Source of the DNA: Lachnospiraceae bacterium
Lineage (GTDB): Bacteria; Bacillota; Clostridia; Lachnospirales; Lachnospiraceae
Assembly: GCA_017938145.1 (NCBI GenBank)
Contig: JAGBCB010000040.1
Location: forward strand, 1 to 64,000
DNA length: 64,000 nt
Direction of reading: 5' to 3'
The position numbers and the translations under genes were made by a program. Shown here piece after piece: positions 1 to 64,000 of this stretch (the stretch's first letter is position 1; each line of letters opens with the position of its first letter). A model generated the notes under the pieces. It worked only from the letters and a program-made list of their open reading frames with translations. It had not been told where the DNA came from and made no database searches.

Positions 1-3000
1 CGTTGCTCCGTTTGCTGCAGCCGCAGTTATCTTTGTAACATTACCGTCGGTGTTATAGGTATACTTTGTTACGGTACCGTTTGGTACAGTTTCCTTTACT
101 ACACGGTCTTCACCATCATACTCATAGGTGGTTATCGCACCAAGGGCATCTGTTTCCTTGGCTACTCTTCCCCTGCTGTCATACTCGTACAGTGTTACCG
201 CACCGGAAGCGTCCTTAATCTCGGTCAGCAAGCCATCCTTGCGGTAGCTGTAAGCAGTGCTATTACCAAGTGCATTTGTAGTACTTGTAATGTTACCCTG
301 AGCATCATACTGCACCTTTGTTACGTTACCTTCTGCATCAGTGTAAGAAACAACCTCATCATAAGCATTATAGCAGTAAACCTCGCCCGTGAAAAGATTT
401 TTTATTACATTCCCTGCAATATCATATTGATACCTTGCTGTTACGCCCACAGGGTCTGTTATGGACGCAGTTCTGCCGTAAACATCATAGTCATACGTGG
501 TTACCGCTCCTAAAGCATCTGTTACGGTCAGCAGGCTTCCGTTGGTATCATAGGTATAGCTTTCCGTTACTCCCTCCGGCAGTACAACCTTTACCGGGTT
601 GCCTGCGGTATCATACACAATTTCACTGCTGTAGCCTGCCTGGTCGGTTGTGCGTACTAATCTGCCACAGGAATCATAATCATAGTACACGCTGTTGCCG
701 TTACAATCCGTTACCTTGATTACCTGGTCTGCTGCGTTGTACTCATAGGTGGTAACCCTGGTTTCTGTCTTGGTTTTTACGGTATAGGCCGCCTGTAAGG
801 TACGGTCTGCCATGCGGTCTGTTTCTAAACTTTCCGCTTCTGTAATTCCAGCAAACAGCAGCTCTGCCATGTAATCTAAGTCTGCATCATCAATTATTCC
901 GTTGCCGGTAATATCATACTTTTCCGTTTCATCATCTACGTAAACGTAGCACTGCTTTGCCAACAAGGTAAAATCCCTCAAATCGGTAATTCCGTCTTCG
1001 TTATAGTCCGGCAAGCATACTTCCATTAACAGTCCGGTGCTCTCCGAGAACAGGAAGCTTCCCGTGTAGTTTGTTACCGTGCTTTCCGGTGATACTGCCA
1101 CATAAGCGGTACCGGTTACGGCTTCCTTGGTCTTAAAGTAAACATAGCATAATGCCTGTTCCCCGTTACTGATGCTCTGGGTTGTGGTGAGCGTAATTTC
1201 ACCCGGTGTACTTGTATCTGCTGTTACTCCTGTTACCAGCGGCATGCAATAGGTTACTTCTAACAGGTCTGCCTCGTAAAGAACCGTTAATTCCATGCCC
1301 TTGACGGAAGTCTCGAAGTCTGTTGCAACCTCACACAAAAAGCTACTGTCAGGGTAAAAATAGTCCTTGTCCGCTTCTATGTATCTGATATGGGCAGAGT
1401 TATCCTGCATATCCAGAGTATCCACCTGCACCTCTTCTTCTGTTCGGATTAAGCGGTTAGCAGCATCATAGTAGTAGCGTACTTCGCCACCCTCCGGGGT
1501 TTCCACCCCGGTAAGGTTGCCGTTCAAGTCATAGGCATACTTATAGCCTTCCGATTCAGCCACAGAACCCATGTTGTTGTAGGTATACGCTGTGGTTACC
1601 GGGTCGGTTACTCCATTGACTACCTTCTGCTCCAGCAATCGGGAGTAAGCATCATAAACATACCAAACCTCACCGCCCGCACTGTCCTTCATGGCTGTAA
1701 CGTTACCTATGGCATCATAGGTGTAGGTTACGGTATCCCACTGCGTTGGTAAACTGATTTCTGTTACAAACTCAGCAGAAGATTCTGCAGTTAAAGTCTG
1801 CCCGTTTTTGTTATAGGTATAGCGGTAAATCTGATACCACACCTGACCGTTTTCTTCTTTCTTTGGAACCCTTACTTCCAACAGTCTTCCGTTAATGTCA
1901 TACTTATACAGGGTACTGTATCCCATGGCATCCGTTAAGGATATTAAATTTCCATCGGCATCATAGGCATACGTATACTGTGTATTTCCCAAAGTGTCGG
2001 TGACGCTTGTTACACGGCCTAAAGCGTCGTGAGTATAGTTTACAGACGCTCCCGTTTCGTGTCCGTTCGGGTAGGTTACGGTTATCACATTTCCTGCCGC
2101 ATCATAGCCATAGGTTGTAACACCGCCGTCCGGTGCGGTTACCTGAATCACGTTGCCTACGGTATCGTAGGTGTATCGATAGGCCTCCGTATCCTCCACG
2201 GTATATCCGGCGTATTCCGGTCTGGTCTGCGAAGTCACATTTCCTTCAATATCATAGCCCAGTTCGGAAATCACAGCTTCCGGTGTTTCGGAGGAAATCA
2301 ACCGGTCCATGGAATCATAGGCATAGGTATAGCCCTTTGCTTCTTCCATGGAAAGCCCTGCTTCCACTGCCTGTTCCACCTGCTCCGGCAGAATCAGCTT
2401 GGTTAAGTTACCGATGGCATCGTAAATAAACTTAGTTACACCGCCATCTGCCGCAGTAATAGCAGTTATCTGGTCGCTACTGCTGTATTCGTAAACAGTT
2501 TTTCCAAGGTCAGTCTCAATTGCAGTTCTTCTACCGATTGCATCATAGGTATAAGTAATGGTTCCGCCAAGGGCGTTGGTTGCACTCACCGGCTGATTGC
2601 TACTGCCATAAGCAAAGGTTGTCTTTCCGCCCTCCGCATCGGTTACAGCTACAACACGTCCCTTTGCATCATATTCGTAGGATACCTCTACCCAGGTGCC
2701 ATCCTCCTGAAGAGTCCGGGATTTCAACAGATTACCCTTTTCGTCAAATTCAAATCTTACTTCCGAACCAAGCGGAGAAATTGCCCCTGTCATGTTTTTA
2801 TGGGCATCATAAGCAAACGTATACTTGTTACCTAAAGCATCCGTTACCGAGGTCATATTTCTTTCTGTATCATAAGTGTAGGCCGTTACATAACCGCTTC
2901 TGGCACGAACTTTGATGCGGTTACCCTGCTCATCATATTCGAACTTTTCGTAGCTGCCGTCTGCGTAATTAATTCTGGATATGTACAGCTTTTCGTTATA

Positions 3001-5484
3001 CTGATAACGGGTAATGGCACCGCTGTCCAGCACAATAAAGGTATTTTCCTGCTTTTCATCATTGTAAATAAGCTTGTACTGACGTCCTGCTTCATCTGTC
3101 TGCTTTACTACTCTGCCCGTGGAGTCATACTCATTGGCAATGTAGGTATTTCCGTTACCATCCGTAATAGAGGTAAGACCATAGGAATCATAAGTAAAGC
3201 TCATGGTGCCGCAGGTCTCACCGGAAACCTTAATTAAGCATTTCCTGCTGTCATAGCTGTAATTTACTGTTCTTCCAAACGGGTCGGTAATTTTGCGTAG
3301 TCTGCCGTCGGAGCAGGTTACGGTAAGCTCTATGCCGTCTGCTCCCGTAATTTTAGACAGACTGTCCCCACTGTAAGTAAAAGTCACCTTATTTCCGTTT
3401 CGGTCAGTAATAGCAGTAAGCTTACCAGCTGGATTATACGTATAAGTCAGCCGATCTTCTGTCAAAAGACTCCATGTTCCGTCTGCATTTTTACTAAGGG
3501 TATCCTTACATGCATCCGGTGTCAGATAGTTATTTCCGTTCTTTTCAAACATCAAGGTCCGGCCATCGGAATAAACCACCTTGATGTTTCCGCCTGCCTC
3601 CCGGGTCAGATTGGTTTCATAACTGAATTTCCAACCAATGCCCAGCAGGCCTTCCCTTTTATCCACAGAATTATAGCTGCGGGTAATATCAAGGACCGCA
3701 TCTCCGATTCCCTGAAAATACATATCTGTTATTTCAAGATAAAAGCTACCGGTAACCATGTTGATCGGGTCACCGTTTGTAGTTGTATTCTGTGAATTTC
3801 CTAAAGCGCTTCCCGTGGACTGCTCATTAATTATCGGAGTTGGACTTGGTGTTGGGCTTGGAGTCGGACTTGGGCTCGGAGTTGGACTCGGGCTTGGAGT
3901 TGGCACTATGCCCGGTACAGGAATACGTGTTGGCGTTGGACTTGGTACCGGTGTCGGTACCGGCGTACATGTTTCCGTTGGGCTTGGTGTTGGCGTACTC
4001 GTTGCCGTTGGCTGAGGTGTACTTGTTGCTGTTGGCTGAGGTGTACTTGTTGCCGTTGGCTGAGGCGTACTTGTTGCCGTTGGTTTAGGTGTACTCGTCG
4101 CCGTCGGTTTTGGCGTACTTATTGCCGTTGGCTGAGGCGTACTCGTCGGACTTGCTGTCGGAGTCGGTGTTTCAACAGGCGGATAACACAGACTGCAATT
4201 TGGATTAGCCACATTTCTAACAGTACTATATGTTCCACATATCGCACAGCCATAGTTCATCACATGTCCATCATCGGTATGAAGGCCGTAAGTTGTTTTA
4301 TTAATACATACATGTGCCATGGTTTCCAGAATTCCATCCAACGCTTCTTCCATTGCTGTAAGCATCTCAGAAGAATAATTCCGATTCGTCAAATGGGTAT
4401 ATACCGGACTCATGTGATATTTTGCAGCCGCTTCTGCATTGATGACACCATCGGAAGTATTAATCAATAATGCCATAACCTGTTCCCTGCTTAAATCCGG
4501 TTCCAAATTCCGCAGCAGTACCGCTGCCGCTGCTGCCACCGGTGTTGCTACAGAACTGCCGTGAAAAGCTGTGCCTCCAAAGCTTTCGGAAAGGCGCACC
4601 CTCCCCGGTGCCAGTAAATCCGTTTCTCCATCTGCATAGGAAATTACCGGAAAACCATTCCCATCTGCTGCTCCTACTGACAGAGTTTCCGGATATGCTG
4701 CCGGATAAAGAATATTACCACCATCTTCGTTTCCTGCAGCAGCCAACACTACAATATCGTTCCAGGAAGCATACTGCAATGCCTCTCGCATAAAAGAAGA
4801 ATAGCTTTCACCACCCAGGCTCAATACCAGTACATCCATATTATTTTCTACTGCCCAGTAAATACCCTGAATCAGGCTACTGTAATATCCTGTTCCGTTT
4901 TCATCTAAAACTTCTACAGAGTAGAGTTCTGCTTGTGGTGCCAGCTCCGCCACAATAGCGGCTACTGCGGTTCCATGAAGTACATTGTCTTCTGACTGTA
5001 TCTGCTTTTGCTCTTCGTCCAAAAAGGATACTTGTCCCGCAAGAGAAATTCCCTCCACGCCAGTATCTAATACTGCTACCCGAACATTCTGTCCGTACCA
5101 GCCATTTTCATGCAATATGTCTACACCAGTGGCATCCAGAAGCATTCCTTCCTCTGCCACCAGTTCTCCCGTAGCATAAAGCGGTGCATCTTCTTCCACG
5201 GCCACCACCGACCGGTCATAATACAGACTGTACAAATCATACATTCCCGCATCCATTACCGAAAGTTCTTCTGTAATCAAAATTTCTTCTGCCGGCTCAT
5301 ACCTCATAAAGAAAGTCATACTTTCTTCTTCACCCGCAAACGTTGCGTCTCTCTTTACCATAATTCTTCGCGGCGTAAAGTCATCTAATACCGCTGCATA
5401 TGTTATGGCAGGTGTGGTCAATGACATTATAACTGCTGTAATCAGCATCCATGCCAACGCACGGGTTCCAACCTTTTTCCCCAT
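1..5484 (-). CDS. Secreted subtilisin-like (S8) protease fused to RHS/YD repeats, with embedded cohesin/dockerin-like module (partial, 3' end beyond window)
   Basis: The frame is open from an ATG at 5484 to the window edge (1,828 codons, no stop), so the C-terminus is missing. Order: signal peptide (about 1-30); S8 protease domain with the triad Asp140 ([10 protein letters not shown]), His170 (LHGTAVA) and Ser311 (GSSVATP); a CxxC...CxxC segment near 420; a Pro/Thr/Ser linker (about 438-551); a DUF6531-like entry motif ([11 protein letters not shown]); many YD repeats of the form YxYDxxGxxxxxTD; a cohesin-like then dockerin-like insert (about 1351-1543, Ca-loops DYNEDGITD and DITGNGIID); then more YD repeats. 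RHS proteins form beta-cage shells, often around a C-terminal toxin, which cannot be seen here. The protease might process the protein itself or a partner (inference). It begins 3 nt after the stop of the upstream Ig-like gene, so it is probably co-transcribed with it. Domain calls are confident; function is unknown. Confidence 0.88.
3836..4172 (-). repeat. Low-complexity repeat encoding the Pro/Thr/Ser linker
   Basis: Degenerate tandem units encode [16 protein letters not shown] and then SPTPSPTP-type repeats inside the subtilase-RHS gene. The complementary strand reads as false Gly-Val ORFs. Such tracts are prone to slippage and are typical of extracellular spacers, sometimes glycosylated. 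Confidence 0.85.
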
Positions 5485-5487
5485 AAT

Positions 5488-7647
5488 TTATTCCTCCCAC
5501 ATTTCTATTGCACTCCATTCAAAATGATATATCGGTTCCTGTGTTTTATCTTCACCCTTCCAGATGGATGTTTCCAGTTCATCTAACAAAAATCCCAGGG
5601 CATATCCGGTATGTACTTCATAACTATAAGTACATCCATCTGCCGGATTAATTGCCTTACCATAAAGCACAAGGCCGTCTGTGGTAATGTCATAATCAGT
5701 AATCGTATTCTTGGTTAGCGTAATTCCCGTACCCGGAATTCTAACCTCTATCTGCGCATCTATTGATGGTGGTAAAAATGTTACCGCAAGTTTCATATAA
5801 ATGCCCAGTTGTGGTAAATCCAGGAGCAGACTTCCACCCTGCCAGTTCAGGTCTGCATCAATTTGAAAAACTGCCGGATGCAACACAATATCCGGTGCGG
5901 TATAATAGCTGTTTTCAGTACAGGACATCTTGATTTCATACAGTCCGGTTTCCGGGTAAAAGTCATATTTTATAACTCCCCTCTCATTTGGGTGTAAAAT
6001 GGCTTCTTCCACATAAGTTCTGCTTCCGTCATTCTCTATTTTAAATAACTCTGCCCGCACTTCAGCCAAGGTAATATCACCCCAACAAAAATCCGGAAGT
6101 TCGCCCAATTCCAAATAAATCTGCAGCGGGGCACCACTCCATACATGATAATCCCCGCCATACAGCATCCATGCATGCTCGGGATGTATAGTAAAACCTG
6201 TGGTAGCTTCTGCACCCAGTAAATACCGTTCATCATCCTGTGGCACCCTTACGGTAAGTACCGCATCCTGTGGTGCCAGATAAAGTGAATGTGCCATCCA
6301 CACCATTCCGTCTTCATTGGAAGTTCTTGTTCCAATGCTTTCTCCGTTTATTAAAAACTCTACTTCCGCCTCCGGCAGTGGTTCACCACGATAGGTTACC
6401 AACGCAGAAAAGCTTGCCGTACCGGTATAGTGACTCTCTGAAGCATTGGCAATGACCTTTATGCTGTCGTAAATGGAAAATTCCACAGTTTCGCTATGGA
6501 TATTACCTGCCAAGTCTTCTGCCGTCACCGTCAGGACATGCTTTCCTTTTCCCGTAATTTCCGACGGATTCCAGACTTGTCCGTCCAACTGGTATGTGAT
6601 TGTTTTTATGCCGGAACAATTATCATAAATCTCCAACACCGGAGTAATTCTTCCTTCCACCAGTTGTCCCTGATATATGTTAGTAAATCGTATCTCCGGC
6701 TTTACGGAATCCTTTCGGTATGGGCCATATACTGCCGTTTCTTCGTTACCGGCCACATCCACTGCTCTTAAGTGCAGATACCAGATACCATCCTGCTCCA
6801 TGGAAAGAACTTCCTCGGCCATCAACGTATTCCAATTTCCGCTATTTTCCTCTGTAGAAGAAAATCCCCATTGTGCATACGAAATGCCAGAAACCGAGTC
6901 TGCAATGTCTGCTGTTATTTGTATATTTTCCTTCTTCCAATCCCGTTCCTTCACTGATACAGAGATATCCGGTTTGATAGTGTCTACTGAAATGCGTCTT
7001 ACTTCCTCTTTTTTATAACCATAGCCATCATCAGAAAAAGCTGTTATTGTGCTTATTCCATTTCCCACTTCAAACGGTTCGGTATATACAAGTTTACCTC
7101 CACCAAAATCATACCAGAGCTCTGCTGCATCTTTATCACTGATGCTAATCGTTACCGGACTAATATACCAGCCGTTATTCCCTTGAGTCCCTGACAAATG
7201 CACATACAACGGGTTCGGAAGTATCTTTACCGTAATATCCGGCACGACCACGCCTGTAAGCCACTCACCGGCTTCATTTGTCATTTGGAGTCCGGTCATA
7301 CTTACCGTTCCTGTGCCAATGCGTTTTCCTTCTACCCGCAGACGGATCCACAAACCATATCCGCTGTTACCTTTATTTGAGAGCAAAATTCGCATGTTTT
7401 CATTTTCTATTTTCATCGCCTGATAATTTAGATTATTTGATTGTTCTGTTTCTTTCAAGCATATAAATTCCTTTGTATATTTCAATTCCCCAAACACAGA
7501 ATATACATCCTCACTGCCTTCAAGATAAATTTCAGTTTCCTCCTCTTCGCCTCGATACACTTCGATTTCCTCTGCATAGCTCAGTGTTACCGATGCCATA
7601 CTAAGCCCCAAGAATAAAGTAACCAGAAATAACATTGCTTTTTTCAT
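5488..7647 (-). CDS. Secreted multi-domain Ig-like protein
   Basis: The chosen start (MKKAMLFLVTLFLG) opens a clear signal peptide ending near SYAEE. A purine-rich AGGAAGGGATGG stretch lies just upstream; the longer frame reaching 7737 would run into the promoter dyad. About 719 residues. The body is beta-rich with repeated Ig-like modules (for example APDITV-, KPDISVSV- and KPEIRFTN-type strand starts), a 'bacterial Ig' segment near 430-510 (ASFSALVTYRGEPLPEAEVEF) and a distinct C-terminal region rich in aromatic and acidic residues. No enzyme motif or cell-wall anchor was seen. It precedes the subtilase-RHS gene by 3 nt, so the two are probably translated from one message and may act together outside the cell (inference). 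Family not recognised beyond Ig-like folds. Confidence 0.82.
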   Translation of the reverse strand: MKKAMLFLVTLFLGLSMASVTLSYAEEIEVYRGEEEETEIYLEGSEDVYSVFGELKYTKEFICLKETEQSNNLNYQAMKIENENMRILLSNKGNSGYGLWIRLRVEGKRIGTGTVSMTGLQMTNEAGEWLTGVVVPDITVKILPNPLYVHLSGTQGNNGWYISPVTISISDKDAAELWYDFGGGKLVYTEPFEVGNGISTITAFSDDGYGYKKEEVRRISVDTIKPDISVSVKERDWKKENIQITADIADSVSGISYAQWGFSSTEENSGNWNTLMAEEVLSMEQDGIWYLHLRAVDVAGNEETAVYGPYRKDSVKPEIRFTNIYQGQLVEGRITPVLEIYDNCSGIKTITYQLDGQVWNPSEITGKGKHVLTVTAEDLAGNIHSETVEFSIYDSIKVIANASESHYTGTASFSALVTYRGEPLPEAEVEFLINGESIGTRTSNEDGMVWMAHSLYLAPQDAVLTVRVPQDDERYLLGAEATTGFTIHPEHAWMLYGGDYHVWSGAPLQIYLELGELPDFCWGDITLAEVRAELFKIENDGSRTYVEEAILHPNERGVIKYDFYPETGLYEIKMSCTENSYYTAPDIVLHPAVFQIDADLNWQGGSLLLDLPQLGIYMKLAVTFLPPSIDAQIEVRIPGTGITLTKNTITDYDITTDGLVLYGKAINPADGCTYSYEVHTGYALGFLLDELETSIWKGEDKTQEPIYHFEWSAIEMWEE

Positions 7648-7693
7648 AAGTTTCCATCCCTTCCTATTTATTGACAAAAGAATCCTTGCGTTT

Positions 7694-7722
7694 ATTTTAA
7701 AGTGACAAAAAACATCAGACCA
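7694..7722 (-). promoter_or_regulatory. Predicted promoter of the exoprotein operon
   Basis: On the minus strand, TGGTCT (7722-7717) and TAAAAT (7699-7694) are separated by 17 bp. The -35 is poor and lies inside an arm of the dyad, which suggests that transcription needs an activator bound there (inference). Confidence 0.45.
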
Positions 7723-7779
7723 TAACAAAAACGGCACTTTTTAGAAAATTTTGAAAAGCGTCGTTTTTGTTATGGTCTG
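7716..7779. promoter_or_regulatory. 18-bp perfect inverted repeat (candidate operator) between divergent genes
   Basis: The arm CAGACCATAACAAAAACG at 7716-7733 has an exact reverse complement at 7762-7779; the 28-bp centre is AT-rich and partly symmetric. Each arm contains the -35-like TGGTCT of the promoter that faces away from the dyad. The core octamer CCATAACA occurs again at 9862-9869, in front of the regulator genes. Long dyads over the -35 region are typical binding sites of XRE-TPR peptide-responsive regulators such as PlcR. Confidence 0.7.
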
Positions 7780-7801
7780 TATGAATATGCCATGCTACGA
7801 T
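7773..7801 (+). promoter_or_regulatory. Predicted promoter of the secreted-peptide gene
   Basis: TGGTCT (7773-7778), 17-bp spacer, then TACGAT (7796-7801) with an upstream TG (TGCTACGAT, extended -10 form). It mirrors the leftward promoter, with the same -35 hexamer and the same spacer length. Confidence 0.45.
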
Positions 7802-7837
7802 TTTTGTACAAAAATACTTTCAAAGGAGAAAATGTAT

Positions 7838-7996
7838 ATGAAGAACCTTATGAAAAAATTAATCGTATTTCTATTAGCCATTTTACTTTTTACTTCTGTT
7901 ACTCCTTACAAACCTGCGGGCACTTCAGATATCGGAATTACAGTAGCTGGTGACGAGGAAGATGTAATTGACCTTAGTACACTAATTCGTACCTAA
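7838..7996 (+). CDS. 52-residue secreted peptide, candidate signalling pheromone precursor
   Basis: The start ATG at 7838 lies 9 nt after AAAGGAG; an in-frame ATG at 7832 is only 3 nt from it, and the 7751 start would fall inside the dyad. The peptide has a basic N-terminus (MKNLMKKL), a hydrophobic core (IVFLLAILLFTSV) and a short polar tail ending in DLSTLIRT. This is the architecture of RRNPP pheromone precursors (Phr, PapR, NprX type): Sec signal plus a C-terminal signal sequence. It is divergent from the exoprotein operon, shares its dyad, and overlaps the 3' end of the regulator gene by 15 bp tail-to-tail. The role is inferred from context; a simple small secreted protein is the alternative. 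Confidence 0.6.
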   Translation: MKNLMKKLIVFLLAILLFTSVTPYKPAGTSDIGITVAGDEEDVIDLSTLIRT

Positions 7997-8920
7997 TGCT
8001 TCTGGATAACGTGATTTTAGTCTTTGCTCATACAAAGACTTTACACTGCCTTTCGCTTTGTTAATATAATATGCCTGCAAGAGACATTGATAGCATTCTG
8101 ATTCCTCAGCCTCTGTCAGTGTCTCTTTTTCTTTTATCTTCCAATAGTTCCAATGAATATCATAGTAAGCATGTTCGATATTTCTAAATTCCCCCATTTC
8201 TTTACAAAATAAAATAGTTTCATAATCCACCTTGATTGCATCCCTATGACAACACATACTTCCCAAGGCATCAGCCAGGGCAATGGACGAAATCACATAA
8301 TGCCGTACTCGTAATTCAGAGTTCAAATACTCTTGTTCAAGGCTTTTTCTCACACTGATAGCCAAGCGCTTTTGCTCTTCATACTTCTTCTGTGCTTTAT
8401 AAACATTGTTCAATGCAACTATCAACACTAATTCTTCATCGTGAAGAGGCCAGCCCTCCACCCCCTTTTCATTAAAGGTAAGTACCGTATACGCCAATGC
8501 CTCTTTTATTCTTTTTTCATACTCCTCCGCCGTAATAATGTGCTGTTGAAATTGCAATTCTGCGTGTTTGGCAATAATGTACTGCTTATTTCTCGGCACT
8601 TCTGTATCAATTTTGTCTTTAATGCTCTCCATCAATTCTTCTGCTTCACAAAACTGCTTCTGATTGATACTTCTCATTATTTCATTCATTCCAACCAAAT
8701 TTTCCATATCCGCAGTCTTCAGAATTCCCTGTCCTAGGCTTTCTTCCACACCCATACATCTTGTTAACCGACGGTAGGTTCTCTCCGTACCCATGTGCTT
8801 GCTTTCTTCCAAACGATATACCGTCATACCGGATGGACCTTCCACATCAAAATCGTCCCGTTTATTTCCCATAGCCGCTCTGCGCATTTTTAAAACTTTA
8901 CTGCATTGATAATACGCCAT
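7982..8920 (-). CDS. XRE-family HTH-TPR regulator (RRNPP-like), second of pair
   Basis: 312 residues, with GAGGAGG 7 nt before the ATG. The N-terminal region (about 8-60) keeps the late helices of an XRE HTH (MTVYRLEESK...YRRLTRCMGV) but its first helices are degenerate. The rest is all-helical with TPR-like spacing (QFCEAEELMESI, YEEQKRLAISVRKSLEQ, YQCLLQAYYINKAKG). The start overlaps the end of the upstream paralogue-like gene by 31 bp, indicating translational coupling. TPR domains of Rgg/PlcR/NprR proteins bind short imported peptides; here the ligand would plausibly come from the adjacent peptide gene (inference). The weak HTH may mean that this protein depends on its partner for DNA binding. 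Confidence 0.72.
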   Translation of the reverse strand: MAYYQCSKVLKMRRAAMGNKRDDFDVEGPSGMTVYRLEESKHMGTERTYRRLTRCMGVEESLGQGILKTADMENLVGMNEIMRSINQKQFCEAEELMESIKDKIDTEVPRNKQYIIAKHAELQFQQHIITAEEYEKRIKEALAYTVLTFNEKGVEGWPLHDEELVLIVALNNVYKAQKKYEEQKRLAISVRKSLEQEYLNSELRVRHYVISSIALADALGSMCCHRDAIKVDYETILFCKEMGEFRNIEHAYYDIHWNYWKIKEKETLTEAEESECYQCLLQAYYINKAKGSVKSLYEQRLKSRYPEALGTN

Positions 8921-9807
8921 CCCAATTCCTCCTCACAGTACTTTTCCACAGTTTCTGCCAATTTTTCTTCTCCAATTGCTTTTCCTACATAGTAACTTGT
9001 TAAAAAATCCCGATAAATTTCTTCTTTACATTTTGTATCTGATTTTGCGGCACACTTTGCTTTTAAGAAAAGGAAAGCAGTCATAAGGAATTCTTTGCTC
9101 CCCTTGTTTAAAGCACAAAGACAGGATTCGCACCGTTTTTCTGCTTCTGTATACTTCCCTTCGAAAAATAACGTCTCTGCCAACTGATATCCTGTTTTGA
9201 AATAACAGTTCGGATAAATCTGTCCCGAAAACATAAATTTTTCTATCCACTGGAGCATTTCTTCCATTTCCTGTCGTTGCATTGGCTGCAGGCAGCGCCG
9301 ATAGCCTAAATACATATCTAGTTCTTCCTCTGAAATAACCTTATTCTCCGGCTCTTCCATTGTCAGCAGAAACGCTTCTCTATACCATTTTCCTGCCTGT
9401 TCCGTTTGAGCAGATTCCAGCAATTGACCACGCTTCCAGAAAACGTACTGTCTTTCCAATACATCCATCTCTACATTCTGTTCATATTGCAGCAGTAATA
9501 GTTCTGCCTCGTCCCACTGCTGTAGTTCTATACAACGTTCCAAAGAAAAACGTAGCTCCTTCCGAAAAAAATCCTGATCTGATAAGGTTCGTTCCAACAA
9601 TCGATATTGAAAATGTACTCTAGAAAACAACCTTTCCACTAATAATTCATTAGGCATACCTTTCCCTTTTTCTATTCTCGCAAACACTTCTTTGGTACAT
9701 AACCCCGAAAACAATTCTGTCTGCTTAATCTTCTTCTTTTTTCGAAGAGCACGAAGCAAAGCCCCCACTTCAACTAATTCACTTTTGATAATTTCATTCC
9801 GACTCAA
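8890..9807 (-). CDS. XRE-family HTH-TPR regulator (RRNPP-like), first of pair
   Basis: 305 residues from a TTG start, 8 nt after GGGG; no ATG lies nearby in frame. HTH about residues 13-70: LLRALRKKKKIKQTELFSGL, then VFARIEKGKGMPNELLVERLF, a canonical XRE pattern. A helical repeat region follows (CIELQQWDEAELLLLQYEQN, KYTEAEKRCESCLCAL), as in peptide-binding TPR domains. It is the promoter-proximal gene of a two-regulator operon and overlaps the next gene. The half-site CCATAACA in its own promoter suggests autoregulation. Peptide sensing is inferred from architecture and neighbours. Confidence 0.75.
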   Translation of the reverse strand: MSRNEIIKSELVEVGALLRALRKKKKIKQTELFSGLCTKEVFARIEKGKGMPNELLVERLFSRVHFQYRLLERTLSDQDFFRKELRFSLERCIELQQWDEAELLLLQYEQNVEMDVLERQYVFWKRGQLLESAQTEQAGKWYREAFLLTMEEPENKVISEEELDMYLGYRRCLQPMQRQEMEEMLQWIEKFMFSGQIYPNCYFKTGYQLAETLFFEGKYTEAEKRCESCLCALNKGSKEFLMTAFLFLKAKCAAKSDTKCKEEIYRDFLTSYYVGKAIGEEKLAETVEKYCEEELGWRIINAVKF

Positions 9808-9840
9808 TACAAATTCCCCTTAGTTCGTATTAATTGAATT

Positions 9841-9869
9841 ATTATAACATTGTTTCATCATCCATAACA
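9841..9869 (-). promoter_or_regulatory. Predicted promoter of the regulator pair with CCATAACA half-site
   Basis: Minus-strand TATAAT (9846-9841) and TGTTAT (9869-9864) with a 17-bp spacer. The octamer CCATAACA at 9862-9869, shared with both arms of the exoprotein dyad, overlaps the -35. Confidence 0.5.
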
Positions 9870-9890
9870 GATACCAAAGTAGTCAAATTC

Positions 9891-9922
9891 AAAAAAGGCT
9901 GGAGCATCAATCTTCTCCGGCC
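9891..9922 (-). terminator. Rho-independent terminator
   Basis: Minus-strand stem GGCCGGAG / CTCCAGCC (9922-9915 with 9904-9897), followed by six T. It ends the membrane-anchored protein gene (and perhaps lacZ upstream of it). Confidence 0.8.
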
Positions 9923-9932
9923 TTTCTTTTCT

Positions 9933-11009
9933 TTACTTCAGCAACCCCATCCACCGAAACATCAATTTGGCAATGTTTTTGCTCATCTCTGCCTTTAATG
10001 CGGCTTCCTCTTCTTCTGTCATGGAAAGTACATTTAACTGCTTTCCCACAAGTGGTGTAATCTCATTTTGTGCTGCCTTTAAATAGCCCTTTACGCCCCA
10101 TTCTTTCTGATTTGCCAAGACCTCCAGTGAAAACTCTCCGTTCCCGGAAGGAAGCATGGTAAAACTGCCCGGGCAGGTAATGGTTATACCATCTTCTTCT
10201 ATCTCCGATGTCCATTGGGCACGGATGCTGACCATCCTCTCTTTGCATACATGGAAAGTCAGTGACACCTTACCGGTAAGGTTTGGTGCCACACCGGCTT
10301 TTACACCATAGGCACTGAATTCTTCCAACATAGCACCAATAAACCCTTTCACATTTTCGGCAGGAAGCTCTGCCTTGTACACCCGGCAATTGTATCGCAC
10401 ACCGTTAATACGGAGTTCCTCTTTTTTACCCTTCTTTATTTCGGTATCTGCCAGATACTCCTCGTAAGCAGTACCCAGCCCCTCTAAGAGTTCTCCTGCC
10501 TGTTCACTGTCAATGAAATCCTCTGTAATATCTTCTGCATCATATGTTCCCATCAGGACTGCGCTGAAAAGCTTTGGCACCGATACCTGCCACCGTTCCT
10601 TATCTGCATAGGCATTCGCCGTAAGCAGTTTATTGTCTGAAACCAAAAGATCCAACGTAGCGTTTACTTCCCGCTCCGGATTAGACTTGGCAAATAACCG
10701 TAATGTTACATCCGCAAGAGACATACCTCCACCGATTCCCAATGTATCCAGGGATATTTCCTGTCCGGACACTTCCAAGGAAAGCTCGCCGCCCTGCTCC
10801 TGCACCTCTTCCAACAGCTCGGAACTGTCCGTAACAAAGGTATTGATGAGGGCAACCCCAACTGCCGTTTTTGCTCCGGTGAGGCCGCCCGCATAGGCAA
10901 TTCCTACAGTGCCGCAGCCAAGCAGGGCTACTATGGCACCCCCTGTTGCTACCTTTGCTGCCATTGAAGATGCCAGCTTATTCTTAAGTTTTGTAAAGAA
11001 ACCCATCAT
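9933..11009 (-). CDS. Membrane-anchored extracellular protein of unknown function
   Basis: About 358 residues. The start at ATG 11009 (or 11006) follows AAAGGAG by 5 (or 8) nt. A basic N-terminus (FFTKLKNKLASSMAAK) is followed by one hydrophobic helix (VATGGAIVALLGCGTVGIAYAGG), probably an uncleaved anchor, and then a soluble mixed alpha/beta domain with no recognised motif. The C-terminus is acidic then basic. It lies 46 nt after the lacZ stop and may be co-transcribed with it. I do not recognise the family. Confidence 0.75.
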   Translation of the reverse strand: MMGFFTKLKNKLASSMAAKVATGGAIVALLGCGTVGIAYAGGLTGAKTAVGVALINTFVTDSSELLEEVQEQGGELSLEVSGQEISLDTLGIGGGMSLADVTLRLFAKSNPEREVNATLDLLVSDNKLLTANAYADKERWQVSVPKLFSAVLMGTYDAEDITEDFIDSEQAGELLEGLGTAYEEYLADTEIKKGKKEELRINGVRYNCRVYKAELPAENVKGFIGAMLEEFSAYGVKAGVAPNLTGKVSLTFHVCKERMVSIRAQWTSEIEEDGITITCPGSFTMLPSGNGEFSLEVLANQKEWGVKGYLKAAQNEITPLVGKQLNVLSMTEEEEAALKAEMSKNIAKLMFRWMGLLK

Positions 11010-11055
11010 TCCAGCTCCTTTCACAATCAAGGCAAAACCAAACAGCCGTAACAGA

Positions 11056-14000
11056 TTAACAGCCCGCCATTACAAATTCAAAATGAACCGGCTTTGTTAC
11101 ATCAATAAAATACTCGTCGTGAGGTCTTGCACCCCAGCTGTCGTCACCGGCAATACCGGTCTGTGCAAGCATAATTCTCACCACCGTAGCATTGCTTTCC
11201 GGCAGCTCCGTATGGTGCAGTGCACTTTCCATTTCCTGCGGGGTATACGGCAGTACGGAAAGTTCAAACTTATCTCCCGCAAACTGCACACCCACGCCGC
11301 GGTTATCCGTTACCTTGGCATAACGCACACCGGTACGGTTACCGCATTCCTGCGGAAGCAGATACGGTGTCATATTATCCTTTGCAGTAGTCTTATGCAA
11401 ACCAAGCTTTGCGCCCTTATTTCTGTCACAATAATTTTCTTCCGGACCAAGACCATAGTAAATGACCTTATCAAAATCTGCAGGAAGTCTCATCATCAGG
11501 CCGAATTCCGGCATAACACTAAGTCCTTCCACCGGAACATAATCCATAATCACACGGATTTTTCCGCTGCCGTCCACACGGTATTCCACGGTACAACCGG
11601 CTTCCGGACTGGTTGGGAATTTGTATTCGTAAGTAAGAACCACTTCTTTTCCCTTGGAATACTGACAGCCTGTAACACCTGCATACTGGCTTGCCAGTTT
11701 CCACTGACCGTGAAGCTTTGGCATACGCCAGCCTCTGTCATTATCGGTAACCGCACGGTAGAAGTTCGGCACCGGAGCGCCAAGAAGCAGTTCTTTTCCT
11801 GCATACTTCATGGATACCAGGGTGTTACCGCCCCTTGCAAAAATATAATGGAAGTGGCGTCCCTTTACACCAATATTGGAAGGACTCTCCACAAAAATTG
11901 GTGCATCATCGGTATTGCCTGCTGCTTCCACTGCTTCTGTCAGCAGGTCAAGTCCAACAGCCTCTGTTTTTACGCTATAAGTATATTGCCCGAAAGATAC
12001 CTCATGACCGGCCTTTGCCCAAAGAGTATCCTCCTTCAGACAGAAGGACACGGTAATGGTATATTCACCGGCTTCGGTCGCCTTCTTCACTGCCTTAACA
12101 AAGTCCTTTGGAAGGGAAACTTCAGCTTCGGTCTGCGGAGCCACGTCTGCGCTAAAGCATTCCTTTGCCAACAGTACACCCTCTTTCTCCAGGGTTGCCA
12201 CTGCTGTATAATCATTTACGTTTCTAAATAAGTGGTCGTTAAAAATGGTTACGGTTTCTTTTCCCGGATTTACCAAAATGTTGCGGTAATTAAACTTAAC
12301 CTCCTGCATCTTCGGCGTAGCGCTACGGTCAGCAAAAGCAATACCGTTGCCGCAGAAGTTGCCGTCATTCGGACGGTCACCGTAGTCGCCGCCGTATCCG
12401 AAAAATTCCTTACCGGTGCGGCTCTTTAAGCGGAAGGCCTGGTCAATATAGTCCCAGATAAAACCACCCTGATAGCGGGGCTCTCTTCTTGCTAAATCGG
12501 TATATTTGTGCATGGCACCGTTGGAGTTACCCATGGAATGGGTGTATTCACAGCAAATAAAAGGCTTCTCCGGATGCTCTGCCAGGAATCTTTCAATATT
12601 CCAGACCTTAGAATACATCTGGCTTTCCATATCACTGATATCCGGCACACTTCTGTCGTTGAATACGCCCTCGTAATGCACCAGTCTGGTATTGTCTCTC
12701 TTATGGAACCAATCGGACATGGCCTTAATGTTCTTACCGCCAAAGGCTTCGTTACCGCAGGACCAAATCACAATACTTGGATGGTTCTTGTCTCTTTCCT
12801 GCATATTGCGGGCACGGTCCAATACAATGTCACGCCATGGCGCTGTGTTGCCCGGCACGGTATCCTTATCTGCCCAGCCCGGCTTACACCAGGTTCCGTG
12901 GGTTTCCAGATTAGTTTCGTCAATCACATAAAAACCGTACTCATCACATAAATCATAAAATACCGGTTGATTTGGATAATGGCTGGTACGGATAGCGTTG
13001 ATGTTGTTCTGCTTCATAGTATGAATATCCGTAAGAATTTCATCCAGTGTTAAGCTTCTGCCGTTATCACAGGAAAGCTCATGACGGTTGGTTCCCTTAA
13101 ACACAATACGCTTACCGTTAATCAGCATCAATCCGTCCTTCATTTCAAAACGGCGGAAGCCCACTCTCTGACGGATCATTTCCTGAAGAGTGCCTGCCTC
13201 GTCATATACCTCTAATACCAGTTCGTAAAGATTTGGGACTTCTGCACTCCATGCCTTTGGTGCCGCTACTGTTTCAAATGCTTTCTGCAGGGAAGACTTG
13301 CCCTTTAAACTGCCGGTAAGCACTGCTTTGTCTGCCGGTTTCAGCATTACGCCCTGACCGTTAAGCTCATACAACGCATAGGAAACTTTTCCTGCCCCCA
13401 TAAGCTCTGCTTCAATTTCCAAAGTACCGTCTGTATAGTTATCGGCGAGACCGGCCTTTACGAATAAATCCCGCACATGTACATTTGGCACAGTATATAA
13501 AAATACATCACGAAAAATACCGGAAAAGCGGAAGAAGTCCTGATCTTCCAGCCAGGAGCCGGAGCAATACTTAAACACCTGTACCGCCAGCTTATTCTCG
13601 CCCTTTTCTTTTATGTATGGAGTTAAATCAAAATCAGACGGTGTAAAGGTGTCTTCTGCATAACCCACGAATTTGCCGTTGCACCAAAGAGCCATGGCAC
13701 TCTCCACACCCTGGAAAGAAATGTACACCGGCTGTCCCTTCCATGCCTTGTCCACCGTAAAATAGGTTACATAGCTTGCCACCGGATGCTCCTCGACAGG
13801 AATCTGTCCCGGCTTAATGAGCTCATGGCCGTCCCACGGATACATAACATTTACATACTGGGGCGCACCATATCCCTGCAACTGGATACTGCCCGGAACC
13901 CGGATGTCATCCCAACTGTCGCAATTTACTTCTTCTTTTTCAAAGCCAGGGAGAGCCTGGGCCAAATTCTTTGCGAAGTGGAACTTCCAGATGCCGTTCA

Positions 14001-14136
14001 AACTCTTTACAAAGCTGCTCTTTTTCAGCTCTGCTTCCTTTTTGTTTTTGTAAAACGCATGGCTGGAATGTGCCGCCAAACGGTTGATTTGATACACCTT
14101 TGGATCTGCCAACAAATTGTAATTAAAATTCTCCAT
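11056..14136 (-). CDS. lacZ: Beta-galactosidase, glycoside hydrolase family 2
   Basis: 1,026 residues, the usual LacZ length. Hydrolyses terminal beta-galactosides such as lactose by a retaining mechanism. The N-terminal sugar-binding jelly roll is followed by Ig-like domains, the TIM barrel and the Bgal_small_N domain (from about 740). The acid/base Glu lies in the NEAFGG motif (about 463) and the nucleophile Glu in CCEYTHSMGNS (about 528); GTNRHE and RTSHYP barrel motifs are also present. GGGAGG precedes the ATG. No signal peptide, so cytoplasmic. There is no sugar transporter or regulator beside it; control may reside only in its own promoter. Confidence 0.96.
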   Translation of the reverse strand: MENFNYNLLADPKVYQINRLAAHSSHAFYKNKKEAELKKSSFVKSLNGIWKFHFAKNLAQALPGFEKEEVNCDSWDDIRVPGSIQLQGYGAPQYVNVMYPWDGHELIKPGQIPVEEHPVASYVTYFTVDKAWKGQPVYISFQGVESAMALWCNGKFVGYAEDTFTPSDFDLTPYIKEKGENKLAVQVFKYCSGSWLEDQDFFRFSGIFRDVFLYTVPNVHVRDLFVKAGLADNYTDGTLEIEAELMGAGKVSYALYELNGQGVMLKPADKAVLTGSLKGKSSLQKAFETVAAPKAWSAEVPNLYELVLEVYDEAGTLQEMIRQRVGFRRFEMKDGLMLINGKRIVFKGTNRHELSCDNGRSLTLDEILTDIHTMKQNNINAIRTSHYPNQPVFYDLCDEYGFYVIDETNLETHGTWCKPGWADKDTVPGNTAPWRDIVLDRARNMQERDKNHPSIVIWSCGNEAFGGKNIKAMSDWFHKRDNTRLVHYEGVFNDRSVPDISDMESQMYSKVWNIERFLAEHPEKPFICCEYTHSMGNSNGAMHKYTDLARREPRYQGGFIWDYIDQAFRLKSRTGKEFFGYGGDYGDRPNDGNFCGNGIAFADRSATPKMQEVKFNYRNILVNPGKETVTIFNDHLFRNVNDYTAVATLEKEGVLLAKECFSADVAPQTEAEVSLPKDFVKAVKKATEAGEYTITVSFCLKEDTLWAKAGHEVSFGQYTYSVKTEAVGLDLLTEAVEAAGNTDDAPIFVESPSNIGVKGRHFHYIFARGGNTLVSMKYAGKELLLGAPVPNFYRAVTDNDRGWRMPKLHGQWKLASQYAGVTGCQYSKGKEVVLTYEYKFPTSPEAGCTVEYRVDGSGKIRVIMDYVPVEGLSVMPEFGLMMRLPADFDKVIYYGLGPEENYCDRNKGAKLGLHKTTAKDNMTPYLLPQECGNRTGVRYAKVTDNRGVGVQFAGDKFELSVLPYTPQEMESALHHTELPESNATVVRIMLAQTGIAGDDSWGARPHDEYFIDVTKPVHFEFVMAGC

Positions 14137-14171
14137 AGATACCTCCCGAAAAGATTCATTTTCTGTATTGA

Positions 14172-14200
14172 ATTATACTGCAAAAGCCAGTAAAATACAA
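14172..14200 (-). promoter_or_regulatory. Predicted lacZ promoter
   Basis: TTGTAT (14200-14195), 17-bp spacer, TATAAT (14177-14172) on the minus strand, 36 bp upstream of the lacZ start. Confidence 0.65.
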
Positions 14201-14232
14201 CTATAGACTATTCCCTGGATTGGAGGTTTACC

Positions 14233-14922
14233 ATGAACGACAATATTCTGTTATCCTGGCTGATTAACAAAAATAACCGGTTCTTTACCTGGCTTACCAA
14301 CGGTGCCATCGGTGTGCTGTTCCTTATTTTTTTTATTTCCTTAGGCCTGGTTTTTGCCATTAACTTCCGCCCGTTTTACTATATGGGAATGGAGCGCATA
14401 TCAGAAGAAACCGATGCTCCCGTAGAAATGATAAAGGAAAATTATGATGCCCTGATTGACTGGTGCAGCCCGTTTTGCACCGAAGAACTGGATTTTCCGT
14501 CTTTACCGGAAAGCGCCAGTGGTATTTCCCACTTCGTAGAGGTAAAAGTTATTTTCAACATCTTTTTTGTCATGTTATTTGTAACACCTTTGTTTTTGGC
14601 AGGTTTGATTTTCATGCAGTATAAACGCGGCAGCTCTTTCTGGATGCTTGCATCACCGGTGATTGTTTGTGTTTTACCTCTGCTTATCGGTTTAGCCTGT
14701 GCCATCGACTTTAACCGCATTTTTGTACTGTTCCATCAAATCGTATTCAACAACGATGACTGGCTCTTTTCTCCAACGGAAGACCCGATCATCCTCTTCT
14801 TACCGGAGCGGTTCTTTATGCAGTGTGCCCTGATTATTGTGGGTACGGTTCTGCTTGGTTGCATCGTTCTGCTCGCTCTGTATTTTGTACATAAAAACAA
14901 GCAGAAGAATCTTGTGCAGTAA
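14233..14922 (+). CDS. TIGR01906/DUF1461-like integral membrane protein
   Basis: 229 residues with four predicted membrane helices (about 26-46, 100-122, 135-155, 195-218). The large external loop after helix 1 is acidic and contains the motif NYDALIDW. The segment FHQIVFNNDDWLFSP...ILFLPERFF is characteristic of the TIGR01906 family of Firmicutes membrane proteins. TGGAGG precedes the ATG by 7 nt. Function is unknown. It is read divergently from lacZ and is followed after 53 nt by the dCMP deaminase gene. Confidence 0.82.
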   Translation: MNDNILLSWLINKNNRFFTWLTNGAIGVLFLIFFISLGLVFAINFRPFYYMGMERISEETDAPVEMIKENYDALIDWCSPFCTEELDFPSLPESASGISHFVEVKVIFNIFFVMLFVTPLFLAGLIFMQYKRGSSFWMLASPVIVCVLPLLIGLACAIDFNRIFVLFHQIVFNNDDWLFSPTEDPIILFLPERFFMQCALIIVGTVLLGCIVLLALYFVHKNKQKNLVQ

Positions 14923-14975
14923 TGCATTTCATGATACACTGGATTTAATCGAACAAAAGAAAGGACGGCACTCAA

Positions 14976-15455
14976 ATGAAACGTCAGGATTATTTAAAAT
15001 GGGATGAATATTTTATGGGAATCGCCCTGCTCTCCGCCCAGAGAAGTAAGGACCCAAGCACCAGTGTTGGCTGTTGTATTGTCAGCAAAGACAACAAAAT
15101 TCTTTCCGTAGGCTACAACGGCATGCCTGCCGGATGCTCCGATGATGAATTCCCATGGGAAAGAGAAGGTGCACCGCTAGACACCAAGTACCTTTATGTA
15201 TGCCATGCCGAATTAAATGCTATTTTAAATTATACCGGCAGCGACATTAAGGGTGCCAAGGTTTACACCACCTTATTCCCTTGTAACGAATGTACTAAGG
15301 CCCTGATTCAGTCCGGCGTAGGCGAAGTGATTTACTACTCCGATAAATATCACAACACCGATTCCACCACCGCATCCCGCCGAATGTTTGACGCCGCCGG
15401 AATCAAGTACCACAAGTATGAACCAATTAATAAATTAATCACCTTACCGCTGTAA
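14976..15455 (+). CDS. Deoxycytidylate (dCMP) deaminase
   Basis: 159 residues. Zinc-dependent deamination of dCMP to dUMP, feeding dTMP synthesis. The Zn-binding and catalytic motifs are CHAELNA (His and Glu, about 76-80) and PCNECTK (two Cys, about 101-107); the N-terminal [24 protein letters not shown] matches the family in sense and length. The related ComEB group shares this fold. AAAGGA lies 11 nt before the ATG. The gene ends at a bidirectional terminator. Confidence 0.93.
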
Positions 15456-15487
15456 AATAAATTACATACAAGTTTTTCTATAAGCAA

Positions 15488-15541
15488 AAAATAAATCCAC
15501 GACCAGAACGTCAGCGTTAGCGGTTCTGCCGTGGATTTATT
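15488..15541. terminator. Bidirectional terminator between convergent genes
   Basis: A long hairpin (AATAAATCCACG pairing with CGTGGATTTATT, plus CAGAACG with CGGTTCTG) flanked by A-runs on one side and T-runs on the other. It serves the dCMP deaminase gene on the plus strand and the lipoprotein gene, whose stop codon it abuts, on the minus strand. Confidence 0.85.
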
Positions 15542-16678
15542 TTACTTACTGGATATTATAACTGCATTATAATGCTGTTCGGCATATCTTTGATAATATT
15601 TTACCATGTCAAATTCTACGATGCCGCGAAGCGGGTCTGCCACAATAACAGTTTCTCTTGTACCGTTATAACCGATAAGAACCGTACAATGCTCATAGCC
15701 CTGCCACTGGATCAGTTCGCCGTTGATTTCCCACTCTGCAGTCACCTTAGACTCTACCAGATTGGTGGTTCCCCAAACGATAACAGGAGTACCGTTTTTT
15801 ACAAAATTAAGCATATCCTCCATGGTGCTGCCGGAAACATCCATTGCCTTTTTTCTGGTGTTTCCTTTATCAGCAAAATAGCGGTTTGCCGCTTCTACAA
15901 TAACCGGAGCATAGCATCCGTAGCTACCTTCTGCCACCTTAGGGTCACCCAGGTACGCCTCATACGGAGATGCACTACCCGGTTCCGCCAGCGTAAGATA
16001 ATTTTCTGCCAGGGATACTTTATCCGGATAATCTCCCAAATAATTTAACACAATGGCTAAACAGGTAATTTCCGGCCCAGCAGGAAGATCCGGCTTCTGC
16101 AAAATATTCCGGACACCCAGCATAATTACATCTTCATTATTCAAAATTGCTTCATATGCATATTTTGAAGTATCTAAATGAACCGTAGCAACTACTTTTG
16201 GACGTTCTGTTGTTAAAAAGTCACTTCTGACATAGGCATAATCACTGTTATAACTTACCTTGGACCAACCGTTTTCCAAAACAGCCACACGATGAATCTG
16301 GTCGTTTTCATATAAACCGCCTACCACCAGGGACTCTGCATTCCATTTTGCCCGGATGTTTACCGTAGAAGTAGCATATACCAATTCATCTACTCTTTCT
16401 CCCGGCGGCTCAATGTTTGCCGGAGTCGGTGTTGGTGTTGGTGTCAGGGTCGGCGTTGGAGATAAGGTTGGTTCCGGGCTTGGTGTTGCCGTTAAAATTC
16501 GTATAGAAACATTGCCATTATCTTTGTAGGAATCCTGACCGGTAGAAAGCACATCACCAATCATGGCATCAAAACGGTCGGATGCTGTTTCCAATACACG
16601 GGCACAACCGGTAATTCCCAGTGCAAGTACTGCCGCTCCCATCCAAAGAATTATTCTATTTCTGATTTTACTGTTCAT
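15542..16678 (-). CDS. Lipoprotein with SH3-like and C39-type peptidase-like domains; catalytic Cys absent
   Basis: 378 residues. Lipobox ITGC (Cys25) after a hydrophobic signal; Pro/Thr linker (about 66-90); SH3b-like domain (STVNIRAKW...VLENGWSKVSY, about 100-155); and a C-terminal peptidase_C39_2-like domain (about 165-378). In that family the catalytic loop reads roughly LPTGCExTSLxMVLNY; here it is LPAGPEITCLAIVLNY, so Pro stands at the Cys position and a Cys appears four residues later. The His motif is kept (GYEHCTVLIGYN) and so is an ADP-type Asp. The protein would be tethered outside the membrane; it may be a non-catalytic binding protein or use the shifted Cys. It has its own strong promoter. 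Confidence 0.82.
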   Translation of the reverse strand: MNSKIRNRIILWMGAAVLALGITGCARVLETASDRFDAMIGDVLSTGQDSYKDNGNVSIRILTATPSPEPTLSPTPTLTPTPTPTPANIEPPGERVDELVYATSTVNIRAKWNAESLVVGGLYENDQIHRVAVLENGWSKVSYNSDYAYVRSDFLTTERPKVVATVHLDTSKYAYEAILNNEDVIMLGVRNILQKPDLPAGPEITCLAIVLNYLGDYPDKVSLAENYLTLAEPGSASPYEAYLGDPKVAEGSYGCYAPVIVEAANRYFADKGNTRKKAMDVSGSTMEDMLNFVKNGTPVIVWGTTNLVESKVTAEWEINGELIQWQGYEHCTVLIGYNGTRETVIVADPLRGIVEFDMVKYYQRYAEQHYNAVIISSK

Positions 16679-16723
16679 GTATATCCATCCTAACTCTGTT
16701 TATCTGAAGATTTCTGCTAATTT

Positions 16724-16752
16724 ATTGTACCACGCTTTGTTGTTTCCGTCAA
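16724..16752 (-). promoter_or_regulatory. Predicted promoter of the C39-like lipoprotein gene
   Basis: TTGACG (16752-16747), 17-bp spacer, TACAAT (16729-16724) with an upstream TG (TGGTACAAT). The -35 overlaps the stop of the preceding LTA-synthase-like gene. Confidence 0.75.
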
Positions 16753-18839
16753 TTCGAGGCATTCTTTGGCAAATAGCTGTAATAATCCAAATCAATAATT
16801 CCCTTGGAAATTTTGAACCGGTTCTTCACAATCTGTTTCATAATGGTTATATAATCCGCCGGCAGTTCTTCATCCTTTCGGTAAATAACCTTACCGTCTG
16901 CGGCATTATACATAACACGGTCCGTTATAAAGCTTTTATCCTGAAACATTACCAGCCCTTCCGAGTCAGATAATATGTCCTTGCCCATGTATAACCTGGA
17001 ATCAAATTCCAGGCCAAACAAATTGGCGAGCGTAGGAGCAATATCAATGGCACTGCAACATTTTTCTACCTCCACCGGCTGTTTCATTGAAGGCGACCAA
17101 ATAATCAGAGTGCTCTTATAAAGTTCAAACTTTTCTTCTACTTCATGACCTGACAGTTCATCAATATACTGTTTATCCAAACCATACGGATAATGGTCGG
17201 TAGCGAGCGCAATTACCGTACGGTCGGCCACACCGGCAGCCTCTAACTGCTCTATCATATAGGTTAATGCCCGCTCCAATTCATAGTTACAGGCAATATA
17301 TGCTTTTGCACTATCCGAATACGGTAAATCTGCCACAACTTTCCGATTCTTATATGACATGCTGTTATCGTTAAAGGTATAGTCCATATGACCACTGACT
17401 GTCATATAATATACATGAAACGGCTCCTCTCCCAAATACTCCGGCATTGATAATTCCATCATTTCCAAGTCAGAACCGGGCCACTGCTTTTTCACATCCA
17501 AACCGTTTCCCCTTCCCTTGTACGTGTATCCCATGGCCGGATGTATTTTATGCCTGTCGTAATACTTGTAGGAATGATTATGATAGGAATTCGTTTTATA
17601 TCCCAGCTCTGCAAACATATGACCGAAACAAAATCTCATATCATGACCAATCATACGGCGCAGGCTGTAAAACTCATCCGGAAGAAGCCCGGTGCAATTT
17701 ACAAACTCTCCGTCTATGGTACTGGTAGACCAAAGCGGGGCATAATAATTCCGGAATACAAAGCCTTCGTTTGCCATCTTTAATAAAGTTGGTGTTACGC
17801 CTTCCTGCATGGCATACGGTGCAAAGCCTTCTGCAGTAATCAAAATCAGATTATAGCCCTCAAACATACCGGTATACATATTTTTTAACGTATATTCCTC
17901 GCTGGCAAAATATTCGTGGAGCAATTTAACTTCTTTATTTGTTTCAGCCGCTGCAAGAGCAGTAAAATCAATATTTAATACATTTGGAGATGTATCAAAC
18001 GGTACCGCTGTAGGTGTAGGACTTGCCGTAGGCACAGGACTAAGGGTCGGTGCCGGACTTAAGGTTGCAACAGGGCTTAACATAGGAACAGGATTCCGTG
18101 TAGGTATCGGACTAAGAGTCGGTGTCGGTGTAAGAGTCGGTACCGGTGTGTAGGTTACCGGGCGTTCTATAATAATAACATCATCCAGTTCTCCGGATAT
18201 ATCATCACCCTTTAGCAGACCTCGTATATCCTTTTCTGCATAAACCAGCATACCAAGCTGTTTGGCTCCCAGCATGCCGTTCCAGTCTTTTCGGTATAAA
18301 GAGTAAGCGGTATTTTCTCCGGTACCGCAGAGATACAGGCTTCCGTAGAATATACCGATTCCCAGCAGCCAACTACCCAGTAACAGCAGACGGTGCCTTA
18401 TCCCCTTTGTATCCAGGTCACAAAAGAAACAGAATAAAATGCAAAATCCTACCAAGAGAAATAAATACATTGCTAAAATTACTGCTTCTTCTTTTATGGC
18501 CGTAACTATGGTTTGCTTAAACTCCAACACATCCCCGCCCACAGCAAACACGGAGGCAAAAGAGAAAAACACATCAAATACATGATAATACACAACCTGC
18601 ACCATGTAATACAAACAAGCCAGACTATTTACCACACAATATACAATTTTCCCGGCAATTTCCGGTAAAAATCCGGATATAACGTAAACTGCCCCGCCAA
18701 CCAGGCCGGCATACAATATCATATGCACAGTCCCCAGACCATTGCCCAGCACAAAGCCCTGATAAACCAGTTCAAGCAATACGGGTAAGCCTAAACAAAA
18801 TCCCAGGCTCAACAGTTCTTGTTTGATATTTTCTTTCAT
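16749..18839 (-). CDS. LTA synthase-like membrane sulfatase-fold enzyme
   Basis: 696 residues. About five N-terminal membrane helices (up to about 170), a Pro/Thr/Ser linker (about 230-280), then an extracellular LtaS-type domain. Metal and nucleophile motifs: LILITAEGF (Glu), WSTSTIDGEF (Thr nucleophile, about 372), TVSGHMDY (His) and ATDHYPYG (Asp-His). LtaS family members transfer glycerol phosphate from phosphatidylglycerol to build lipoteichoic acid; related enzymes act on other phospho-head-groups, so the substrate is not certain. The long low-complexity linker between membrane and catalytic parts is unusual for LtaS. The ATG overlaps the dapF stop (ATGA). Confidence 0.88.
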   Translation of the reverse strand: MKENIKQELLSLGFCLGLPVLLELVYQGFVLGNGLGTVHMILYAGLVGGAVYVISGFLPEIAGKIVYCVVNSLACLYYMVQVVYYHVFDVFFSFASVFAVGGDVLEFKQTIVTAIKEEAVILAMYLFLLVGFCILFCFFCDLDTKGIRHRLLLLGSWLLGIGIFYGSLYLCGTGENTAYSLYRKDWNGMLGAKQLGMLVYAEKDIRGLLKGDDISGELDDVIIIERPVTYTPVPTLTPTPTLSPIPTRNPVPMLSPVATLSPAPTLSPVPTASPTPTAVPFDTSPNVLNIDFTALAAAETNKEVKLLHEYFASEEYTLKNMYTGMFEGYNLILITAEGFAPYAMQEGVTPTLLKMANEGFVFRNYYAPLWSTSTIDGEFVNCTGLLPDEFYSLRRMIGHDMRFCFGHMFAELGYKTNSYHNHSYKYYDRHKIHPAMGYTYKGRGNGLDVKKQWPGSDLEMMELSMPEYLGEEPFHVYYMTVSGHMDYTFNDNSMSYKNRKVVADLPYSDSAKAYIACNYELERALTYMIEQLEAAGVADRTVIALATDHYPYGLDKQYIDELSGHEVEEKFELYKSTLIIWSPSMKQPVEVEKCCSAIDIAPTLANLFGLEFDSRLYMGKDILSDSEGLVMFQDKSFITDRVMYNAADGKVIYRKDEELPADYITIMKQIVKNRFKISKGIIDLDYYSYLPKNASN

Positions 18840-19669
18840 TTTAACAATTCTCCGTCAAATACAACCACTGCCGGACCTGTCATAAAAATATGACCGGTTT
18901 CTTCGTCGTACTTAATGTGCAGGTCTCCGCCAAGAAGATGTACAGTTACTTCATTTTTGGTCTTTCCGTTTAACATACAGGCATATACGCTGGCACAGGC
19001 ACCGGTACCGCAGGCCAGGGTTTCACCACTGCCCCTTTCCCAGACACGCATATTGATTTCCGTATCACTGAGCACCTGGATAAACTCTGTATTGGTACGT
19101 TCCGGAAACATCGGATGATGTTCGAACACCGGTCCGATTTTCTCAAGTTCCACTGCCATGGTATCCTCCACAAAGGTAATGGCATGAGGATTTCCCATGG
19201 ACACACAGGTAAGTTCATACTCCCGGCCGCAAACCTCCACCGGCTTGGCAATTACAGCGTCTCCTTCTGCTACTACAGGCACCAGGGCAGGAGTTACAAT
19301 CGGAGCACCCATGTCTACCGTCACACTCGCCACCTTGCCGTTTTCCACCTGAAGCTTTAATGTTTTGATTCCCGCCAGGGTTTCTACCGTAATTACATCC
19401 TTATCCACAATGCCGTAATCATAGGAATATTTGCCCACACAACGCACACCATTACCGCACATCTGGGACTGGGAGCCATCGGCATTGTACATCACCATCT
19501 TAACATCTGCAACTTCCGAAGGACAAATTAAAATCAGTCCGTCGGAGCCCACTCCAAAGTTCCGGTTGCTGACCCGAATTGCCAGTTCCGGACCGTTTTC
19601 TACGGTTTCCTTAAAGCAATTGATATATACATAATCATTTCCGCATCCCTGCATCTTTGTAAATTTCAT
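18836..19669 (-). CDS. dapF: Diaminopimelate epimerase
   Basis: 277 residues. Interconverts LL- and meso-diaminopimelate for lysine and peptidoglycan synthesis without a cofactor. Both catalytic Cys are visible: MCGNGVRC (about 75) and ACGTGACA (about 218), as well as the conserved N-terminal KMQGCGNDY and GSGETLACG. Normal length. GGGAGG lies 7 nt before the ATG. It is translationally coupled with the downstream LTA-synthase-like gene, so both envelope functions are probably co-expressed. Confidence 0.96.
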   Translation of the reverse strand: MKFTKMQGCGNDYVYINCFKETVENGPELAIRVSNRNFGVGSDGLILICPSEVADVKMVMYNADGSQSQMCGNGVRCVGKYSYDYGIVDKDVITVETLAGIKTLKLQVENGKVASVTVDMGAPIVTPALVPVVAEGDAVIAKPVEVCGREYELTCVSMGNPHAITFVEDTMAVELEKIGPVFEHHPMFPERTNTEFIQVLSDTEINMRVWERGSGETLACGTGACASVYACMLNGKTKNEVTVHLLGGDLHIKYDEETGHIFMTGPAVVVFDGELLK

Positions 19670-19724
19670 TTATGTTCCTCCCGTGTCTGATAAATTTGTT
19701 ACTAATCATAGCACAAAATCAAAA

Positions 19725-19754
19725 GAAGGGAAAGCCTTTTTACGCTTTCCCTTC
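19725..19754 (-). terminator. Rho-independent terminator after the DUF4956 gene
   Basis: Minus-strand stem GAAGGGAAAGC / GCTTTCCCTTC with an 8-nt loop, followed by TTTTGATTTT. Confidence 0.85.
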
Positions 19755-19764
19755 CATAAACTTC

Positions 19765-20448
19765 TTATAATACCTGTTCTTTCATCTGCTTGCTCATGAT
19801 AATGGTGAGGTTACCGTTTCTGGTACGGATTTCATCCATAAACTTTTTCTCGTTAATATCTTTCTTTAAATAAACGATATAAGTTAATTCATACAGAGTA
19901 CCCATGTTTGTAGTTTTAATACGCTCTAAAGAAGCTTTGGTAGTATAGGTTGCAAGTAAGTCATCAAACACACCCTGATAATCCATATCTTCCGGAATCA
20001 GAATACGAAGCTGTCTGCACTCGCTCTTTACAAGGAATCTGCCAAGAAGGTTTACCAAAACCACTACCACGGAAAGTACCAGCACTACTGCAAGACCGAG
20101 GCTCAAATAACCAAGGCCGCATGCCAGACCGGAAGCCATTGCCATGAATACAAAAGCGATGTCCTTACCGTCACCCGGGATACTACGATATCGTACCAGT
20201 GCAAAAACACCGGCAATGGAAAAGGCTCTTGCCACATTGCTTCCGATAAGGGAAATAACCACTGCAACTACTGCAGGAATCATCACAAGGCTTAAAAAGA
20301 AGCTTAAGCTTCTCTGCTCTTTTTTACAAATTGCAAAATACACACCGCCGATAACCAGGCCAAACACTGCTGCCACCAGCATATAAACAATTGTATTCCC
20401 GATATCCATTGTAGTATCTGCCGTCACTCCAAAAATTTGCTCTATCAT
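19765..20448 (-). CDS. DUF4956 membrane protein
   Basis: 227 residues. Four predicted membrane helices in the first 150 residues, with the family signature SIAGVFALVRYRSIPGDGKDIA between helices, then a soluble alpha/beta C-terminal domain (LRILIPEDMDYQGVFDDLL...). DUF4956 genes commonly sit beside VTC-domain polyphosphate polymerases, as here (one-base overlap with the upstream gene), so it may help in polyphosphate or surface phosphate handling (inference). A strong terminator follows. Confidence 0.9.
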   Translation of the reverse strand: MIEQIFGVTADTTMDIGNTIVYMLVAAVFGLVIGGVYFAICKKEQRSLSFFLSLVMIPAVVAVVISLIGSNVARAFSIAGVFALVRYRSIPGDGKDIAFVFMAMASGLACGLGYLSLGLAVVLVLSVVVVLVNLLGRFLVKSECRQLRILIPEDMDYQGVFDDLLATYTTKASLERIKTTNMGTLYELTYIVYLKKDINEKKFMDEIRTRNGNLTIIMSKQMKEQVL

Positions 20449-21191
20449 TATTTCTGCTCTCCTTTGTAATCAATTTTGCAGCCGTTTGCCACGAACTTTT
20501 TATACTCCGTTCCATACTTGGAAAAAGACGCCGGATAAATTTGAAACTCCGATAAAATCTGCGTCATCCAAAGCGGCATGGCCTTTTCTATTTTAACTTC
20601 CATAATCCACTCGTCTTCTTCTAACAGCTTATCTCCATAAATACCATAATGAAGACCAAGGTCATATCTTCTGGTAGTAATGTTTCTGTCGAAGGTTACG
20701 CGGAAGTCTTTGTTATCTTTACCAAACATAGCGCAACGGTCGTAGGACAAAAACACCTTTGGCGATAAATCCATCCGGTGAATCATGTAGTCAATTTCAT
20801 TTAACACCTGATGATTCATATACTGTTTCAGTTCCGGCCGTTCTTTACTTTGCAGGTACTGATATGCCTCAGCCAGCTGCAACTTAGTGCGGCGCTTGTT
20901 TACCAGTCTTTTATATTTCTTTTTGATTTCCAAAAATACTTTTTCATCCGGTGCCTTGACGCCGTAACTGCGAAGGCGGAGTTTTTCTTTGTAAACACTG
21001 CCGTCGATGGATTTACGGATCAAATAATTATCGGGAGTATCATAATAAATATTGCAAATCGTGTAAAAATCACCGTCTCTGCTATGTTCATCTGCTTCCA
21101 TGTATTCAGACAAACGCTCCCGCAATTTGTAATATGTATCATCCCTAATCCGGTATTTTTTCTCATACCGGTTAAAAACCTCAATCGCCAT
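20448..21191 (-). CDS. VTC-domain polyphosphate polymerase-like protein
   Basis: About 247 residues from the ATG at 21191 (MAIEVFNRYEKKY), 6 nt after GGAG. Upstream in-frame ATGs are rejected because they lie at or before a consensus -10 (TGGTATAAT). Basic tunnel motifs of the VTC (CYTH-like) fold are visible: RYEKKYRI, IYYDTPD, KLRLRSYG, FLEIKKKYKRLVNKRR, YDRCAM and the acidic EVKIE near the end. VTC proteins make polyphosphate from nucleotide triphosphates; the bacterial family is less well characterised. It forms an operon with the DUF4956 gene. Confidence 0.9.
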   Translation of the reverse strand: MAIEVFNRYEKKYRIRDDTYYKLRERLSEYMEADEHSRDGDFYTICNIYYDTPDNYLIRKSIDGSVYKEKLRLRSYGVKAPDEKVFLEIKKKYKRLVNKRRTKLQLAEAYQYLQSKERPELKQYMNHQVLNEIDYMIHRMDLSPKVFLSYDRCAMFGKDNKDFRVTFDRNITTRRYDLGLHYGIYGDKLLEEDEWIMEVKIEKAMPLWMTQILSEFQIYPASFSKYGTEYKKFVANGCKIDYKGEQK

Positions 21192-21231
21192 CTTTTTCTC
21201 CATGTGTCCCATTTGTTCATTAACAAACATC

Positions 21232-21240
21232 ATTATACCA
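21232..21240 (-). promoter_or_regulatory. Extended -10 promoter of the VTC-DUF4956 operon
   Basis: TGGTATAAT on the minus strand. The -35 region is weak (ATGGAT at a 17-bp spacing), fitting an extended -10 promoter. It lies 41 bp before the chosen ATG. Confidence 0.65.
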
Positions 21241-21317
21241 CACATTTGCGAAAAATCCATGGATATATTGTGAATTTTTATTGAATTTCTCCCATTACTT
21301 GCTTTTTTACAGGATGC

Positions 21318-22139
21318 TTATAACAACCCTTGCAGGATTTCCTCTACCTGACGGCTGGTGCTGCGTTCTGCCTCTTCCATTCTTCTTCTGTTTTCCACTT
21401 CCTGCTTCAGCCGCATGACATCCTGACGCACCTTTTTTTCCACCTCCGGACGACGCTTTGCCACTGCAATTTTCTGCTGCTTACGGGCTGCTTTGCGAAG
21501 CTTTTCCTGTTCTCTTTCCTGCTTGCGGATTTCCTTTTTCTGCTGCTGATATGCCTTTACATCAATCACCTGCATCTGAGCCTCTAAAACCGCTTTTGTC
21601 TGACGAAGTTCTTCTCTGTCCTTACCCCAAACATGATACTCATGCTCCAGACGAACCTGTAAATAATTTTCCAAATAGTCCTGCATTCCGCACTTTAGGG
21701 CATCCACTTTGCCCGGCACCATGCAAAATCCGTCCACTACTAAAAGAAGCGCACTGGTCCAGATTCCCTGAAACATGGCAGTCAGCACACTTGCGGTTGG
21801 CAAACCTTTTACACAACCGTACATGGCACTCAAAGCGCCAAGCAGCAGGCAGATACTTACCAACTGAATATGTAAGCCGGTCCATGCCGTTACCGGAATG
21901 CCCATAATTCTCCGTTCCGAAAAGAACTTTTCTACAAAGCTTTCCACATTTTGAACCCCAAGCATTGCCTGATAGCGCAAAATGAATTGCTCCTTCATTT
22001 TCTGCATCCACTTATTCTTTGTTGTTTTCATGCATTTCAACGCCTTAAGAAGCATGCGGTAATAACCTGATAAAATAATTCTGGATACACATCCGAATGC
22101 ACACACCGATATTGTAATATAATTTATTGCCTGTCCCAT
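21318..22139 (-). CDS. Membrane protein with a long basic coiled-coil tail
   Basis: 273 residues, AGGAGG 5 nt before the ATG. Three hydrophobic segments (about 5-30, 90-112, 122-142) are followed by a highly charged helical tail (about 175-265, rich in Lys, Arg, Glu and Gln, such as KKEIRKQEREQEKLRKAARK) predicted to form a coiled coil in the cytoplasm. No known motif; family not recognised. It stands alone between the VTC operon and the SpoU methyltransferase gene. Confidence 0.75.
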   Translation of the reverse strand: MGQAINYITISVCAFGCVSRIILSGYYRMLLKALKCMKTTKNKWMQKMKEQFILRYQAMLGVQNVESFVEKFFSERRIMGIPVTAWTGLHIQLVSICLLLGALSAMYGCVKGLPTASVLTAMFQGIWTSALLLVVDGFCMVPGKVDALKCGMQDYLENYLQVRLEHEYHVWGKDREELRQTKAVLEAQMQVIDVKAYQQQKKEIRKQEREQEKLRKAARKQQKIAVAKRRPEVEKKVRQDVMRLKQEVENRRRMEEAERSTSRQVEEILQGLL

Positions 22140-22234
22140 AATTTCCTCCTATTGGATTTAATTTACTTTTATTTCCAATTCGCATCATACACCCTTGCTA
22201 TTGTCATAATTTGTCGAAATGTGTTCCAAAAATA

Positions 22235-22277
22235 AAAAAGAGAACGACAAAATTCGACAAAATCTTATCGTCCTCTT
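22235..22277 (-). terminator. Rho-independent terminator after the SpoU methyltransferase gene
   Basis: Minus-strand stem AAGAGGACGA with TCGTTCTCTT (one G-T pair), followed by TTTTTATTTTT. Confidence 0.7.
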
Positions 22278-22281
22278 CCCA

Positions 22282-23064
22282 TTATGATAATTTTTGGTTT
22301 CGGAAAGCTTCATACATCAAAAGCGCCGCTGCAATTGCCGCATTTAAAGACTCCACGCTGCCTGCCATCGGAATCAGCACCTTCTCATTTGCCAGTTCGG
22401 AAGCCTCCTCCGACAGACCATTTGCCTCATTTCCGATAAGGATTCCCACCTTGCCGGAATAATCCGCTTTGTCGAAAGTTTTCTTTCCCTTTAAATGAGC
22501 CGCTAAAAGTCTGACGTCCTGTGCCCTTAAGTTTTGTAGCAGTTCCAAAAAATCATCTACGTAAAGAAACGGCACCCGGTACACTGCCCCCATGGTAGAG
22601 CGTATTACCTTAGGATTATAAATGTCTACCGACTCTTTACTTAAAATCACACCGGACACACCCGCTGCTTCTGCCGTACGGATGATAGTACCGAGATTTC
22701 CCGGGTCTCTCAAATTTTCCAACAGTACCAGGGTTCCCGCATCTGCAATCATATTCTTTAAGGAATATTCCGGCATTTTTACAATAGCAAGCACTCCTTG
22801 GGGAGTTACCGTTTCTGCCATGGCATCAAATACGGAATCCGCCACGATTTCATAAGGAATCTCCGGCATGTCAGTTCCGGCATATTGCTCTTTTACATAG
22901 CTTTCAGAAAAATAGGCCTTCACTACCCTTGATTTATCCCGGCAAATTTCCTCAAACATTTTTCTTCCTTCAATAACAAAGGCTTTCTTTTCTTTACGTT
23001 CTTTGCTCTTTTTTAACAGTGCAGTAATTTCCTTTATCTGCACATTGGAAGTACTGGTAATCAT
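22282..23064 (-). CDS. TrmH/SpoU-family RNA 2'-O-methyltransferase
   Basis: About 260 residues from the ATG at 23064, 6 nt after GGAGG; the longer frame would overlap the KtrA gene. An N-terminal substrate-binding domain (LLKKSKERKEKKAFVIEGRKMFEE) is followed by the trefoil-knot SPOUT domain with its three motifs: ENLRDPGNLGTIIRTAEAAG, GILIGNEANGLSEE and IPMAGSVESLNAAIAAALLMYE. It methylates ribose in rRNA or tRNA; the exact target cannot be told from sequence. One base separates it from the upstream KtrA gene (TAAGATG), so it belongs to the KtrB-KtrA operon. Confidence 0.92.
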   Translation of the reverse strand: MITSTSNVQIKEITALLKKSKERKEKKAFVIEGRKMFEEICRDKSRVVKAYFSESYVKEQYAGTDMPEIPYEIVADSVFDAMAETVTPQGVLAIVKMPEYSLKNMIADAGTLVLLENLRDPGNLGTIIRTAEAAGVSGVILSKESVDIYNPKVIRSTMGAVYRVPFLYVDDFLELLQNLRAQDVRLLAAHLKGKKTFDKADYSGKVGILIGNEANGLSEEASELANEKVLIPMAGSVESLNAAIAAALLMYEAFRNQKLS

Positions 23065-23065
23065 C

Positions 23066-23746
23066 TTATGCCTCCGGACCTCCCGCCAATTTAGACAGTG
23101 TCTGGTTTTTTCCGATAATGACCAGAACGTCATCTGCCGTCAAAGGAACGTCCGGATCCGGCGTAATCTCAAATTCCTCGTTCTGCTTAATACCGATAAT
23201 ATTGATTTTCTTTGTGGCACGTAAATTTAATTCCCGTAATGTTTTTCCAACCCAGTCCGCCGGTACATCCAAATCCATCATGCTGTATTTTGTGGACAGT
23301 TCAATGGCATCGAAGAAATTGCCGCTGGCTAAATTATTCGCAATACGGATGCCGGATTCCTTTTCCGGAAAAATAATTTTATCGGCACCCACCTTTTTTA
23401 ACACCTTTGCCTGCAGCTCCGTCTGGGCCTTGGCAAGAACAAACGGAATTCCCATTTCTTTGGCAATGATGGTAACCAAAACACTTGCCTCAAGATTTTC
23501 TCCGATTGCTACAATTGCTCCGTCAAAATTACGGATACCAAGGGAATGAATGGCATCTGTATCGGTTACATCGGTACATACTGCATAGGTTACGTCTTCC
23601 GCAATTTCCTCTACCTTACTTTGTTCCGAATCTACCGCCATCACCTGGCAGCCGTTATCTGCCAATGCTTTTGCCACACTGGCACCAAACTTTCCCATAC
23701 CGAACACTACAAATTCTTTTCTACGATTTTTATCTTTTTTTGCCAT
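23066..23746 (-). CDS. KtrA/TrkA-type RCK regulator of potassium uptake
   Basis: 226 residues. RCK_N Rossmann domain with GMGKFGASVAKAL and the acidic strand end VMAVDSE, then an RCK_C (TrkA_C) domain (about 140-222, MMDLDVPADWVGKTLRELN...). Cytoplasmic ring that gates the KtrB channel in response to nucleotides (ATP/ADP); RCK_C of some Firmicutes KtrA proteins also binds c-di-AMP. The gene follows the KtrB gene by 18 nt and is followed by an RNA methyltransferase gene. Confidence 0.94.
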   Translation of the reverse strand: MAKKDKNRRKEFVVFGMGKFGASVAKALADNGCQVMAVDSEQSKVEEIAEDVTYAVCTDVTDTDAIHSLGIRNFDGAIVAIGENLEASVLVTIIAKEMGIPFVLAKAQTELQAKVLKKVGADKIIFPEKESGIRIANNLASGNFFDAIELSTKYSMMDLDVPADWVGKTLRELNLRATKKINIIGIKQNEEFEITPDPDVPLTADDVLVIIGKNQTLSKLAGGPEA

Positions 23747-23764
23747 CTTTGTTTCTCCTTTATA

Positions 23765-25135
23765 CTATCCGATAATAACCTTGCCTTCCGCATAGGTCTT
23801 CTTTCCCTCATATTTTTTTGCATTAAACGCCAGTGCCATGGTAATTGGTCCAAGACGTCCAATATACATGGCAAAAATAATTATCCACTTACCGGTTGTC
23901 GTTAAAGAACCGGTAAAGCCTCTGGTCAGACCTACTGTTGCCATGGCAGAGGTAGACTCAAATAAAATATCGATAAAACTTCCGTCCTCCGTAATGGAAA
24001 GAGCCATGGTAACTGCAATCAATGCCACAAAAAACACTACAATAACCGCCACCGCACGTCGAACGTAATTGTCGGAAATTTTCCGTCGGAATGCCCGTAC
24101 CTCATCAGTACCCCGCACTGCCGCAAGCATGGATAAAATCAGAATAATCATGGTTACGGTTTTTACACCGCCGGCAGTTCCGGAAGGCGAGCCGCCGATA
24201 AACATCCAGATAAGCGTAAGCAACGTAGAAGCCTCGGTGAGTCCCTCCTGGGGAATGGTCTGGAAACCGGCTGTACGCAGGGTGACCGACTCAAACAACG
24301 CTGCCATTACTTTATTACCTGCTGATAAATTACCGATGGTCGCAGGGTTATGATATTCAAACAAAAGTATCAGTAAAGCGCCGCCAAAAATCAAAAATGC
24401 AGACATTACCAAAACCAGTTTGCTGTGTACATTTAACTTGACAAAAACATCTCTCCAAAGAATCTCTTTCTTTTTTGCACGTTTTACCGCATCCAGCACA
24501 TCCCACCATACTGGGAAACCGAGTCCGCCAAGAATAATCAGTAGCATGGTAGCCACATTAATAATGACATTGGTCTGGTATACCAAAAAGCCACTGCTTC
24601 CCACCAGGTCCAGTCCTGCATTACAAAAAGCCGAGACTGCATGGAATATTGACTTCCAAATTCCGTCTAACACACCGTATTCCGGAATAAAAACAAAGGA
24701 ATACAGCACGGCACCGCCCGCTTCTACCAATAAAGTTCCCTTAATAATTCTTTTCGTAAGTTTTACCACACCGGAAATAGAATCCAAATTATAGGAATCC
24801 TGAATCAGCATACGCTCCTTTAATGTGATACGCTTTCCCAGCATAAGAAGTACCGTTGTGGTAAAGGTAATAACACCAAGGCCGCCAAACTGCATTAACA
24901 ACAATATTACTGCCTGCCCGAAATAATTCCACTGCTCTGCCATAACCACCGGTGTTAAACCGGTAACACACAAGGACGTTGTTGCCACAAACAACGCATC
25001 CACAAAAGAAATATCCTGCCCTGCTTTTGAAGAAACCGGGAGCCACAGCAAGAAACCTCCTAAGACTATTCCGATAAAAAATCCCAGAATAATAATTCTT
25101 GTCGTAGTCATTTTTATATGTAAACGACGCTTCAT
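23765..25135 (-). CDS. KtrB/TrkH-type potassium transporter subunit
   Basis: 456 residues, eight or more membrane helices in the four-fold M1-P-M2 arrangement. The filter-type loops are recognisable (TTSLCVTGL, SAFCNAGLDL, TLRTAGFQT, SAMATVGLTRG). It moves K+ (often Na+-dependent) and needs the RCK partner encoded just downstream. The start was kept at 25135, although GAGG is only one base away; an alternative ATG lies eight codons in. No c-di-AMP riboswitch fits in the short upstream gap. Confidence 0.93.
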   Translation of the reverse strand: MKRRLHIKMTTTRIIILGFFIGIVLGGFLLWLPVSSKAGQDISFVDALFVATTSLCVTGLTPVVMAEQWNYFGQAVILLLMQFGGLGVITFTTTVLLMLGKRITLKERMLIQDSYNLDSISGVVKLTKRIIKGTLLVEAGGAVLYSFVFIPEYGVLDGIWKSIFHAVSAFCNAGLDLVGSSGFLVYQTNVIINVATMLLIILGGLGFPVWWDVLDAVKRAKKKEILWRDVFVKLNVHSKLVLVMSAFLIFGGALLILLFEYHNPATIGNLSAGNKVMAALFESVTLRTAGFQTIPQEGLTEASTLLTLIWMFIGGSPSGTAGGVKTVTMIILILSMLAAVRGTDEVRAFRRKISDNYVRRAVAVIVVFFVALIAVTMALSITEDGSFIDILFESTSAMATVGLTRGFTGSLTTTGKWIIIFAMYIGRLGPITMALAFNAKKYEGKKTYAEGKVIIG

Positions 25136-25182
25136 TCCTCTTTGACCTTTCTCAATGATTTATGCACATCTTACCACAAAAC

Positions 25183-25208
25183 GGGACATCCCGCAACAAA
25201 GATGTCCC
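25183..25208 (-). terminator. Hairpin terminator after the 70-residue ORF
   Basis: Minus-strand stem GGGACATC / GATGTCCC followed by a short CGTTTTG tract; moderate quality. Confidence 0.55.
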
Positions 25209-25216
25209 ATTGTATT

Positions 25217-25429
25217 TTACTTTTTTTCTTTTGTCACTGTTTCCGGTTGAAAATGATAGGATTCATCATAATTTTTCCACTGTTCCTCAGTTACCGCCGC
25301 CACCGGAACAGAACCGGTACAATCGGTAAACGACGCAGAATTACTGAGTTCAAATGCCCTGTCTAACTGCATCTCTCTCTTTTTCTCCTGCAGGATGGCA
25401 TCCATCGGTTTTGTAGTATCTTTTCCCAT
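25217..25429 (-). CDS. Small hypothetical protein (70 residues)
   Basis: AAGGAG lies 10 nt before the ATG and a hairpin follows the stop, so the gene is probably real. Hydrophilic, no membrane segment; one Cys. The first half is helical (MDAILQEKKREMQLDRAFEL), the second half aromatic/acidic (EEQWKNYDESYHF). Family not recognised. Confidence 0.6.
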   Translation of the reverse strand: MGKDTTKPMDAILQEKKREMQLDRAFELSNSASFTDCTGSVPVAAVTEEQWKNYDESYHFQPETVTKEKK

Positions 25430-25500
25430 TGCGATTCTTCTCCTTTTCTAATCTTCTCTTTTATTCTCCCCAAAACCGCTGCCTCCATTCATATACTCAA

Positions 25501-25559
25501 AAAAATAAGAACTTTGCTGCACCTCACCATAAAAAAGTGCACGCAAAGTTCTTATTTTT
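25501..25559 (-). terminator. Strong terminator after the PAS-GGDEF-EAL-PAS gene
   Basis: Perfect 17-bp arms (25501-25517 with 25543-25559; AAATAAGAACTTTGC core) with a T-run on the minus strand. Confidence 0.85.
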
Positions 25560-25560
25560 G

Positions 25561-27618
25561 TCAATTATGCTCTTCTACAATAAATACATAGTACAAGTCT
25601 GCATCACTGTCATTATGTACCAGATGTCCGTAGTCACGGACATGTTTCACCTTACCGTTTTTGGTAATAATCCGGTATTTTACAAAATCCAGATTAGCAT
25701 TGCTTTCGTTAATCTGCTGGACAATCGTTCTACTGACTTCCTGATAATCATCCGGATGTACCATGCCGGCAAAAGAGCCTCCGGTCAGTTCCAAAAATTC
25801 TTCCAGGGAGCTGCACTCATAAATATCCAACAGCATTTCATTTACACTAAGTATTTTTTCTGTTTCATTATCCGCATAGATAAGGAATCCTCCCGGAATC
25901 ATGGCCAGAATGCTGTCTACACCAAAATTATCCTTTGGATTTCCTTTAATCAGGCTAACACCGCTCACCGGCCAGGTTTCTTTAATAAACTCCTTGAATT
26001 TAGAAAACTCTACCGGTCTGGAATAAAAATATCCCTGATGGTAATTTGCTGAATATTTTCCGATAAAGTCTTTAATTTCCTGAGTTTCTACACCTTCCAG
26101 ACATACCGTTAAACCAAGGCGCTTTGCACACTGAACGGTAGAGTCAACCACAACACGGTTGCTGCCTTTGTTTAAAATATTTAAAATAAAGGTCTGGTCG
26201 ATTTTGACACAGGTAATCGGCAAATCACATAATAAGTTGATGGTGGAATTACCCGTGCCGTAATCGTCAAGAGCAATCTTTATTCCGTGGTTTCTGAAGA
26301 AGGTCAACTGCTCTTTTAAGTAGTTCATGTCAAGATTTCTACAACGTTCTGTCAGTTCCAGCTGCAAATTTTTTGCAGGGAATTTCAATTCATCTAAAAT
26401 GGCAATAACTTCTTCCGTAAATTCCGGCCGCTCCAACTGACTGTAGGACATATTAACATTGATAAAGAATCCGGGATAATCTTTTATAATCTCTTTTGCA
26501 TCCTCCATGGCACGGCGAAGTACCCAGATGCTCAAATCGTAAAAGCACGGATGGGATTCCAAATGCGGTACAAAACGCCCCGGTGAAACCTCTCCGTAAA
26601 CCGGACTTCTCCAACGAATTAAGGCTTCCGCACCGATTATTTTTCCGGTTACCGTTGATACAAAAGGCTGATAACACAGATAGAAACCCTCACAATTATT
26701 TCTGATGCTGGCCTTAATGGAATCCAACAACTCCAGCATTTTAAAATTGCTTTCATGGGACTCATCATCAAAAACCACCATGTCATAAGCGTCTTCATCC
26801 TTTGCCTTTTCTAAGGCAGCAAGCAGGCAGGAATATACCGTTTGGGAACTTACTTCATAGTTTTTTGTATAAAGTGCACCGCTATATAATTCTACATTAA
26901 CCGCAGACCCATCCAGAGAAAAGGAAGCTAACTGCTCTCTGATTTCTATAAAAATATCTTTTGCCTGATTCAAACAGCAGTTTCTGAAAATAACACCATA
27001 AGTAATGCCGTCAATCCGATATACGGTACCTGCAGCACCAACCGCTTTTTTTATCAAGCTGGCAGTCTCATATAAAACTCTGTTGCCGAAATTATAACCA
27101 TATAAAGCATTTATACTATTAAACCGCTTGATTTCCAACGCAAGCAGCAGACATTCTTTCTTTTCTTTTTTTGTTTGACTGACATGTTTTAAAAAGGTCT
27201 GGAATTTTGGCAAATCCGTAATGGCATCGTTGGCCTCTTCTCCCTGATGAATGGTCATGGAACCGGCAAAAATTAACGGAGCGCCACTTTCTCCAAGAAT
27301 AATTTTACCCTTACCGGTACAAGGAACATATTCGCCTTTGGCATTTCTTATCTGATAGGTAAAGAAAAATCCTTCTCTCTGCAACGAAAATACTGCTTCC
27401 ATTTCCTGATCCCAACGTTCTAAATCGTCAGGATGTACCATAGAGCGCATAACTTCCTTAGTATTAAACACATTAAGTCCCGGTAGTCCAAAATACTCCA
27501 CCGCTTCCCTTGACCAATTGGAAATTCCCGCTGCTACATTTTCTACAAAGATAAATTGCCCATCCGGAATATTGCTTATAATCTCAAAAATTTTTGTGTT
27601 GATATCTGTACTCTGCAT
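25561..27618 (-). CDS. PAS-GGDEF(degenerate)-EAL-PAS protein, c-di-GMP phosphodiesterase-like
   Basis: About 685 residues from the ATG at 27618, 5 nt after GAGG (the ORF extends 11 codons further upstream). PAS (about 10-130); GGDEF-fold domain whose signature is replaced (YRIDGITYG instead of RxGGDEF), hence probably not a cyclase; EAL domain (about 295-545) with intact AEALIRW, NVNMS, LELTE, DDYGTG, KIDQTF and EGVET, consistent with cleavage of c-di-GMP; C-terminal PAS (about 560-685). No membrane segment, so a cytoplasmic sensor. It is divergent from an AraC regulator gene. The diguanylate cyclase at 44.1-45.2 kb could supply the opposing activity. Confidence 0.9.
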   Translation of the reverse strand: MQSTDINTKIFEIISNIPDGQFIFVENVAAGISNWSREAVEYFGLPGLNVFNTKEVMRSMVHPDDLERWDQEMEAVFSLQREGFFFTYQIRNAKGEYVPCTGKGKIILGESGAPLIFAGSMTIHQGEEANDAITDLPKFQTFLKHVSQTKKEKKECLLLALEIKRFNSINALYGYNFGNRVLYETASLIKKAVGAAGTVYRIDGITYGVIFRNCCLNQAKDIFIEIREQLASFSLDGSAVNVELYSGALYTKNYEVSSQTVYSCLLAALEKAKDEDAYDMVVFDDESHESNFKMLELLDSIKASIRNNCEGFYLCYQPFVSTVTGKIIGAEALIRWRSPVYGEVSPGRFVPHLESHPCFYDLSIWVLRRAMEDAKEIIKDYPGFFINVNMSYSQLERPEFTEEVIAILDELKFPAKNLQLELTERCRNLDMNYLKEQLTFFRNHGIKIALDDYGTGNSTINLLCDLPITCVKIDQTFILNILNKGSNRVVVDSTVQCAKRLGLTVCLEGVETQEIKDFIGKYSANYHQGYFYSRPVEFSKFKEFIKETWPVSGVSLIKGNPKDNFGVDSILAMIPGGFLIYADNETEKILSVNEMLLDIYECSSLEEFLELTGGSFAGMVHPDDYQEVSRTIVQQINESNANLDFVKYRIITKNGKVKHVRDYGHLVHNDSDADLYYVFIVEEHN

Positions 27619-27759
27619 AGAATCCTCTTTCCAAACACCTTTTATTTTCAAGTTAGTCCAATATAACTTATATTATATTACTTTTCCCTGTATAATGCAA
27701 GATATAAGCCTCAATATGAACATTTTCGTTCACTCGTGTGTACTACCCGTTTTTATGAA

Positions 27760-27788
27760 TTGCAATCGGTGTTAAAAGGTTGTATAAT
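27760..27788 (+). promoter_or_regulatory. Predicted promoter of the AraC-family gene
   Basis: TTGCAA (27760-27765), 17-bp spacer, TATAAT (27783-27788). The ATG is 22 bp after the -10, giving a short leader that still holds AAAGGAGG. Confidence 0.75.
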
Positions 27789-27809
27789 TATAGCAAAGGA
27801 GGATTTGCC

Positions 27810-28667
27810 ATGAACTACATCCGTTTCAATGCAGAAAGAGAATTTAACTATCACTGGTGCGGTAAATTTGTTGCCCCGGACGCATCCTGGACACATTTGA
27901 CCCGCGTTCTGCAGGACTACGAGCTTTTTGTTGTAACAGACGGAATTCTCTATATCGGTACGGACGAAAAAGAATATGTCGTGAATCCCGGGGAGTACCT
28001 GCTTATGCCTCCTAACCGGTTCCAGCATGGCACAAAAACCTCCTTCTGCAACTTTTATTGGATGCACTTTGGGTATAATAACGAGCATAATAATCATGAG
28101 CTGTTATCTGCCGAGGAAACCTTAACCTATGTTCCCGGCCATCTGCTTATACCGGAGCAGGGGAAGCTTTCCTCACCGGACCGTATCATCATTTTAATGA
28201 AGCAGCTTCAGGATTCCGATCGGCGCTACCGTGAAATAACCTTAAACCGCTATCTTTGCAGTGCCGTTCTGGCGGAAGTTGCCCTGCAAAGCCAGATTTA
28301 TCCTACCTACGGCAATAAAGTAATTAAAGAACAGTTTTACCGGGATATCTGCGATTATGTTTCCTGGCATATCACCGATAGTTTAAAGGTTTCTCAGGTG
28401 GCAAACTACTTCGGCTACAACGAAAAATACCTGACCACCTTTTTTAAACAGCGGGCAGGTATTTCTTTAAAACAATATATTTTGCAGGTGAAAATGGACC
28501 GGGCAAAAGCAGACCTTAGCGAAACAACCGAACCGGTGTCCCAGATTGCATTCCGCTTAGGCTTTTCCGACGCCCACAATTTTTCCAATGCCTTTCATAA
28601 AGTTACCGGTTTATCACCAAGTGAATACCGGGATATTTACAATAAACATAATGTATTTCCGGTGTAA
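27810..28667 (+). CDS. AraC-family transcriptional regulator
   Basis: 285 residues from the ATG at 27810, 7 nt after AAAGGAGG; the longer frame begins inside the promoter. N-terminal cupin-like sensing domain (about 10-110: ELFVVTDGILYIG, VNPGEYLLMPPNRFQHG), then two HTH motifs at the C-terminus: LKVSQVANYFGYNEKYLTTFFKQRAG and VSQIAFRLGFSDAHNFSNAFHKVTG, ending in LSPSEYRD. Such proteins usually sense sugars or envelope signals. No transporter or enzyme target lies next to it; the divergent EAL gene is a possible target (inference). Confidence 0.93.
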   Translation: MNYIRFNAEREFNYHWCGKFVAPDASWTHLTRVLQDYELFVVTDGILYIGTDEKEYVVNPGEYLLMPPNRFQHGTKTSFCNFYWMHFGYNNEHNNHELLSAEETLTYVPGHLLIPEQGKLSSPDRIIILMKQLQDSDRRYREITLNRYLCSAVLAEVALQSQIYPTYGNKVIKEQFYRDICDYVSWHITDSLKVSQVANYFGYNEKYLTTFFKQRAGISLKQYILQVKMDRAKADLSETTEPVSQIAFRLGFSDAHNFSNAFHKVTGLSPSEYRDIYNKHNVFPV

Positions 28668-28678
28668 GAAAACAAAAT

Positions 28679-28716
28679 TAAAAGGGAACCCATACAAGTG
28701 AGTTCCCTTTGGTTTG
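28679..28716. terminator. Terminator between convergent AraC-family and prfA genes
   Basis: Stem AAAGGGAAC / GTTCCCTTT (28681-28689 with 28702-28710) with a 12-nt loop and A/T tracts on both sides; can serve both strands. Confidence 0.75.
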
Positions 28717-28723
28717 TTGATAA

Positions 28724-29800
28724 TTAGTTTTCTTCTGCCATAGCAGCCAGCTTCGCTGCCTGGTCGGCTGCGATTAAGGAGTCGATGAACTTCTGTAAGT
28801 CACCGTTCATAACTGCATCCAGATTATATGTGGTTAAGTTGATTCTGTGGTCGGTTACACGTCCCTGTGGGAAGTTGTAGGTACGGATTTTTTCGGAACG
28901 GTCACCGGAACCCACCTGGCTCTTTCTTGCCGCTGCTTCTGCGTCATGAGCCTTTTCCAGTTCCAGCTCATACAGCTTGGAACGAAGTACCTTGAAGGCC
29001 TTGTCACGGTTCTTAAGCTGGGACTTTTCATCCTGACAGGAAATAACAATACCGGTTGGGATATGGGTTAAACGAACTGCAGAGTCGGTGGTATTAACGC
29101 ACTGTCCACCGTTACCGGAGGAACGGAACACGTCGATACGGCAGTCGTTTGGATTGATTTCGATATCTACTTCTTCTGCTTCCGGCATAATTGCTACGGT
29201 AATGGCAGAGGTCTGGATACGGCCCTGGGACTCGGTAACAGGAACTCGCTGTACACGATGGGCACCGCTCTCGTATTTCATCTTGGAATATGCGCCGGCA
29301 CCGTTAATCATGAAGATTGCTTCCTTGAAGCCGCCGATACCGTTTTCACTCACAGAGATAAGCTCTGTCTTCCAGCGCTGGGATTCTGCGTACTTGCAGT
29401 ACATACGGTAGATTTCTGCGGTAAATAAAGTAGCCTCATCACCACCGGTACCTGCACGAAGTTCTACGATAACGTTCTTATCATCGTTCGGGTCCTTTGG
29501 AAGCAGTAAAATCTTTAACTTCTGCTCTAACGCTTCTACATTTTCTTTGCTGGCATATAACTCTTCCTTTGCCAGTTCTCTCATTTCTTCGTCGCTTTCT
29601 TCTTCCAGAATCATGAGACTGTCTTCAATGTTCTGCTTTTCCTTCTTGTATTCGGTGTAAGCTTCTACGATTGGAGTCAAGTCGTTCTGCTCCTTCATCA
29701 GCTTACGGAAACGGTTCTGGTCGCTGACTACAGTTGGCTCACTTAATTCGTTCTGGATTTCTTCAAAGCGTCTTAATAAGTCCTCTAATTTATCAAACAT
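28724..29800 (-). CDS. prfA: Peptide chain release factor 1
   Basis: 358 residues. Recognises UAA and UAG in the ribosomal A site and triggers peptide release. The catalytic loop [12 protein letters not shown] carries GGQ (about 230), and the codon-recognition PxT motif reads PVT in [11 protein letters not shown]-terminal helical domain (about 1-100) intact. The GGQ glutamine is expected to be methylated by PrmC, whose gene lies just upstream in the same operon (14-nt gap). Confidence 0.97.
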
Positions 29801-29814
29801 TTCTTTCTACCTCT

Positions 29815-30654
29815 CTATTTAGCACGCGTGGCACTAACCACACGGTCAAGTCCTGCCAAATCTTTGATAACGCGGATATTTTGAAAACCGTTTTCCGCAA
29901 GCAACGCAGAAACATCTGCACCCTGCTCACAACCAATTTCAAAAAATATCTGCCCCTGCTCTGTCAGGAACTTATTTGCATTTTTAATAATTTCACGATA
30001 AAACTTTAATCCGTCTGCATCGCCGTCTAACGCACTCATAGGCTCATGCTCTTTTACTTCCGGCATGAGGGTATCAATGACTGCGGATGGAATATACGGC
30101 GGATTGGATACGATAATATCAAAGCGCATGCCCTGTGGTACTGCCTCAAACAAATCGCCGCAGTAAAACTCTGCCTCTGCCTGCAAACACCCGGCATTTT
30201 TCTTTGCGGTTTCAATGGCTTCTGAAGAAATATCAGTGCCTACTGCTTTTGCCAGCCGGCACATCTTAGCCAGACTGAGTAATATGCATCCTGTACCGGT
30301 GCATAAATCAAGCACCCGTTTTCCTTCTGCCACACGGCTTACTTCTTCTACCAATACCTCGGTATCCTGTCTTGGAATCAGGGTTGCGGGACTCACCAGA
30401 AAGGAATATCCCATGAATTCCTGACTGCCGGTAATATATTGCAACGGAATGCGTTGTGCACGCTGTTCGGTAAGGTCCTGAAGCTTCTTGACCTGCTCTT
30501 CTTCCATAGCATCCGTATTATGCAAAAAATAGGATGCCCGGTTCATTCCGGTAACATGCTCAAACAAATACCAGGCATCAATTTCTGCGTCGGGAACGCC
30601 GGCGGCTGCCAGTGACTCCACCGCACAGTTCAGTGCTTCTTTGCAGGAAATCAT
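29815..30654 (-). CDS. prmC: Release-factor glutamine N5-methyltransferase
   Basis: 279 residues. Methylates the Gln of the GGQ motif in release factors, using SAM. N-terminal helical substrate domain (about 1-80), then a Rossmann methyltransferase domain with VLDLCTGTGCILLSLA (SAM motif I) and the hallmark SNPPYIPS (about 185). Motif LIPRQDTEVLVEEV is conserved. It overlaps the upstream DUF1385 gene by 4 nt (ATGA) and sits directly before its substrate gene prfA. Confidence 0.96.
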   Translation of the reverse strand: MISCKEALNCAVESLAAAGVPDAEIDAWYLFEHVTGMNRASYFLHNTDAMEEEQVKKLQDLTEQRAQRIPLQYITGSQEFMGYSFLVSPATLIPRQDTEVLVEEVSRVAEGKRVLDLCTGTGCILLSLAKMCRLAKAVGTDISSEAIETAKKNAGCLQAEAEFYCGDLFEAVPQGMRFDIIVSNPPYIPSAVIDTLMPEVKEHEPMSALDGDADGLKFYREIIKNANKFLTEQGQIFFEIGCEQGADVSALLAENGFQNIRVIKDLAGLDRVVSATRAK

Positions 30655-31991
30655 GCTTCTGTATCCTCGTCGGTTTCTTCGTCGGAAATTTCCATAACGG
30701 ACTTTGGTCCCTTGAATTCAAAATACATATCCAGTGCTTTTAAGATGTCGTCATCATCGTCATCCTTGGAAAGGCTTGCTGCCACTGCCTTGGTTGCCGC
30801 AGGCATTGGGTCCTTCTTTGGTGCCTTGCCCTTCTTTGGAGCAGGAGTTGCGCTGGTAAGCTTAATATCAAACAACTGGGCAATATCAACTTCCAATGGC
30901 TGAGCCGGAGCTTCTGTTTTTACTTCCTCCACAGGTGCCTCTTTTGTTGCCGCAAGTTCTTCGGTTGCTACCGTCTCCTGAGCTGCTGCCACTGCTTCAG
31001 CCACCGGCTTTTCTTCCTTAACAGATGCCGGTTGCTTTCCGGACTTGTTATTTTTAACATTCTTCTTAGACTTCTTTTTGGAATCCTTTTCGATAAAAGC
31101 CTGCCAGTCAAATACTGCTTCTACAGATGCTATAGCAACTTCAATCATGGATTCGTCAGGCTCTCTTGTTGTTAAAGCCTGCATCCACATGCCCGGTCTG
31201 CTTAAAATATCCACAACCTTGTTGTTGCTTCTGCCTGCCAGACGGATAAATTCATAAGAAATACCTGCAATCACAGGAATTAACAATAAGCGTACCACAA
31301 AACGGAGCAGTGTATTCTCTACACGAATAAAAATAAAGAAAATAATACTGATTACCATAACTGTTAATAAAAAGCTGGTACCGCAGCGCTTATGCTCTCT
31401 GCTCTGCTTTTTCACGTTTTGTACGGTAAGCGGAAGTCCGTTTTCAATACAATTGATGGACTTATGCTCTGCGCCATGATACATAAACAGGCGCTTAATA
31501 TCCTTCATCTGTGCAATTAATACAATATATAATATAAAAATTAACAGACGGAATACACCTTCCAGTAAGGCAAGCACAGTAGCATTTTCAATTTTAGCGG
31601 CGAGAAAACCAGCTAACAGCATTGGAGCCACAACAAAAATGCCCACTGCCAGAAGAACTGCCAGCACCATGGTAAATCCGTTTAATATTCCGTCAGCATG
31701 ACCTTTGGTCATTTCGTTTAATTTTTTTTCAAATTTAGACTCCTCTTCCTCTTCTTCATAGAAAGATGCAGAAAAGGTTAAGGACTTCATTCCGAGAGAA
31801 AGAGAATCAACAAATGCCACCACGCCGCGAATAATAGGCAGGCTTAAGAATTTATTATTTCTTTCTTTCAGGGTGTTTTTTTCAACAGCAATCTCATTAT
31901 TTGGTTTTCTGACAGCTACGGCATAGTTATTACCGTTTTTCATCATAACGCCTTCAATAACCGCCTGTCCGCCTATTCCGGATGGTTTCAT
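30651..31991 (-). CDS. DUF1385 membrane protein
   Basis: 446 residues. Family signature at the N-terminus (GIGGQAVIEGVMMKNG) and in the core (MYHGAEHKSINCIENG). Several membrane helices between about 105 and 245 (VLAVLLAVGIFVVAPMLLAG, LLIFILYIVLIAQ, FLLTVMVISIIFFIF). The C-terminal 170 residues are an Ala/Lys/Glu-rich tail of low complexity with an acidic end (DDDDDD), longer than in many homologues. Function unknown. Its position between rpmE and prmC-prfA is conserved in Clostridia. AGGAGG precedes the ATG. Confidence 0.92.
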   Translation of the reverse strand: MKPSGIGGQAVIEGVMMKNGNNYAVAVRKPNNEIAVEKNTLKERNNKFLSLPIIRGVVAFVDSLSLGMKSLTFSASFYEEEEEESKFEKKLNEMTKGHADGILNGFTMVLAVLLAVGIFVVAPMLLAGFLAAKIENATVLALLEGVFRLLIFILYIVLIAQMKDIKRLFMYHGAEHKSINCIENGLPLTVQNVKKQSREHKRCGTSFLLTVMVISIIFFIFIRVENTLLRFVVRLLLIPVIAGISYEFIRLAGRSNNKVVDILSRPGMWMQALTTREPDESMIEVAIASVEAVFDWQAFIEKDSKKKSKKNVKNNKSGKQPASVKEEKPVAEAVAAAQETVATEELAATKEAPVEEVKTEAPAQPLEVDIAQLFDIKLTSATPAPKKGKAPKKDPMPAATKAVAASLSKDDDDDDILKALDMYFEFKGPKSVMEISDEETDEDTEA

Positions 31992-32028
31992 TTTATTTTC
32001 CTCCTTGTATTATTCCACATTTAAAAAT

Positions 32029-32057
32029 AGGTTGAGCCCATAGTTGTAGCTCAACCT
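32029..32057 (-). terminator. Terminator after rpmE
   Basis: Minus-strand stem AGGTTGAGC / GCTCAACCT, 11-nt loop, then ATTTTTAA. Confidence 0.85.
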
Positions 32058-32084
32058 GATTTTTAAACCTTATATTCTTGTCTA

Positions 32085-32288
32085 CTACTGAGTAAAACCA
32101 TACTTACGGTTGAACTTTTCAATAGCACCACGAGCAGCAGCAGCTTTCTGCTGACCGGTATAAAAAGGATGACACTTGGAACAAATTTCTACGTGGATTT
32201 CGCTCTTGGTGGAACCTGTTACGAATTCATTACCGCAGTTACATGTTACCTTTGCCTGATAGTACTTTGGCTGAATAGCTTCTTTCAT
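32085..32288 (-). CDS. rpmE: 50S ribosomal protein L31, zinc type
   Basis: 67 residues from the ATG at 32288, 6 nt after GAGGTG; the slightly longer frame uses a GTG that lies in this ribosome site. The zinc ribbon is complete: CNC...CSKC ([18 protein letters not shown]), marking the C+ form that needs zinc. The tail EKFNRKYGF is typical. Monocistronic, with its own promoter and terminator. Confidence 0.96.
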
Positions 32289-32347
32289 TCTTTTCACCTC
32301 TTATTTTAAACATTACGATTATTAACCGCATAATAAACAGCTTTTAC

Positions 32348-32376
32348 ATTGTATCATAAAATTTTTTCAAATGCAA
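32348..32376 (-). promoter_or_regulatory. Predicted rpmE promoter
   Basis: TTGCAT (32376-32371), 17-bp spacer, TACAAT (32353-32348) on the minus strand; it lies just before the rho stop. Confidence 0.7.
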
Positions 32377-32380
32377 TAGG

Positions 32381-33979
32381 TTAATTTATAATTTTTGTCT
32401 TTTTTACCAATTCTATAAAATCGGCATTATTTCTTGTCTGTGTAAACAATTTAATAATGTTTTCGGTAGCCTCTTCGGACTTTACTCCGTTTAATGCCCG
32501 GCGCATAATGGTGGATGCTTCCAGCTCGTTGGCAGAAAGCAGTAAGTCTTCTCTTCGGGTGCCGGACTTTGGTAAATCGATGGCAGGGAACACACGGCGT
32601 TCGGATAAGTTTCTGTTAAGAACCAGTTCCATATTACCGGTACCCTTAAATTCTTCGAATACTACGTCGTCCATACGGCTGCCGGTATCTACCAGAGCAG
32701 TTGCCAGTATGGTAAGGCTTCCGCCTTCTCTCATATTACGGGCTGCACCGAAAAACTTCTTTGGCATATGAAGGGCTGCCGGGTCAAGACCACCGGATAA
32801 GGTACGACCGCTGGCTTGTACGGTTAAGTTGTAAGCTCTTGCCAGACGGGTGATGCTGTCAAGCAAAATAACTACATCCTTCTTATGCTCTACCAGACGC
32901 TTAGCACGCTCGATAACCATTTCGGATACTCTCTTATGGTTTTCAGGAAGCTCATCGAAGGTAGAATAAATAACTTCTACCTTTTCGCCCTCAATGGACT
33001 CTTTGATGTCGGTGACTTCTTCCGGACGTTCATCGATTAATAAAATGATAAGGTGCATGTCTCTGTGATTGCGTGTAATTGCCTTTGCCACCTGCTTAAG
33101 CAGTGTTGTTTTACCGGTTTTCGGCTGGGATACAATCATACCTCTCTGGCCCTTACCAATAGGGGAAATTAAGTCTACCATACGCATGGCAAGCGGACAT
33201 CCCGGTGTTTCTAAATGAATACGTTCATTTGGGAAAATTGGGGTAAGATGTTCAAAACGAGGTCTTCTCATTGGAGTTTCCACCACCGGATAACCGTTAA
33301 TGGACTTTACATACAATAATGGACTGAACTTTTCTGTTGCAGTACGGATTTTAGTGTTACCGGAAACAATATCACCGGTGCGCAGACCGTACTTACGAAG
33401 AAGCGGTGTGCTTACATATACATCATTTTCACCCGGAAGATAATTATCGCAACGGATGAAACCGAATCCTTCCGGCATAATTTCAAGAATTCCTGTTTTG
33501 GTTTCGCCACTGTCGTAGGCTTCTAATTCCTTCATGGTCATATTAGCAAAATCCTGAGGGCTTGGACCCTTTGGTGCCTGCGCCTGATCTCCTTGCGGTG
33601 CCGGCTGAGCAGGACGCTGCTGACTCTGCGCATTGTAACTGCTCTGCTGTTGCTGCTGCGCATTATAAGACGGTCTTGGCTGCTGTACAAAGGAGGTTGC
33701 TCCTGTTCCTGCCGGACGGCGCTGGGCATTGTAACCTGCTTGTGTGCGCTCCTGGTACTGGGCAGAACGGCGCTGTTCTGCTGCAGGAGCTGCAGTGCGT
33801 TCCTCCTGCACCTTGGTAACTTCTGCTACAGTTTCTTCTTTTGGCTGCTGTTCCATTTTATTATTCGCAGCTAAATATTCCACCAATTCCTGTTTTCTCA
33901 TTGCAGAGATTCCTTTTAAACCTAATTTTTTAGCCTCCTCTTTCAAATCAGAAAGAGACATAACCGAATAATCTTCCAT
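32381..33979 (-). CDS. rho: Transcription termination factor Rho
   Basis: 532 residues; the extra length against the classic 420 comes from a Gln/Ala/Pro-rich disordered insert (about 45-145, rich in SYNAQ and RPAQPAPQ) after the Rho_N motif (LSDLKEEAKKLGLKGIS). RNA-binding CSD region about 160-235 (GILEIMPEGFGFIR), then the hexameric ATPase with P-loop SQPKTGKTTLL, Walker B HLIILLIDERPEEV, and the Q-loop/R-loop region DSITRLARAYN. It terminates Rho-dependent transcripts. Such inserts occur in many Clostridia and may change RNA loading or promote phase separation. Confidence 0.96.
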   Translation of the reverse strand: MEDYSVMSLSDLKEEAKKLGLKGISAMRKQELVEYLAANNKMEQQPKEETVAEVTKVQEERTAAPAAEQRRSAQYQERTQAGYNAQRRPAGTGATSFVQQPRPSYNAQQQQQSSYNAQSQQRPAQPAPQGDQAQAPKGPSPQDFANMTMKELEAYDSGETKTGILEIMPEGFGFIRCDNYLPGENDVYVSTPLLRKYGLRTGDIVSGNTKIRTATEKFSPLLYVKSINGYPVVETPMRRPRFEHLTPIFPNERIHLETPGCPLAMRMVDLISPIGKGQRGMIVSQPKTGKTTLLKQVAKAITRNHRDMHLIILLIDERPEEVTDIKESIEGEKVEVIYSTFDELPENHKRVSEMVIERAKRLVEHKKDVVILLDSITRLARAYNLTVQASGRTLSGGLDPAALHMPKKFFGAARNMREGGSLTILATALVDTGSRMDDVVFEEFKGTGNMELVLNRNLSERRVFPAIDLPKSGTRREDLLLSANELEASTIMRRALNGVKSEEATENIIKLFTQTRNNADFIELVKKTKIIN

Positions 33980-34042
33980 AATATTCTCCTTTTTATCAAA
34001 TTACTTTTGTTTTGGGGGATGCAAGGGATAATCAAACATAAA

Positions 34043-34074
34043 CATAAGAATTCTTATGATTTTTTACTATTATA
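34043..34074 (-). promoter_or_regulatory. rho leader: -10 element and 16-bp palindrome
   Basis: TATAAT on the minus strand (34074-34069) is followed after about ten bases by the perfect palindrome CATAAGAATTCTTATG (34058-34043) in the leader. rho genes are often autoregulated in their leaders; the palindrome could be an operator or an RNA hairpin. The -35 is weak. Confidence 0.45.
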
Positions 34075-34113
34075 CAACATCTTTTAAAAAAAGAAAAGTA
34101 GTAATTCGTTTGA

Positions 34114-34142
34114 TTGACGAAAAAGTTTTTCGGTGGTACAAT
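34114..34142 (+). promoter_or_regulatory. Predicted promoter of the radical SAM-DUF4364 pair
   Basis: TTGACG (34114-34119), 17-bp spacer, TACAAT (34137-34142) with TG upstream (TGGTACAAT). Confidence 0.75.
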
Positions 34143-34184
34143 AAACAACTGGACGACTCTTAATCCGGCGAGAGGAGAATTGGG

Positions 34185-35153
34185 ATGAAACCGCATTTTT
34201 ACAGTGCAGATGAATACTTAAAAGAAACCTTTGGGAAAAAAATGTTCCGTCTGTCACTGGATGCCGGTACTACCTGTCCAAACCGGGACGGTTCCAAGGG
34301 CTACGGCGGTTGTGTCTTTTGCAGTGCAAAGGGCTCCGGCGACTTTGCGGCAAACCGCAGCACCTCCGTTACCCTTCAAATAGAAGAAGCCAAAAAGCAG
34401 GTGGCAAAAAAGCTTCCAAAAAACGGAGCATCCTATGGGTATCTGGCTTATTTCCAGTCCTTTACTTCTACCTATGCACCGGCAGAATATTTACGTCCCT
34501 TATTTACGGAGGCTATACAACACCCGGAAATAGAGGCACTGTTCCTTGGTACAAGACCCGACTGTCTTCCACCGGAAGTACTGGAATTACTGGCGGAGCT
34601 GAGCACCAGCAAGCCGGTCTATGTGGAGCTCGGTCTTCAAACCTCCAAAGAAGCAACGGTTTCCTATATTAACCGCTGCTATGGGAATCCGGTTTTTGAA
34701 GATGCCGTACACGCCCTGCACAAACGCGGCATTCCGGTTATTGTCCATTGTATTTTGGGTCTGCCTTATGAATCTTTAGAAGATATGAAACATACCGTAG
34801 ATTACATATGTGCCCTGCCGGTTCACGGTATCAAGCTGCAACTGTTACATGTATTAAAAGGCACAAAACTGGCAGATGACTATGAAAAATTGAACCAAAA
34901 GCATGCCTTTTTCTGCATGGACCGCAACAACTACATCAACACTTTGGCAGAACTTATTTCCCGCATCCCGGCCCACATCGTCATTTACCGGCTTACCGGC
35001 GACGGTCCAAAAAACTTATTAATCGCTCCAACGTGGAGTGCCGATAAAAAACGGGTACAAAATGACATTAGAAAAGAACTGATAGAAAGAAATATTATTC
35101 AGGGAGGAACCACACCACTATGCAATCCGAATCCATCATGCTATACAAACTGA
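34185..35153 (+). CDS. Radical SAM protein, TIGR01212/YhcC family
   Basis: 322 residues. [4Fe-4S] cluster motif in the family-specific spacing: TCPNRDGSKGYGGCVFCS (C-x12-C-x2-C). Other family motifs: YLAYFQSFTSTYAP, GTRPDCLPPEVL, ELGLQTS and HCILGLPYE. It is a cytoplasmic SAM-dependent radical enzyme; YhcC-type proteins are poorly characterised. GAGGAG precedes the ATG. The next gene (DUF4364) starts inside its 3' end (34-nt overlap), so they are translated together. Confidence 0.93.
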   Translation: MKPHFYSADEYLKETFGKKMFRLSLDAGTTCPNRDGSKGYGGCVFCSAKGSGDFAANRSTSVTLQIEEAKKQVAKKLPKNGASYGYLAYFQSFTSTYAPAEYLRPLFTEAIQHPEIEALFLGTRPDCLPPEVLELLAELSTSKPVYVELGLQTSKEATVSYINRCYGNPVFEDAVHALHKRGIPVIVHCILGLPYESLEDMKHTVDYICALPVHGIKLQLLHVLKGTKLADDYEKLNQKHAFFCMDRNNYINTLAELISRIPAHIVIYRLTGDGPKNLLIAPTWSADKKRVQNDIRKELIERNIIQGGTTPLCNPNPSCYTN

Positions 35154-35659
35154 TTATTCTTTATATCCTCGACCGGATGGACTTTCCTATTACAAACACG
35201 GAATTGACCCGGTTTATTCTGGAAAAGGAATACTGCAATTACCTCACCATCCAGCAGACCCTGGAAGATTTAATCGAAGACGGTTACGTGGAAGTGGAAC
35301 ATTCCCACAACTCCTATTTGTACCGCATCACTCCATCCGGAAAGGAAACCCTGTCCTTTTTCTACACCAGAATTTCCGTTGCCATCCGGGATGACATCGA
35401 TGCCTACCTTTCCGAAAAGGAATACCAGCTCCGCGAAATGGTTTCCACCACAGCCGACTATTACGAAGCAAAGAAAAACGAGTTCGTTGTGGAACTCCGT
35501 GTAATAGAGCGTGACAGCGAACTCGTTCATATTAACTTATTGGTTACTTCAGCTGCCGAAGCAGATATCATCTGCAGCCGTTGGAAGGAATGCAGTGCCG
35601 ACGTTTACGGCTACTTAATTTCCACCTTGGCAGCAGGACCTCAAAATGCTTCCAAGTAA
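35120..35659 (+). CDS. DUF4364 winged-helix protein
   Basis: 179 residues. N-terminal winged-helix DNA-binding-like region: LILYILDRMDFPITNTELTRF, then TIQQTLEDLIEDGYVEVEHS and YRITPSGKETL, which resembles PadR/MarR-type folds. C-terminal dimer-like domain. Firmicutes-specific family of unknown function, probably a regulator. AGGGAGG precedes the ATG. It ends directly against the convergent YczE-like gene with no room for a terminator. Confidence 0.88.
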   Translation: MQSESIMLYKLIILYILDRMDFPITNTELTRFILEKEYCNYLTIQQTLEDLIEDGYVEVEHSHNSYLYRITPSGKETLSFFYTRISVAIRDDIDAYLSEKEYQLREMVSTTADYYEAKKNEFVVELRVIERDSELVHINLLVTSAAEADIICSRWKECSADVYGYLISTLAAGPQNASK

Positions 35660-36319
35660 CTACTTTGTATCAAAAATACCACTCTTTCTTACCAGGCCGG
35701 ACACAAAGTCCACGCATGGTCCCAAAGTGAATACCATAAGGACGGTAACCAGGCCTACGGTGCCGCCCACCAAGAGAGCCACAACAGTAGCAATTCCATC
35801 GTACAGCATTCTGACGAATCTGTACGGAATCTGCTTCTTTGCGGCTTTTTCTATACCTCTGTGTAAAATTACCGGCAATGCGTCATACGGGGAAGTACCC
35901 AGACCGCAGTTCATGTAAAGGGCCGCTGCAAACAAAAATAAAATCAGGGTAGGAATCATAATTCCGATTTTCATTCCCACCGTCAAATCCTGTGCAGCCG
36001 GCATAAACCCAAGCTTATCTACCACCCAACCGGTAAAGTCGGCAGAATAACCGACAATGACCATGTTACCGATGGTTCCCAAACCAAACTGCTTGCGGTC
36101 GATAAGAAGCACCAGCGCAAAAAGTATGGCATTAAATATCAGCTGGGTTGTTCCGAAGCTGAGTTTTACCATGTCGGAAAAACCGTAATTCATGGCAGAA
36201 AACGGGTCCGGTCCCAAATTGGTGCGGTTTAAAAACTGTACTCCCACGCCCATAAAGAATACACCGACCAGCATAAGTAATATACGCTTCATCATTTCTT
36301 TTGTCAGATATTTTTTCAT
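35660..36319 (-). CDS. YczE/YyaS/YitT-type membrane protein
   Basis: 219 residues with five membrane helices. Family motifs: GVQFLNRTNLGPDPFSAMNYGFS near the N-terminus and LYMNCGLGTSPYDALPVIL in the middle. YczE of Bacillus affects competence and antibiotic production by unknown means. It starts one base after the ysxC stop, so it is the last gene of the lon-ysxC operon. The stop TAG abuts the convergent DUF4364 stop. Confidence 0.88.
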   Translation of the reverse strand: MKKYLTKEMMKRILLMLVGVFFMGVGVQFLNRTNLGPDPFSAMNYGFSDMVKLSFGTTQLIFNAILFALVLLIDRKQFGLGTIGNMVIVGYSADFTGWVVDKLGFMPAAQDLTVGMKIGIMIPTLILFLFAAALYMNCGLGTSPYDALPVILHRGIEKAAKKQIPYRFVRMLYDGIATVVALLVGGTVGLVTVLMVFTLGPCVDFVSGLVRKSGIFDTK

Positions 36320-36320
36320 A

Positions 36321-36929
36321 TTATGCTTCCTCTCCGTCCCGGCCTGCTGTCAGATAAGAATCAATGATATTCCATACTTCTTCTTTTCCCTGCTTGGTTT
36401 CGGAAGAAAACGGAATCAGAATGGTTTCCTTCTTAAGTCCAAGACCGGTCCGAAGCATTTTTATGTGCTTTTGTACCTGACTGCGGTTAATCTTATCCAG
36501 CTTTGTTGCAATAATGATAGGTTCGAAACCGTTGTATTCAATCCACTCATACATGTTTTTATCGTTGGCGGACGGTTCATGCCGGATATCGATTAACAAA
36601 AATACCAGCTTTAACTGCTTGGATTTCTGTAAATAGCGTTCAATCATCTTTCCCCATTTTTCTTTTGTCTCCTGGGATACTTTTGCATAACCGTACCCGG
36701 GAAGGTCTACAAAATACAGGGCATCTTCTACATTGTAGAAGTTAATTGTCTGGGTTTTACCGGGCTGGGAGGATGTTCTTGCCAACGCTTTACGGTTAAT
36801 AAGGGCATTTATCAGGGAAGACTTTCCTACATTAGACTTACCTGCAAAGGCAAACTCCGGCAGGGTATTTTCCGGCAGCGTGCTGGTAATGCCACATACG
36901 GTTTCCAGGGATACATTATTTACATTCAT
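36321..36929 (-). CDS. ysxC: Ribosome-biogenesis GTPase YsxC/EngB
   Basis: 202 residues. Essential GTPase that helps 50S assembly. G-motifs: G1 GKSNVGKSSL, G2 TSQPGKTQTINFY, G3 DLPGYGYAKV, G4 TKLDKINR. GGAG lies 7 nt before the ATG. It follows lon by 21 nt, the same order as in Bacillus (lonA-ysxC), linking protein quality control to ribosome assembly. Confidence 0.96.
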   Translation of the reverse strand: MNVNNVSLETVCGITSTLPENTLPEFAFAGKSNVGKSSLINALINRKALARTSSQPGKTQTINFYNVEDALYFVDLPGYGYAKVSQETKEKWGKMIERYLQKSKQLKLVFLLIDIRHEPSANDKNMYEWIEYNGFEPIIIATKLDKINRSQVQKHIKMLRTGLGLKKETILIPFSSETKQGKEEVWNIIDSYLTAGRDGEEA

Positions 36930-36950
36930 TTCAATTCTCCTTGTTCACAC

Positions 36951-39284
36951 TTACTTTTTCAGTGCCAGTTCCAGTACTTCTGTCATTTTTTCGACGGTTA
37001 CAATTTCCATGCCGGCTGTGATTTCTTCGGAAATCTCAGCAAGATCCCGCTCATTATCCTGCGGAATTAACACCAGCTTCATGCCGGCCTGTTTTGCCGC
37101 CAAAAGCTTTTCCTTTAAACCTCCGATTGGAAGTACCTTTCCTCTCAGGGAGATTTCACCGGTCATAGCCACATCTGCCTTTACCGGAACTCCCATAACC
37201 GTTGAATAAATAGCGGTAGCCATGGTTATACCGGCGGATGGTCCGTCCTTTGGTACGGCACCTTCCGGCACATGCAGATGAAAATCATGCGTTTCAAAAA
37301 ATTCTGCAGTTACCTGCTGTTCTTCTACTACGGAACGCACAAAACTAAGGGCAATCTGCGCCGACTCTTTCATTACATCGCCAAGCTTACCGGTGAGAAT
37401 CAGTGCACCCTTACCCGGCATGCTGTTTACTTCAATTTGCAGTGTATCGCCGCCCACTTCCGTCCAGGCAAGACCACGGACAATACCAACTTCCGGACTT
37501 TCATTTTTCTTATTCTGGCGGTATTTCTTCTTGCCGAGGTAATCGGCAACATTTTTCTTTGTCACTTTTATGGTTTCAAACTCTGCCCCGGTCTGACGTG
37601 CCTTTAACACTTCCATGGCAGTTTTTCGGCAAAGCTCGCCGATTTTACGCTCCAAGTTACGTACACCGGCTTCTCTGGTGTAGCTGCTGATAACTTCACG
37701 AAGTCCATCGGCGGAAATCTGCAGATCTTTCTTTGTAAGCCCATGCTTTTCCAATTGCTTTGAAATCAAATGATTCTTGGCAATATGGAACTTTTCGTTT
37801 TCGGTATAGCTGTGAACCTCGATAATTTCCATACGGTCTAAAAGCGGTTTTGGAATGGTCTGGGTAGTATTTGCGGTACAAATAAACAATACCTCAGACA
37901 AATCCACCGGAATTTCCACATAGTGGTCGGCAAAATGTTTATTCTGCTCCGGATCCAAAACTTCTAACAATGCAGAGCCTACATCGCCTTTGAAATCACT
38001 GCTTACCTTATCAATTTCATCCAGCAGCATCAACGGATTTTTTACCTTTGCGGACTTTAATGCCTGAATTAAACGGCCCGGCATGGCACCCACATAGGTT
38101 CTTCTGTGACCGCGGATTTCGGCTTCATCCCTGACACCGCCAAGGCAGATGCGGACATACTCCTTTTTTAAGGCGGTTGCCACACTTCTTGCAATGGAGG
38201 TTTTACCGGTTCCCGGAGGGCCCACCAGACAAATAATCGGAGCCTGGCCCTTTTCGTTTAAGGCACGGACTGCCAGGAATTCCAGCACACGCTCCTTTAC
38301 TTTTTCCAAGCCGTAATGGTCGCGGTTTAAGATTTTTTCCGCTCTGGTAATATCTAAATTATCTTTGGTGGCATAATCCCACGGAAGGGAAAGCAGAGTT
38401 TCTACATAGCCCCTTGCTACCGCACTTTCGGACTGGCTGCCCACAACAGATTTGTAACGGTCGATTTCTTTTTTAATTTTCTGTTTTACTTCCTCGCTTG
38501 CCACAAGCTTTTCTGCTTTCGCGTAAAACTCCGGAATATCATCGCCGGTAGAACCGTCTCCCAGCTCGTCGCGGATTACCTTTAACTGCTCTCTCAGCAC
38601 ATAATCCTTCTGGTTTTTGTCTACCTTTGCCTTCACTTTATTCTGTAAATCCTTTTTGATGCGGAGAATTTCAATTTCGTTGGCGATAATCACCATAATT
38701 GCTTCGTAGCGCTCCACAATATGGATTGCATCCAGAATCTTCTGCTTGGAAGTTACGGTCATCGGTACGCTGACTGCCAGCTGGTTGATTAAGGTATCTA
38801 CCGTATCGGCACTCATCAGCTGCTTAACTACATCTTTACCGAACTTATCGTTTACGGAAACATAAACCTCCAGTAAATCTTTTAATCCGCGAAGCATTGC
38901 CCGCTGCTCAATTACGGTAAGGGCATCCGCATTTACTTCCTCCGGAAGGGTTACCAGGCCCATCAAATGGGGTTCTGTGGCTATCAATTCTTCCAGCAAA
39001 CCTCTGCGGATACCGGTAGCCAGTACTCTGATTTGGTTGCCCGGTAATTTAATCATTTGCTTTACCGCGGAAACCGTACCCATAGGATATAAATCCACCT
39101 GCTCCGGATTGTCCACCGCGGTGTTTTTCTGGGTTACCACCAAGATTTCCCGGCCTTCTCTCAGAGCCGTATTGATGGCACTGATGCTGGATTCTTTCTG
39201 TATGTCAAAGTGAATCAACATGCCGGGAAGCATTGTAATACCTTTTAACGCCACTACCGGCATAATCTGTTTTTCTTCACTCAT
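36951..39284 (-). CDS. lon: ATP-dependent protease Lon
   Basis: 777 residues from the ATG at 39284, after GAGGAAGAG; a ten-codon longer frame lacks a ribosome site. LonA architecture: N-terminal substrate domain (about 1-200), helical region, AAA+ module with Walker A GPPGTGKTS and Walker B LMLLDEIDK, sensor NTTQTIP, and the C-terminal protease with the Ser-Lys dyad (PKDGPSAG and GGLKEKLLAAKQAG). It degrades misfolded and regulatory proteins in the cytoplasm. The gene lies between clpX and ysxC. Confidence 0.97.
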   Translation of the reverse strand: MSEEKQIMPVVALKGITMLPGMLIHFDIQKESSISAINTALREGREILVVTQKNTAVDNPEQVDLYPMGTVSAVKQMIKLPGNQIRVLATGIRRGLLEELIATEPHLMGLVTLPEEVNADALTVIEQRAMLRGLKDLLEVYVSVNDKFGKDVVKQLMSADTVDTLINQLAVSVPMTVTSKQKILDAIHIVERYEAIMVIIANEIEILRIKKDLQNKVKAKVDKNQKDYVLREQLKVIRDELGDGSTGDDIPEFYAKAEKLVASEEVKQKIKKEIDRYKSVVGSQSESAVARGYVETLLSLPWDYATKDNLDITRAEKILNRDHYGLEKVKERVLEFLAVRALNEKGQAPIICLVGPPGTGKTSIARSVATALKKEYVRICLGGVRDEAEIRGHRRTYVGAMPGRLIQALKSAKVKNPLMLLDEIDKVSSDFKGDVGSALLEVLDPEQNKHFADHYVEIPVDLSEVLFICTANTTQTIPKPLLDRMEIIEVHSYTENEKFHIAKNHLISKQLEKHGLTKKDLQISADGLREVISSYTREAGVRNLERKIGELCRKTAMEVLKARQTGAEFETIKVTKKNVADYLGKKKYRQNKKNESPEVGIVRGLAWTEVGGDTLQIEVNSMPGKGALILTGKLGDVMKESAQIALSFVRSVVEEQQVTAEFFETHDFHLHVPEGAVPKDGPSAGITMATAIYSTVMGVPVKADVAMTGEISLRGKVLPIGGLKEKLLAAKQAGMKLVLIPQDNERDLAEISEEITAGMEIVTVEKMTEVLELALKK

Positions 39285-39316
39285 TGTTCTCTTCCTCTCT
39301 ATTTTACAATGCAAAA

Positions 39317-39351
39317 ACAGGCTGACACGCTATTTTTTCCGGTCAGCCTGT
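39317..39351 (-). terminator. Terminator between clpX and lon
   Basis: Minus-strand stem ACAGGCTGAC / GTCAGCCTGT, 15-nt loop, then TTTTTGC. It separates the clpP-clpX unit from lon. Confidence 0.85.
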
Positions 39352-39371
39352 ATCATACAATTTTTACTGCT

Positions 39372-40625
39372 CTATCTGACAAGCAGGCTTGGCTGCTCTG
39401 TGCCTTCGGCGGATTCCTTTGTGACAATGCACTTTAAGATGGACTCGTCGGACGGCATTTCATACATAGTATCCAGTAAGGTCTTTTCCATAATGGAACG
39501 AAGACCTCTTGCACCTGTTTTGTAATCCAGGGCACGCTTTGCAAACACACGTAACGCTTCTTCTTCAAATTCAAGCTCCACACCGTCTAATGCAAACAGC
39601 TTCTGATACTGCTTGGTGAGGGCATTCTTAGGGTCGCGGAGAATGCTGATTAACGCTTCTTCGTCTAACATATCTAATGCTACATGCACCGGCACACGAC
39701 CGATAAACTCAGGAATCAAGCCGAATTTTACTAAATCCTGCGGCATTACCTGGCGGAACCGCTCACCAATATTTTTATCATCCTTTTCATAAAGAGTAGC
39801 AGAGAAGCCCATGGACTTTTCGCCCACACGGTTTTCTACGATTTTTTCCAAACCGTCGAATGCACCACCGCAAATGAAAAGAATATTGGTAGTATCAATC
39901 TGGATGAACTCCTGCTGCGGATGCTTTCTGCCGCCCTGCGGTGGCACGGAAGCGATGGTTCCTTCCAGAATCTTTAACAGAGCCTGCTGTACACCTTCAC
40001 CGGAAACATCTCTGGTGATGGACACATTTTCAGACTTCTTTGTGATTTTATCGATTTCATCGATGTAGATAATACCGTATTCGGCACGCTCAATGTTAAA
40101 CTCTGCCGCCTGAATAATCTTTAACAGGATATTTTCTACATCTTCACCTACATAACCGGCCTCGGTTAATGTGGTAGCATCGGCAATGGCAAACGGCACA
40201 TTTAACAGTTTTGCCAGTGTCTGTGCCAGATAGGTTTTACCGGAACCGGTAGGACCCATCATTAAAATATTACTCTTTTGTAACTCCACTTCGGATTCTT
40301 CTGAGGATAATACTCTCTTATAATGATTATAAACAGCCACCGAAAGCACCTTTTTAGCTTCCTCCTGGCCAACCACATACTGGTCGAGGAATTCCTTGAT
40401 TTCCTTCGGCTTTAACAGATTGATGCCCTGCATTTCAGCATAAGCTGCAGGAGATGTTTCGGTTTCTACATCCGCATCCTCTTCATCCATAATTTCGGCG
40501 CAAAGTTCAATACAGGCATCACAAATAAAGGCATTATCCATACCTGCCATCATTCGGTGTACCTGGTCCTGGCGCTTTCCGCAGAAAGAACAGCAAACCA
40601 TGTTTTTGTCATCTGATTTTGCCAC
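39372..40625 (-). CDS. clpX: ATP-dependent Clp protease ATP-binding subunit ClpX
   Basis: 417 residues. N-terminal C4 zinc domain (CCSFCGKRQ...ICDACIELC), AAA+ domain with Walker [14 protein letters not shown] and Walker [12 protein letters not shown], the substrate-gripping pore loop GYVGED, and the IGF-type ClpP-docking region ([10 protein letters not shown] nearby). It unfolds tagged proteins and feeds them to ClpP, encoded 25 nt upstream. Confidence 0.97.
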
Positions 40626-40650
40626 TTAAGTTACCTCCGTCGAATCCTAT

Positions 40651-41235
40651 TTACGCTCTTTCTTTTACAATAACGTCTACCAGACCGTACTCCAAAGCCT
40701 GCTCAGCAGTCATGTAGTTGTCACGCTCGGTATCTGCTTCAATTACCTCTACCGGCTTTCCGGTATTGGCAGCAAGAATCTCGTTTAATTTCTTTCTGGT
40801 TCTCAAAATATTTTCTGCCGCGATGCGGATTTCGGTTGCCTGACCTCTTGCACCGCCCAATGGCTGATGAATCATAACTTCGGAGTTCGGAAGAATCATT
40901 CTCTTGCCCTTGGTACCGCCTGCAAGTAAGAATGCACCCATGCTGGCTGCCATACCGATACAAATGGTGGATACGTCACACTTAATAAACTGCATGGTAT
41001 CGTAAATTGCCATACCTGCAGTAACGCTGCCGCCCGGGCTGTTAATGTAAAGGTGGATATCCTTCTTTGGATCTTCTGCCTCCAGGAACAAAAGCTGAGC
41101 TACTACAAGACTTGCGGTAGTGTCGTTTACTTCGTCACCGAGGAAGATAATTCTGTCTTTTAATAATCTGGAGTAAATGTCATAGGAACGTTCGCCTTTG
41201 CTGGTCTGTTCCACTACGTAAGGTACAAAACTCAT
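40651..41235 (-). CDS. clpP: ATP-dependent Clp protease proteolytic subunit ClpP
   Basis: 194 residues from the ATG at 41235 ([19 protein letters not shown]), 7 nt after GGAGGG; the longer frame runs into the tig terminator. Triad: Ser in [11 protein letters not shown], His in [11 protein letters not shown], and Asp in the usual position near 170 (AD-TERDNYM). Forms the tetradecameric peptidase of ClpXP. Confidence 0.97.
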
Positions 41236-41277
41236 GTAAATCCCTCCAATTAATGTTCTTTCATATAACGCAAAATG

Positions 41278-41300
41278 CCCGCCCGCAAAATGCGGGCAGG
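41278..41300 (-). terminator. Terminator after tig
   Basis: GC-rich minus-strand stem CCTGCCCGC / GCGGGCGGG with loop ATTTT, then CATTTTG; weak T-run, so read-through into clpP is possible. Confidence 0.65.
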
Positions 41301-41322
41301 ATTTTATTTGCAAAACTTTTTA

Positions 41323-42609
41323 TTACTTTTCTACTGCTGCATTTACAACAAGCTCAAGAGCCTTCTGTACTGCAACATCTTCAGCCATAGCCTTCTTTTC
41401 ATCTTCGCCGATAAGTCCCATTAACTTATCAACTTCCATCTGGTACATTTCAGCCATGTTAGCAATTTCCTTATCTACTTCTTCATCGGAAGCGGTAAGG
41501 CCTTCTGCCTTAACAACAGCCTCTAATACGAGTCTGCTCTGGATTCTCTTAAGAGCCTGTGGCTTTAAGTTTTCCATGAAGGTGTTAGCATTCATACCGG
41601 TGAACTGGAAGTACTGCTCGATGGAAAGGCCCTGTGCCTGGATTCTCTGTGCGAAATCTTCAGCCATCTGAGCAACGGTATTCTGAATCATTGGTTCAGG
41701 AATATCCATCTTTGCTCCTTCGATAATTGCATCTACAACTGCTTCTTCCTTAACTGCCTTAGCATCCTTTTCTTTTCTTTCAAGGAGTGTTGCCTTTAAG
41801 TCGTTCTTGTATTCATCTAAGGTATCGAATTCGGAAACGTCCTGTGCGAAGTCGTCGTCTAATTCAGGAAGTTCCTTTACCTTAATGCCGTTTACCTTAA
41901 CCTTGAACATTGCCGGCTTGCCTGCAAGTTCTGCTGCATGGTACTCGGTTGGGAAGGTTACGTTAACTTCTACTTCGTCGCCGATGTTCTTACCGATTAA
42001 CTGGTCTTCGAAAGTATCGATGAAAGAGTGGGAACCGATTGCAAGGTCATAGCCCTCATCCTTACCGCCTGCAAAAGGAACGCCGTCGCAAAAGCCTTCG
42101 TAGTCGATGTTAGCTAAGTCGCCGTTTGCGATAGCTCTGTCATCTACGGTAATCATTCTGGAGTTCTGCTCACGAACTCTGTTTAATTCTGCTTCAACTT
42201 CAGCTTCTGTTACTTCTACAGGAGCCTTTTCTACTTCTACGCCCTTGTACTGGCCAAGTTCTACTTCAGGCTTAACTGCAACTTCTGCTGTGAAGATGAA
42301 GTCCTTACCCTTTTCGATCTGAACGATGTCGATGTCAGGTCTGGAAACGATATCAAGACCGCTTTCCTTTGCTGCTTCTGCGTATGCATCCGGAATTAAC
42401 TCATTTGCAGCATCTTCATAAAATACTGCTGCACCATACATCTTTTCAATAACGCTTCTTGGAGCCTTACCCTTACGGAAGCCCTGAACGTTGATACTGT
42501 TTTTGTTCTTCTGATAAGCCTTTTCACATGCCTTTTCGAATTCTGCTGCGCTTACTTCGATGGTAAGCTTTGCCATGTTCTTTTCTAAGTTTTCTACTTT
42601 ACAGCTCAT
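41323..42609 (-). CDS. tig: Trigger factor (ribosome-associated chaperone and prolyl isomerase)
   Basis: 428 residues, standard length. N-terminal ribosome-binding domain with GFRKGKAPRSVIEKMYG, central FKBP-type PPIase domain (about 150-245, YEGFCDGVPFAGGK), helical C-terminal chaperone domain. Folds nascent chains at the exit tunnel. The tig-clpP-clpX-lon order is conserved in Firmicutes. Codon use is highly biased, as expected for a highly expressed gene. Confidence 0.97.
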   Translation of the reverse strand: MSCKVENLEKNMAKLTIEVSAAEFEKACEKAYQKNKNSINVQGFRKGKAPRSVIEKMYGAAVFYEDAANELIPDAYAEAAKESGLDIVSRPDIDIVQIEKGKDFIFTAEVAVKPEVELGQYKGVEVEKAPVEVTEAEVEAELNRVREQNSRMITVDDRAIANGDLANIDYEGFCDGVPFAGGKDEGYDLAIGSHSFIDTFEDQLIGKNIGDEVEVNVTFPTEYHAAELAGKPAMFKVKVNGIKVKELPELDDDFAQDVSEFDTLDEYKNDLKATLLERKEKDAKAVKEEAVVDAIIEGAKMDIPEPMIQNTVAQMAEDFAQRIQAQGLSIEQYFQFTGMNANTFMENLKPQALKRIQSRLVLEAVVKAEGLTASDEEVDKEIANMAEMYQMEVDKLMGLIGEDEKKAMAEDVAVQKALELVVNAAVEK

Positions 42610-42676
42610 TAAAATATTTCCTCCTTAAACCTCAGACAGGCATTACTTTTTTGCACACCTATCCACAATAGCCTAT

Positions 42677-42685
42677 AGTATAGCA
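42677..42685 (-). promoter_or_regulatory. Extended -10 element of the tig promoter
   Basis: TGCTATACT on the minus strand, 68 bp before the tig start. A near-match to the DnaA box (CTATCCACA) lies just downstream at 42659-42667. Confidence 0.5.
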
Positions 42686-42732
42686 TATCTTATTTTAAAT
42701 TTCCAGTACTTTTTTATTTTGTTAAGTTTAGG

Positions 42733-44073
42733 CTACTTCTGAACAAATTTCTGGAGGACTGCCACAATATCGTCTACCACTTCGTTACAAAGTTCCATGG
42801 TACCTGCTTCTGCCATTACACGGATAACCGGCTCTGTGCCGCTTTCACGAAGAAGGATTCTGCCGTCACCGGCAAGCTTAGCCTCACCGGCCTTCACTGC
42901 AGCCTGAACCTCTGCATCCTCTCTTGCTTCTTTTTTATCACGCACACGAACATTCTTTAAAACCTGCGGATAAATCTTCATATCTTTTAACAGCTCGGAA
43001 AGAGGCTGCTTCTTTTCTAACATAACTTCCATAATCTTTAAGGAAGTTAAAATACCGTCGCCGGTCATGGCATGCTTGCTGAAAATAATGTGGCCGGAAT
43101 TTTCACCACCTAAGGAATGGTTGTTCTTCTGCATATTTTCGAATACGTACTTATCGCCAACCGCAGTCTGTTCGTAAGCAATATCATTTGCTTCCAGCGC
43201 CTTGTATAAGCCCATGTTGGACATTACGGTGGTAACCACGGTGTTGTTGTTTAACTCGCCGCGTTCCTTCATATATAAACCGCACAGGTACATAATCTGG
43301 TCGCCGTCTACCAGGTTACCCTTTTCATCTACCGCAAGACAACGGTCTGCGTCGCCGTCGTAGGCAAAGCCCACTGCCAGGCCGTTATCCACAACAAACT
43401 TCTGCAGATGCTCGATGTGGGTGGAACCGCAGTCTGTATTGATGTTAAAGCCGTTTGGTTCGTTGCTCATTACATATGTTTTAGCACCGAGGGCATCAAA
43501 CACACCCTTTGCAACGGTTGTTGCGGAACCGTTTGCCAGGTCAAGACCCACCTTGGTATCCTTAAAGGAACGGGTAGCAATGGAAATGAGGTGGCCGATG
43601 TAGCGGTGTCTGCCCATAGCGTAGTCTACGGTACGGCCGATATTTTCCTTCTTGGCAAAAGGAATTTCGCCGATTTCGCCATCGATATATGCTTCTACTT
43701 TATCTTCAACTTCTGCCTCGATTTTGTAGCCGTAGCTGTTGATAATCTTGATACCGTTATCATAGAAAGGATTGTGGCTGGCCGTAATCATAATACCGCA
43801 GTCAAAATCCTCGCTCTTTACCACGTAGGATACACTTGGTGTGGTGGTTACATGAAGCAGATATGCATCTGCACCGCTGGCAGTTAAGCCTGCTACCAGT
43901 GCATATTCAAACATATAACTGGAACGGCGGGTATCCTTACCGATAACTACCTTTGCCTTGTGGTCCTGTCCGTAATACCAGCCAAGATAACGTCCTACCT
44001 TATATGCATGTTCTACTGTTAAATTTTCGTTTGCTTCTCCGCGGAAGCCGTCTGTTCCAAAATACTTACCCAT
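42733..44073 (-). CDS. glmM: Phosphoglucosamine mutase
   Basis: 446 residues. Converts glucosamine-6-phosphate to glucosamine-1-phosphate for UDP-GlcNAc and peptidoglycan. FGTDGFRGEAN at the N-terminus, the phosphoserine loop ITASHNPFYDNGIKI (about 100), metal-binding DGDADRC (about 240) and the sugar-phosphate loop RESGTEPVIRVM near the C-terminus. Preceded after 26 nt by the diguanylate cyclase gene, so the two may share a transcript. Confidence 0.96.
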   Translation of the reverse strand: MGKYFGTDGFRGEANENLTVEHAYKVGRYLGWYYGQDHKAKVVIGKDTRRSSYMFEYALVAGLTASGADAYLLHVTTTPSVSYVVKSEDFDCGIMITASHNPFYDNGIKIINSYGYKIEAEVEDKVEAYIDGEIGEIPFAKKENIGRTVDYAMGRHRYIGHLISIATRSFKDTKVGLDLANGSATTVAKGVFDALGAKTYVMSNEPNGFNINTDCGSTHIEHLQKFVVDNGLAVGFAYDGDADRCLAVDEKGNLVDGDQIMYLCGLYMKERGELNNNTVVTTVMSNMGLYKALEANDIAYEQTAVGDKYVFENMQKNNHSLGGENSGHIIFSKHAMTGDGILTSLKIMEVMLEKKQPLSELLKDMKIYPQVLKNVRVRDKKEAREDAEVQAAVKAGEAKLAGDGRILLRESGTEPVIRVMAEAGTMELCNEVVDDIVAVLQKFVQK

Positions 44074-44099
44074 ATTGATTCTCCTTATTTTCTATATTA

Positions 44100-45191
44100 C
44101 TAACCGATTTTTGACCGGCGTTCTCTCAAAACATAAGAGCTTCTGATGCAGTTTCTGCCTTCCTGCTTTGCCCGAAACAGTGCTCTGTCTGCCCTGCCGT
44201 ATAAGCCCTGCAGGGAAATATCCTCCGTTGCGTAGCGGATGTCATATCCTACACTGACCGTGATAACTCCGCCGTTTACATTTCCTCTGGTAATCTGCAT
44301 GGCTTCCACATTGCTTCTGATTCGTTCTGCCAAGGCGTTGATTTCCTGTACCTGTCTTCCACGGACAAATACGAAAAATTCTTCTCCGCCGATGCGGGAT
44401 GCAATACCATAGCCACGGACGGTGTCTTCGATGGAATGTGCCACCTTTTGGATACACACATCACCCTGCACATGACCGAACCTGTCGTTATAAGATTTAA
44501 AAAAATCGATATCAATAACAAAAGCCGCCACCGTTTCCTGACGGTTTGCACCGGACTTCCAGGTTGCTTCTACCCTGCGTTCCAAACCGCGACGGTTTAC
44601 AAGACCGGTTAACGGGTCATGCTCTGCCTCCTGCATTTCTCTGCGAAGTTTTCTTTCTTCTGCCAGGAAATTCTTCTTTGTATTGTAAAAGTCTCTGGAT
44701 AAAGCAAATGCAAATAAATGAATTGCTGCTAACAATAAAAACTGACCCAGCGGGATTTCATTGGTGCCGCTTTTTACCACCAGTGCCATATAGCAGACCA
44801 ACTCGCCAAGAGCCATAATTATGTAACGGTCTAAGGAAAACTGCACCATATAGGCTGCCAGTACAACTACCATATAATAAAACAGGATATTTTCCTGAGC
44901 AATGTAAACAAAGAATAAGTGAAATGCCATCAGATAAATCCAGGTGACCGGCTCATAATACTGCTTCATTTTATGCCTTGCCACCTGATGCAGTAAATAG
45001 GCAAAGGCTGCAGAACCAACGGAGAAGAATGCCACCGGAATTAACAGCGGTGCAGCAAAATCCGGCTCTGCCGCAGAAATTACCAAAAGCACAGGAAAAA
45101 CAGCAATAGAAAGAAGCGCTGCAAACAAACAGCGTTTCACATTGGTTAAACCAAATACCATATTTAGTTTTTCTTTTCGCATTCTACTCAT
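44100..45191 (-). CDS. Membrane-bound diguanylate cyclase (GGDEF)
   Basis: About 363 residues from the ATG at 45191, 6 nt after GGAG; the longer frame has no ribosome site. Six predicted membrane helices (about 15-170) form the sensing part, followed by a GGDEF domain (about 195-355) with DPLTGLVNRRGLER and an intact active site IASRIGGEEFFVFV. Makes c-di-GMP. It has no RxxD inhibitory site at the usual distance (VEATWKS region). Upstream of glmM, which might link c-di-GMP to envelope metabolism (inference). Confidence 0.9.
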   Translation of the reverse strand: MSRMRKEKLNMVFGLTNVKRCLFAALLSIAVFPVLLVISAAEPDFAAPLLIPVAFFSVGSAAFAYLLHQVARHKMKQYYEPVTWIYLMAFHLFFVYIAQENILFYYMVVVLAAYMVQFSLDRYIIMALGELVCYMALVVKSGTNEIPLGQFLLLAAIHLFAFALSRDFYNTKKNFLAEERKLRREMQEAEHDPLTGLVNRRGLERRVEATWKSGANRQETVAAFVIDIDFFKSYNDRFGHVQGDVCIQKVAHSIEDTVRGYGIASRIGGEEFFVFVRGRQVQEINALAERIRSNVEAMQITRGNVNGGVITVSVGYDIRYATEDISLQGLYGRADRALFRAKQEGRNCIRSSYVLRERRSKIG

Positions 45192-45307
45192 ATAGTACTC
45201 CATCGGAACATTTAGTTCATTATCATAAAAATCATAACACAATTTAACTTTTTATACAAGTAGTTTTTGCAAAGACGCATAAAGCGGTCGTTCTACTAAT
45301 GTCGCAC

Positions 45308-45379
45308 TTATGCACATATTATTCAAGTTATCCACAAAAGATTCTGAATAACTATAGATGGAACGTAGAGTTATCCACA
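45308..45379 (+). promoter_or_regulatory. Cluster of three perfect DnaA boxes
   Basis: TTATGCACA (45308-45316), TTATCCACA (45328-45336) and TTATCCACA (45371-45379), all in one orientation, match TTATNCACA exactly. They lie in the 620-bp gap between the diguanylate cyclase gene and the nuclease-like gene. No dnaA, dnaN or gyr genes are near, so this is not an ordinary oriC; a DnaA-titration or regulatory cluster is more likely. Confidence 0.65.
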
Positions 45380-45386
45380 TGCCTCG

Positions 45387-45690
45387 CTGAGGTATGAGGT
45401 ACCTGCTGTGGCCTCGCCGGGGGTATGAGGTACCTGCTGTAGCCTCGCCGGGGTATATACACTTTTTCTAAGCGCCGATACCCCTCTGGGCACATAAAAA
45501 GTCATCAGTGGACACCTGCAGGGTATCTACAATATTTCTTATCGCTGACACCCCGGTATTTTAAATTTCCGGGGTATTTCCAGATGCTTTTTTCTTATGC
45601 ACCCTGCCGAGGTAAAAAAACACATTTATTTAACACTTTTCCGGCTCTGTCAGGGTATTTCACAATAGTTTTTTTCTATATACCCCACAA
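45387..45690. repeat. Block of short GGGTAT hairpin repeats (left block)
   Basis: Begins with a near-perfect tandem of about 31 bp (core GGTATGAGGTACCTGCTGT, twice), then three hairpin units that open with GGGTAT and close with ACCC/ATACCC: 45521-45553, 45571-45604 and 45653-45686. Unit length is 33-34 bp. No credible ORF fits. The same motif family fills the gap at 48.0-48.4 kb. The rest of the 45192-45813 gap holds the DnaA boxes and an AT-rich stretch. Confidence 0.7.
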
Positions 45691-45813
45691 ACCTCAAAAA
45701 GCCTATAAAAAGCCTGAAAAAGGCCTAAAAAGTCCACAAAAAGTAATCTTGCACTTTACAATCCGAACATTACATGCTTTAATAAAACTATCTTAACGAA
45801 AAGGAGGTTACAA

Positions 45814-46596
45814 ATTACGATTTACGAACGCATTCTGGCCGAGCAGAACCGGCTGGACGAACAAATTCTTTCTTTGCAAAAGCAACTCAAATCATTACCT
45901 GAAGGTAAACTTATCTGCGCCAGCAACGAAAACCGTTGCAAATGGTATCTCAGTGACGGAAAACATTCCACTTATCTCCCCAAAAACAAACGATTTCTTG
46001 CAGAACAGCTGGCGTTAAAAAAGTACCTGACGCTACAGTTAGAAGATGCCATCCACGAAAAAAGAGCACTTGACTTCTACCTGCGTCATCATTCCAAAGA
46101 AGCAGGAAAAGCACAAAAATTTTTAACTGACCAATCGCATTATCACGAACTCCTTGCCGCTCACTTTACACCGTCCTCCCAAGACCATCTTACTTGGATG
46201 AACTCCCCTTTTGAACATAACGAAAAGTATCCCGAACAGCTAATCCATCGGACAATTTCCGGGCATTATGTACGCTCAAAATCGGAATTGTTGATTGACA
46301 TGTCTCTTCACATCCATAAGATTCCATTTCGTTATGAATGTGCACTGCCCCTGGGCGATGCCACCGTTTATCCCGATTTTACAATTCTGCATCCTGAAAA
46401 TAACCAAATCTATTACTGGGAGCATTTTGGCAAAATGGACGACCCTGTGTACTGCAGATCTGCATGTTCCAAGCTAAATTTATATGCCGCAGGTGGCATC
46501 CTTCCCGGAATAAATCTTATCGCCACATATGAAACCAAGGAACATCCGTTGGGTACGGAAATCATTGAGATGATGATTCAACTCTTTCTTTGCTGA
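45814..46596 (+). CDS. PD-(D/E)XK nuclease-like protein, apparent ATT start
   Basis: 260 residues if translation starts at ATT 45814, six bases after AAGGAGG; codons then read M(ATT)-T-I-Y-E-R-I-L-A-E-Q. No ATG, GTG or CTG fits: the first conventional start is a TTG at 45874 without a ribosome site, 20 codons in. N-terminal coiled coil (LAEQNRLDEQILSLQKQL), helical middle, then a core like PD-(D/E)XK nucleases: SKSELLIDM (Glu about 158), TVYPDFTIL (Asp about 188), YYWEHFG (Glu about 203; the usual Lys is not obvious). Clostridial proteins of this type are common and unassigned. It lies between two blocks of hairpin repeats. Confidence 0.65.
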   Translation: MTIYERILAEQNRLDEQILSLQKQLKSLPEGKLICASNENRCKWYLSDGKHSTYLPKNKRFLAEQLALKKYLTLQLEDAIHEKRALDFYLRHHSKEAGKAQKFLTDQSHYHELLAAHFTPSSQDHLTWMNSPFEHNEKYPEQLIHRTISGHYVRSKSELLIDMSLHIHKIPFRYECALPLGDATVYPDFTILHPENNQIYYWEHFGKMDDPVYCRSACSKLNLYAAGGILPGINLIATYETKEHPLGTEIIEMMIQLFLC

Positions 46597-46674
46597 CACG
46601 CGTAATCCTGTAAATTCCCACATACTTCAAACCATAGACTCATATAATAAAATAGCACCTGAAGGAGTCCCTCC

Positions 46675-47997
46675 ATGTCCTATTTTTATAATTTCCTGCA
46701 AACAGCAAACTCTTTCCTGTGGAACGGCCCCCTTCTTTTGTTTCTTTTGTTTACCCACCTGTACTTTACAGGGCGCACCGGCTTCGTACAAAAGAAGCTT
46801 CCGACAGCCCTGCGGCTTTCCGTTTCCCCGCAAACGGATGCCGGAACCCCCAAAAAGTCAAACGGTCTCGGAGCCTTTGCTTCCCTGGCTACAACGCTGG
46901 CGGCGACGCTGGGCACAGGCAACATTATCGGTCTTTCTACAGCTGTAGCATTTGGTGGCCCCGGGGCTGTTTTCTGGTGCTGGATTACCGGACTTCTCGG
47001 CATGGCAACCTCCTATGCGGAATGTTTCCTGAGTCTTAAGTTCCGTGAGACACGCTCCGACGGAACTTTCCGCGGCGGTCCCATGTATGTAATCCAAAAC
47101 CAGCTGCGCAGGCCAAAAACCGCCCGGTTCTATGCTTACTTACTTCTGGCTTCCGCTTTTTGCGTGGGTTGCTCCACCCAAAGCCGTGCCGTGACAGAAA
47201 CCCTGCACACTCTCTTTGACCTGCCGGAATTTCCTGTCGGGGTGTGTCTTGCCCTGGTGATTACCGTGGTATTGCTCGGGGGAATTACCGGCATCGGAAC
47301 CGTCTGCAGCCTTCTTGTACCTGTTATGGGCGGATTTTTTCTGCTTTCCTGCATCGTTTTACTGTTTCTCTTAAGAAACCACCTGGCAGACGCCTTGGCG
47401 CTTATCCTGACCTCCGCCTTTTCCTTTTCTTCGGTTACCGGAGGAATCCTTGGAAGCTCCTTTCTCCTTGCTGCCAGACAGGGCATCGCCAGAGGATTGT
47501 TTACCAACGAAGCAGGACTCGGCTCCGCTCCGGTTGCCGCCGCCAACAGCAGCGGTGATGCAAAAGAACAGGCCATGGTGTTGATGAGCGCCACCTTCTG
47601 GGACACCGTGGTCATGTGCGGCATTACCGGACTTGTGATTGTTTGTGCATGTTTAGCTGTTCCTGGCCTATTTGAGGGCTATTCTCCCGGCGACTATACA
47701 CTTGCTGCTTTTACCCTGCTTCCCTTTGCCGGCGACAAACTGCTTGGCATCGCCATTGTTTTATTTGCCGTTGCCACGTTGCTTGGCTGGTGCTTTTTCG
47801 GCGAAAAAGCGGTGGAATTTTTGTTTGACGCCGAGCACATTACCTATTACCGCTTTCTATATTGTCTGATGGTTTTTTTCGGTTCCCAGATGACCATGAA
47901 TCTGGTGTGGGAGCTGAGCGACTTTTTTAACGGGCTGATGTTTGTTACCAATGTGATATGTTTGTTTCTGCTGCGCAAAAAAATAGAGAGGCCGTAG
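46675..47997 (+). CDS. Sodium:alanine/amino-acid symporter, AGCS family
   Basis: 440 residues, about ten membrane helices. Family signatures: GLGAFASLATTLAATLGTGNIIGLSTAV (Na+ and substrate site region), GGPGAVFWCWITGLLGMATSYAE, FRGGPMYVI and ARGLFTNEAGLGSAPVAAA. Imports alanine, glycine or related amino acids with Na+. GAAGGAG lies 9 nt before the ATG. A hairpin at the stop codon ends the transcript. Slightly shorter than many AGCS proteins but complete. Confidence 0.93.
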   Translation: MSYFYNFLQTANSFLWNGPLLLFLLFTHLYFTGRTGFVQKKLPTALRLSVSPQTDAGTPKKSNGLGAFASLATTLAATLGTGNIIGLSTAVAFGGPGAVFWCWITGLLGMATSYAECFLSLKFRETRSDGTFRGGPMYVIQNQLRRPKTARFYAYLLLASAFCVGCSTQSRAVTETLHTLFDLPEFPVGVCLALVITVVLLGGITGIGTVCSLLVPVMGGFFLLSCIVLLFLLRNHLADALALILTSAFSFSSVTGGILGSSFLLAARQGIARGLFTNEAGLGSAPVAAANSSGDAKEQAMVLMSATFWDTVVMCGITGLVIVCACLAVPGLFEGYSPGDYTLAAFTLLPFAGDKLLGIAIVLFAVATLLGWCFFGEKAVEFLFDAEHITYYRFLYCLMVFFGSQMTMNLVWELSDFFNGLMFVTNVICLFLLRKKIERP

Positions 47998-48027
47998 TGA
48001 TAAATTCACGTTGGTCTCTCTATTTTA
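47980..48027 (+). terminator. Terminator at the end of the AGCS symporter gene
   Basis: Stem AAAATAGAGAGGCC / GGTCTCTCTATTTT spanning the stop codon; the 3' arm supplies the T-rich end. Confidence 0.7.
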
Positions 48028-48043
48028 TGCTTTGTATTGCTCA

Positions 48044-48395
48044 TCAGTAGGGTATCTGCAGCTTGTATTGCTCGTCGGCGGGGTATCTGTAGCTTGTATT
48101 GCTCATCGGCGGGGTATCTGCAATTTTTTGATTGCCTGACACCCTGCACTGCATTATTTCAGCACGTTTTCAAGTGTTTTTGGAAGTCAGCAGGGTATCT
48201 ACAAAATAATTGTCCTCCACCACCCTGCAAAATCCATTCTGCGGGGTATTTCAAAAAATTTCTTTTGCCAATACCCTGAACACAGAAATTTTCATCAAAT
48301 TCCATAGGAAACAGGGTGGCGCAACAACTTTTCTTGCTATATACCCCGCACTTCAAAATCACTTGCTATATACCCCGCACTTCAAAATCACTTGC
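48044..48395. repeat. Block of short GGGTAT hairpin repeats (right block)
   Basis: Fills the 427-bp gap before the giant surface gene. It starts with a 31-bp tandem (core GGGTATCTGCAGCTTGTATT, repeated with one change) and a third partial copy, continues with hairpins 48111-48144, 48190-48228 (arms GCAGGGT/ACCCTGC), 48244-48276 (arms GGGTATT/AATACCC) and 48315-48356, and ends with an exact 29-bp tandem (core CTATATACCCCGCACTTC). Motif and spacing match the left block at 45.4-45.7 kb. Confidence 0.7.
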
Positions 48396-48424
48396 TTAAA
48401 CCCGCTATTTTCATTAAAGACTTC

Positions 48425-51400
48425 TTATTCTTCTGTTTTCTCCTGAACCGTCAATACTACCGGAGCTACCATCAGGTATTCTCCTGTGGATTTCTTCTTC
48501 AGTTTCAAACGGATGATTGTCACACCCGGTTCCTTTGCGTTTACAAGACCGGAATTACTTACAGTTGCAACTTCCTCATTGGTAGAGGTCCACTCATAAG
48601 TATAGTCATTTCTCTTCCAATTCTTTACGCCGTAGAAGTTGAGGTCAACCTTCTCACCCGAAGTAATCTTACGGAGAATATCTGCTTTCTTTGCAGAAGT
48701 TCCGAGGAATACATCGTAGACCGCTTCCGGTACGCCCACAAGCATCGGTGCCACGGAAAGCTTCTCGCCGGTAGCCTTATAAACCAGCTCCAGACGGATA
48801 ATTGCAATGCCCTCATCCAGCATGGTTACCACGCCGGCGCTGTCTACTACTGCCACGCTCTCATCGGAAGACGTCCACTTATAAGTATACGCATTCTTCT
48901 TCCAATTCTTCACTCCGTAGAAGTTCAAATCAATGGACTTACCAACCTCCAGGGTTTCCACCATAGACGCATCCTTCTTGGAAGTACCAAGCAGCACATC
49001 ATACTTCTTTTCTGCTTCTTTGTATTCCGTCGCTGCCTCTCCCGTTACCCAGGTTTCTTCCGGATTATGTGTCGGTACCGGTGTCGCAGTCGGACTAGGA
49101 ACCGGCGTGGAAGTCGGACTCGGGCTCGGTGTTGCCGTTGGGACAGGAGTTGCTGTCGGCCAGATAATTACCGGCGGATAATACGGCGGTGTAGTCGGCA
49201 CCGGTGTCGGAATTGGCGTTGGCGCCACTGTTGGAGCAACAGTCGGTGCTACCGTTGGCGTTGGCTCCGGCGTTGGAGCAACAGTCGGTGCTACCGTTGG
49301 TGTTGGTTCCGGCGTTGGCTCCGGCGTTGGTGTTGCCTTCTTTGCAAACATAGCAGTAACAGTCACATCCTTTGCCTGCATAACAAAGGAATTACCGGTT
49401 AACGTCACATCGGAAGAACTCCAGCCAGTAAAGGTATAATCCTCCGCCGGTGTTGCGTTTAAATTGATGGTTGTTCCTGCCGGTGCTTTAAGGGCACTGG
49501 CGCTTGCTGTACCACTTGCAACAGGATTTACATTAACTGTGATAGTATAATATTTTACAAGAACACAGCCGCATTCGTCGCAGATGCCGTCAATTGCGGT
49601 GCCATCGGAGCATTCGCCATAAACTTTACCGCAGCCGTAATCGCAGACATGGTCGCCGTCGCCGGTGCGGTCCGCACAGATGCCCTGTGCCACACCACAC
49701 CCCTTATCACAGATGTGGTCTGAATTTTCATCTACATGGATGCATGCGCTTCTTATAATTGTAACGCTCACCGTTTCGCTTTCATAGTTGCCCTTATCAA
49801 GGCCGTTGTATACCGCGGTTGCAGTTACTTCTTCGCCTACGGCAAGAGACTTGGAAGCGTCTTCCTCTGCCCATGCCCAGCCGTCCGGAAGGGTTACGGA
49901 ACCAACGGTTTCGGTTTCATAGGAAACATCCATGATGCCCGGTGGCATATCCGGAGCATTTGCCGCTTTGTTTATCACTAACGTTACCGGAATACCGGTA
50001 ACTTCTGCGTACATAGTGTCAGTTGAACAAAATTTTGCAGTAAATTCGGTATAGGTACCTGCTTCCGGTACTATTTCATCATTTTCTGCTTCCCAAAAAA
50101 AGTAACCGTCTACTGCGGTACCGTTAAAGCTTGCCGTACCGGAAATTGCAATTTCGTAAAGTCTGTCTCCGTAGGTTCCGGTGGCGGTTACCTCAGAAAT
50201 AATCGGGTTAGCCTGTAGGGTCCTCTCTATAACATAAACCGGACCAAACGCAAAATATTCGCCTGCCTTTGCCTCCACCTTTACATATAACTGATAATCG
50301 GTATTTGGCTGTAATCCGGTGAATTCGTTGCTTGTCTGCCAGATAATATCTCCTTCTGCTGCTTCGTCCAGACGCAAACCGTACCTTGTGGTTCCTGCAT
50401 ACTTATCATCCACAGGCACTATTACGCCGGAAGTAGCCGTAACACTTTCTACAATACTAGCCACAACCGGTCTGGACGGAATCAACATTTCCTCACACGC
50501 ACTTGCCGGTGTGTATACGCCGCCGGTAAGGCTTCCCTTGGTTCTGAACCACAGGCAGGCTCCCGGCTCAGCGGTGAGTGTTTCGATAAAATCGTACCAA
50601 CCGCCGCCGGTAATATCATCGCTGTATTCCATATTTTCGGCAGGGACTTCAATTTTTTCCTTGATGAAATCAATTACCGGCACCGCTGCTGTATCCATAA
50701 TTGGGCGTTTCTCTGTATCAGAATAAAGCAGCTCATATGCCGTTGCTATCACGTCTACACTTTCTGCCGGCATAACAAAGGTGTATTTCAATACATTATC
50801 CGGAATATCAGCTCCCGTTACCGAAGTTACAGGAACTTCTGTACCGGATACTCTCTGTACCGAAAGCTCTAATTGATAATCATCTACATAAGCCGCATCC
50901 ACGTTCCAGGTTACCGTTATTTCATCCCCTTCATCTGCAGAAGATGCGCTGACGGTAAGACCCTCGCCGTCTACGGTAATCATCGAATGCACCTTGGATA
51001 CCGTTACTGTAATTTCACACTCTGCCGACTCGTAATTATCCGAGCTTGCAGCTGTAATTCTAATTTTCGCTGTTCCTAAATTAACTGTACTTACCAGGCC
51101 GTTTTCGTCGACAGTTACCACTGTTTCGTTATCACCGGAAGCTTCCACTACTTCATAGGAAAGGGCGGTTTTAGCTCCGGTTACGGTAATGGCCACAGCA
51201 GTATCACCGTAGGCAAGAGACAGATTCTCTGCACTGATATTCTGCGGAGCCTTTGCTACACTCAATGTAACCTGAGTAGTCACGGAATTATAATTAACCG
51301 CATCTGCCGGTGTAAATGTAACCGTATACTCTGTAACGCCGCTATCTGCCACATTAGGTATTACATTGGCAATTTCACTGTCCCAGGAAAAGCTTCCTGC

Positions 51401-54400
51401 GACGGCCGAAGCATTATTTTCGCTGTGTTGAGCTGCGCCTCCCGTTAAAGCCGAAGCACACACAGGCTGGTCGTATGTAATACCGCCGGCGGTTGGGTTG
51501 GTTACAATGTAAGGAGTAGCCTTTGCCACATTTACAGTGATGATTTTGGTTACGGTTTCATAATTTCCCTGATATGCGGTAGGATGCGGTGTAAATACAG
51601 CCTCATAACCCGCATTTCCCACGGTCGGAACAAGATTAGGATTTACCCAGTTCCAGGTACCCCCCATAATATATCCAAACGCATCCTTCACCGTACCGCC
51701 TGACAGTACAATATCCGCCAGTGTTGCAGAAGGATCATATGTCCGGTCTGCTACAACAGGAACTGCTTCTACCTCCGGAGTTGCCTGATGCACGGTAATA
51801 TCCAGGGCACCTATCACCTCTTTGTATGCATTACTAGCCGGTGTAAATATCCAAGCTGCGCTGTTTTGTGTCACGTCCGGTATATCCGTAGGATATTCCC
51901 ACGCCAGAGTACCGGATACTTCTTCTCCGGCTTCTCCCACAAAGGTAACCTCGTTAAACGCCAGTTCACCAAGCCTCTGACCATAGGAAAGCCCATTGTT
52001 TTCCAGAGCCACTTCCATGCCGTCCTTTACGGTTACCGTATATTTATCACGGCGGGTAATATCAAGTGCATAAATTGCTGTTTCATAATTTTCCATTATA
52101 ACGTTAACAGAAATAGTGTCTGTTAAATTCCCTGCGTAGCTATCCAATGCATTTACATTATAAGTAATCGTTCCGCCCGCATCTACTTTCATATCTTTCA
52201 TTGAATTGCTTGCATCCGAGAAACTAGCCAAAGAATACGACACTTCACCACAATCTGCAGGAAGTCCGGTAATGCTTACGCTCTCACCGGTCAATTCCTG
52301 ATTGTACACATATGTCTTGCTTCCTCTTGCAAATGTTGGAGCATCTGCCTTGCTGATAGTAACAGGAGTTGTTAATGAAACATTTTCAGCACTTGCTGCA
52401 ATGGAATAATTTGATGCCACACTTCCACTTCCTGTTAATGTAATGCCAGACAAGTCAACCGTACTGTATACGCCAGCATTTATACTACCAATTGTTGCAG
52501 TAGCACTTGCAGATACATTATCCGCATCTATTACGCCATCAATAATTATCGCTGAAATCTCAACTGTATTTGTTCCGTCAAACGCTCTATCAATTGCAGT
52601 AACAGAACTGATTTCAAGAGTTTTTGGAGCAATCGTAAACCCAACGCTTACGGTAGCTTCACCAATGGAAATGCTTGCGGTAGCTGAGCCTGCGTTTGTG
52701 TTGTTTGCATAGGAAACATCCGGCACACCGCCCTGCCAGTTTTCACTATAAGAAACGGCAGCCGTCTCTTTGGCAGTTCCGTCATAGGTTGCATTCTGCG
52801 CGGTGACGGTGGCTGTGCCAAGGGCAGTCTCACAAACCTCACAGGATGCTGTAATTACGTTTTCCGATGCAGAGTAAACTTTTACACCGCTATGGTCACA
52901 TCCTACTGTTACAGTTTTATTTATAGAAATAGCACTATCAGCTACAGTCAGAAGGTTGCCGCTTGCATCATAGAAGCCTGCACCGGTAGCAAGAATAGCA
53001 TTCAGGGTGTTGTTAGCGTTGCCCGTTACCTTAATACCATTCGGGAAGGTTGCACCCTTGCCGTTATTCTTGTCAATTCCGAGGAATCTAAGTCCGTCGG
53101 TATATGTCGAAATACTGCCCGTGAAGCTGCCGCCGGTAATAGATGCCGCTTTTACATTAATGTCAATTGACAACGCATATTTCCCGCCTGCAATCGTACC
53201 ATCCTTGATAGTAACAGCACCTGTTGTGGCACGTATGCCATAACCGTAAGTACCGTTACCGTTACCCGATATTTCACCACCATTCACGGTAAGAGAAGGA
53301 TTATTTCCTCCCTGAGAATAAATACCGTATGCCATAGTTGATGTTGTAGATGCATAAATTTTTCCACCGTTAACGGTTACCTTTCCATTGGTATTCCGAA
53401 CACCATTGACAACGGCTTTACCTTCCGCTTTTATTGTGCCGCTGTTGATGAAAAGTGTTCCGCAATCATTTTGGATAGCATGGTGAGCTGATTCATCTGT
53501 ACCTACTGCGGTAACAGCACCGGTGCCCTGCGCTGAACTATCCATAATTGTTACTACAGCGCTACAGGATACATCAGAATCTGTACCTATTTGAATGGTT
53601 GCAGTTGCATTCGAATTGCTGAGTGTAAAACCGTTTAGGTCTATGCTCATCACGCCTGCATCAATCAGCACTCCATATTCCATAATTCCACTAGGATTAG
53701 GCGACGCACCCGGCAAATCAAGGTCTGCCATCAGCTTAATGGTAGCAGGATTTTCCGTTGTTCCGCTTATCTCCGCCGCATCGATGGCTGCCTGTAACTC
53801 TGCATAGTATGTAGTGCCCTCACCGGTAGTAACGGAGGCTACTGCCAAAAAGTTGCCGCAGCCATTGGAACACTTACCGGTAGCCGGGTCCACTTCGCCA
53901 TGGTTATTCGCATCCACCTCGCCGTATTCTTTACCACAGGTTGTGCACACTGCTTTCTTTACACAGGTTGCCGTGCCGCCGGTATGATCGGCACATCCTA
54001 CTGTTACAGTACCGGTTATAGAAGTAGCATCATCAGCTACCGTAAGAAGGTTGCCGCTTGCATCATAGAAGCCTGCACCTTCAGCGAGAATGTTCTTCAG
54101 GGTATTGTTTTTCACCGTAATACCATCCGGGAAGGTTGCACCCTTGCCGTTTTCGTCAATGCCGAGGAATCTAAGTCCGTCGGTATATGTCGAAATACTG
54201 CCCGTGAAGCTGCCGCCGGTAATAGATGCTTCTTCACCGCTGCTAATTGACAGCGCATATTCCTCGCCTGCAATCGTACCATCTTTGATAGTAATAACAC
54301 CGTTGTTGACATATATGCCATAACCGTAAGTACCGTTACCCGATATTTCACCACCATTCACGGTAAGAGAAGGATTATTCGTTCCCTGAGAATTAATGCC

Positions 54401-56254
54401 GATCGCCATCTGTTCCTCTGATGTTGTAGATGCATAAATTTTTCCACCGGTAACGGTTACCGTTCCATTGTAATTATCAATACTAATTGCCCTATCCGTA
54501 CCTTCTGCTTTTATCATTCCACTGTTGACGAAAAGTGTTCCGCAATAATTTATGATAGAGTATTTTCCGTGTGCAACTGTTCCTACTTCGGTAACAGCAC
54601 CGTTACCCTGCGCCGAGCTATCCATAATTGTTACTACAGCGCCACAGGATACATTAGAACCTGTACCTATTTGAATGGTTGCAATTGCATCCGAATTGCT
54701 GAGTGTAAAACCGTTTAGGTCTATGCTCATCACGCCTGCATCAATCAGTACTCCATAGTACTTCACTTCAGGCATATACGGATCAGTCGCCACGCCCGGC
54801 AAATCAAGGTCTGCCATCAGCTTAATAATAGCAGGATTTTCCGTTGTTCCGCTTACCTCCGCTGCATCGATGGCTGCCTGCATTGCGCCTGCCTTGTACA
54901 CGTTGTAGGTGTAAGTTTCGTCGTTATAGATGTAGCCCACATCACCGCAGGCACAGGTGCCGTTGGTGTAGGTGTGTTGCCCATAAGCATGCACCATCAG
55001 CACCGGTCCGTTGGTAAAGCCGACGCCGCCCTGTGATGCTTGGTTTGCCACCGGATGGGAATTAAGGAACGTTAATGTTTCTCCTTTCGGTATTGTGGAA
55101 GAACCAACCAACAGCCAGTTTTCACTTTCTTGTCCGGAAACTGCTCCAAGGACATTTACTACCTTTGGGTCATTCCAGGTTACATCCACTGCATACCAGC
55201 TGCCGTCCACCTGAACATAATTCCACATATGGGCTTCGCCGTTTTCATTTGCAGAATTTTTCGCATAGCCATCCACCAGCACGCATGGAATACCTGCCGC
55301 ATCACAAAGCACCTTAAATGCTCTTGCATAGCCCTCGCAGACAGGACCTCCTATGTCGAATCCACCGTCTAAAGCGCTGACACATTCTCTGGCACCATGA
55401 CCGATACTTTCCGAACTTAAATCATCTTTTGTGTTGTATCCATTGGTCTTTGTCAATTTCTCGTTAAAGAACTTAATTTTATCTACAGTACCCATATCTG
55501 CAGTAATTCCGCCAAGTATGGCAGTACGGTCTTCCTGCATGGAAGTAATTGCTGTTTTAATAGCAGACTCACTCCGGTAACCATTGGCGCGGATATCAAA
55601 TGCTCCGCTACTGGTGGTTCCCATTAACAGCAAATCAATTTTAATCACATAATCGTAGCCACCTGCCTGATTTCCGGTTGCAGATGCAGTTGTAGTGTAT
55701 GCAGTTGCTCCGTCCAGCCAGAACACTTCCGGATGGTCTCTGTCAAAGGCGTCAAAGGCCGCCCGGATAAATGGGGTATAATCAGCCGCCACCTCACCGG
55801 CAATATTGCTGAGCGCTGTTTTGTAATCCGGATTCTCGCCTTCTAAACTAAAATCTCCGGTTACGGTTATCATTGTAAAGCTTGCTTCACCGTCTGTATA
55901 ATATTGGTCTTCTATCAGATAATCCAAGCTTCCGTCATTATCGGATGCCTCTACCAAAGAATTATACATTTCCAGGGTAATTCCGGCCTCTCCGGTCAAA
56001 TCCAGACGATTAATCCATTTTTCTTCGTTCGTGCCGGATAACTCCACACTTCCGTCCATTGCACCAAACAGGCTGAACGGAACGGCAGAGGTTTCTGTTT
56101 TGTCCAATTCTTCGCTGAATGTGTAGAACAGCTCCTCTTTTTCCTCCTCCGCATGGGCTGTGTATCCCGGCACGCTAAGTGCAATGCCCAACAGCATTAC
56201 TATGCAAAGTGTAGTGCCAAATAACAGTTTTAGCAGATGTTTCTTTTCTTTCAT
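48425..56254 (-). CDS. Giant secreted surface protein with transglutaminase-like, beta-helix, MBG/YDG and Ig-like domains
   Basis: 2,609 residues. Signal peptide (about 1-35). Transglutaminase/cysteine-protease-like domain with [11 protein letters not shown] (Cys306), EAHMWNY (His342) and AVDVTWND (Asp about 355): a complete triad. Two tandem Gly/Asn/Thr-rich beta-helix modules (about 450-785 and 785-1120) that are near-identical at DNA level. MBG/YDG-type domains from about 1140 ([22 protein letters not shown]), further Ig/MBG modules to about 2170, a Cys/His/Asp-rich DHICDKGCG repeat (about 2171-2228), an InlB-type B-repeat ([11 protein letters not shown]), a Pro/Thr linker (about 2305-2398) and two C-terminal Big_2-like repeats (NFYGVKNWK). 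No LPxTG, so attachment is unknown. Probably adhesion or peptide cross-linking outside the cell. It follows the TetR gene by 35 nt. Confidence 0.92.
52903..54885 (-). repeat. Direct repeat of about 1,080 bp within the giant surface gene
   Basis: Two copies (about 52903-53805 and 53985-54885) share long identical stretches, for example around 53085-53145 and 54168-54228, and 53581-53670 and 54661-54750; offsets are 1,080-1,083 bp, so indels keep the frame. Encodes the two beta-helix modules. A recent in-frame duplication. Confidence 0.85.
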
Positions 56255-56289
56255 GTTTGTTTCCTCCTGATTGTCTTATTTCTTTTCTG

Positions 56290-56988
56290 CTATCTATGTA
56301 CCAATTCCCGGATAGCCCGGTCGTTTTCTTCTATGACATAATTCTTAAATTCCAGCAGTACACGCTTTCCGATGCCCCGGTAATCCATGGCAAACACCGC
56401 TTCTATCTTGCTTTTGCGCCTTTCTTCCGGAATGTTGTAAATGCTTAATATCTGATTTAAGGCTCCCGCCAGGCGGGTTTCCAAGGACACCGTACCGGTG
56501 GTCGTCATCAGCGTCGCATACTCAATGCCGGATACCAGAATTTCTGCTTCCTCAAACTGCTCCTTCGTCCAGTCGGGACAGGTTTCTTTAAACACTGTTT
56601 TGGCCCGCTCTGCGTCGTTTTTACGGATAATTTCCAGACATTTCGGACTGGTGTATGAAGAAATATAAATGTCCCTGGCGATTTCGTCCTCCTCACACAT
56701 GGATGCCATGGCAGTCAGTTCCAGACAGATTGCCATGACGGAGCTGATTCCGTCGTTTGCTTCCTTCTCCATCATCCTGTACTGGAACTTACACAGCAAA
56801 TCGGTAAGCTCTGCCAGCAGATGCTCCTTGGTTGGAAAGTAGAAGTTCATGTGCCCGGTACTCATCATATCCAGCTCCTTGCAGATGGATTTGACGGTAG
56901 TTTCGGAATACCCCTGCTCCAAAAAAAGCCTTAGTGCGGTTTCTATAATTTCCTGTCGTGCCAGTGCACTTTTGTTGATTCGTGCCAT
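56290..56988 (-). CDS. TetR-family transcriptional regulator
   Basis: 232 residues. N-terminal HTH: ARQEIIETALRLFLEQGYSETTVKSICKELDMMSTGHMNFYFPTKEHLL (about 9-58), unmistakably TetR. The C-terminal ligand domain is helical and unassigned. GGAG lies 9 nt before the ATG. The promoter has a consensus -35/-10 and an inverted repeat in its spacer that could be the protein's own operator. Co-directional with the giant surface gene 35 nt downstream, which it probably controls together with itself. Confidence 0.92.
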   Translation of the reverse strand: MARINKSALARQEIIETALRLFLEQGYSETTVKSICKELDMMSTGHMNFYFPTKEHLLAELTDLLCKFQYRMMEKEANDGISSVMAICLELTAMASMCEEDEIARDIYISSYTSPKCLEIIRKNDAERAKTVFKETCPDWTKEQFEEAEILVSGIEYATLMTTTGTVSLETRLAGALNQILSIYNIPEERRKSKIEAVFAMDYRGIGKRVLLEFKNYVIEENDRAIRELVHR

Positions 56989-57020
56989 GGTTGCATTCTC
57001 CTATCTTTGGGTTTGATTTA

Positions 57021-57049
57021 ATTATAGGACGCATCCTAGAAATTGTCAA
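57021..57049 (-). promoter_or_regulatory. Consensus promoter with operator-like inverted repeat upstream of the TetR gene
   Basis: Minus strand: TTGACA (57049-57044), 17-bp spacer, TATAAT (57026-57021), a perfect sigma-A promoter. The inverted repeat TAGGA-TGCG-TCCTA (57038-57025) covers the end of the spacer and the first base pairs of the -10, an ideal repressor site. Confidence 0.85.
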
Positions 57050-57076
57050 TATACGAATGTAGGTGCAGAATAAATA

Positions 57077-57102
57077 AAGACCGATGTTTTTCCATCGGTC
57101 TT
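57077..57102 (-). terminator. Terminator downstream of the Rpn-like gene
   Basis: Stem AAGACCGATG / CATCGGTCTT with a 6-nt loop; TATTTATTC follows on the minus strand. Confidence 0.7.
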
Positions 57103-57111
57103 AACGTAGAT

Positions 57112-57143
57112 AAGTCTCCTTCCAATTCTACGGTAGTGACTAT
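57112..57143 (-). repeat. Duplicated scrap of the Rpn-like coding sequence after its stop
   Basis: On the minus strand, ATAGTCACTACCGTAGAATT and the following GGAAGGAG resemble bases about 57346-57376 inside the gene (encoding DIVTTVELEGG) with a few substitutions. The copy begins at the stop codon TAG itself and could be translated in another frame as IVTTVELEGDLST. Probably the relic of a tandem duplication or a truncated second copy. Confidence 0.65.
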
Positions 57144-58108
57144 GCTAATTGGCACATGTTCTTCATCTCTTCAATTGTTACCTTGGCCCGTTGTGCTGCA
57201 ACTTCCAAAGATAATAAGCCATCTTTTACCAAAGATATCAGTTCCATAACAATCCCCTGTTGTATTCCTTGTTCTATCCCTTGTTTTAGCCCTCTTTCCA
57301 TGGCCTTTTCCTCAATATACTCCGATAAATTACACATCTTTGCCAGGCCTCCTTCCAGTTCTACTGTAGTGACTATATCATACTCTTCTTTCATAATTTT
57401 CTGTTTTTCCTGCGGCGTCAGTTCTTCTGATAGCACGGTATTTAGCAACTGATGCAATTCGGTGCCCTGTACTGCTGTTTCCGGTCTTCCAAGGCACACC
57501 ATAACCAGTTCCATTAAATCGTAACGCCGGTTTGCCGTTGATGCCATATGACCGTATCTATCTTCTTTGTTCATTCGATAACCGGTAATGGTATATTCTG
57601 AATTCTTTGGTACCTGCATACAAATCCAAATACTATACACCTTTTGCAGGTGATTGTATTCTTCTGCGGATTCTTCGTTACGAACCTGGGTGGATAACAT
57701 TCTGGCGCAGTAAAATACGCCACGGGTAACCAAATCATAGGTTTCATAAAATTTGTTTTGGGCTTCTACGTTGATAATCATGCCGACGGAACCCTGCCCC
57801 GGCACCCTAACTTGAAAGCGGATATCATACGTGACCTTTTGTGCTTCATTTTCTGTCACTTCCGTTGGCAGGCCATCAACTTCATGTGTATAAGTACCGG
57901 GATGCACCGGAGAAGTAGCCACCTCCGGTTCGCCCTCTATACAGGCCATAATATCCGGAATCGTATAATCTTCAAACTCCCGCACGGTATACTTTAGAAT
58001 CCATGCCAGAATCTGCGGGTCGCTCAGTACCTTTTTAACTGCGGCATCATACCGGGCCTTTGTATCCACTTCTTCTACAACTTTTGCGATGTTTGATTTA
58101 ATCTGCAT
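57140..58108 (-). CDS. Rpn/PD-(D/E)XK nuclease-family transposase-like protein
   Basis: 322 residues. The N-terminal nuclease-like core is recognisable: KVLSDPQILAWILKYT, VTYDIRFQVRV (Asp) and GMIINVEAQN (ExQ). The C-terminal helix ends in a hydrophilic repeat GLKQGIEQGIQQGIVMEL typical of the PDDEXK_2/Rpn family, which is often labelled 'transposase' and promotes recA-independent recombination in E. coli. AAGGAGG precedes the ATG by 5 nt. No terminal inverted repeats or target duplication were seen, so it appears as a resident gene, not an intact IS. Confidence 0.82.
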   Translation of the reverse strand: MQIKSNIAKVVEEVDTKARYDAAVKKVLSDPQILAWILKYTVREFEDYTIPDIMACIEGEPEVATSPVHPGTYTHEVDGLPTEVTENEAQKVTYDIRFQVRVPGQGSVGMIINVEAQNKFYETYDLVTRGVFYCARMLSTQVRNEESAEEYNHLQKVYSIWICMQVPKNSEYTITGYRMNKEDRYGHMASTANRRYDLMELVMVCLGRPETAVQGTELHQLLNTVLSEELTPQEKQKIMKEEYDIVTTVELEGGLAKMCNLSEYIEEKAMERGLKQGIEQGIQQGIVMELISLVKDGLLSLEVAAQRAKVTIEEMKNMCQLA

Positions 58109-58120
58109 TCTTCCTCCTTA

Positions 58121-58149
58121 ATTATAACGTGTTTTATTCCCTCTTGCAA
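58121..58149 (-). promoter_or_regulatory. Promoter-like match directly before the Rpn-like gene
   Basis: TTGCAA (58149-58144), 17-bp spacer, TATAAT (58126-58121), only 12 bp before the ATG; a transcript from here would barely include the ribosome site, so it may be near-leaderless or inactive. The sequence CGGCAGAGTCTGCCG, a hairpin, lies about 40 bp further upstream. Confidence 0.4.
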
Positions 58150-58229
58150 GGCTTATTCCAGGCAAAATTATGTTGGAATCCCCGGCAGACTCTGCCGATT
58201 GAAAAAAGATTTCGCGAACTCTTATTTGT

Positions 58230-58258
58230 ATTATATGCACAATGCATATTATTATCAA
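58230..58258 (-). promoter_or_regulatory. Promoter with palindromic spacer upstream of the Rpn-like gene
   Basis: TTGATA (58258-58253), 17-bp spacer, TATAAT (58235-58230). The spacer contains the inverted repeat ATATGCA-TTG-TGCATAT, running into the -10: a possible repressor site. Leader of about 115 nt to the ATG. Confidence 0.6.
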
Positions 58259-58263
58259 GTAGA

Positions 58264-58290
58264 AAAAACTGCACGGTTTTTGTGCAGTTT
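58264..58290 (-). terminator. Second of tandem terminators after the DJ-1-like gene
   Basis: Minus-strand stem AAACTGCAC / GTGCAGTTT, 7-nt loop, then TTTTTC. Confidence 0.75.
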
Positions 58291-58301
58291 GTACAATAAA
58301 A

Positions 58302-58340
58302 ATGCTCTTAAAAAGTGCACTACGCACCTTTCAAGAGCAT
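58302..58340 (-). terminator. First of tandem terminators after the DJ-1-like gene
   Basis: Minus-strand stem ATGCTCTT / AAGAGCAT with an inner GTGCG/TGCAC-like helix, followed by TTTTATTG. Confidence 0.75.
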
Positions 58341-58358
58341 CTTCCAAGTTTTATTCTA

Positions 58359-58907
58359 TTACTTATACTGTACTGCCTTCGCAATATTCTCTGCAGTCTC
58401 TGCATTTACCAAAAGAGTAATCAGCTCCAGGGAAAAGTCAATGGCGGTACCAAGCCCCTTAGAAGTAATGAACTGTCCGTCGGTTACCACACCTTCGTTG
58501 GTAACGATAGCACCCTTCAGTTCCTCTTCATAACCCGGATAGCAGATGGCCTTCTTGCCTTCCAGCATGCCGTTCCATCCGTATACGGAAGGAGCCGCAC
58601 AAATGGCTGCCAGATACTTTCCGGCATCCTTATAAGCAAACAGCACCTTGCGGAGTGCTTCGTGGTTCTTTAAATGGGTGGTGCCCGGCATACCGCCAGG
58701 TAAAACAATCATGTCGCCGTCCATGTAGTCGGATTCTCCGTATAATTCATCTGCTTCCACACCGATTTTGTGGGAAGTCATTACCTGCTTTTTCTCCATA
58801 ACGGAAACCGTAACCACATTCACCTTGGCACGGCGTAATAAATCAATGACGGTGAGTGCTTCTACTTCCTCTGTTCCGTCTGCCATAAATACATATACTT
58901 TGCTCAT
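58359..58907 (-). CDS. DJ-1/PfpI-family protein
   Basis: 182 residues. Small cytoplasmic protein of the DJ-1 superfamily, with the reactive Cys in the nucleophile elbow AAICAAPSVYG (about 103), preceded by MIVLPGGMPGTTHL and an N-terminal Glu (GTEEVEALT, about 14-16). YajL/ThiJ-type members act as stress-response chaperones or deglycases. It begins one base after the stop of the second ABC gene and ends the MarR-ABC-ABC operon, suggesting a response to toxic or reactive compounds. Confidence 0.93.
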   Translation of the reverse strand: MSKVYVFMADGTEEVEALTVIDLLRRAKVNVVTVSVMEKKQVMTSHKIGVEADELYGESDYMDGDMIVLPGGMPGTTHLKNHEALRKVLFAYKDAGKYLAAICAAPSVYGWNGMLEGKKAICYPGYEEELKGAIVTNEGVVTDGQFITSKGLGTAIDFSLELITLLVNAETAENIAKAVQYK

Positions 58908-58908
58908 A

Positions 58909-60798
58909 CTAATCCAACTCCTTTAATCCTGTGTACAGCTCATAATATCTGCCGCCAAGCTCCAGCAGCTCGTCATGGGTACCGCGCTCGATTACCTCGC
59001 CCTGCTCCAGTACCATAATCGCGTTGGCATTACGTACCGTGGATAAACGGTGGGCAATGACGAAGGTGGTACGGTTCTTCATGAGGCGGTCCATACCGTG
59101 CTCGATATGGCGCTCGGTTCTGGTATCGACAGAACTGGTTGCCTCATCCAAAACAAGAATCGGTGCCTTGGAAATGGCTGCCCTTGCAATGTTAAGCAGC
59201 TGACGCTGACCCTGGCTAAGGTTGGCACCGTCGCCTTCTAACATGGTATCGTAACCGTGCTCCAGACGCATGATGAAGGAGTGGGCACTGGCAACCTTAG
59301 CTGCTGCTTCAACTTCTTCATCCGTAGCATCCAGGCGGCCGTAACGGATATTTTCACGCACGGTTCCGGTAAACAGGTGGGTATCCTGTAAAACCATGGC
59401 AATGTTCTTACGCAGGAAGTCTCTCTTGTAATTGCGGATATCCACGCCGTCGATGGTAATTTCACCGGACCAGATATCGTAGAAACGGTTCAGCAAATTG
59501 GTGATGGTGGTTTTTCCCGCACCGGTGGAGCCGACAAAGGCAATTTTCTGTCCCGGCTTTGCATACAGGGAAATATTCTTTAAAATGGTCTTTTCCGGAG
59601 TATAACCAAAGGTAACATCCTTTAACACCACGTTGCCGGTAACTGCAACCGGGTCTGCCGCATCCGCAGCATCCGGCATCTCCGGCTCCTGATCCATGAT
59701 GCCAAATACTCGCTCCGCACCGGCAAGGGCAGAGAATACGGTGTGCATCTGCATGGATACTTCGTTGATTGGTCTGGAAAACTGCTTTGCATAGTTTACA
59801 AAAATGGTAAGACCACCAATATCAAACTTTCCGATGGCACAAAGAATACCGCCGGTCAAAGCAGTAATCGCATAGCTTATCTGGCTTAAATTACCCATTA
59901 CAGGTCCCATAAGACCACCGACAAAGGATGCTCTGATTTGTTTATTTCTTAAATCTTCATTTAATTTATTAAATTCATTTACCGTGGTTTCTTCGTGACA
60001 GAATACCTTAATAACCTTCTGTCCGGTTACTGCTTCTTCCACATAACCGTTTACTGCACCGATGGCCGCCTGCTGCTCGGAATAGAAATTCCGGCTGCGC
60101 TTGGCAATCATCATACCCGCGCTGGAAAGAAGGGGCATGGTAACAATGGTTACAATCGCCAGAATCCAGTTGGTGTAAAACATCAGCGCCAAAGTACCAA
60201 CCAGGGTAATCACCGCGGAAATAATCGACGGAATGGTGTTGTTTAACATTTCGCCCACCGCATCCAAGTCGTTGGTAAAGCGGCTCATTAAGTCTCCGTG
60301 ATTGTTGGTATCAAAGAAACGGATTGGCAGCTCCTGCATCTTTGTAAAGAGGTCATTACGCATATTTCGGATGGCACGCTGGGAAATGCTAACCATAATG
60401 CGGGACTGGGCATAGGAACATACCACGCTGAACAAATACACCGTCATCATTAAAAGCAGACCCTTTAACAGGGCTGAAATACCGTTTGCCAGAATCTCCG
60501 CCTGTGCAGAGGAAGACGTAGCCGCAATATAGGCCGCCGCATCATCCCCCAGATTGTTGATAATCGGACGAAGCAGGTAAGAACCCGCCAAACTGCATGC
60601 AGTATTGGTTAATACACAAACTAAAACAATAAGAAGCATCGGTACATCATGCTTAATATAACTGAAAATCCGTTTCACGGCAGCCTTTGCATTCTTTGGC
60701 TTACCGCCCGGGCCTCTCATGCCTTTCGGACCATGTCCCGGTCCACCCGGTCTTCCCGGGCCCATTGGTGGTTTGTTATTGTTCTTCACATCAGCCAT
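58909..60798 (-). CDS. ABC exporter half-transporter (permease-ATPase fusion), consensus site subunit
   Basis: 629 residues. A Gly/Pro/Lys-rich cytoplasmic N-terminal extension (GPGRPGGPGHGPKGMRGPG) precedes six membrane helices (about 55-330) and an ATPase domain: Walker A GSTGAGKTT, signature LSQGQRQ, Walker B ILVLDEATSSVD with the catalytic Glu. One half of a heterodimeric type IV exporter with the upstream gene (start overlaps its stop by one base). Probably exports drugs or lipophilic compounds. Confidence 0.94.
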   Translation of the reverse strand: MADVKNNNKPPMGPGRPGGPGHGPKGMRGPGGKPKNAKAAVKRIFSYIKHDVPMLLIVLVCVLTNTACSLAGSYLLRPIINNLGDDAAAYIAATSSSAQAEILANGISALLKGLLLMMTVYLFSVVCSYAQSRIMVSISQRAIRNMRNDLFTKMQELPIRFFDTNNHGDLMSRFTNDLDAVGEMLNNTIPSIISAVITLVGTLALMFYTNWILAIVTIVTMPLLSSAGMMIAKRSRNFYSEQQAAIGAVNGYVEEAVTGQKVIKVFCHEETTVNEFNKLNEDLRNKQIRASFVGGLMGPVMGNLSQISYAITALTGGILCAIGKFDIGGLTIFVNYAKQFSRPINEVSMQMHTVFSALAGAERVFGIMDQEPEMPDAADAADPVAVTGNVVLKDVTFGYTPEKTILKNISLYAKPGQKIAFVGSTGAGKTTITNLLNRFYDIWSGEITIDGVDIRNYKRDFLRKNIAMVLQDTHLFTGTVRENIRYGRLDATDEEVEAAAKVASAHSFIMRLEHGYDTMLEGDGANLSQGQRQLLNIARAAISKAPILVLDEATSSVDTRTERHIEHGMDRLMKNRTTFVIAHRLSTVRNANAIMVLEQGEVIERGTHDELLELGGRYYELYTGLKELD

Positions 60799-62531
60799 TA
60801 CGCAACCACCTCCTTCTCTTCCTGGGAAATGCAGATTTCCCGGTACGCTTCACATGTATTATACAGGGAAGCATGGGTACCTTCGCCCACAATCTGTCCG
60901 TCATCAATTACCAGAATGCGGTCCGCATCCTTTACGGAGGAAATTCTCTGAGCAATAATAATTTTTGTAGTATCCTTTAATTCACCCTCAAAGGCTTCCC
61001 GGATTTTACGTTCCGTTGCGGTATCTACCGCACTGGTGCTGTCGTCCAGAATGAGAATCTTCGGCTTTTTCAGCAATGCTCTGGCAATACACAGACGCTG
61101 CTTCTGACCGCCGGACACATTGACACCGCCCTGACCGAGCTCTGTGTCGTAACCGTCGGTAAAGGAAGATACAAAGTTGTGGGCCTGTGCACTTTCCGCT
61201 GCCGCCTGTACTTCTTCTACGGTAGCGTTTTCATCGCCCCACTTTAAATTATCCATAATGGTTCCGGAGAACAGGACATTCTTCTGAAGCACCATGCCCA
61301 CGCCCTCACGCAGATTCTTTAAAGAATAATCTTTGACGTTGACACCGTCTACCAAAACCTCACCGGCATCGCAGTCATAAAGTCTCGGAATCAACTGCAC
61401 CATACTGGTTTTACCGGAACCGGTGCCGCCGATGATACCCACAATTTCACCCGGATTTGCGGTAAAGTTGATGTTTTCCAACACATAGTTCTCGTTGTCC
61501 TTATAATACTTAAAACAAACGTCCTTAAATTCCACTTTGCCCGCAGTAACCACTGCATCCGGTCTCAGAGCGCCCTCGTCGGACAAATCCACCTCTGTAT
61601 TTAATACTTCGCTGATACGCTTTGCGGATGCCAACGCACGGGAACTGTTTAAAATAACCATGGCGGTCATCATTAAGGACATTAAAATCTGTATGATGTA
61701 CGTGGTAAATGCTGTCAAATCGCCCACAGCCATCTGTCCTACAATAATCTGGCGTCCGGCAAACCAAACCACCGCCAGGGTTGTCACGTTCATCGCCAGG
61801 GTCATAATCGGCATGGTCATAATAACCGTTTTAAACGCATCAATACTGCCGGCACGGAGGTCTTCGTTTGCTTCCGCAAATTTTTCAATTTCTTCTTCCT
61901 CACGCACAAAGGATTTTACCACACGGATATTGGTTAAGTTTTCCTGCACGCTGGTATTTAAGCGGTCCAGCTTTTTCTGCATGGCATTAAACTTCGGAAA
62001 TGCCTTTTTCATAACCAGAACCAGGGCAATGACCAGTACCGGAATTACCACACCGATAACCGCAGCCAGGCTCGGATTCATGGTAATTGCCATAATCAAT
62101 GCACCAATTAACATGCCCGGTGCACGAAACGCCATTTTAAGACCCATGTTGATAATGTTTTGCAGCTGGGTAATATCGTTGGTTAAACGGGTTACCAAAG
62201 ATCCTGTACTGAATTTGTCAATGTTGGCAAAAGAAAATTCCTGTACCTTTGCAAAGGCATCCTTACGGAGCGCTGCTGCAAAGCTAACACTGGCCTTGGC
62301 ACTGAAATAACCGCCGCCGATGCCGCCGAGCATCATTACAATTGCCATTCCCGCCATAGCCAAGCCCATAGCCACAATGTAAGCGGTGTTTTTTTCCGGA
62401 ATACCGATGTTAATGATATTTGCCAGAAATTTTGGCATAAACACTTCACCCACAACTTCCACCAGCATCAAAACCGGTGCCAGTAAAAAGTATAGTGCGT
62501 ATGGTTTTACATATTTCATATACTGCTTCAC
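60798..62531 (-). CDS. ABC exporter half-transporter, degenerate-site subunit
   Basis: 577 residues from GTG 62531, whose GTGA overlaps the MarR stop; GGAG lies 8 nt upstream. Six membrane helices (about 15-310), then the ATPase: GGTGSGKTS, VSGGQKQR and Walker B ILILDDSTSAVD, in which Asp replaces the usual catalytic Glu. That is the hallmark of one subunit in heterodimeric exporters such as TM287/288 and BmrCD; the partner downstream keeps the Glu. Confidence 0.94.
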   Translation of the reverse strand: MKQYMKYVKPYALYFLLAPVLMLVEVVGEVFMPKFLANIINIGIPEKNTAYIVAMGLAMAGMAIVMMLGGIGGGYFSAKASVSFAAALRKDAFAKVQEFSFANIDKFSTGSLVTRLTNDITQLQNIINMGLKMAFRAPGMLIGALIMAITMNPSLAAVIGVVIPVLVIALVLVMKKAFPKFNAMQKKLDRLNTSVQENLTNIRVVKSFVREEEEIEKFAEANEDLRAGSIDAFKTVIMTMPIMTLAMNVTTLAVVWFAGRQIIVGQMAVGDLTAFTTYIIQILMSLMMTAMVILNSSRALASAKRISEVLNTEVDLSDEGALRPDAVVTAGKVEFKDVCFKYYKDNENYVLENINFTANPGEIVGIIGGTGSGKTSMVQLIPRLYDCDAGEVLVDGVNVKDYSLKNLREGVGMVLQKNVLFSGTIMDNLKWGDENATVEEVQAAAESAQAHNFVSSFTDGYDTELGQGGVNVSGGQKQRLCIARALLKKPKILILDDSTSAVDTATERKIREAFEGELKDTTKIIIAQRISSVKDADRILVIDDGQIVGEGTHASLYNTCEAYREICISQEEKEVVA

Positions 62532-62965
62532 GTCTGATTCTCCTCCATTGTCTTCAAATTATTTATAACCTGCTCCATATATTCATGAAGCTGATTCTGC
62601 TGTTCTTCCGTCAGTCCATCAAACATTTTTCCGTCCACTTCCTCAAACATGAGTCTCGACTGCTGCACCACTTCTTCGCCCTTAGCGGTCAATGCAATTA
62701 AGTTGGAACGGCCGTCGTATTCGCTGATCCGTTTTTCAATATATCCGCCCTTTTCCAGCTTTTTTATGGAAACTGCTACCGTAGCTGCAGAAACCTCCAT
62801 TGCCTCCGCAATGTGATTCTGGGTACAGGCACCGTTCTTTGCCACATGCATTAAAAAATGATGCTGACTCGGATGTATTCCCAGGGAACAAATTCTTTTT
62901 TCCACTGTTTTCCTATGTTCTCTCGCAATCCTGATGATATCCCATACAAGAATTCTTTTATCCAT
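62528..62965 (-). CDS. MarR-family transcriptional regulator
   Basis: 145 residues. Winged helix: GACTQNHIAEAMEVSAATVAVSIKKLEKGGYIEK (HTH) and the wing SEYDGRSNLIALTAKGEEVV, matching MarR. It heads an operon with two ABC exporter genes and a DJ-1-like gene. TAGTTAAC boxes flank its promoter, so autorepression relieved by an exported compound is likely. AAGGAG lies 8 nt before the ATG. Confidence 0.94.
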   Translation of the reverse strand: MDKRILVWDIIRIAREHRKTVEKRICSLGIHPSQHHFLMHVAKNGACTQNHIAEAMEVSAATVAVSIKKLEKGGYIEKRISEYDGRSNLIALTAKGEEVVQQSRLMFEEVDGKMFDGLTEEQQNQLHEYMEQVINNLKTMEENQT

Positions 62966-62985
62966 GTCTTCTCCTTTCCCATAAT

Positions 62986-63046
62986 TTAGTTAACTAATTA
63001 ATATTTAACACGTTAACTATTATAGTACAAAAAAAAGAAAAAGCAA
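62986..63046 (-). promoter_or_regulatory. MarR operon promoter with operator-like repeats
   Basis: TTGCTT (63046-63041), 16-bp spacer, TATAAT (63024-63019) on the minus strand. Directly after the -10 comes TAGTTAAC (63019-63012), and 15 bp further the perfect palindrome TTAGTTAACTAA (62997-62986). Two TAGTTAAC sites are typical spacing for MarR dimers. Confidence 0.7.
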
Positions 63047-63082
63047 TACCTGCTTTTTCTTTTTCATAATTTATTCACTTTT

Positions 63083-63541
63083 TTAGCTTTCCTGTTTTGC
63101 CGACCTTCTCCGCTCTGCCCGGACTTTATCGAGCACCGATTTATAAATCAGCACCATGTGGGCGTCCACATAACAGAACTTATTCACTAAGAACTCATAG
63201 GTTTTTACCAAAAATGCTCCGCTGATAATAAAAAGAAGCGGTATGGCATACAACTGGATTACATAGCTGCAGATAATTACAAAGGCAGCCAGATATGCCA
63301 CAAAGGCCCATAAATAATTTTTGCTGACCTGAAATGCATCCAAAAGGGAGGTGTTTAAACGTTCCTGCATTTCCTCCAACGACTTCTCATTCTTCTGCTG
63401 TAGAATCTCGTATAAATCGTTGAAAATCTCGGAATTATCGGTCTTGGCTTCTCTTATATTTTGTTTTATAGACTGGGCATATTCTTCATATTTTACGCGC
63501 CCGAATTCACTTCGCAATGTCTTTTTCAATACATTAAACAA
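63083..63541 (-). CDS. Small membrane protein of unknown function
   Basis: 152 residues from TTG 63541, 9 nt after GAGG; no better ATG in range. A charged helical N-terminal half (EYAQSIKQNIREAKTDN, LQQKNEKSLEEMQERL) is followed by two hydrophobic segments (about 77-95 and 98-113) and a basic C-terminus (DKVRAERRRSAKQES). No motif recognised. It stands alone upstream of the MarR operon. Confidence 0.6.
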   Translation of the reverse strand: MFNVLKKTLRSEFGRVKYEEYAQSIKQNIREAKTDNSEIFNDLYEILQQKNEKSLEEMQERLNTSLLDAFQVSKNYLWAFVAYLAAFVIICSYVIQLYAIPLLFIISGAFLVKTYEFLVNKFCYVDAHMVLIYKSVLDKVRAERRRSAKQES

Positions 63542-63734
63542 TGATTGTAACCTCTTTCTTTTTCTTTTAGTATGTTCGGAAACAAAAAAGTTATCTTGCC
63601 ATTTTTTTGGACTAAAATGTTTACAGAAAGTTCATAAATTATCCATACTATCATCAAATATGAATGATATACTAAAGCCATAAAGATAAAACAAAACTTA
63701 ATTATTGCTAACAAGAAAATTTTTTCATAAAGCA

Positions 63735-63769
63735 AAGCCCGGCAGTTACCCTCCCCCTCTACCGGGCTT
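63735..63769 (-). terminator. Hairpin in the 63.5-63.8 kb gap
   Basis: Stem AAGCCCGG / CCGGGCTT, followed on the minus strand by TTGCTTT; it may terminate transcripts from the partial gene at the right edge. Apart from the two hairpins the 296-bp gap holds only AT-rich sequence with no clear gene. Confidence 0.55.
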
Positions 63770-63788
63770 CTCCTCTGCCCTTTTTTAA

Positions 63789-63820
63789 CCGGAAGCGCCA
63801 AAACGCTTCCGGATTTTTTT
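63789..63820 (+). terminator. Plus-strand-oriented terminator hairpin
   Basis: Stem CCGGAAGCG / CGCTTCCGG, 6-nt loop, followed on the plus strand by ATTTTTTTG. No plus-strand gene precedes it; it could block antisense transcription into the partial gene. Confidence 0.6.
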
Positions 63821-63837
63821 GCCCGTAGGGTATTTCT

Positions 63838-64000
63838 TTATTCCATATTCAGAATTTCTTCCAGATACTTTTGTGCATACGCAGGACGCTCTGTGGTAAA
63901 GGTACGGATTTGCTCCATATAGTGGTCATAATAAGACGGATTTGTCCAGATTCTGGTGTCACCGGCTTTTCTTAAGGATTTCAGGTAATCATAATAATAG
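63838..64000 (-). CDS. C-terminal fragment of a protein, possibly CotH-kinase-like (5' part beyond window)
   Basis: 53 sense codons before TAA at 63838, open to the window edge. The segment IRTFTTERPAYAQKYLEE resembles the C-terminal 'RPxYVxxxL' end of CotH-type kinases, which often accompany VTC and DUF4956 genes in Clostridia; the match is short and the call tentative. Confidence 0.4.
   Translation of the reverse strand, partial: YYYDYLKSLRKAGDTRIWTNPSYYDHYMEQIRTFTTERPAYAQKYLEEILNME

Follow-up and report, generated by a model that had tools for sequence, protein, structure and literature searches.

A candidate PlcR-like peptide-pheromone circuit with paired or fused regulators in Lachnospiraceae

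Described peptide-sensing systems and the layout of the locus

Receptors of the RNPP type are peptide sensors, and RRNPP receptors are pictured as homodimers. The targets of PlcR-PapR in the Bacillus cereus group include secreted proteins, papR follows plcR in the same direction, and the PlcR box comprises 16 bp. The streptococcal Rgg2 and Rgg3 regulators are encoded by separate genes, each with its own SHP, and one activates while the other represses shared promoters; the SHP peptide is short and hydrophobic and lacks a Sec signal. In the available text of the respective papers, Rgg2 and Rgg3 are presented as two related receptors with short peptide signals (PMC3150281), and SHP is exported by PptAB (PMC7564271). 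The systems recovered by RRNPP_Detector, as described in the available parts of PMC10075063, comprise an adjacent propeptide gene and a TPR receptor, often with the target operon next door, and the receptor filter is set to 250-500 aa, a default of the detector rather than a mechanistic need. Qss/Qsr of Clostridium likewise combine a clostridial RRNPP-type regulator with a small peptide (PMC7206700, PMC7376267), with one regulator per system in the available text of the former and no mention of a tandem or fused receptor in that of either paper. Full-text searches of the literature outside subscription journals and preprints yielded no description of RRNPP-type signalling in Lachnospiraceae or of a fused RRNPP receptor. 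The string 'Lachnospir' is absent from the main text of three RRNPP surveys (PMC10075063, PMC9765709 and PMC12700828), and two papers on quorum sensing in the gut (PMC7876071 and PMC10626739) name both PlcR and Lachnospiraceae, in their available text without linking them, the latter placing RRNPP receptors under Streptococcus only.

The window analysed here, a stretch of 64,000 nucleotides, belongs to a contig of 90,913 bases from a Lachnospiraceae genome that is 78% complete and shares its genus with three others. Open reading frames and their coordinates (Table 1) bear out the gene order described in an earlier sequence-only reading of this DNA, in which a gene for a 52-aa peptide is tail-to-tail with an overlapping pair of regulator genes, here termed R1 and R2, and divergent from the genes for two exoproteins. 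The peptide reading frame, which runs from its ATG to the end of its stop codon, is immediately preceded by a Shine-Dalgarno sequence (AAGGAGA), and its end overlaps the convergent R2 gene by 15 nt. R1 starts with a TTG codon, and the R1 and R2 genes overlap by 31 nt. A further gene just upstream of R1 (9933-11030, minus strand) encodes a protein with a hydrophobic N-terminal segment, for which no Pfam or NCBIfam match was found.

Table 1. Features of the candidate circuit, with positions in the window
Feature	Position	Strand	Basis
Subtilase-RHS exoprotein (Peptidase_S8 + RHS repeats), second target, cut by contig start	1..5484	-	
Secreted Ig-like protein (Big_13/Big_7), 719 aa, first gene of divergent operon	5488..7647	-	
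-10-like box TAAAAT, exoprotein promoter, 16 nt outside dyad	7694..7699	-	
Candidate operator, palindromic, common to divergent promoters	7716..7779	.	Dyad search, class-wide palindrome statistics
-10-like box TACGAT, peptide promoter, 16 nt outside dyad	7796..7801	+	
Peptide precursor, candidate pheromone, 52 aa	7838..7996	+	ORF, Shine-Dalgarno, codon pattern, position in relatives
R2, TPR regulator, 312 aa, orthologous to C-half of fused receptors	7982..8920	-	Alignment, tree, predicted PlcR fold
R1, candidate XRE-TPR regulator, 305 aa, orthologous to N-half of fused receptors	8890..9807	-	Alignment, tree, predicted PlcR fold, HTH

The locus resembles PlcR-PapR in that a TPR receptor with a candidate XRE HTH adjoins the precursor of a presumably secreted peptide and in that secreted proteins are among the proposed targets, and PlcR is the best fold match for both regulators. 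It differs, however, in that the receptor is a pair or a fusion, the peptide gene is convergent with R2, and the palindromes, whose arms measure ~19 bp and whose spans range from 38 to 71 bp (mostly 42-56), are unlike the PlcR box. Two related receptors are also a feature of Rgg2/Rgg3-SHP, whereas the coupled or fused regulators here share one peptide, which has an acidic tail and a Sec-like signal, and the precursors, which range from 40 to 72 aa in the relatives and have signal-like N-termini, differ in this from the short hydrophobic SHP. The neighbourhood of propeptide, receptor and target is the same as in the RRNPP_Detector systems, and the R1 and R2 proteins of the window fall within the default length range of that detector, whereas their fused relatives (504-701 aa) exceed it.

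Paired and fused regulators

The Pfam matches to the HTH of R1 lie below the cut-off only. An R1 profile matches the HTH region of Lmo0325, MutR and PrgX, and a PDB sequence search with R1 returned the HTH regions of Rgg-like proteins. The same search with R2 returned nothing relevant, no HTH match in Pfam was found for the R2 of the window, and such a match was seen in two of six R2 relatives; the putative HTH of R2 would be a divergent one. PlcR is the top fold match for the models of R1 and R2 (Foldseek, VIA-align), in which each regulator appears to carry a full PlcR-like fold. Rap and NprR also rank high in the fold lists, and other TPR proteins score not far below PlcR, so that the fold alone is no proof. 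Of two fused relatives scanned, one (in locus L079) matches Pfam RNPP_C above the cut-off, and this regulator contains two HTH_3 matches.

Relatives of R2 are present in the three other genomes of the genus (45, 48 and 64% identity), each accompanied by an upstream R1 (broken in one of them), a tail-to-tail gene for a peptide with a signal sequence, and a palindrome. A profile search of the family, covering genomes at least 90% complete together with the source genome and scoring at most five candidates per genome, identified relatives in 54 of 396 genomes at an E-value of 1e-12, while a search of the class identified them in 10 of 293 genomes, six of which lie outside the family. Single-sequence or narrow queries of viral contigs found no relatives, and on plasmids no match was found for R2 and one weak HTH match for a fused relative. 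For the survey 99 loci were chosen, mainly the higher-scoring places of the profile searches, and this sample holds 57 regulators longer than 500 aa, which we treat as fused.

In five proteins of ~600 aa the R1 and R2 profiles fit different halves best, with the R1-like half preceding the R2-like half. A tree of 176 sequences groups R1 with the N-halves and R2 with the C-halves, with 5 of 144 misplaced and a support of 0.94 for the main C-half/R2 clade. Among tandem pairs, the R1 and R2 genes overlap in 13 of 15 cases, by exactly 19 nt in seven, with the starts for these counts chosen by script. R1 and R2 sequences occur among several groups of halves, suggesting that fusion or splitting has probably taken place more than once. 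The earlier expectation that a two-receptor arrangement would be unusual thus needs correcting, as pairing is the rule in this family and the regulators are fused in many relatives. R1 and R2 are therefore better regarded as the two components of a single receptor than as two receptors, and their fusion, their positions in the tree and their gene overlap are as expected of subunits that are made and used together.

R1 and R2 might instead be separate homodimeric receptors of the same peptide, one activating and the other repressing shared promoters. The full PlcR-like fold predicted for each regulator is compatible with this, and two loci, L074 and L096, seemingly pair one regulator with a peptide and a long palindrome, which counts against coupled subunits. 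We nevertheless consider separate receptors unlikely, given that the halves are fused in the 57 long regulators, that their order is constant across most of the tree, that the R1 and R2 genes overlap tightly, and that one peptide gene per pair is found under the strict rule described below.

Several loci depart from the common arrangement. In L064 (4697-5617; the same gene occurs in L012) R1 is split into separate reading frames, through either an assembly error or decay, while R2, the peptide gene and the palindrome look intact. The halves of the fused regulators of L149, L150 and L155 are seemingly swapped in the tree, with the N-half near lone regulators and the C-half near R1. Two fused regulators lie in a row in L127 (2152-6348), and a peptide gene identified by the strict rule is found at the second only.

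The peptide gene and the divergent genes

Peptide genes were sought by a strict rule, which covered convergent peptides only and called for 35-80 aa, a Shine-Dalgarno sequence, an ATG or GTG start, a hydrophobic N-terminus and a stop near that of the regulator. Such a gene adjoins 13 of 15 tandem pairs and 33 of 55 fused regulators, compared with 5 of 394 other genes at the same loci, and in 37 of the 46 pairs and fusions that have one, the stops of peptide and regulator lie no more than 20 nt apart. At the loci fetched after the idea had formed, a peptide gene was found at 2 of 4 pairs and 31 of 51 fusions. Relaxed criteria recovered some open reading frame in 19 of the 24 pair or fused loci without a strict-rule peptide, those at five fused loci (L078, L117, L119, L143 and L153) being plausible peptides. 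Among 32 regulators classed automatically as single, eight adjoin a strict-rule peptide; three of these 'singles' are really pairs (L064, with its broken R1, L072 and L081), and two (L097 and L159) look like broken fusions. After this re-inspection, the automatic rule places a peptide beside 5 of 29 lone regulators. The survey of related genomes proposed in the sequence-only reading therefore supports its pheromone-circuit interpretation, in that tandem and fused regulators usually have a tail-to-tail gene for a peptide with a signal sequence. Regulators devoid of a neighbouring peptide gene, which that reading had named as evidence against itself, are in the minority among pairs and fusions and prevail among lone regulators.

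The peptide of the window has a signal-like N-terminus and an acidic C-terminal tail. A codon-by-codon comparison with the close relative in L064 shows 14 identical codons, 15 synonymous differences and 23 replacements of the encoded residue, with 20, 14 and 30 changes at the first, second and third codon positions, respectively. Third positions thus vary the most, as expected of coding sequence. Among the relatives, export was judged from a hydrophobicity rule only, the tails after residue 22 are net acidic in 53 of 58 peptides (91%), and the tails are diverse. A core motif occurs in 18 of 58 peptides against 3.0 in shuffles, but the pattern was picked after looking and this enrichment is accordingly given no weight. 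The source genome contains three reading frames for SBP_bac_5 oligopeptide-binding proteins and one for an M50 protease, and harbors at least five systems of this kind, with a peptide of its own for each.

The divergent genes vary by locus, and the N-terminus of their products is often hydrophobic. An Ig-like protein and a subtilase-RHS protein are encoded in L064, as in the window, while a subtilase (L086), a VWA protein (L124), a lectin-like protein (L080), a ThiF enzyme (L111), a radical SAM/SPASM enzyme (L122) and an EAL protein (L067) are found elsewhere; no strong palindrome was found in L080 or L086. Thirty divergent proteins, a selection from all those listed, were scanned, and among these there are also an ABC transporter, an MFS protein, a glycosyltransferase and a second EAL protein. 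The ThiF-family (L111:1982-3103) and radical-SAM/SPASM (L122:5383-7197) genes are the targets of two fused-receptor systems, suggesting that some such systems may control the synthesis of modified peptides. The two EAL-type genes among the thirty (L067:4305-5168 and L079:6683-7459) represent a possible link to cyclic-di-GMP signalling.

In a second interpretation, the peptide is itself a regulated product, for example a bacteriocin or surface peptide, and it is a different ligand to which the regulators respond. The diverse tails would fit a product of this kind, as would the modification enzymes and transporters among some of the targets. The peptide, however, stays behind the regulators while the divergent targets change between loci, no dedicated maturation or immunity gene was found in the window locus, and the regulators have a predicted fold of the RNPP type, whose receptors sense peptides. 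We therefore regard a mere product as distinctly improbable.

The palindrome and the proposed circuit

The 18-bp dyad that had been noted between the divergent promoters is confirmed, and constitutes the exact outer arms (7716-7733 and 7762-7779) of a 64-bp dyad with arms of 31 nt (7716-7746 and 7749-7779) that are 87% complementary. In the three other genomes of the genus the dyad arm again reads ATAACAAAA. No other match to the 18-mer with two or fewer mismatches was found in the source genome, and three mismatches gave six matches, no more than the reversed control. The arm as a guide to a wider regulon was therefore rejected, since its near-matches in this genome do not rise above the control level.

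Within 350 nt upstream of the peptide genes, a palindrome scoring 15 or more was found in 28 of 54 cases, compared with 17 of 359 other upstream regions and 0 of 54 shuffles. For 30 palindromes with a score of at least 12 and a suitable distance to the start codon, -10-like boxes were sought 10-34 nt outside each edge, and the best offset is equal on both sides in 16 of the 30 (permuted mean: 3.7; reached in 0 of 5000 permutations), as expected of one operator serving two promoters. When aligned on these boxes, many arms approximate TTTCCAAAAACGTCATGG, and their outer box ends ~20 nt short of the -10 box. The -35 region, compared as a possible indicator of activation as opposed to repression, has 2.96 matches over 48 promoter sides, much as at 306 ordinary genes (2.97). 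In 27 of these palindromes, agreement between the arms is at least 81% at each position over 19 bp, and the bases at position 12 are nearly unconstrained, which would fit an arm made up of two boxes. Their outer-to-outer spans amount to 42-47 bp in 14 and 51-56 bp in 10, with outliers of 38, 65 and 71 bp. The two groups differ by roughly one turn of the helix (jitter test p: 0.0007; 0.002 when a range of periods is considered), although related loci in these statistics are not independent.

A half-site had furthermore been assigned to the R1 promoter. The 8-mer CCATAACA is indeed present at 9862-9869, but neither its conservation nor its spacing held up. It occurs seven times in the window against 2.8 expected (1 of 100 shuffles had seven), the corresponding 8-mer of each relative's dyad is missing upstream of R1 in seven relatives (L064 left out), two of which have a one-mismatch version, and the next TATAAT in the window lies 15 nt away rather than ~20. 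As such, this half-site is probably due to chance and was set aside.

The palindrome might alternatively be a transcription terminator or form an RNA hairpin, with peptide and regulators linked only as a module that does no signalling, but this is hardly credible. Although the strong palindromes in 17 of 359 ordinary upstream regions may include some terminators, the palindromes here lie between divergent genes with equidistant -10-like boxes in 16 of 30 cases and follow a helical-turn pattern in their spans. In the window, a search of 7000-10200 gave no Rfam match, and nothing resembling a terminator was found at 7500-10000.

We consider it likely that the locus encodes a peptide-pheromone circuit of the RRNPP/PlcR-like type, with an R1-R2 heterodimer or fusion as the receptor acting on a long operator. 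The 52-aa precursor would be exported by means of its signal sequence and trimmed, after which a short piece of the acidic tail would be taken up by an oligopeptide permease and bind the TPR grooves of the R1-R2 heterodimer. The peptide-loaded receptor would then bind the candidate operator, each arm of which resembles two boxes, and drive both divergent promoters. The peptide would thus be the signal, would switch the genes on rather than off, and would amplify itself, with the Ig-like and subtilase-RHS exoproteins turned on at high density.

A broader interpretation, to which we give an even chance, is that these loci represent a widespread, previously undescribed class of obligate two-part PlcR-like receptors, formed by a pair or a head-to-tail fusion, which read one secreted peptide and, with four heads, occupy a palindrome of ~43 or ~53 bp to drive the divergent promoters on both sides of it; as part of this same interpretation, several such private channels would coexist in a single gut Lachnospiraceae genome, and at least five in the present one.

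Lachnospiraceae are a major component of the gut flora. As fused receptors are longer than the default filter of RRNPP_Detector allows, this tool may have missed such systems. With precursor, receptor, operator and target side by side, a peptide language in Lachnospiraceae becomes directly testable. A fused or heterodimeric receptor, if true, would revise the homodimer picture and make an asymmetric or AND-type read-out possible. If our reading is true, secreted proteins of a gut bacterium would here be controlled by cell-to-cell signalling through a two-part receptor of an unusual kind.
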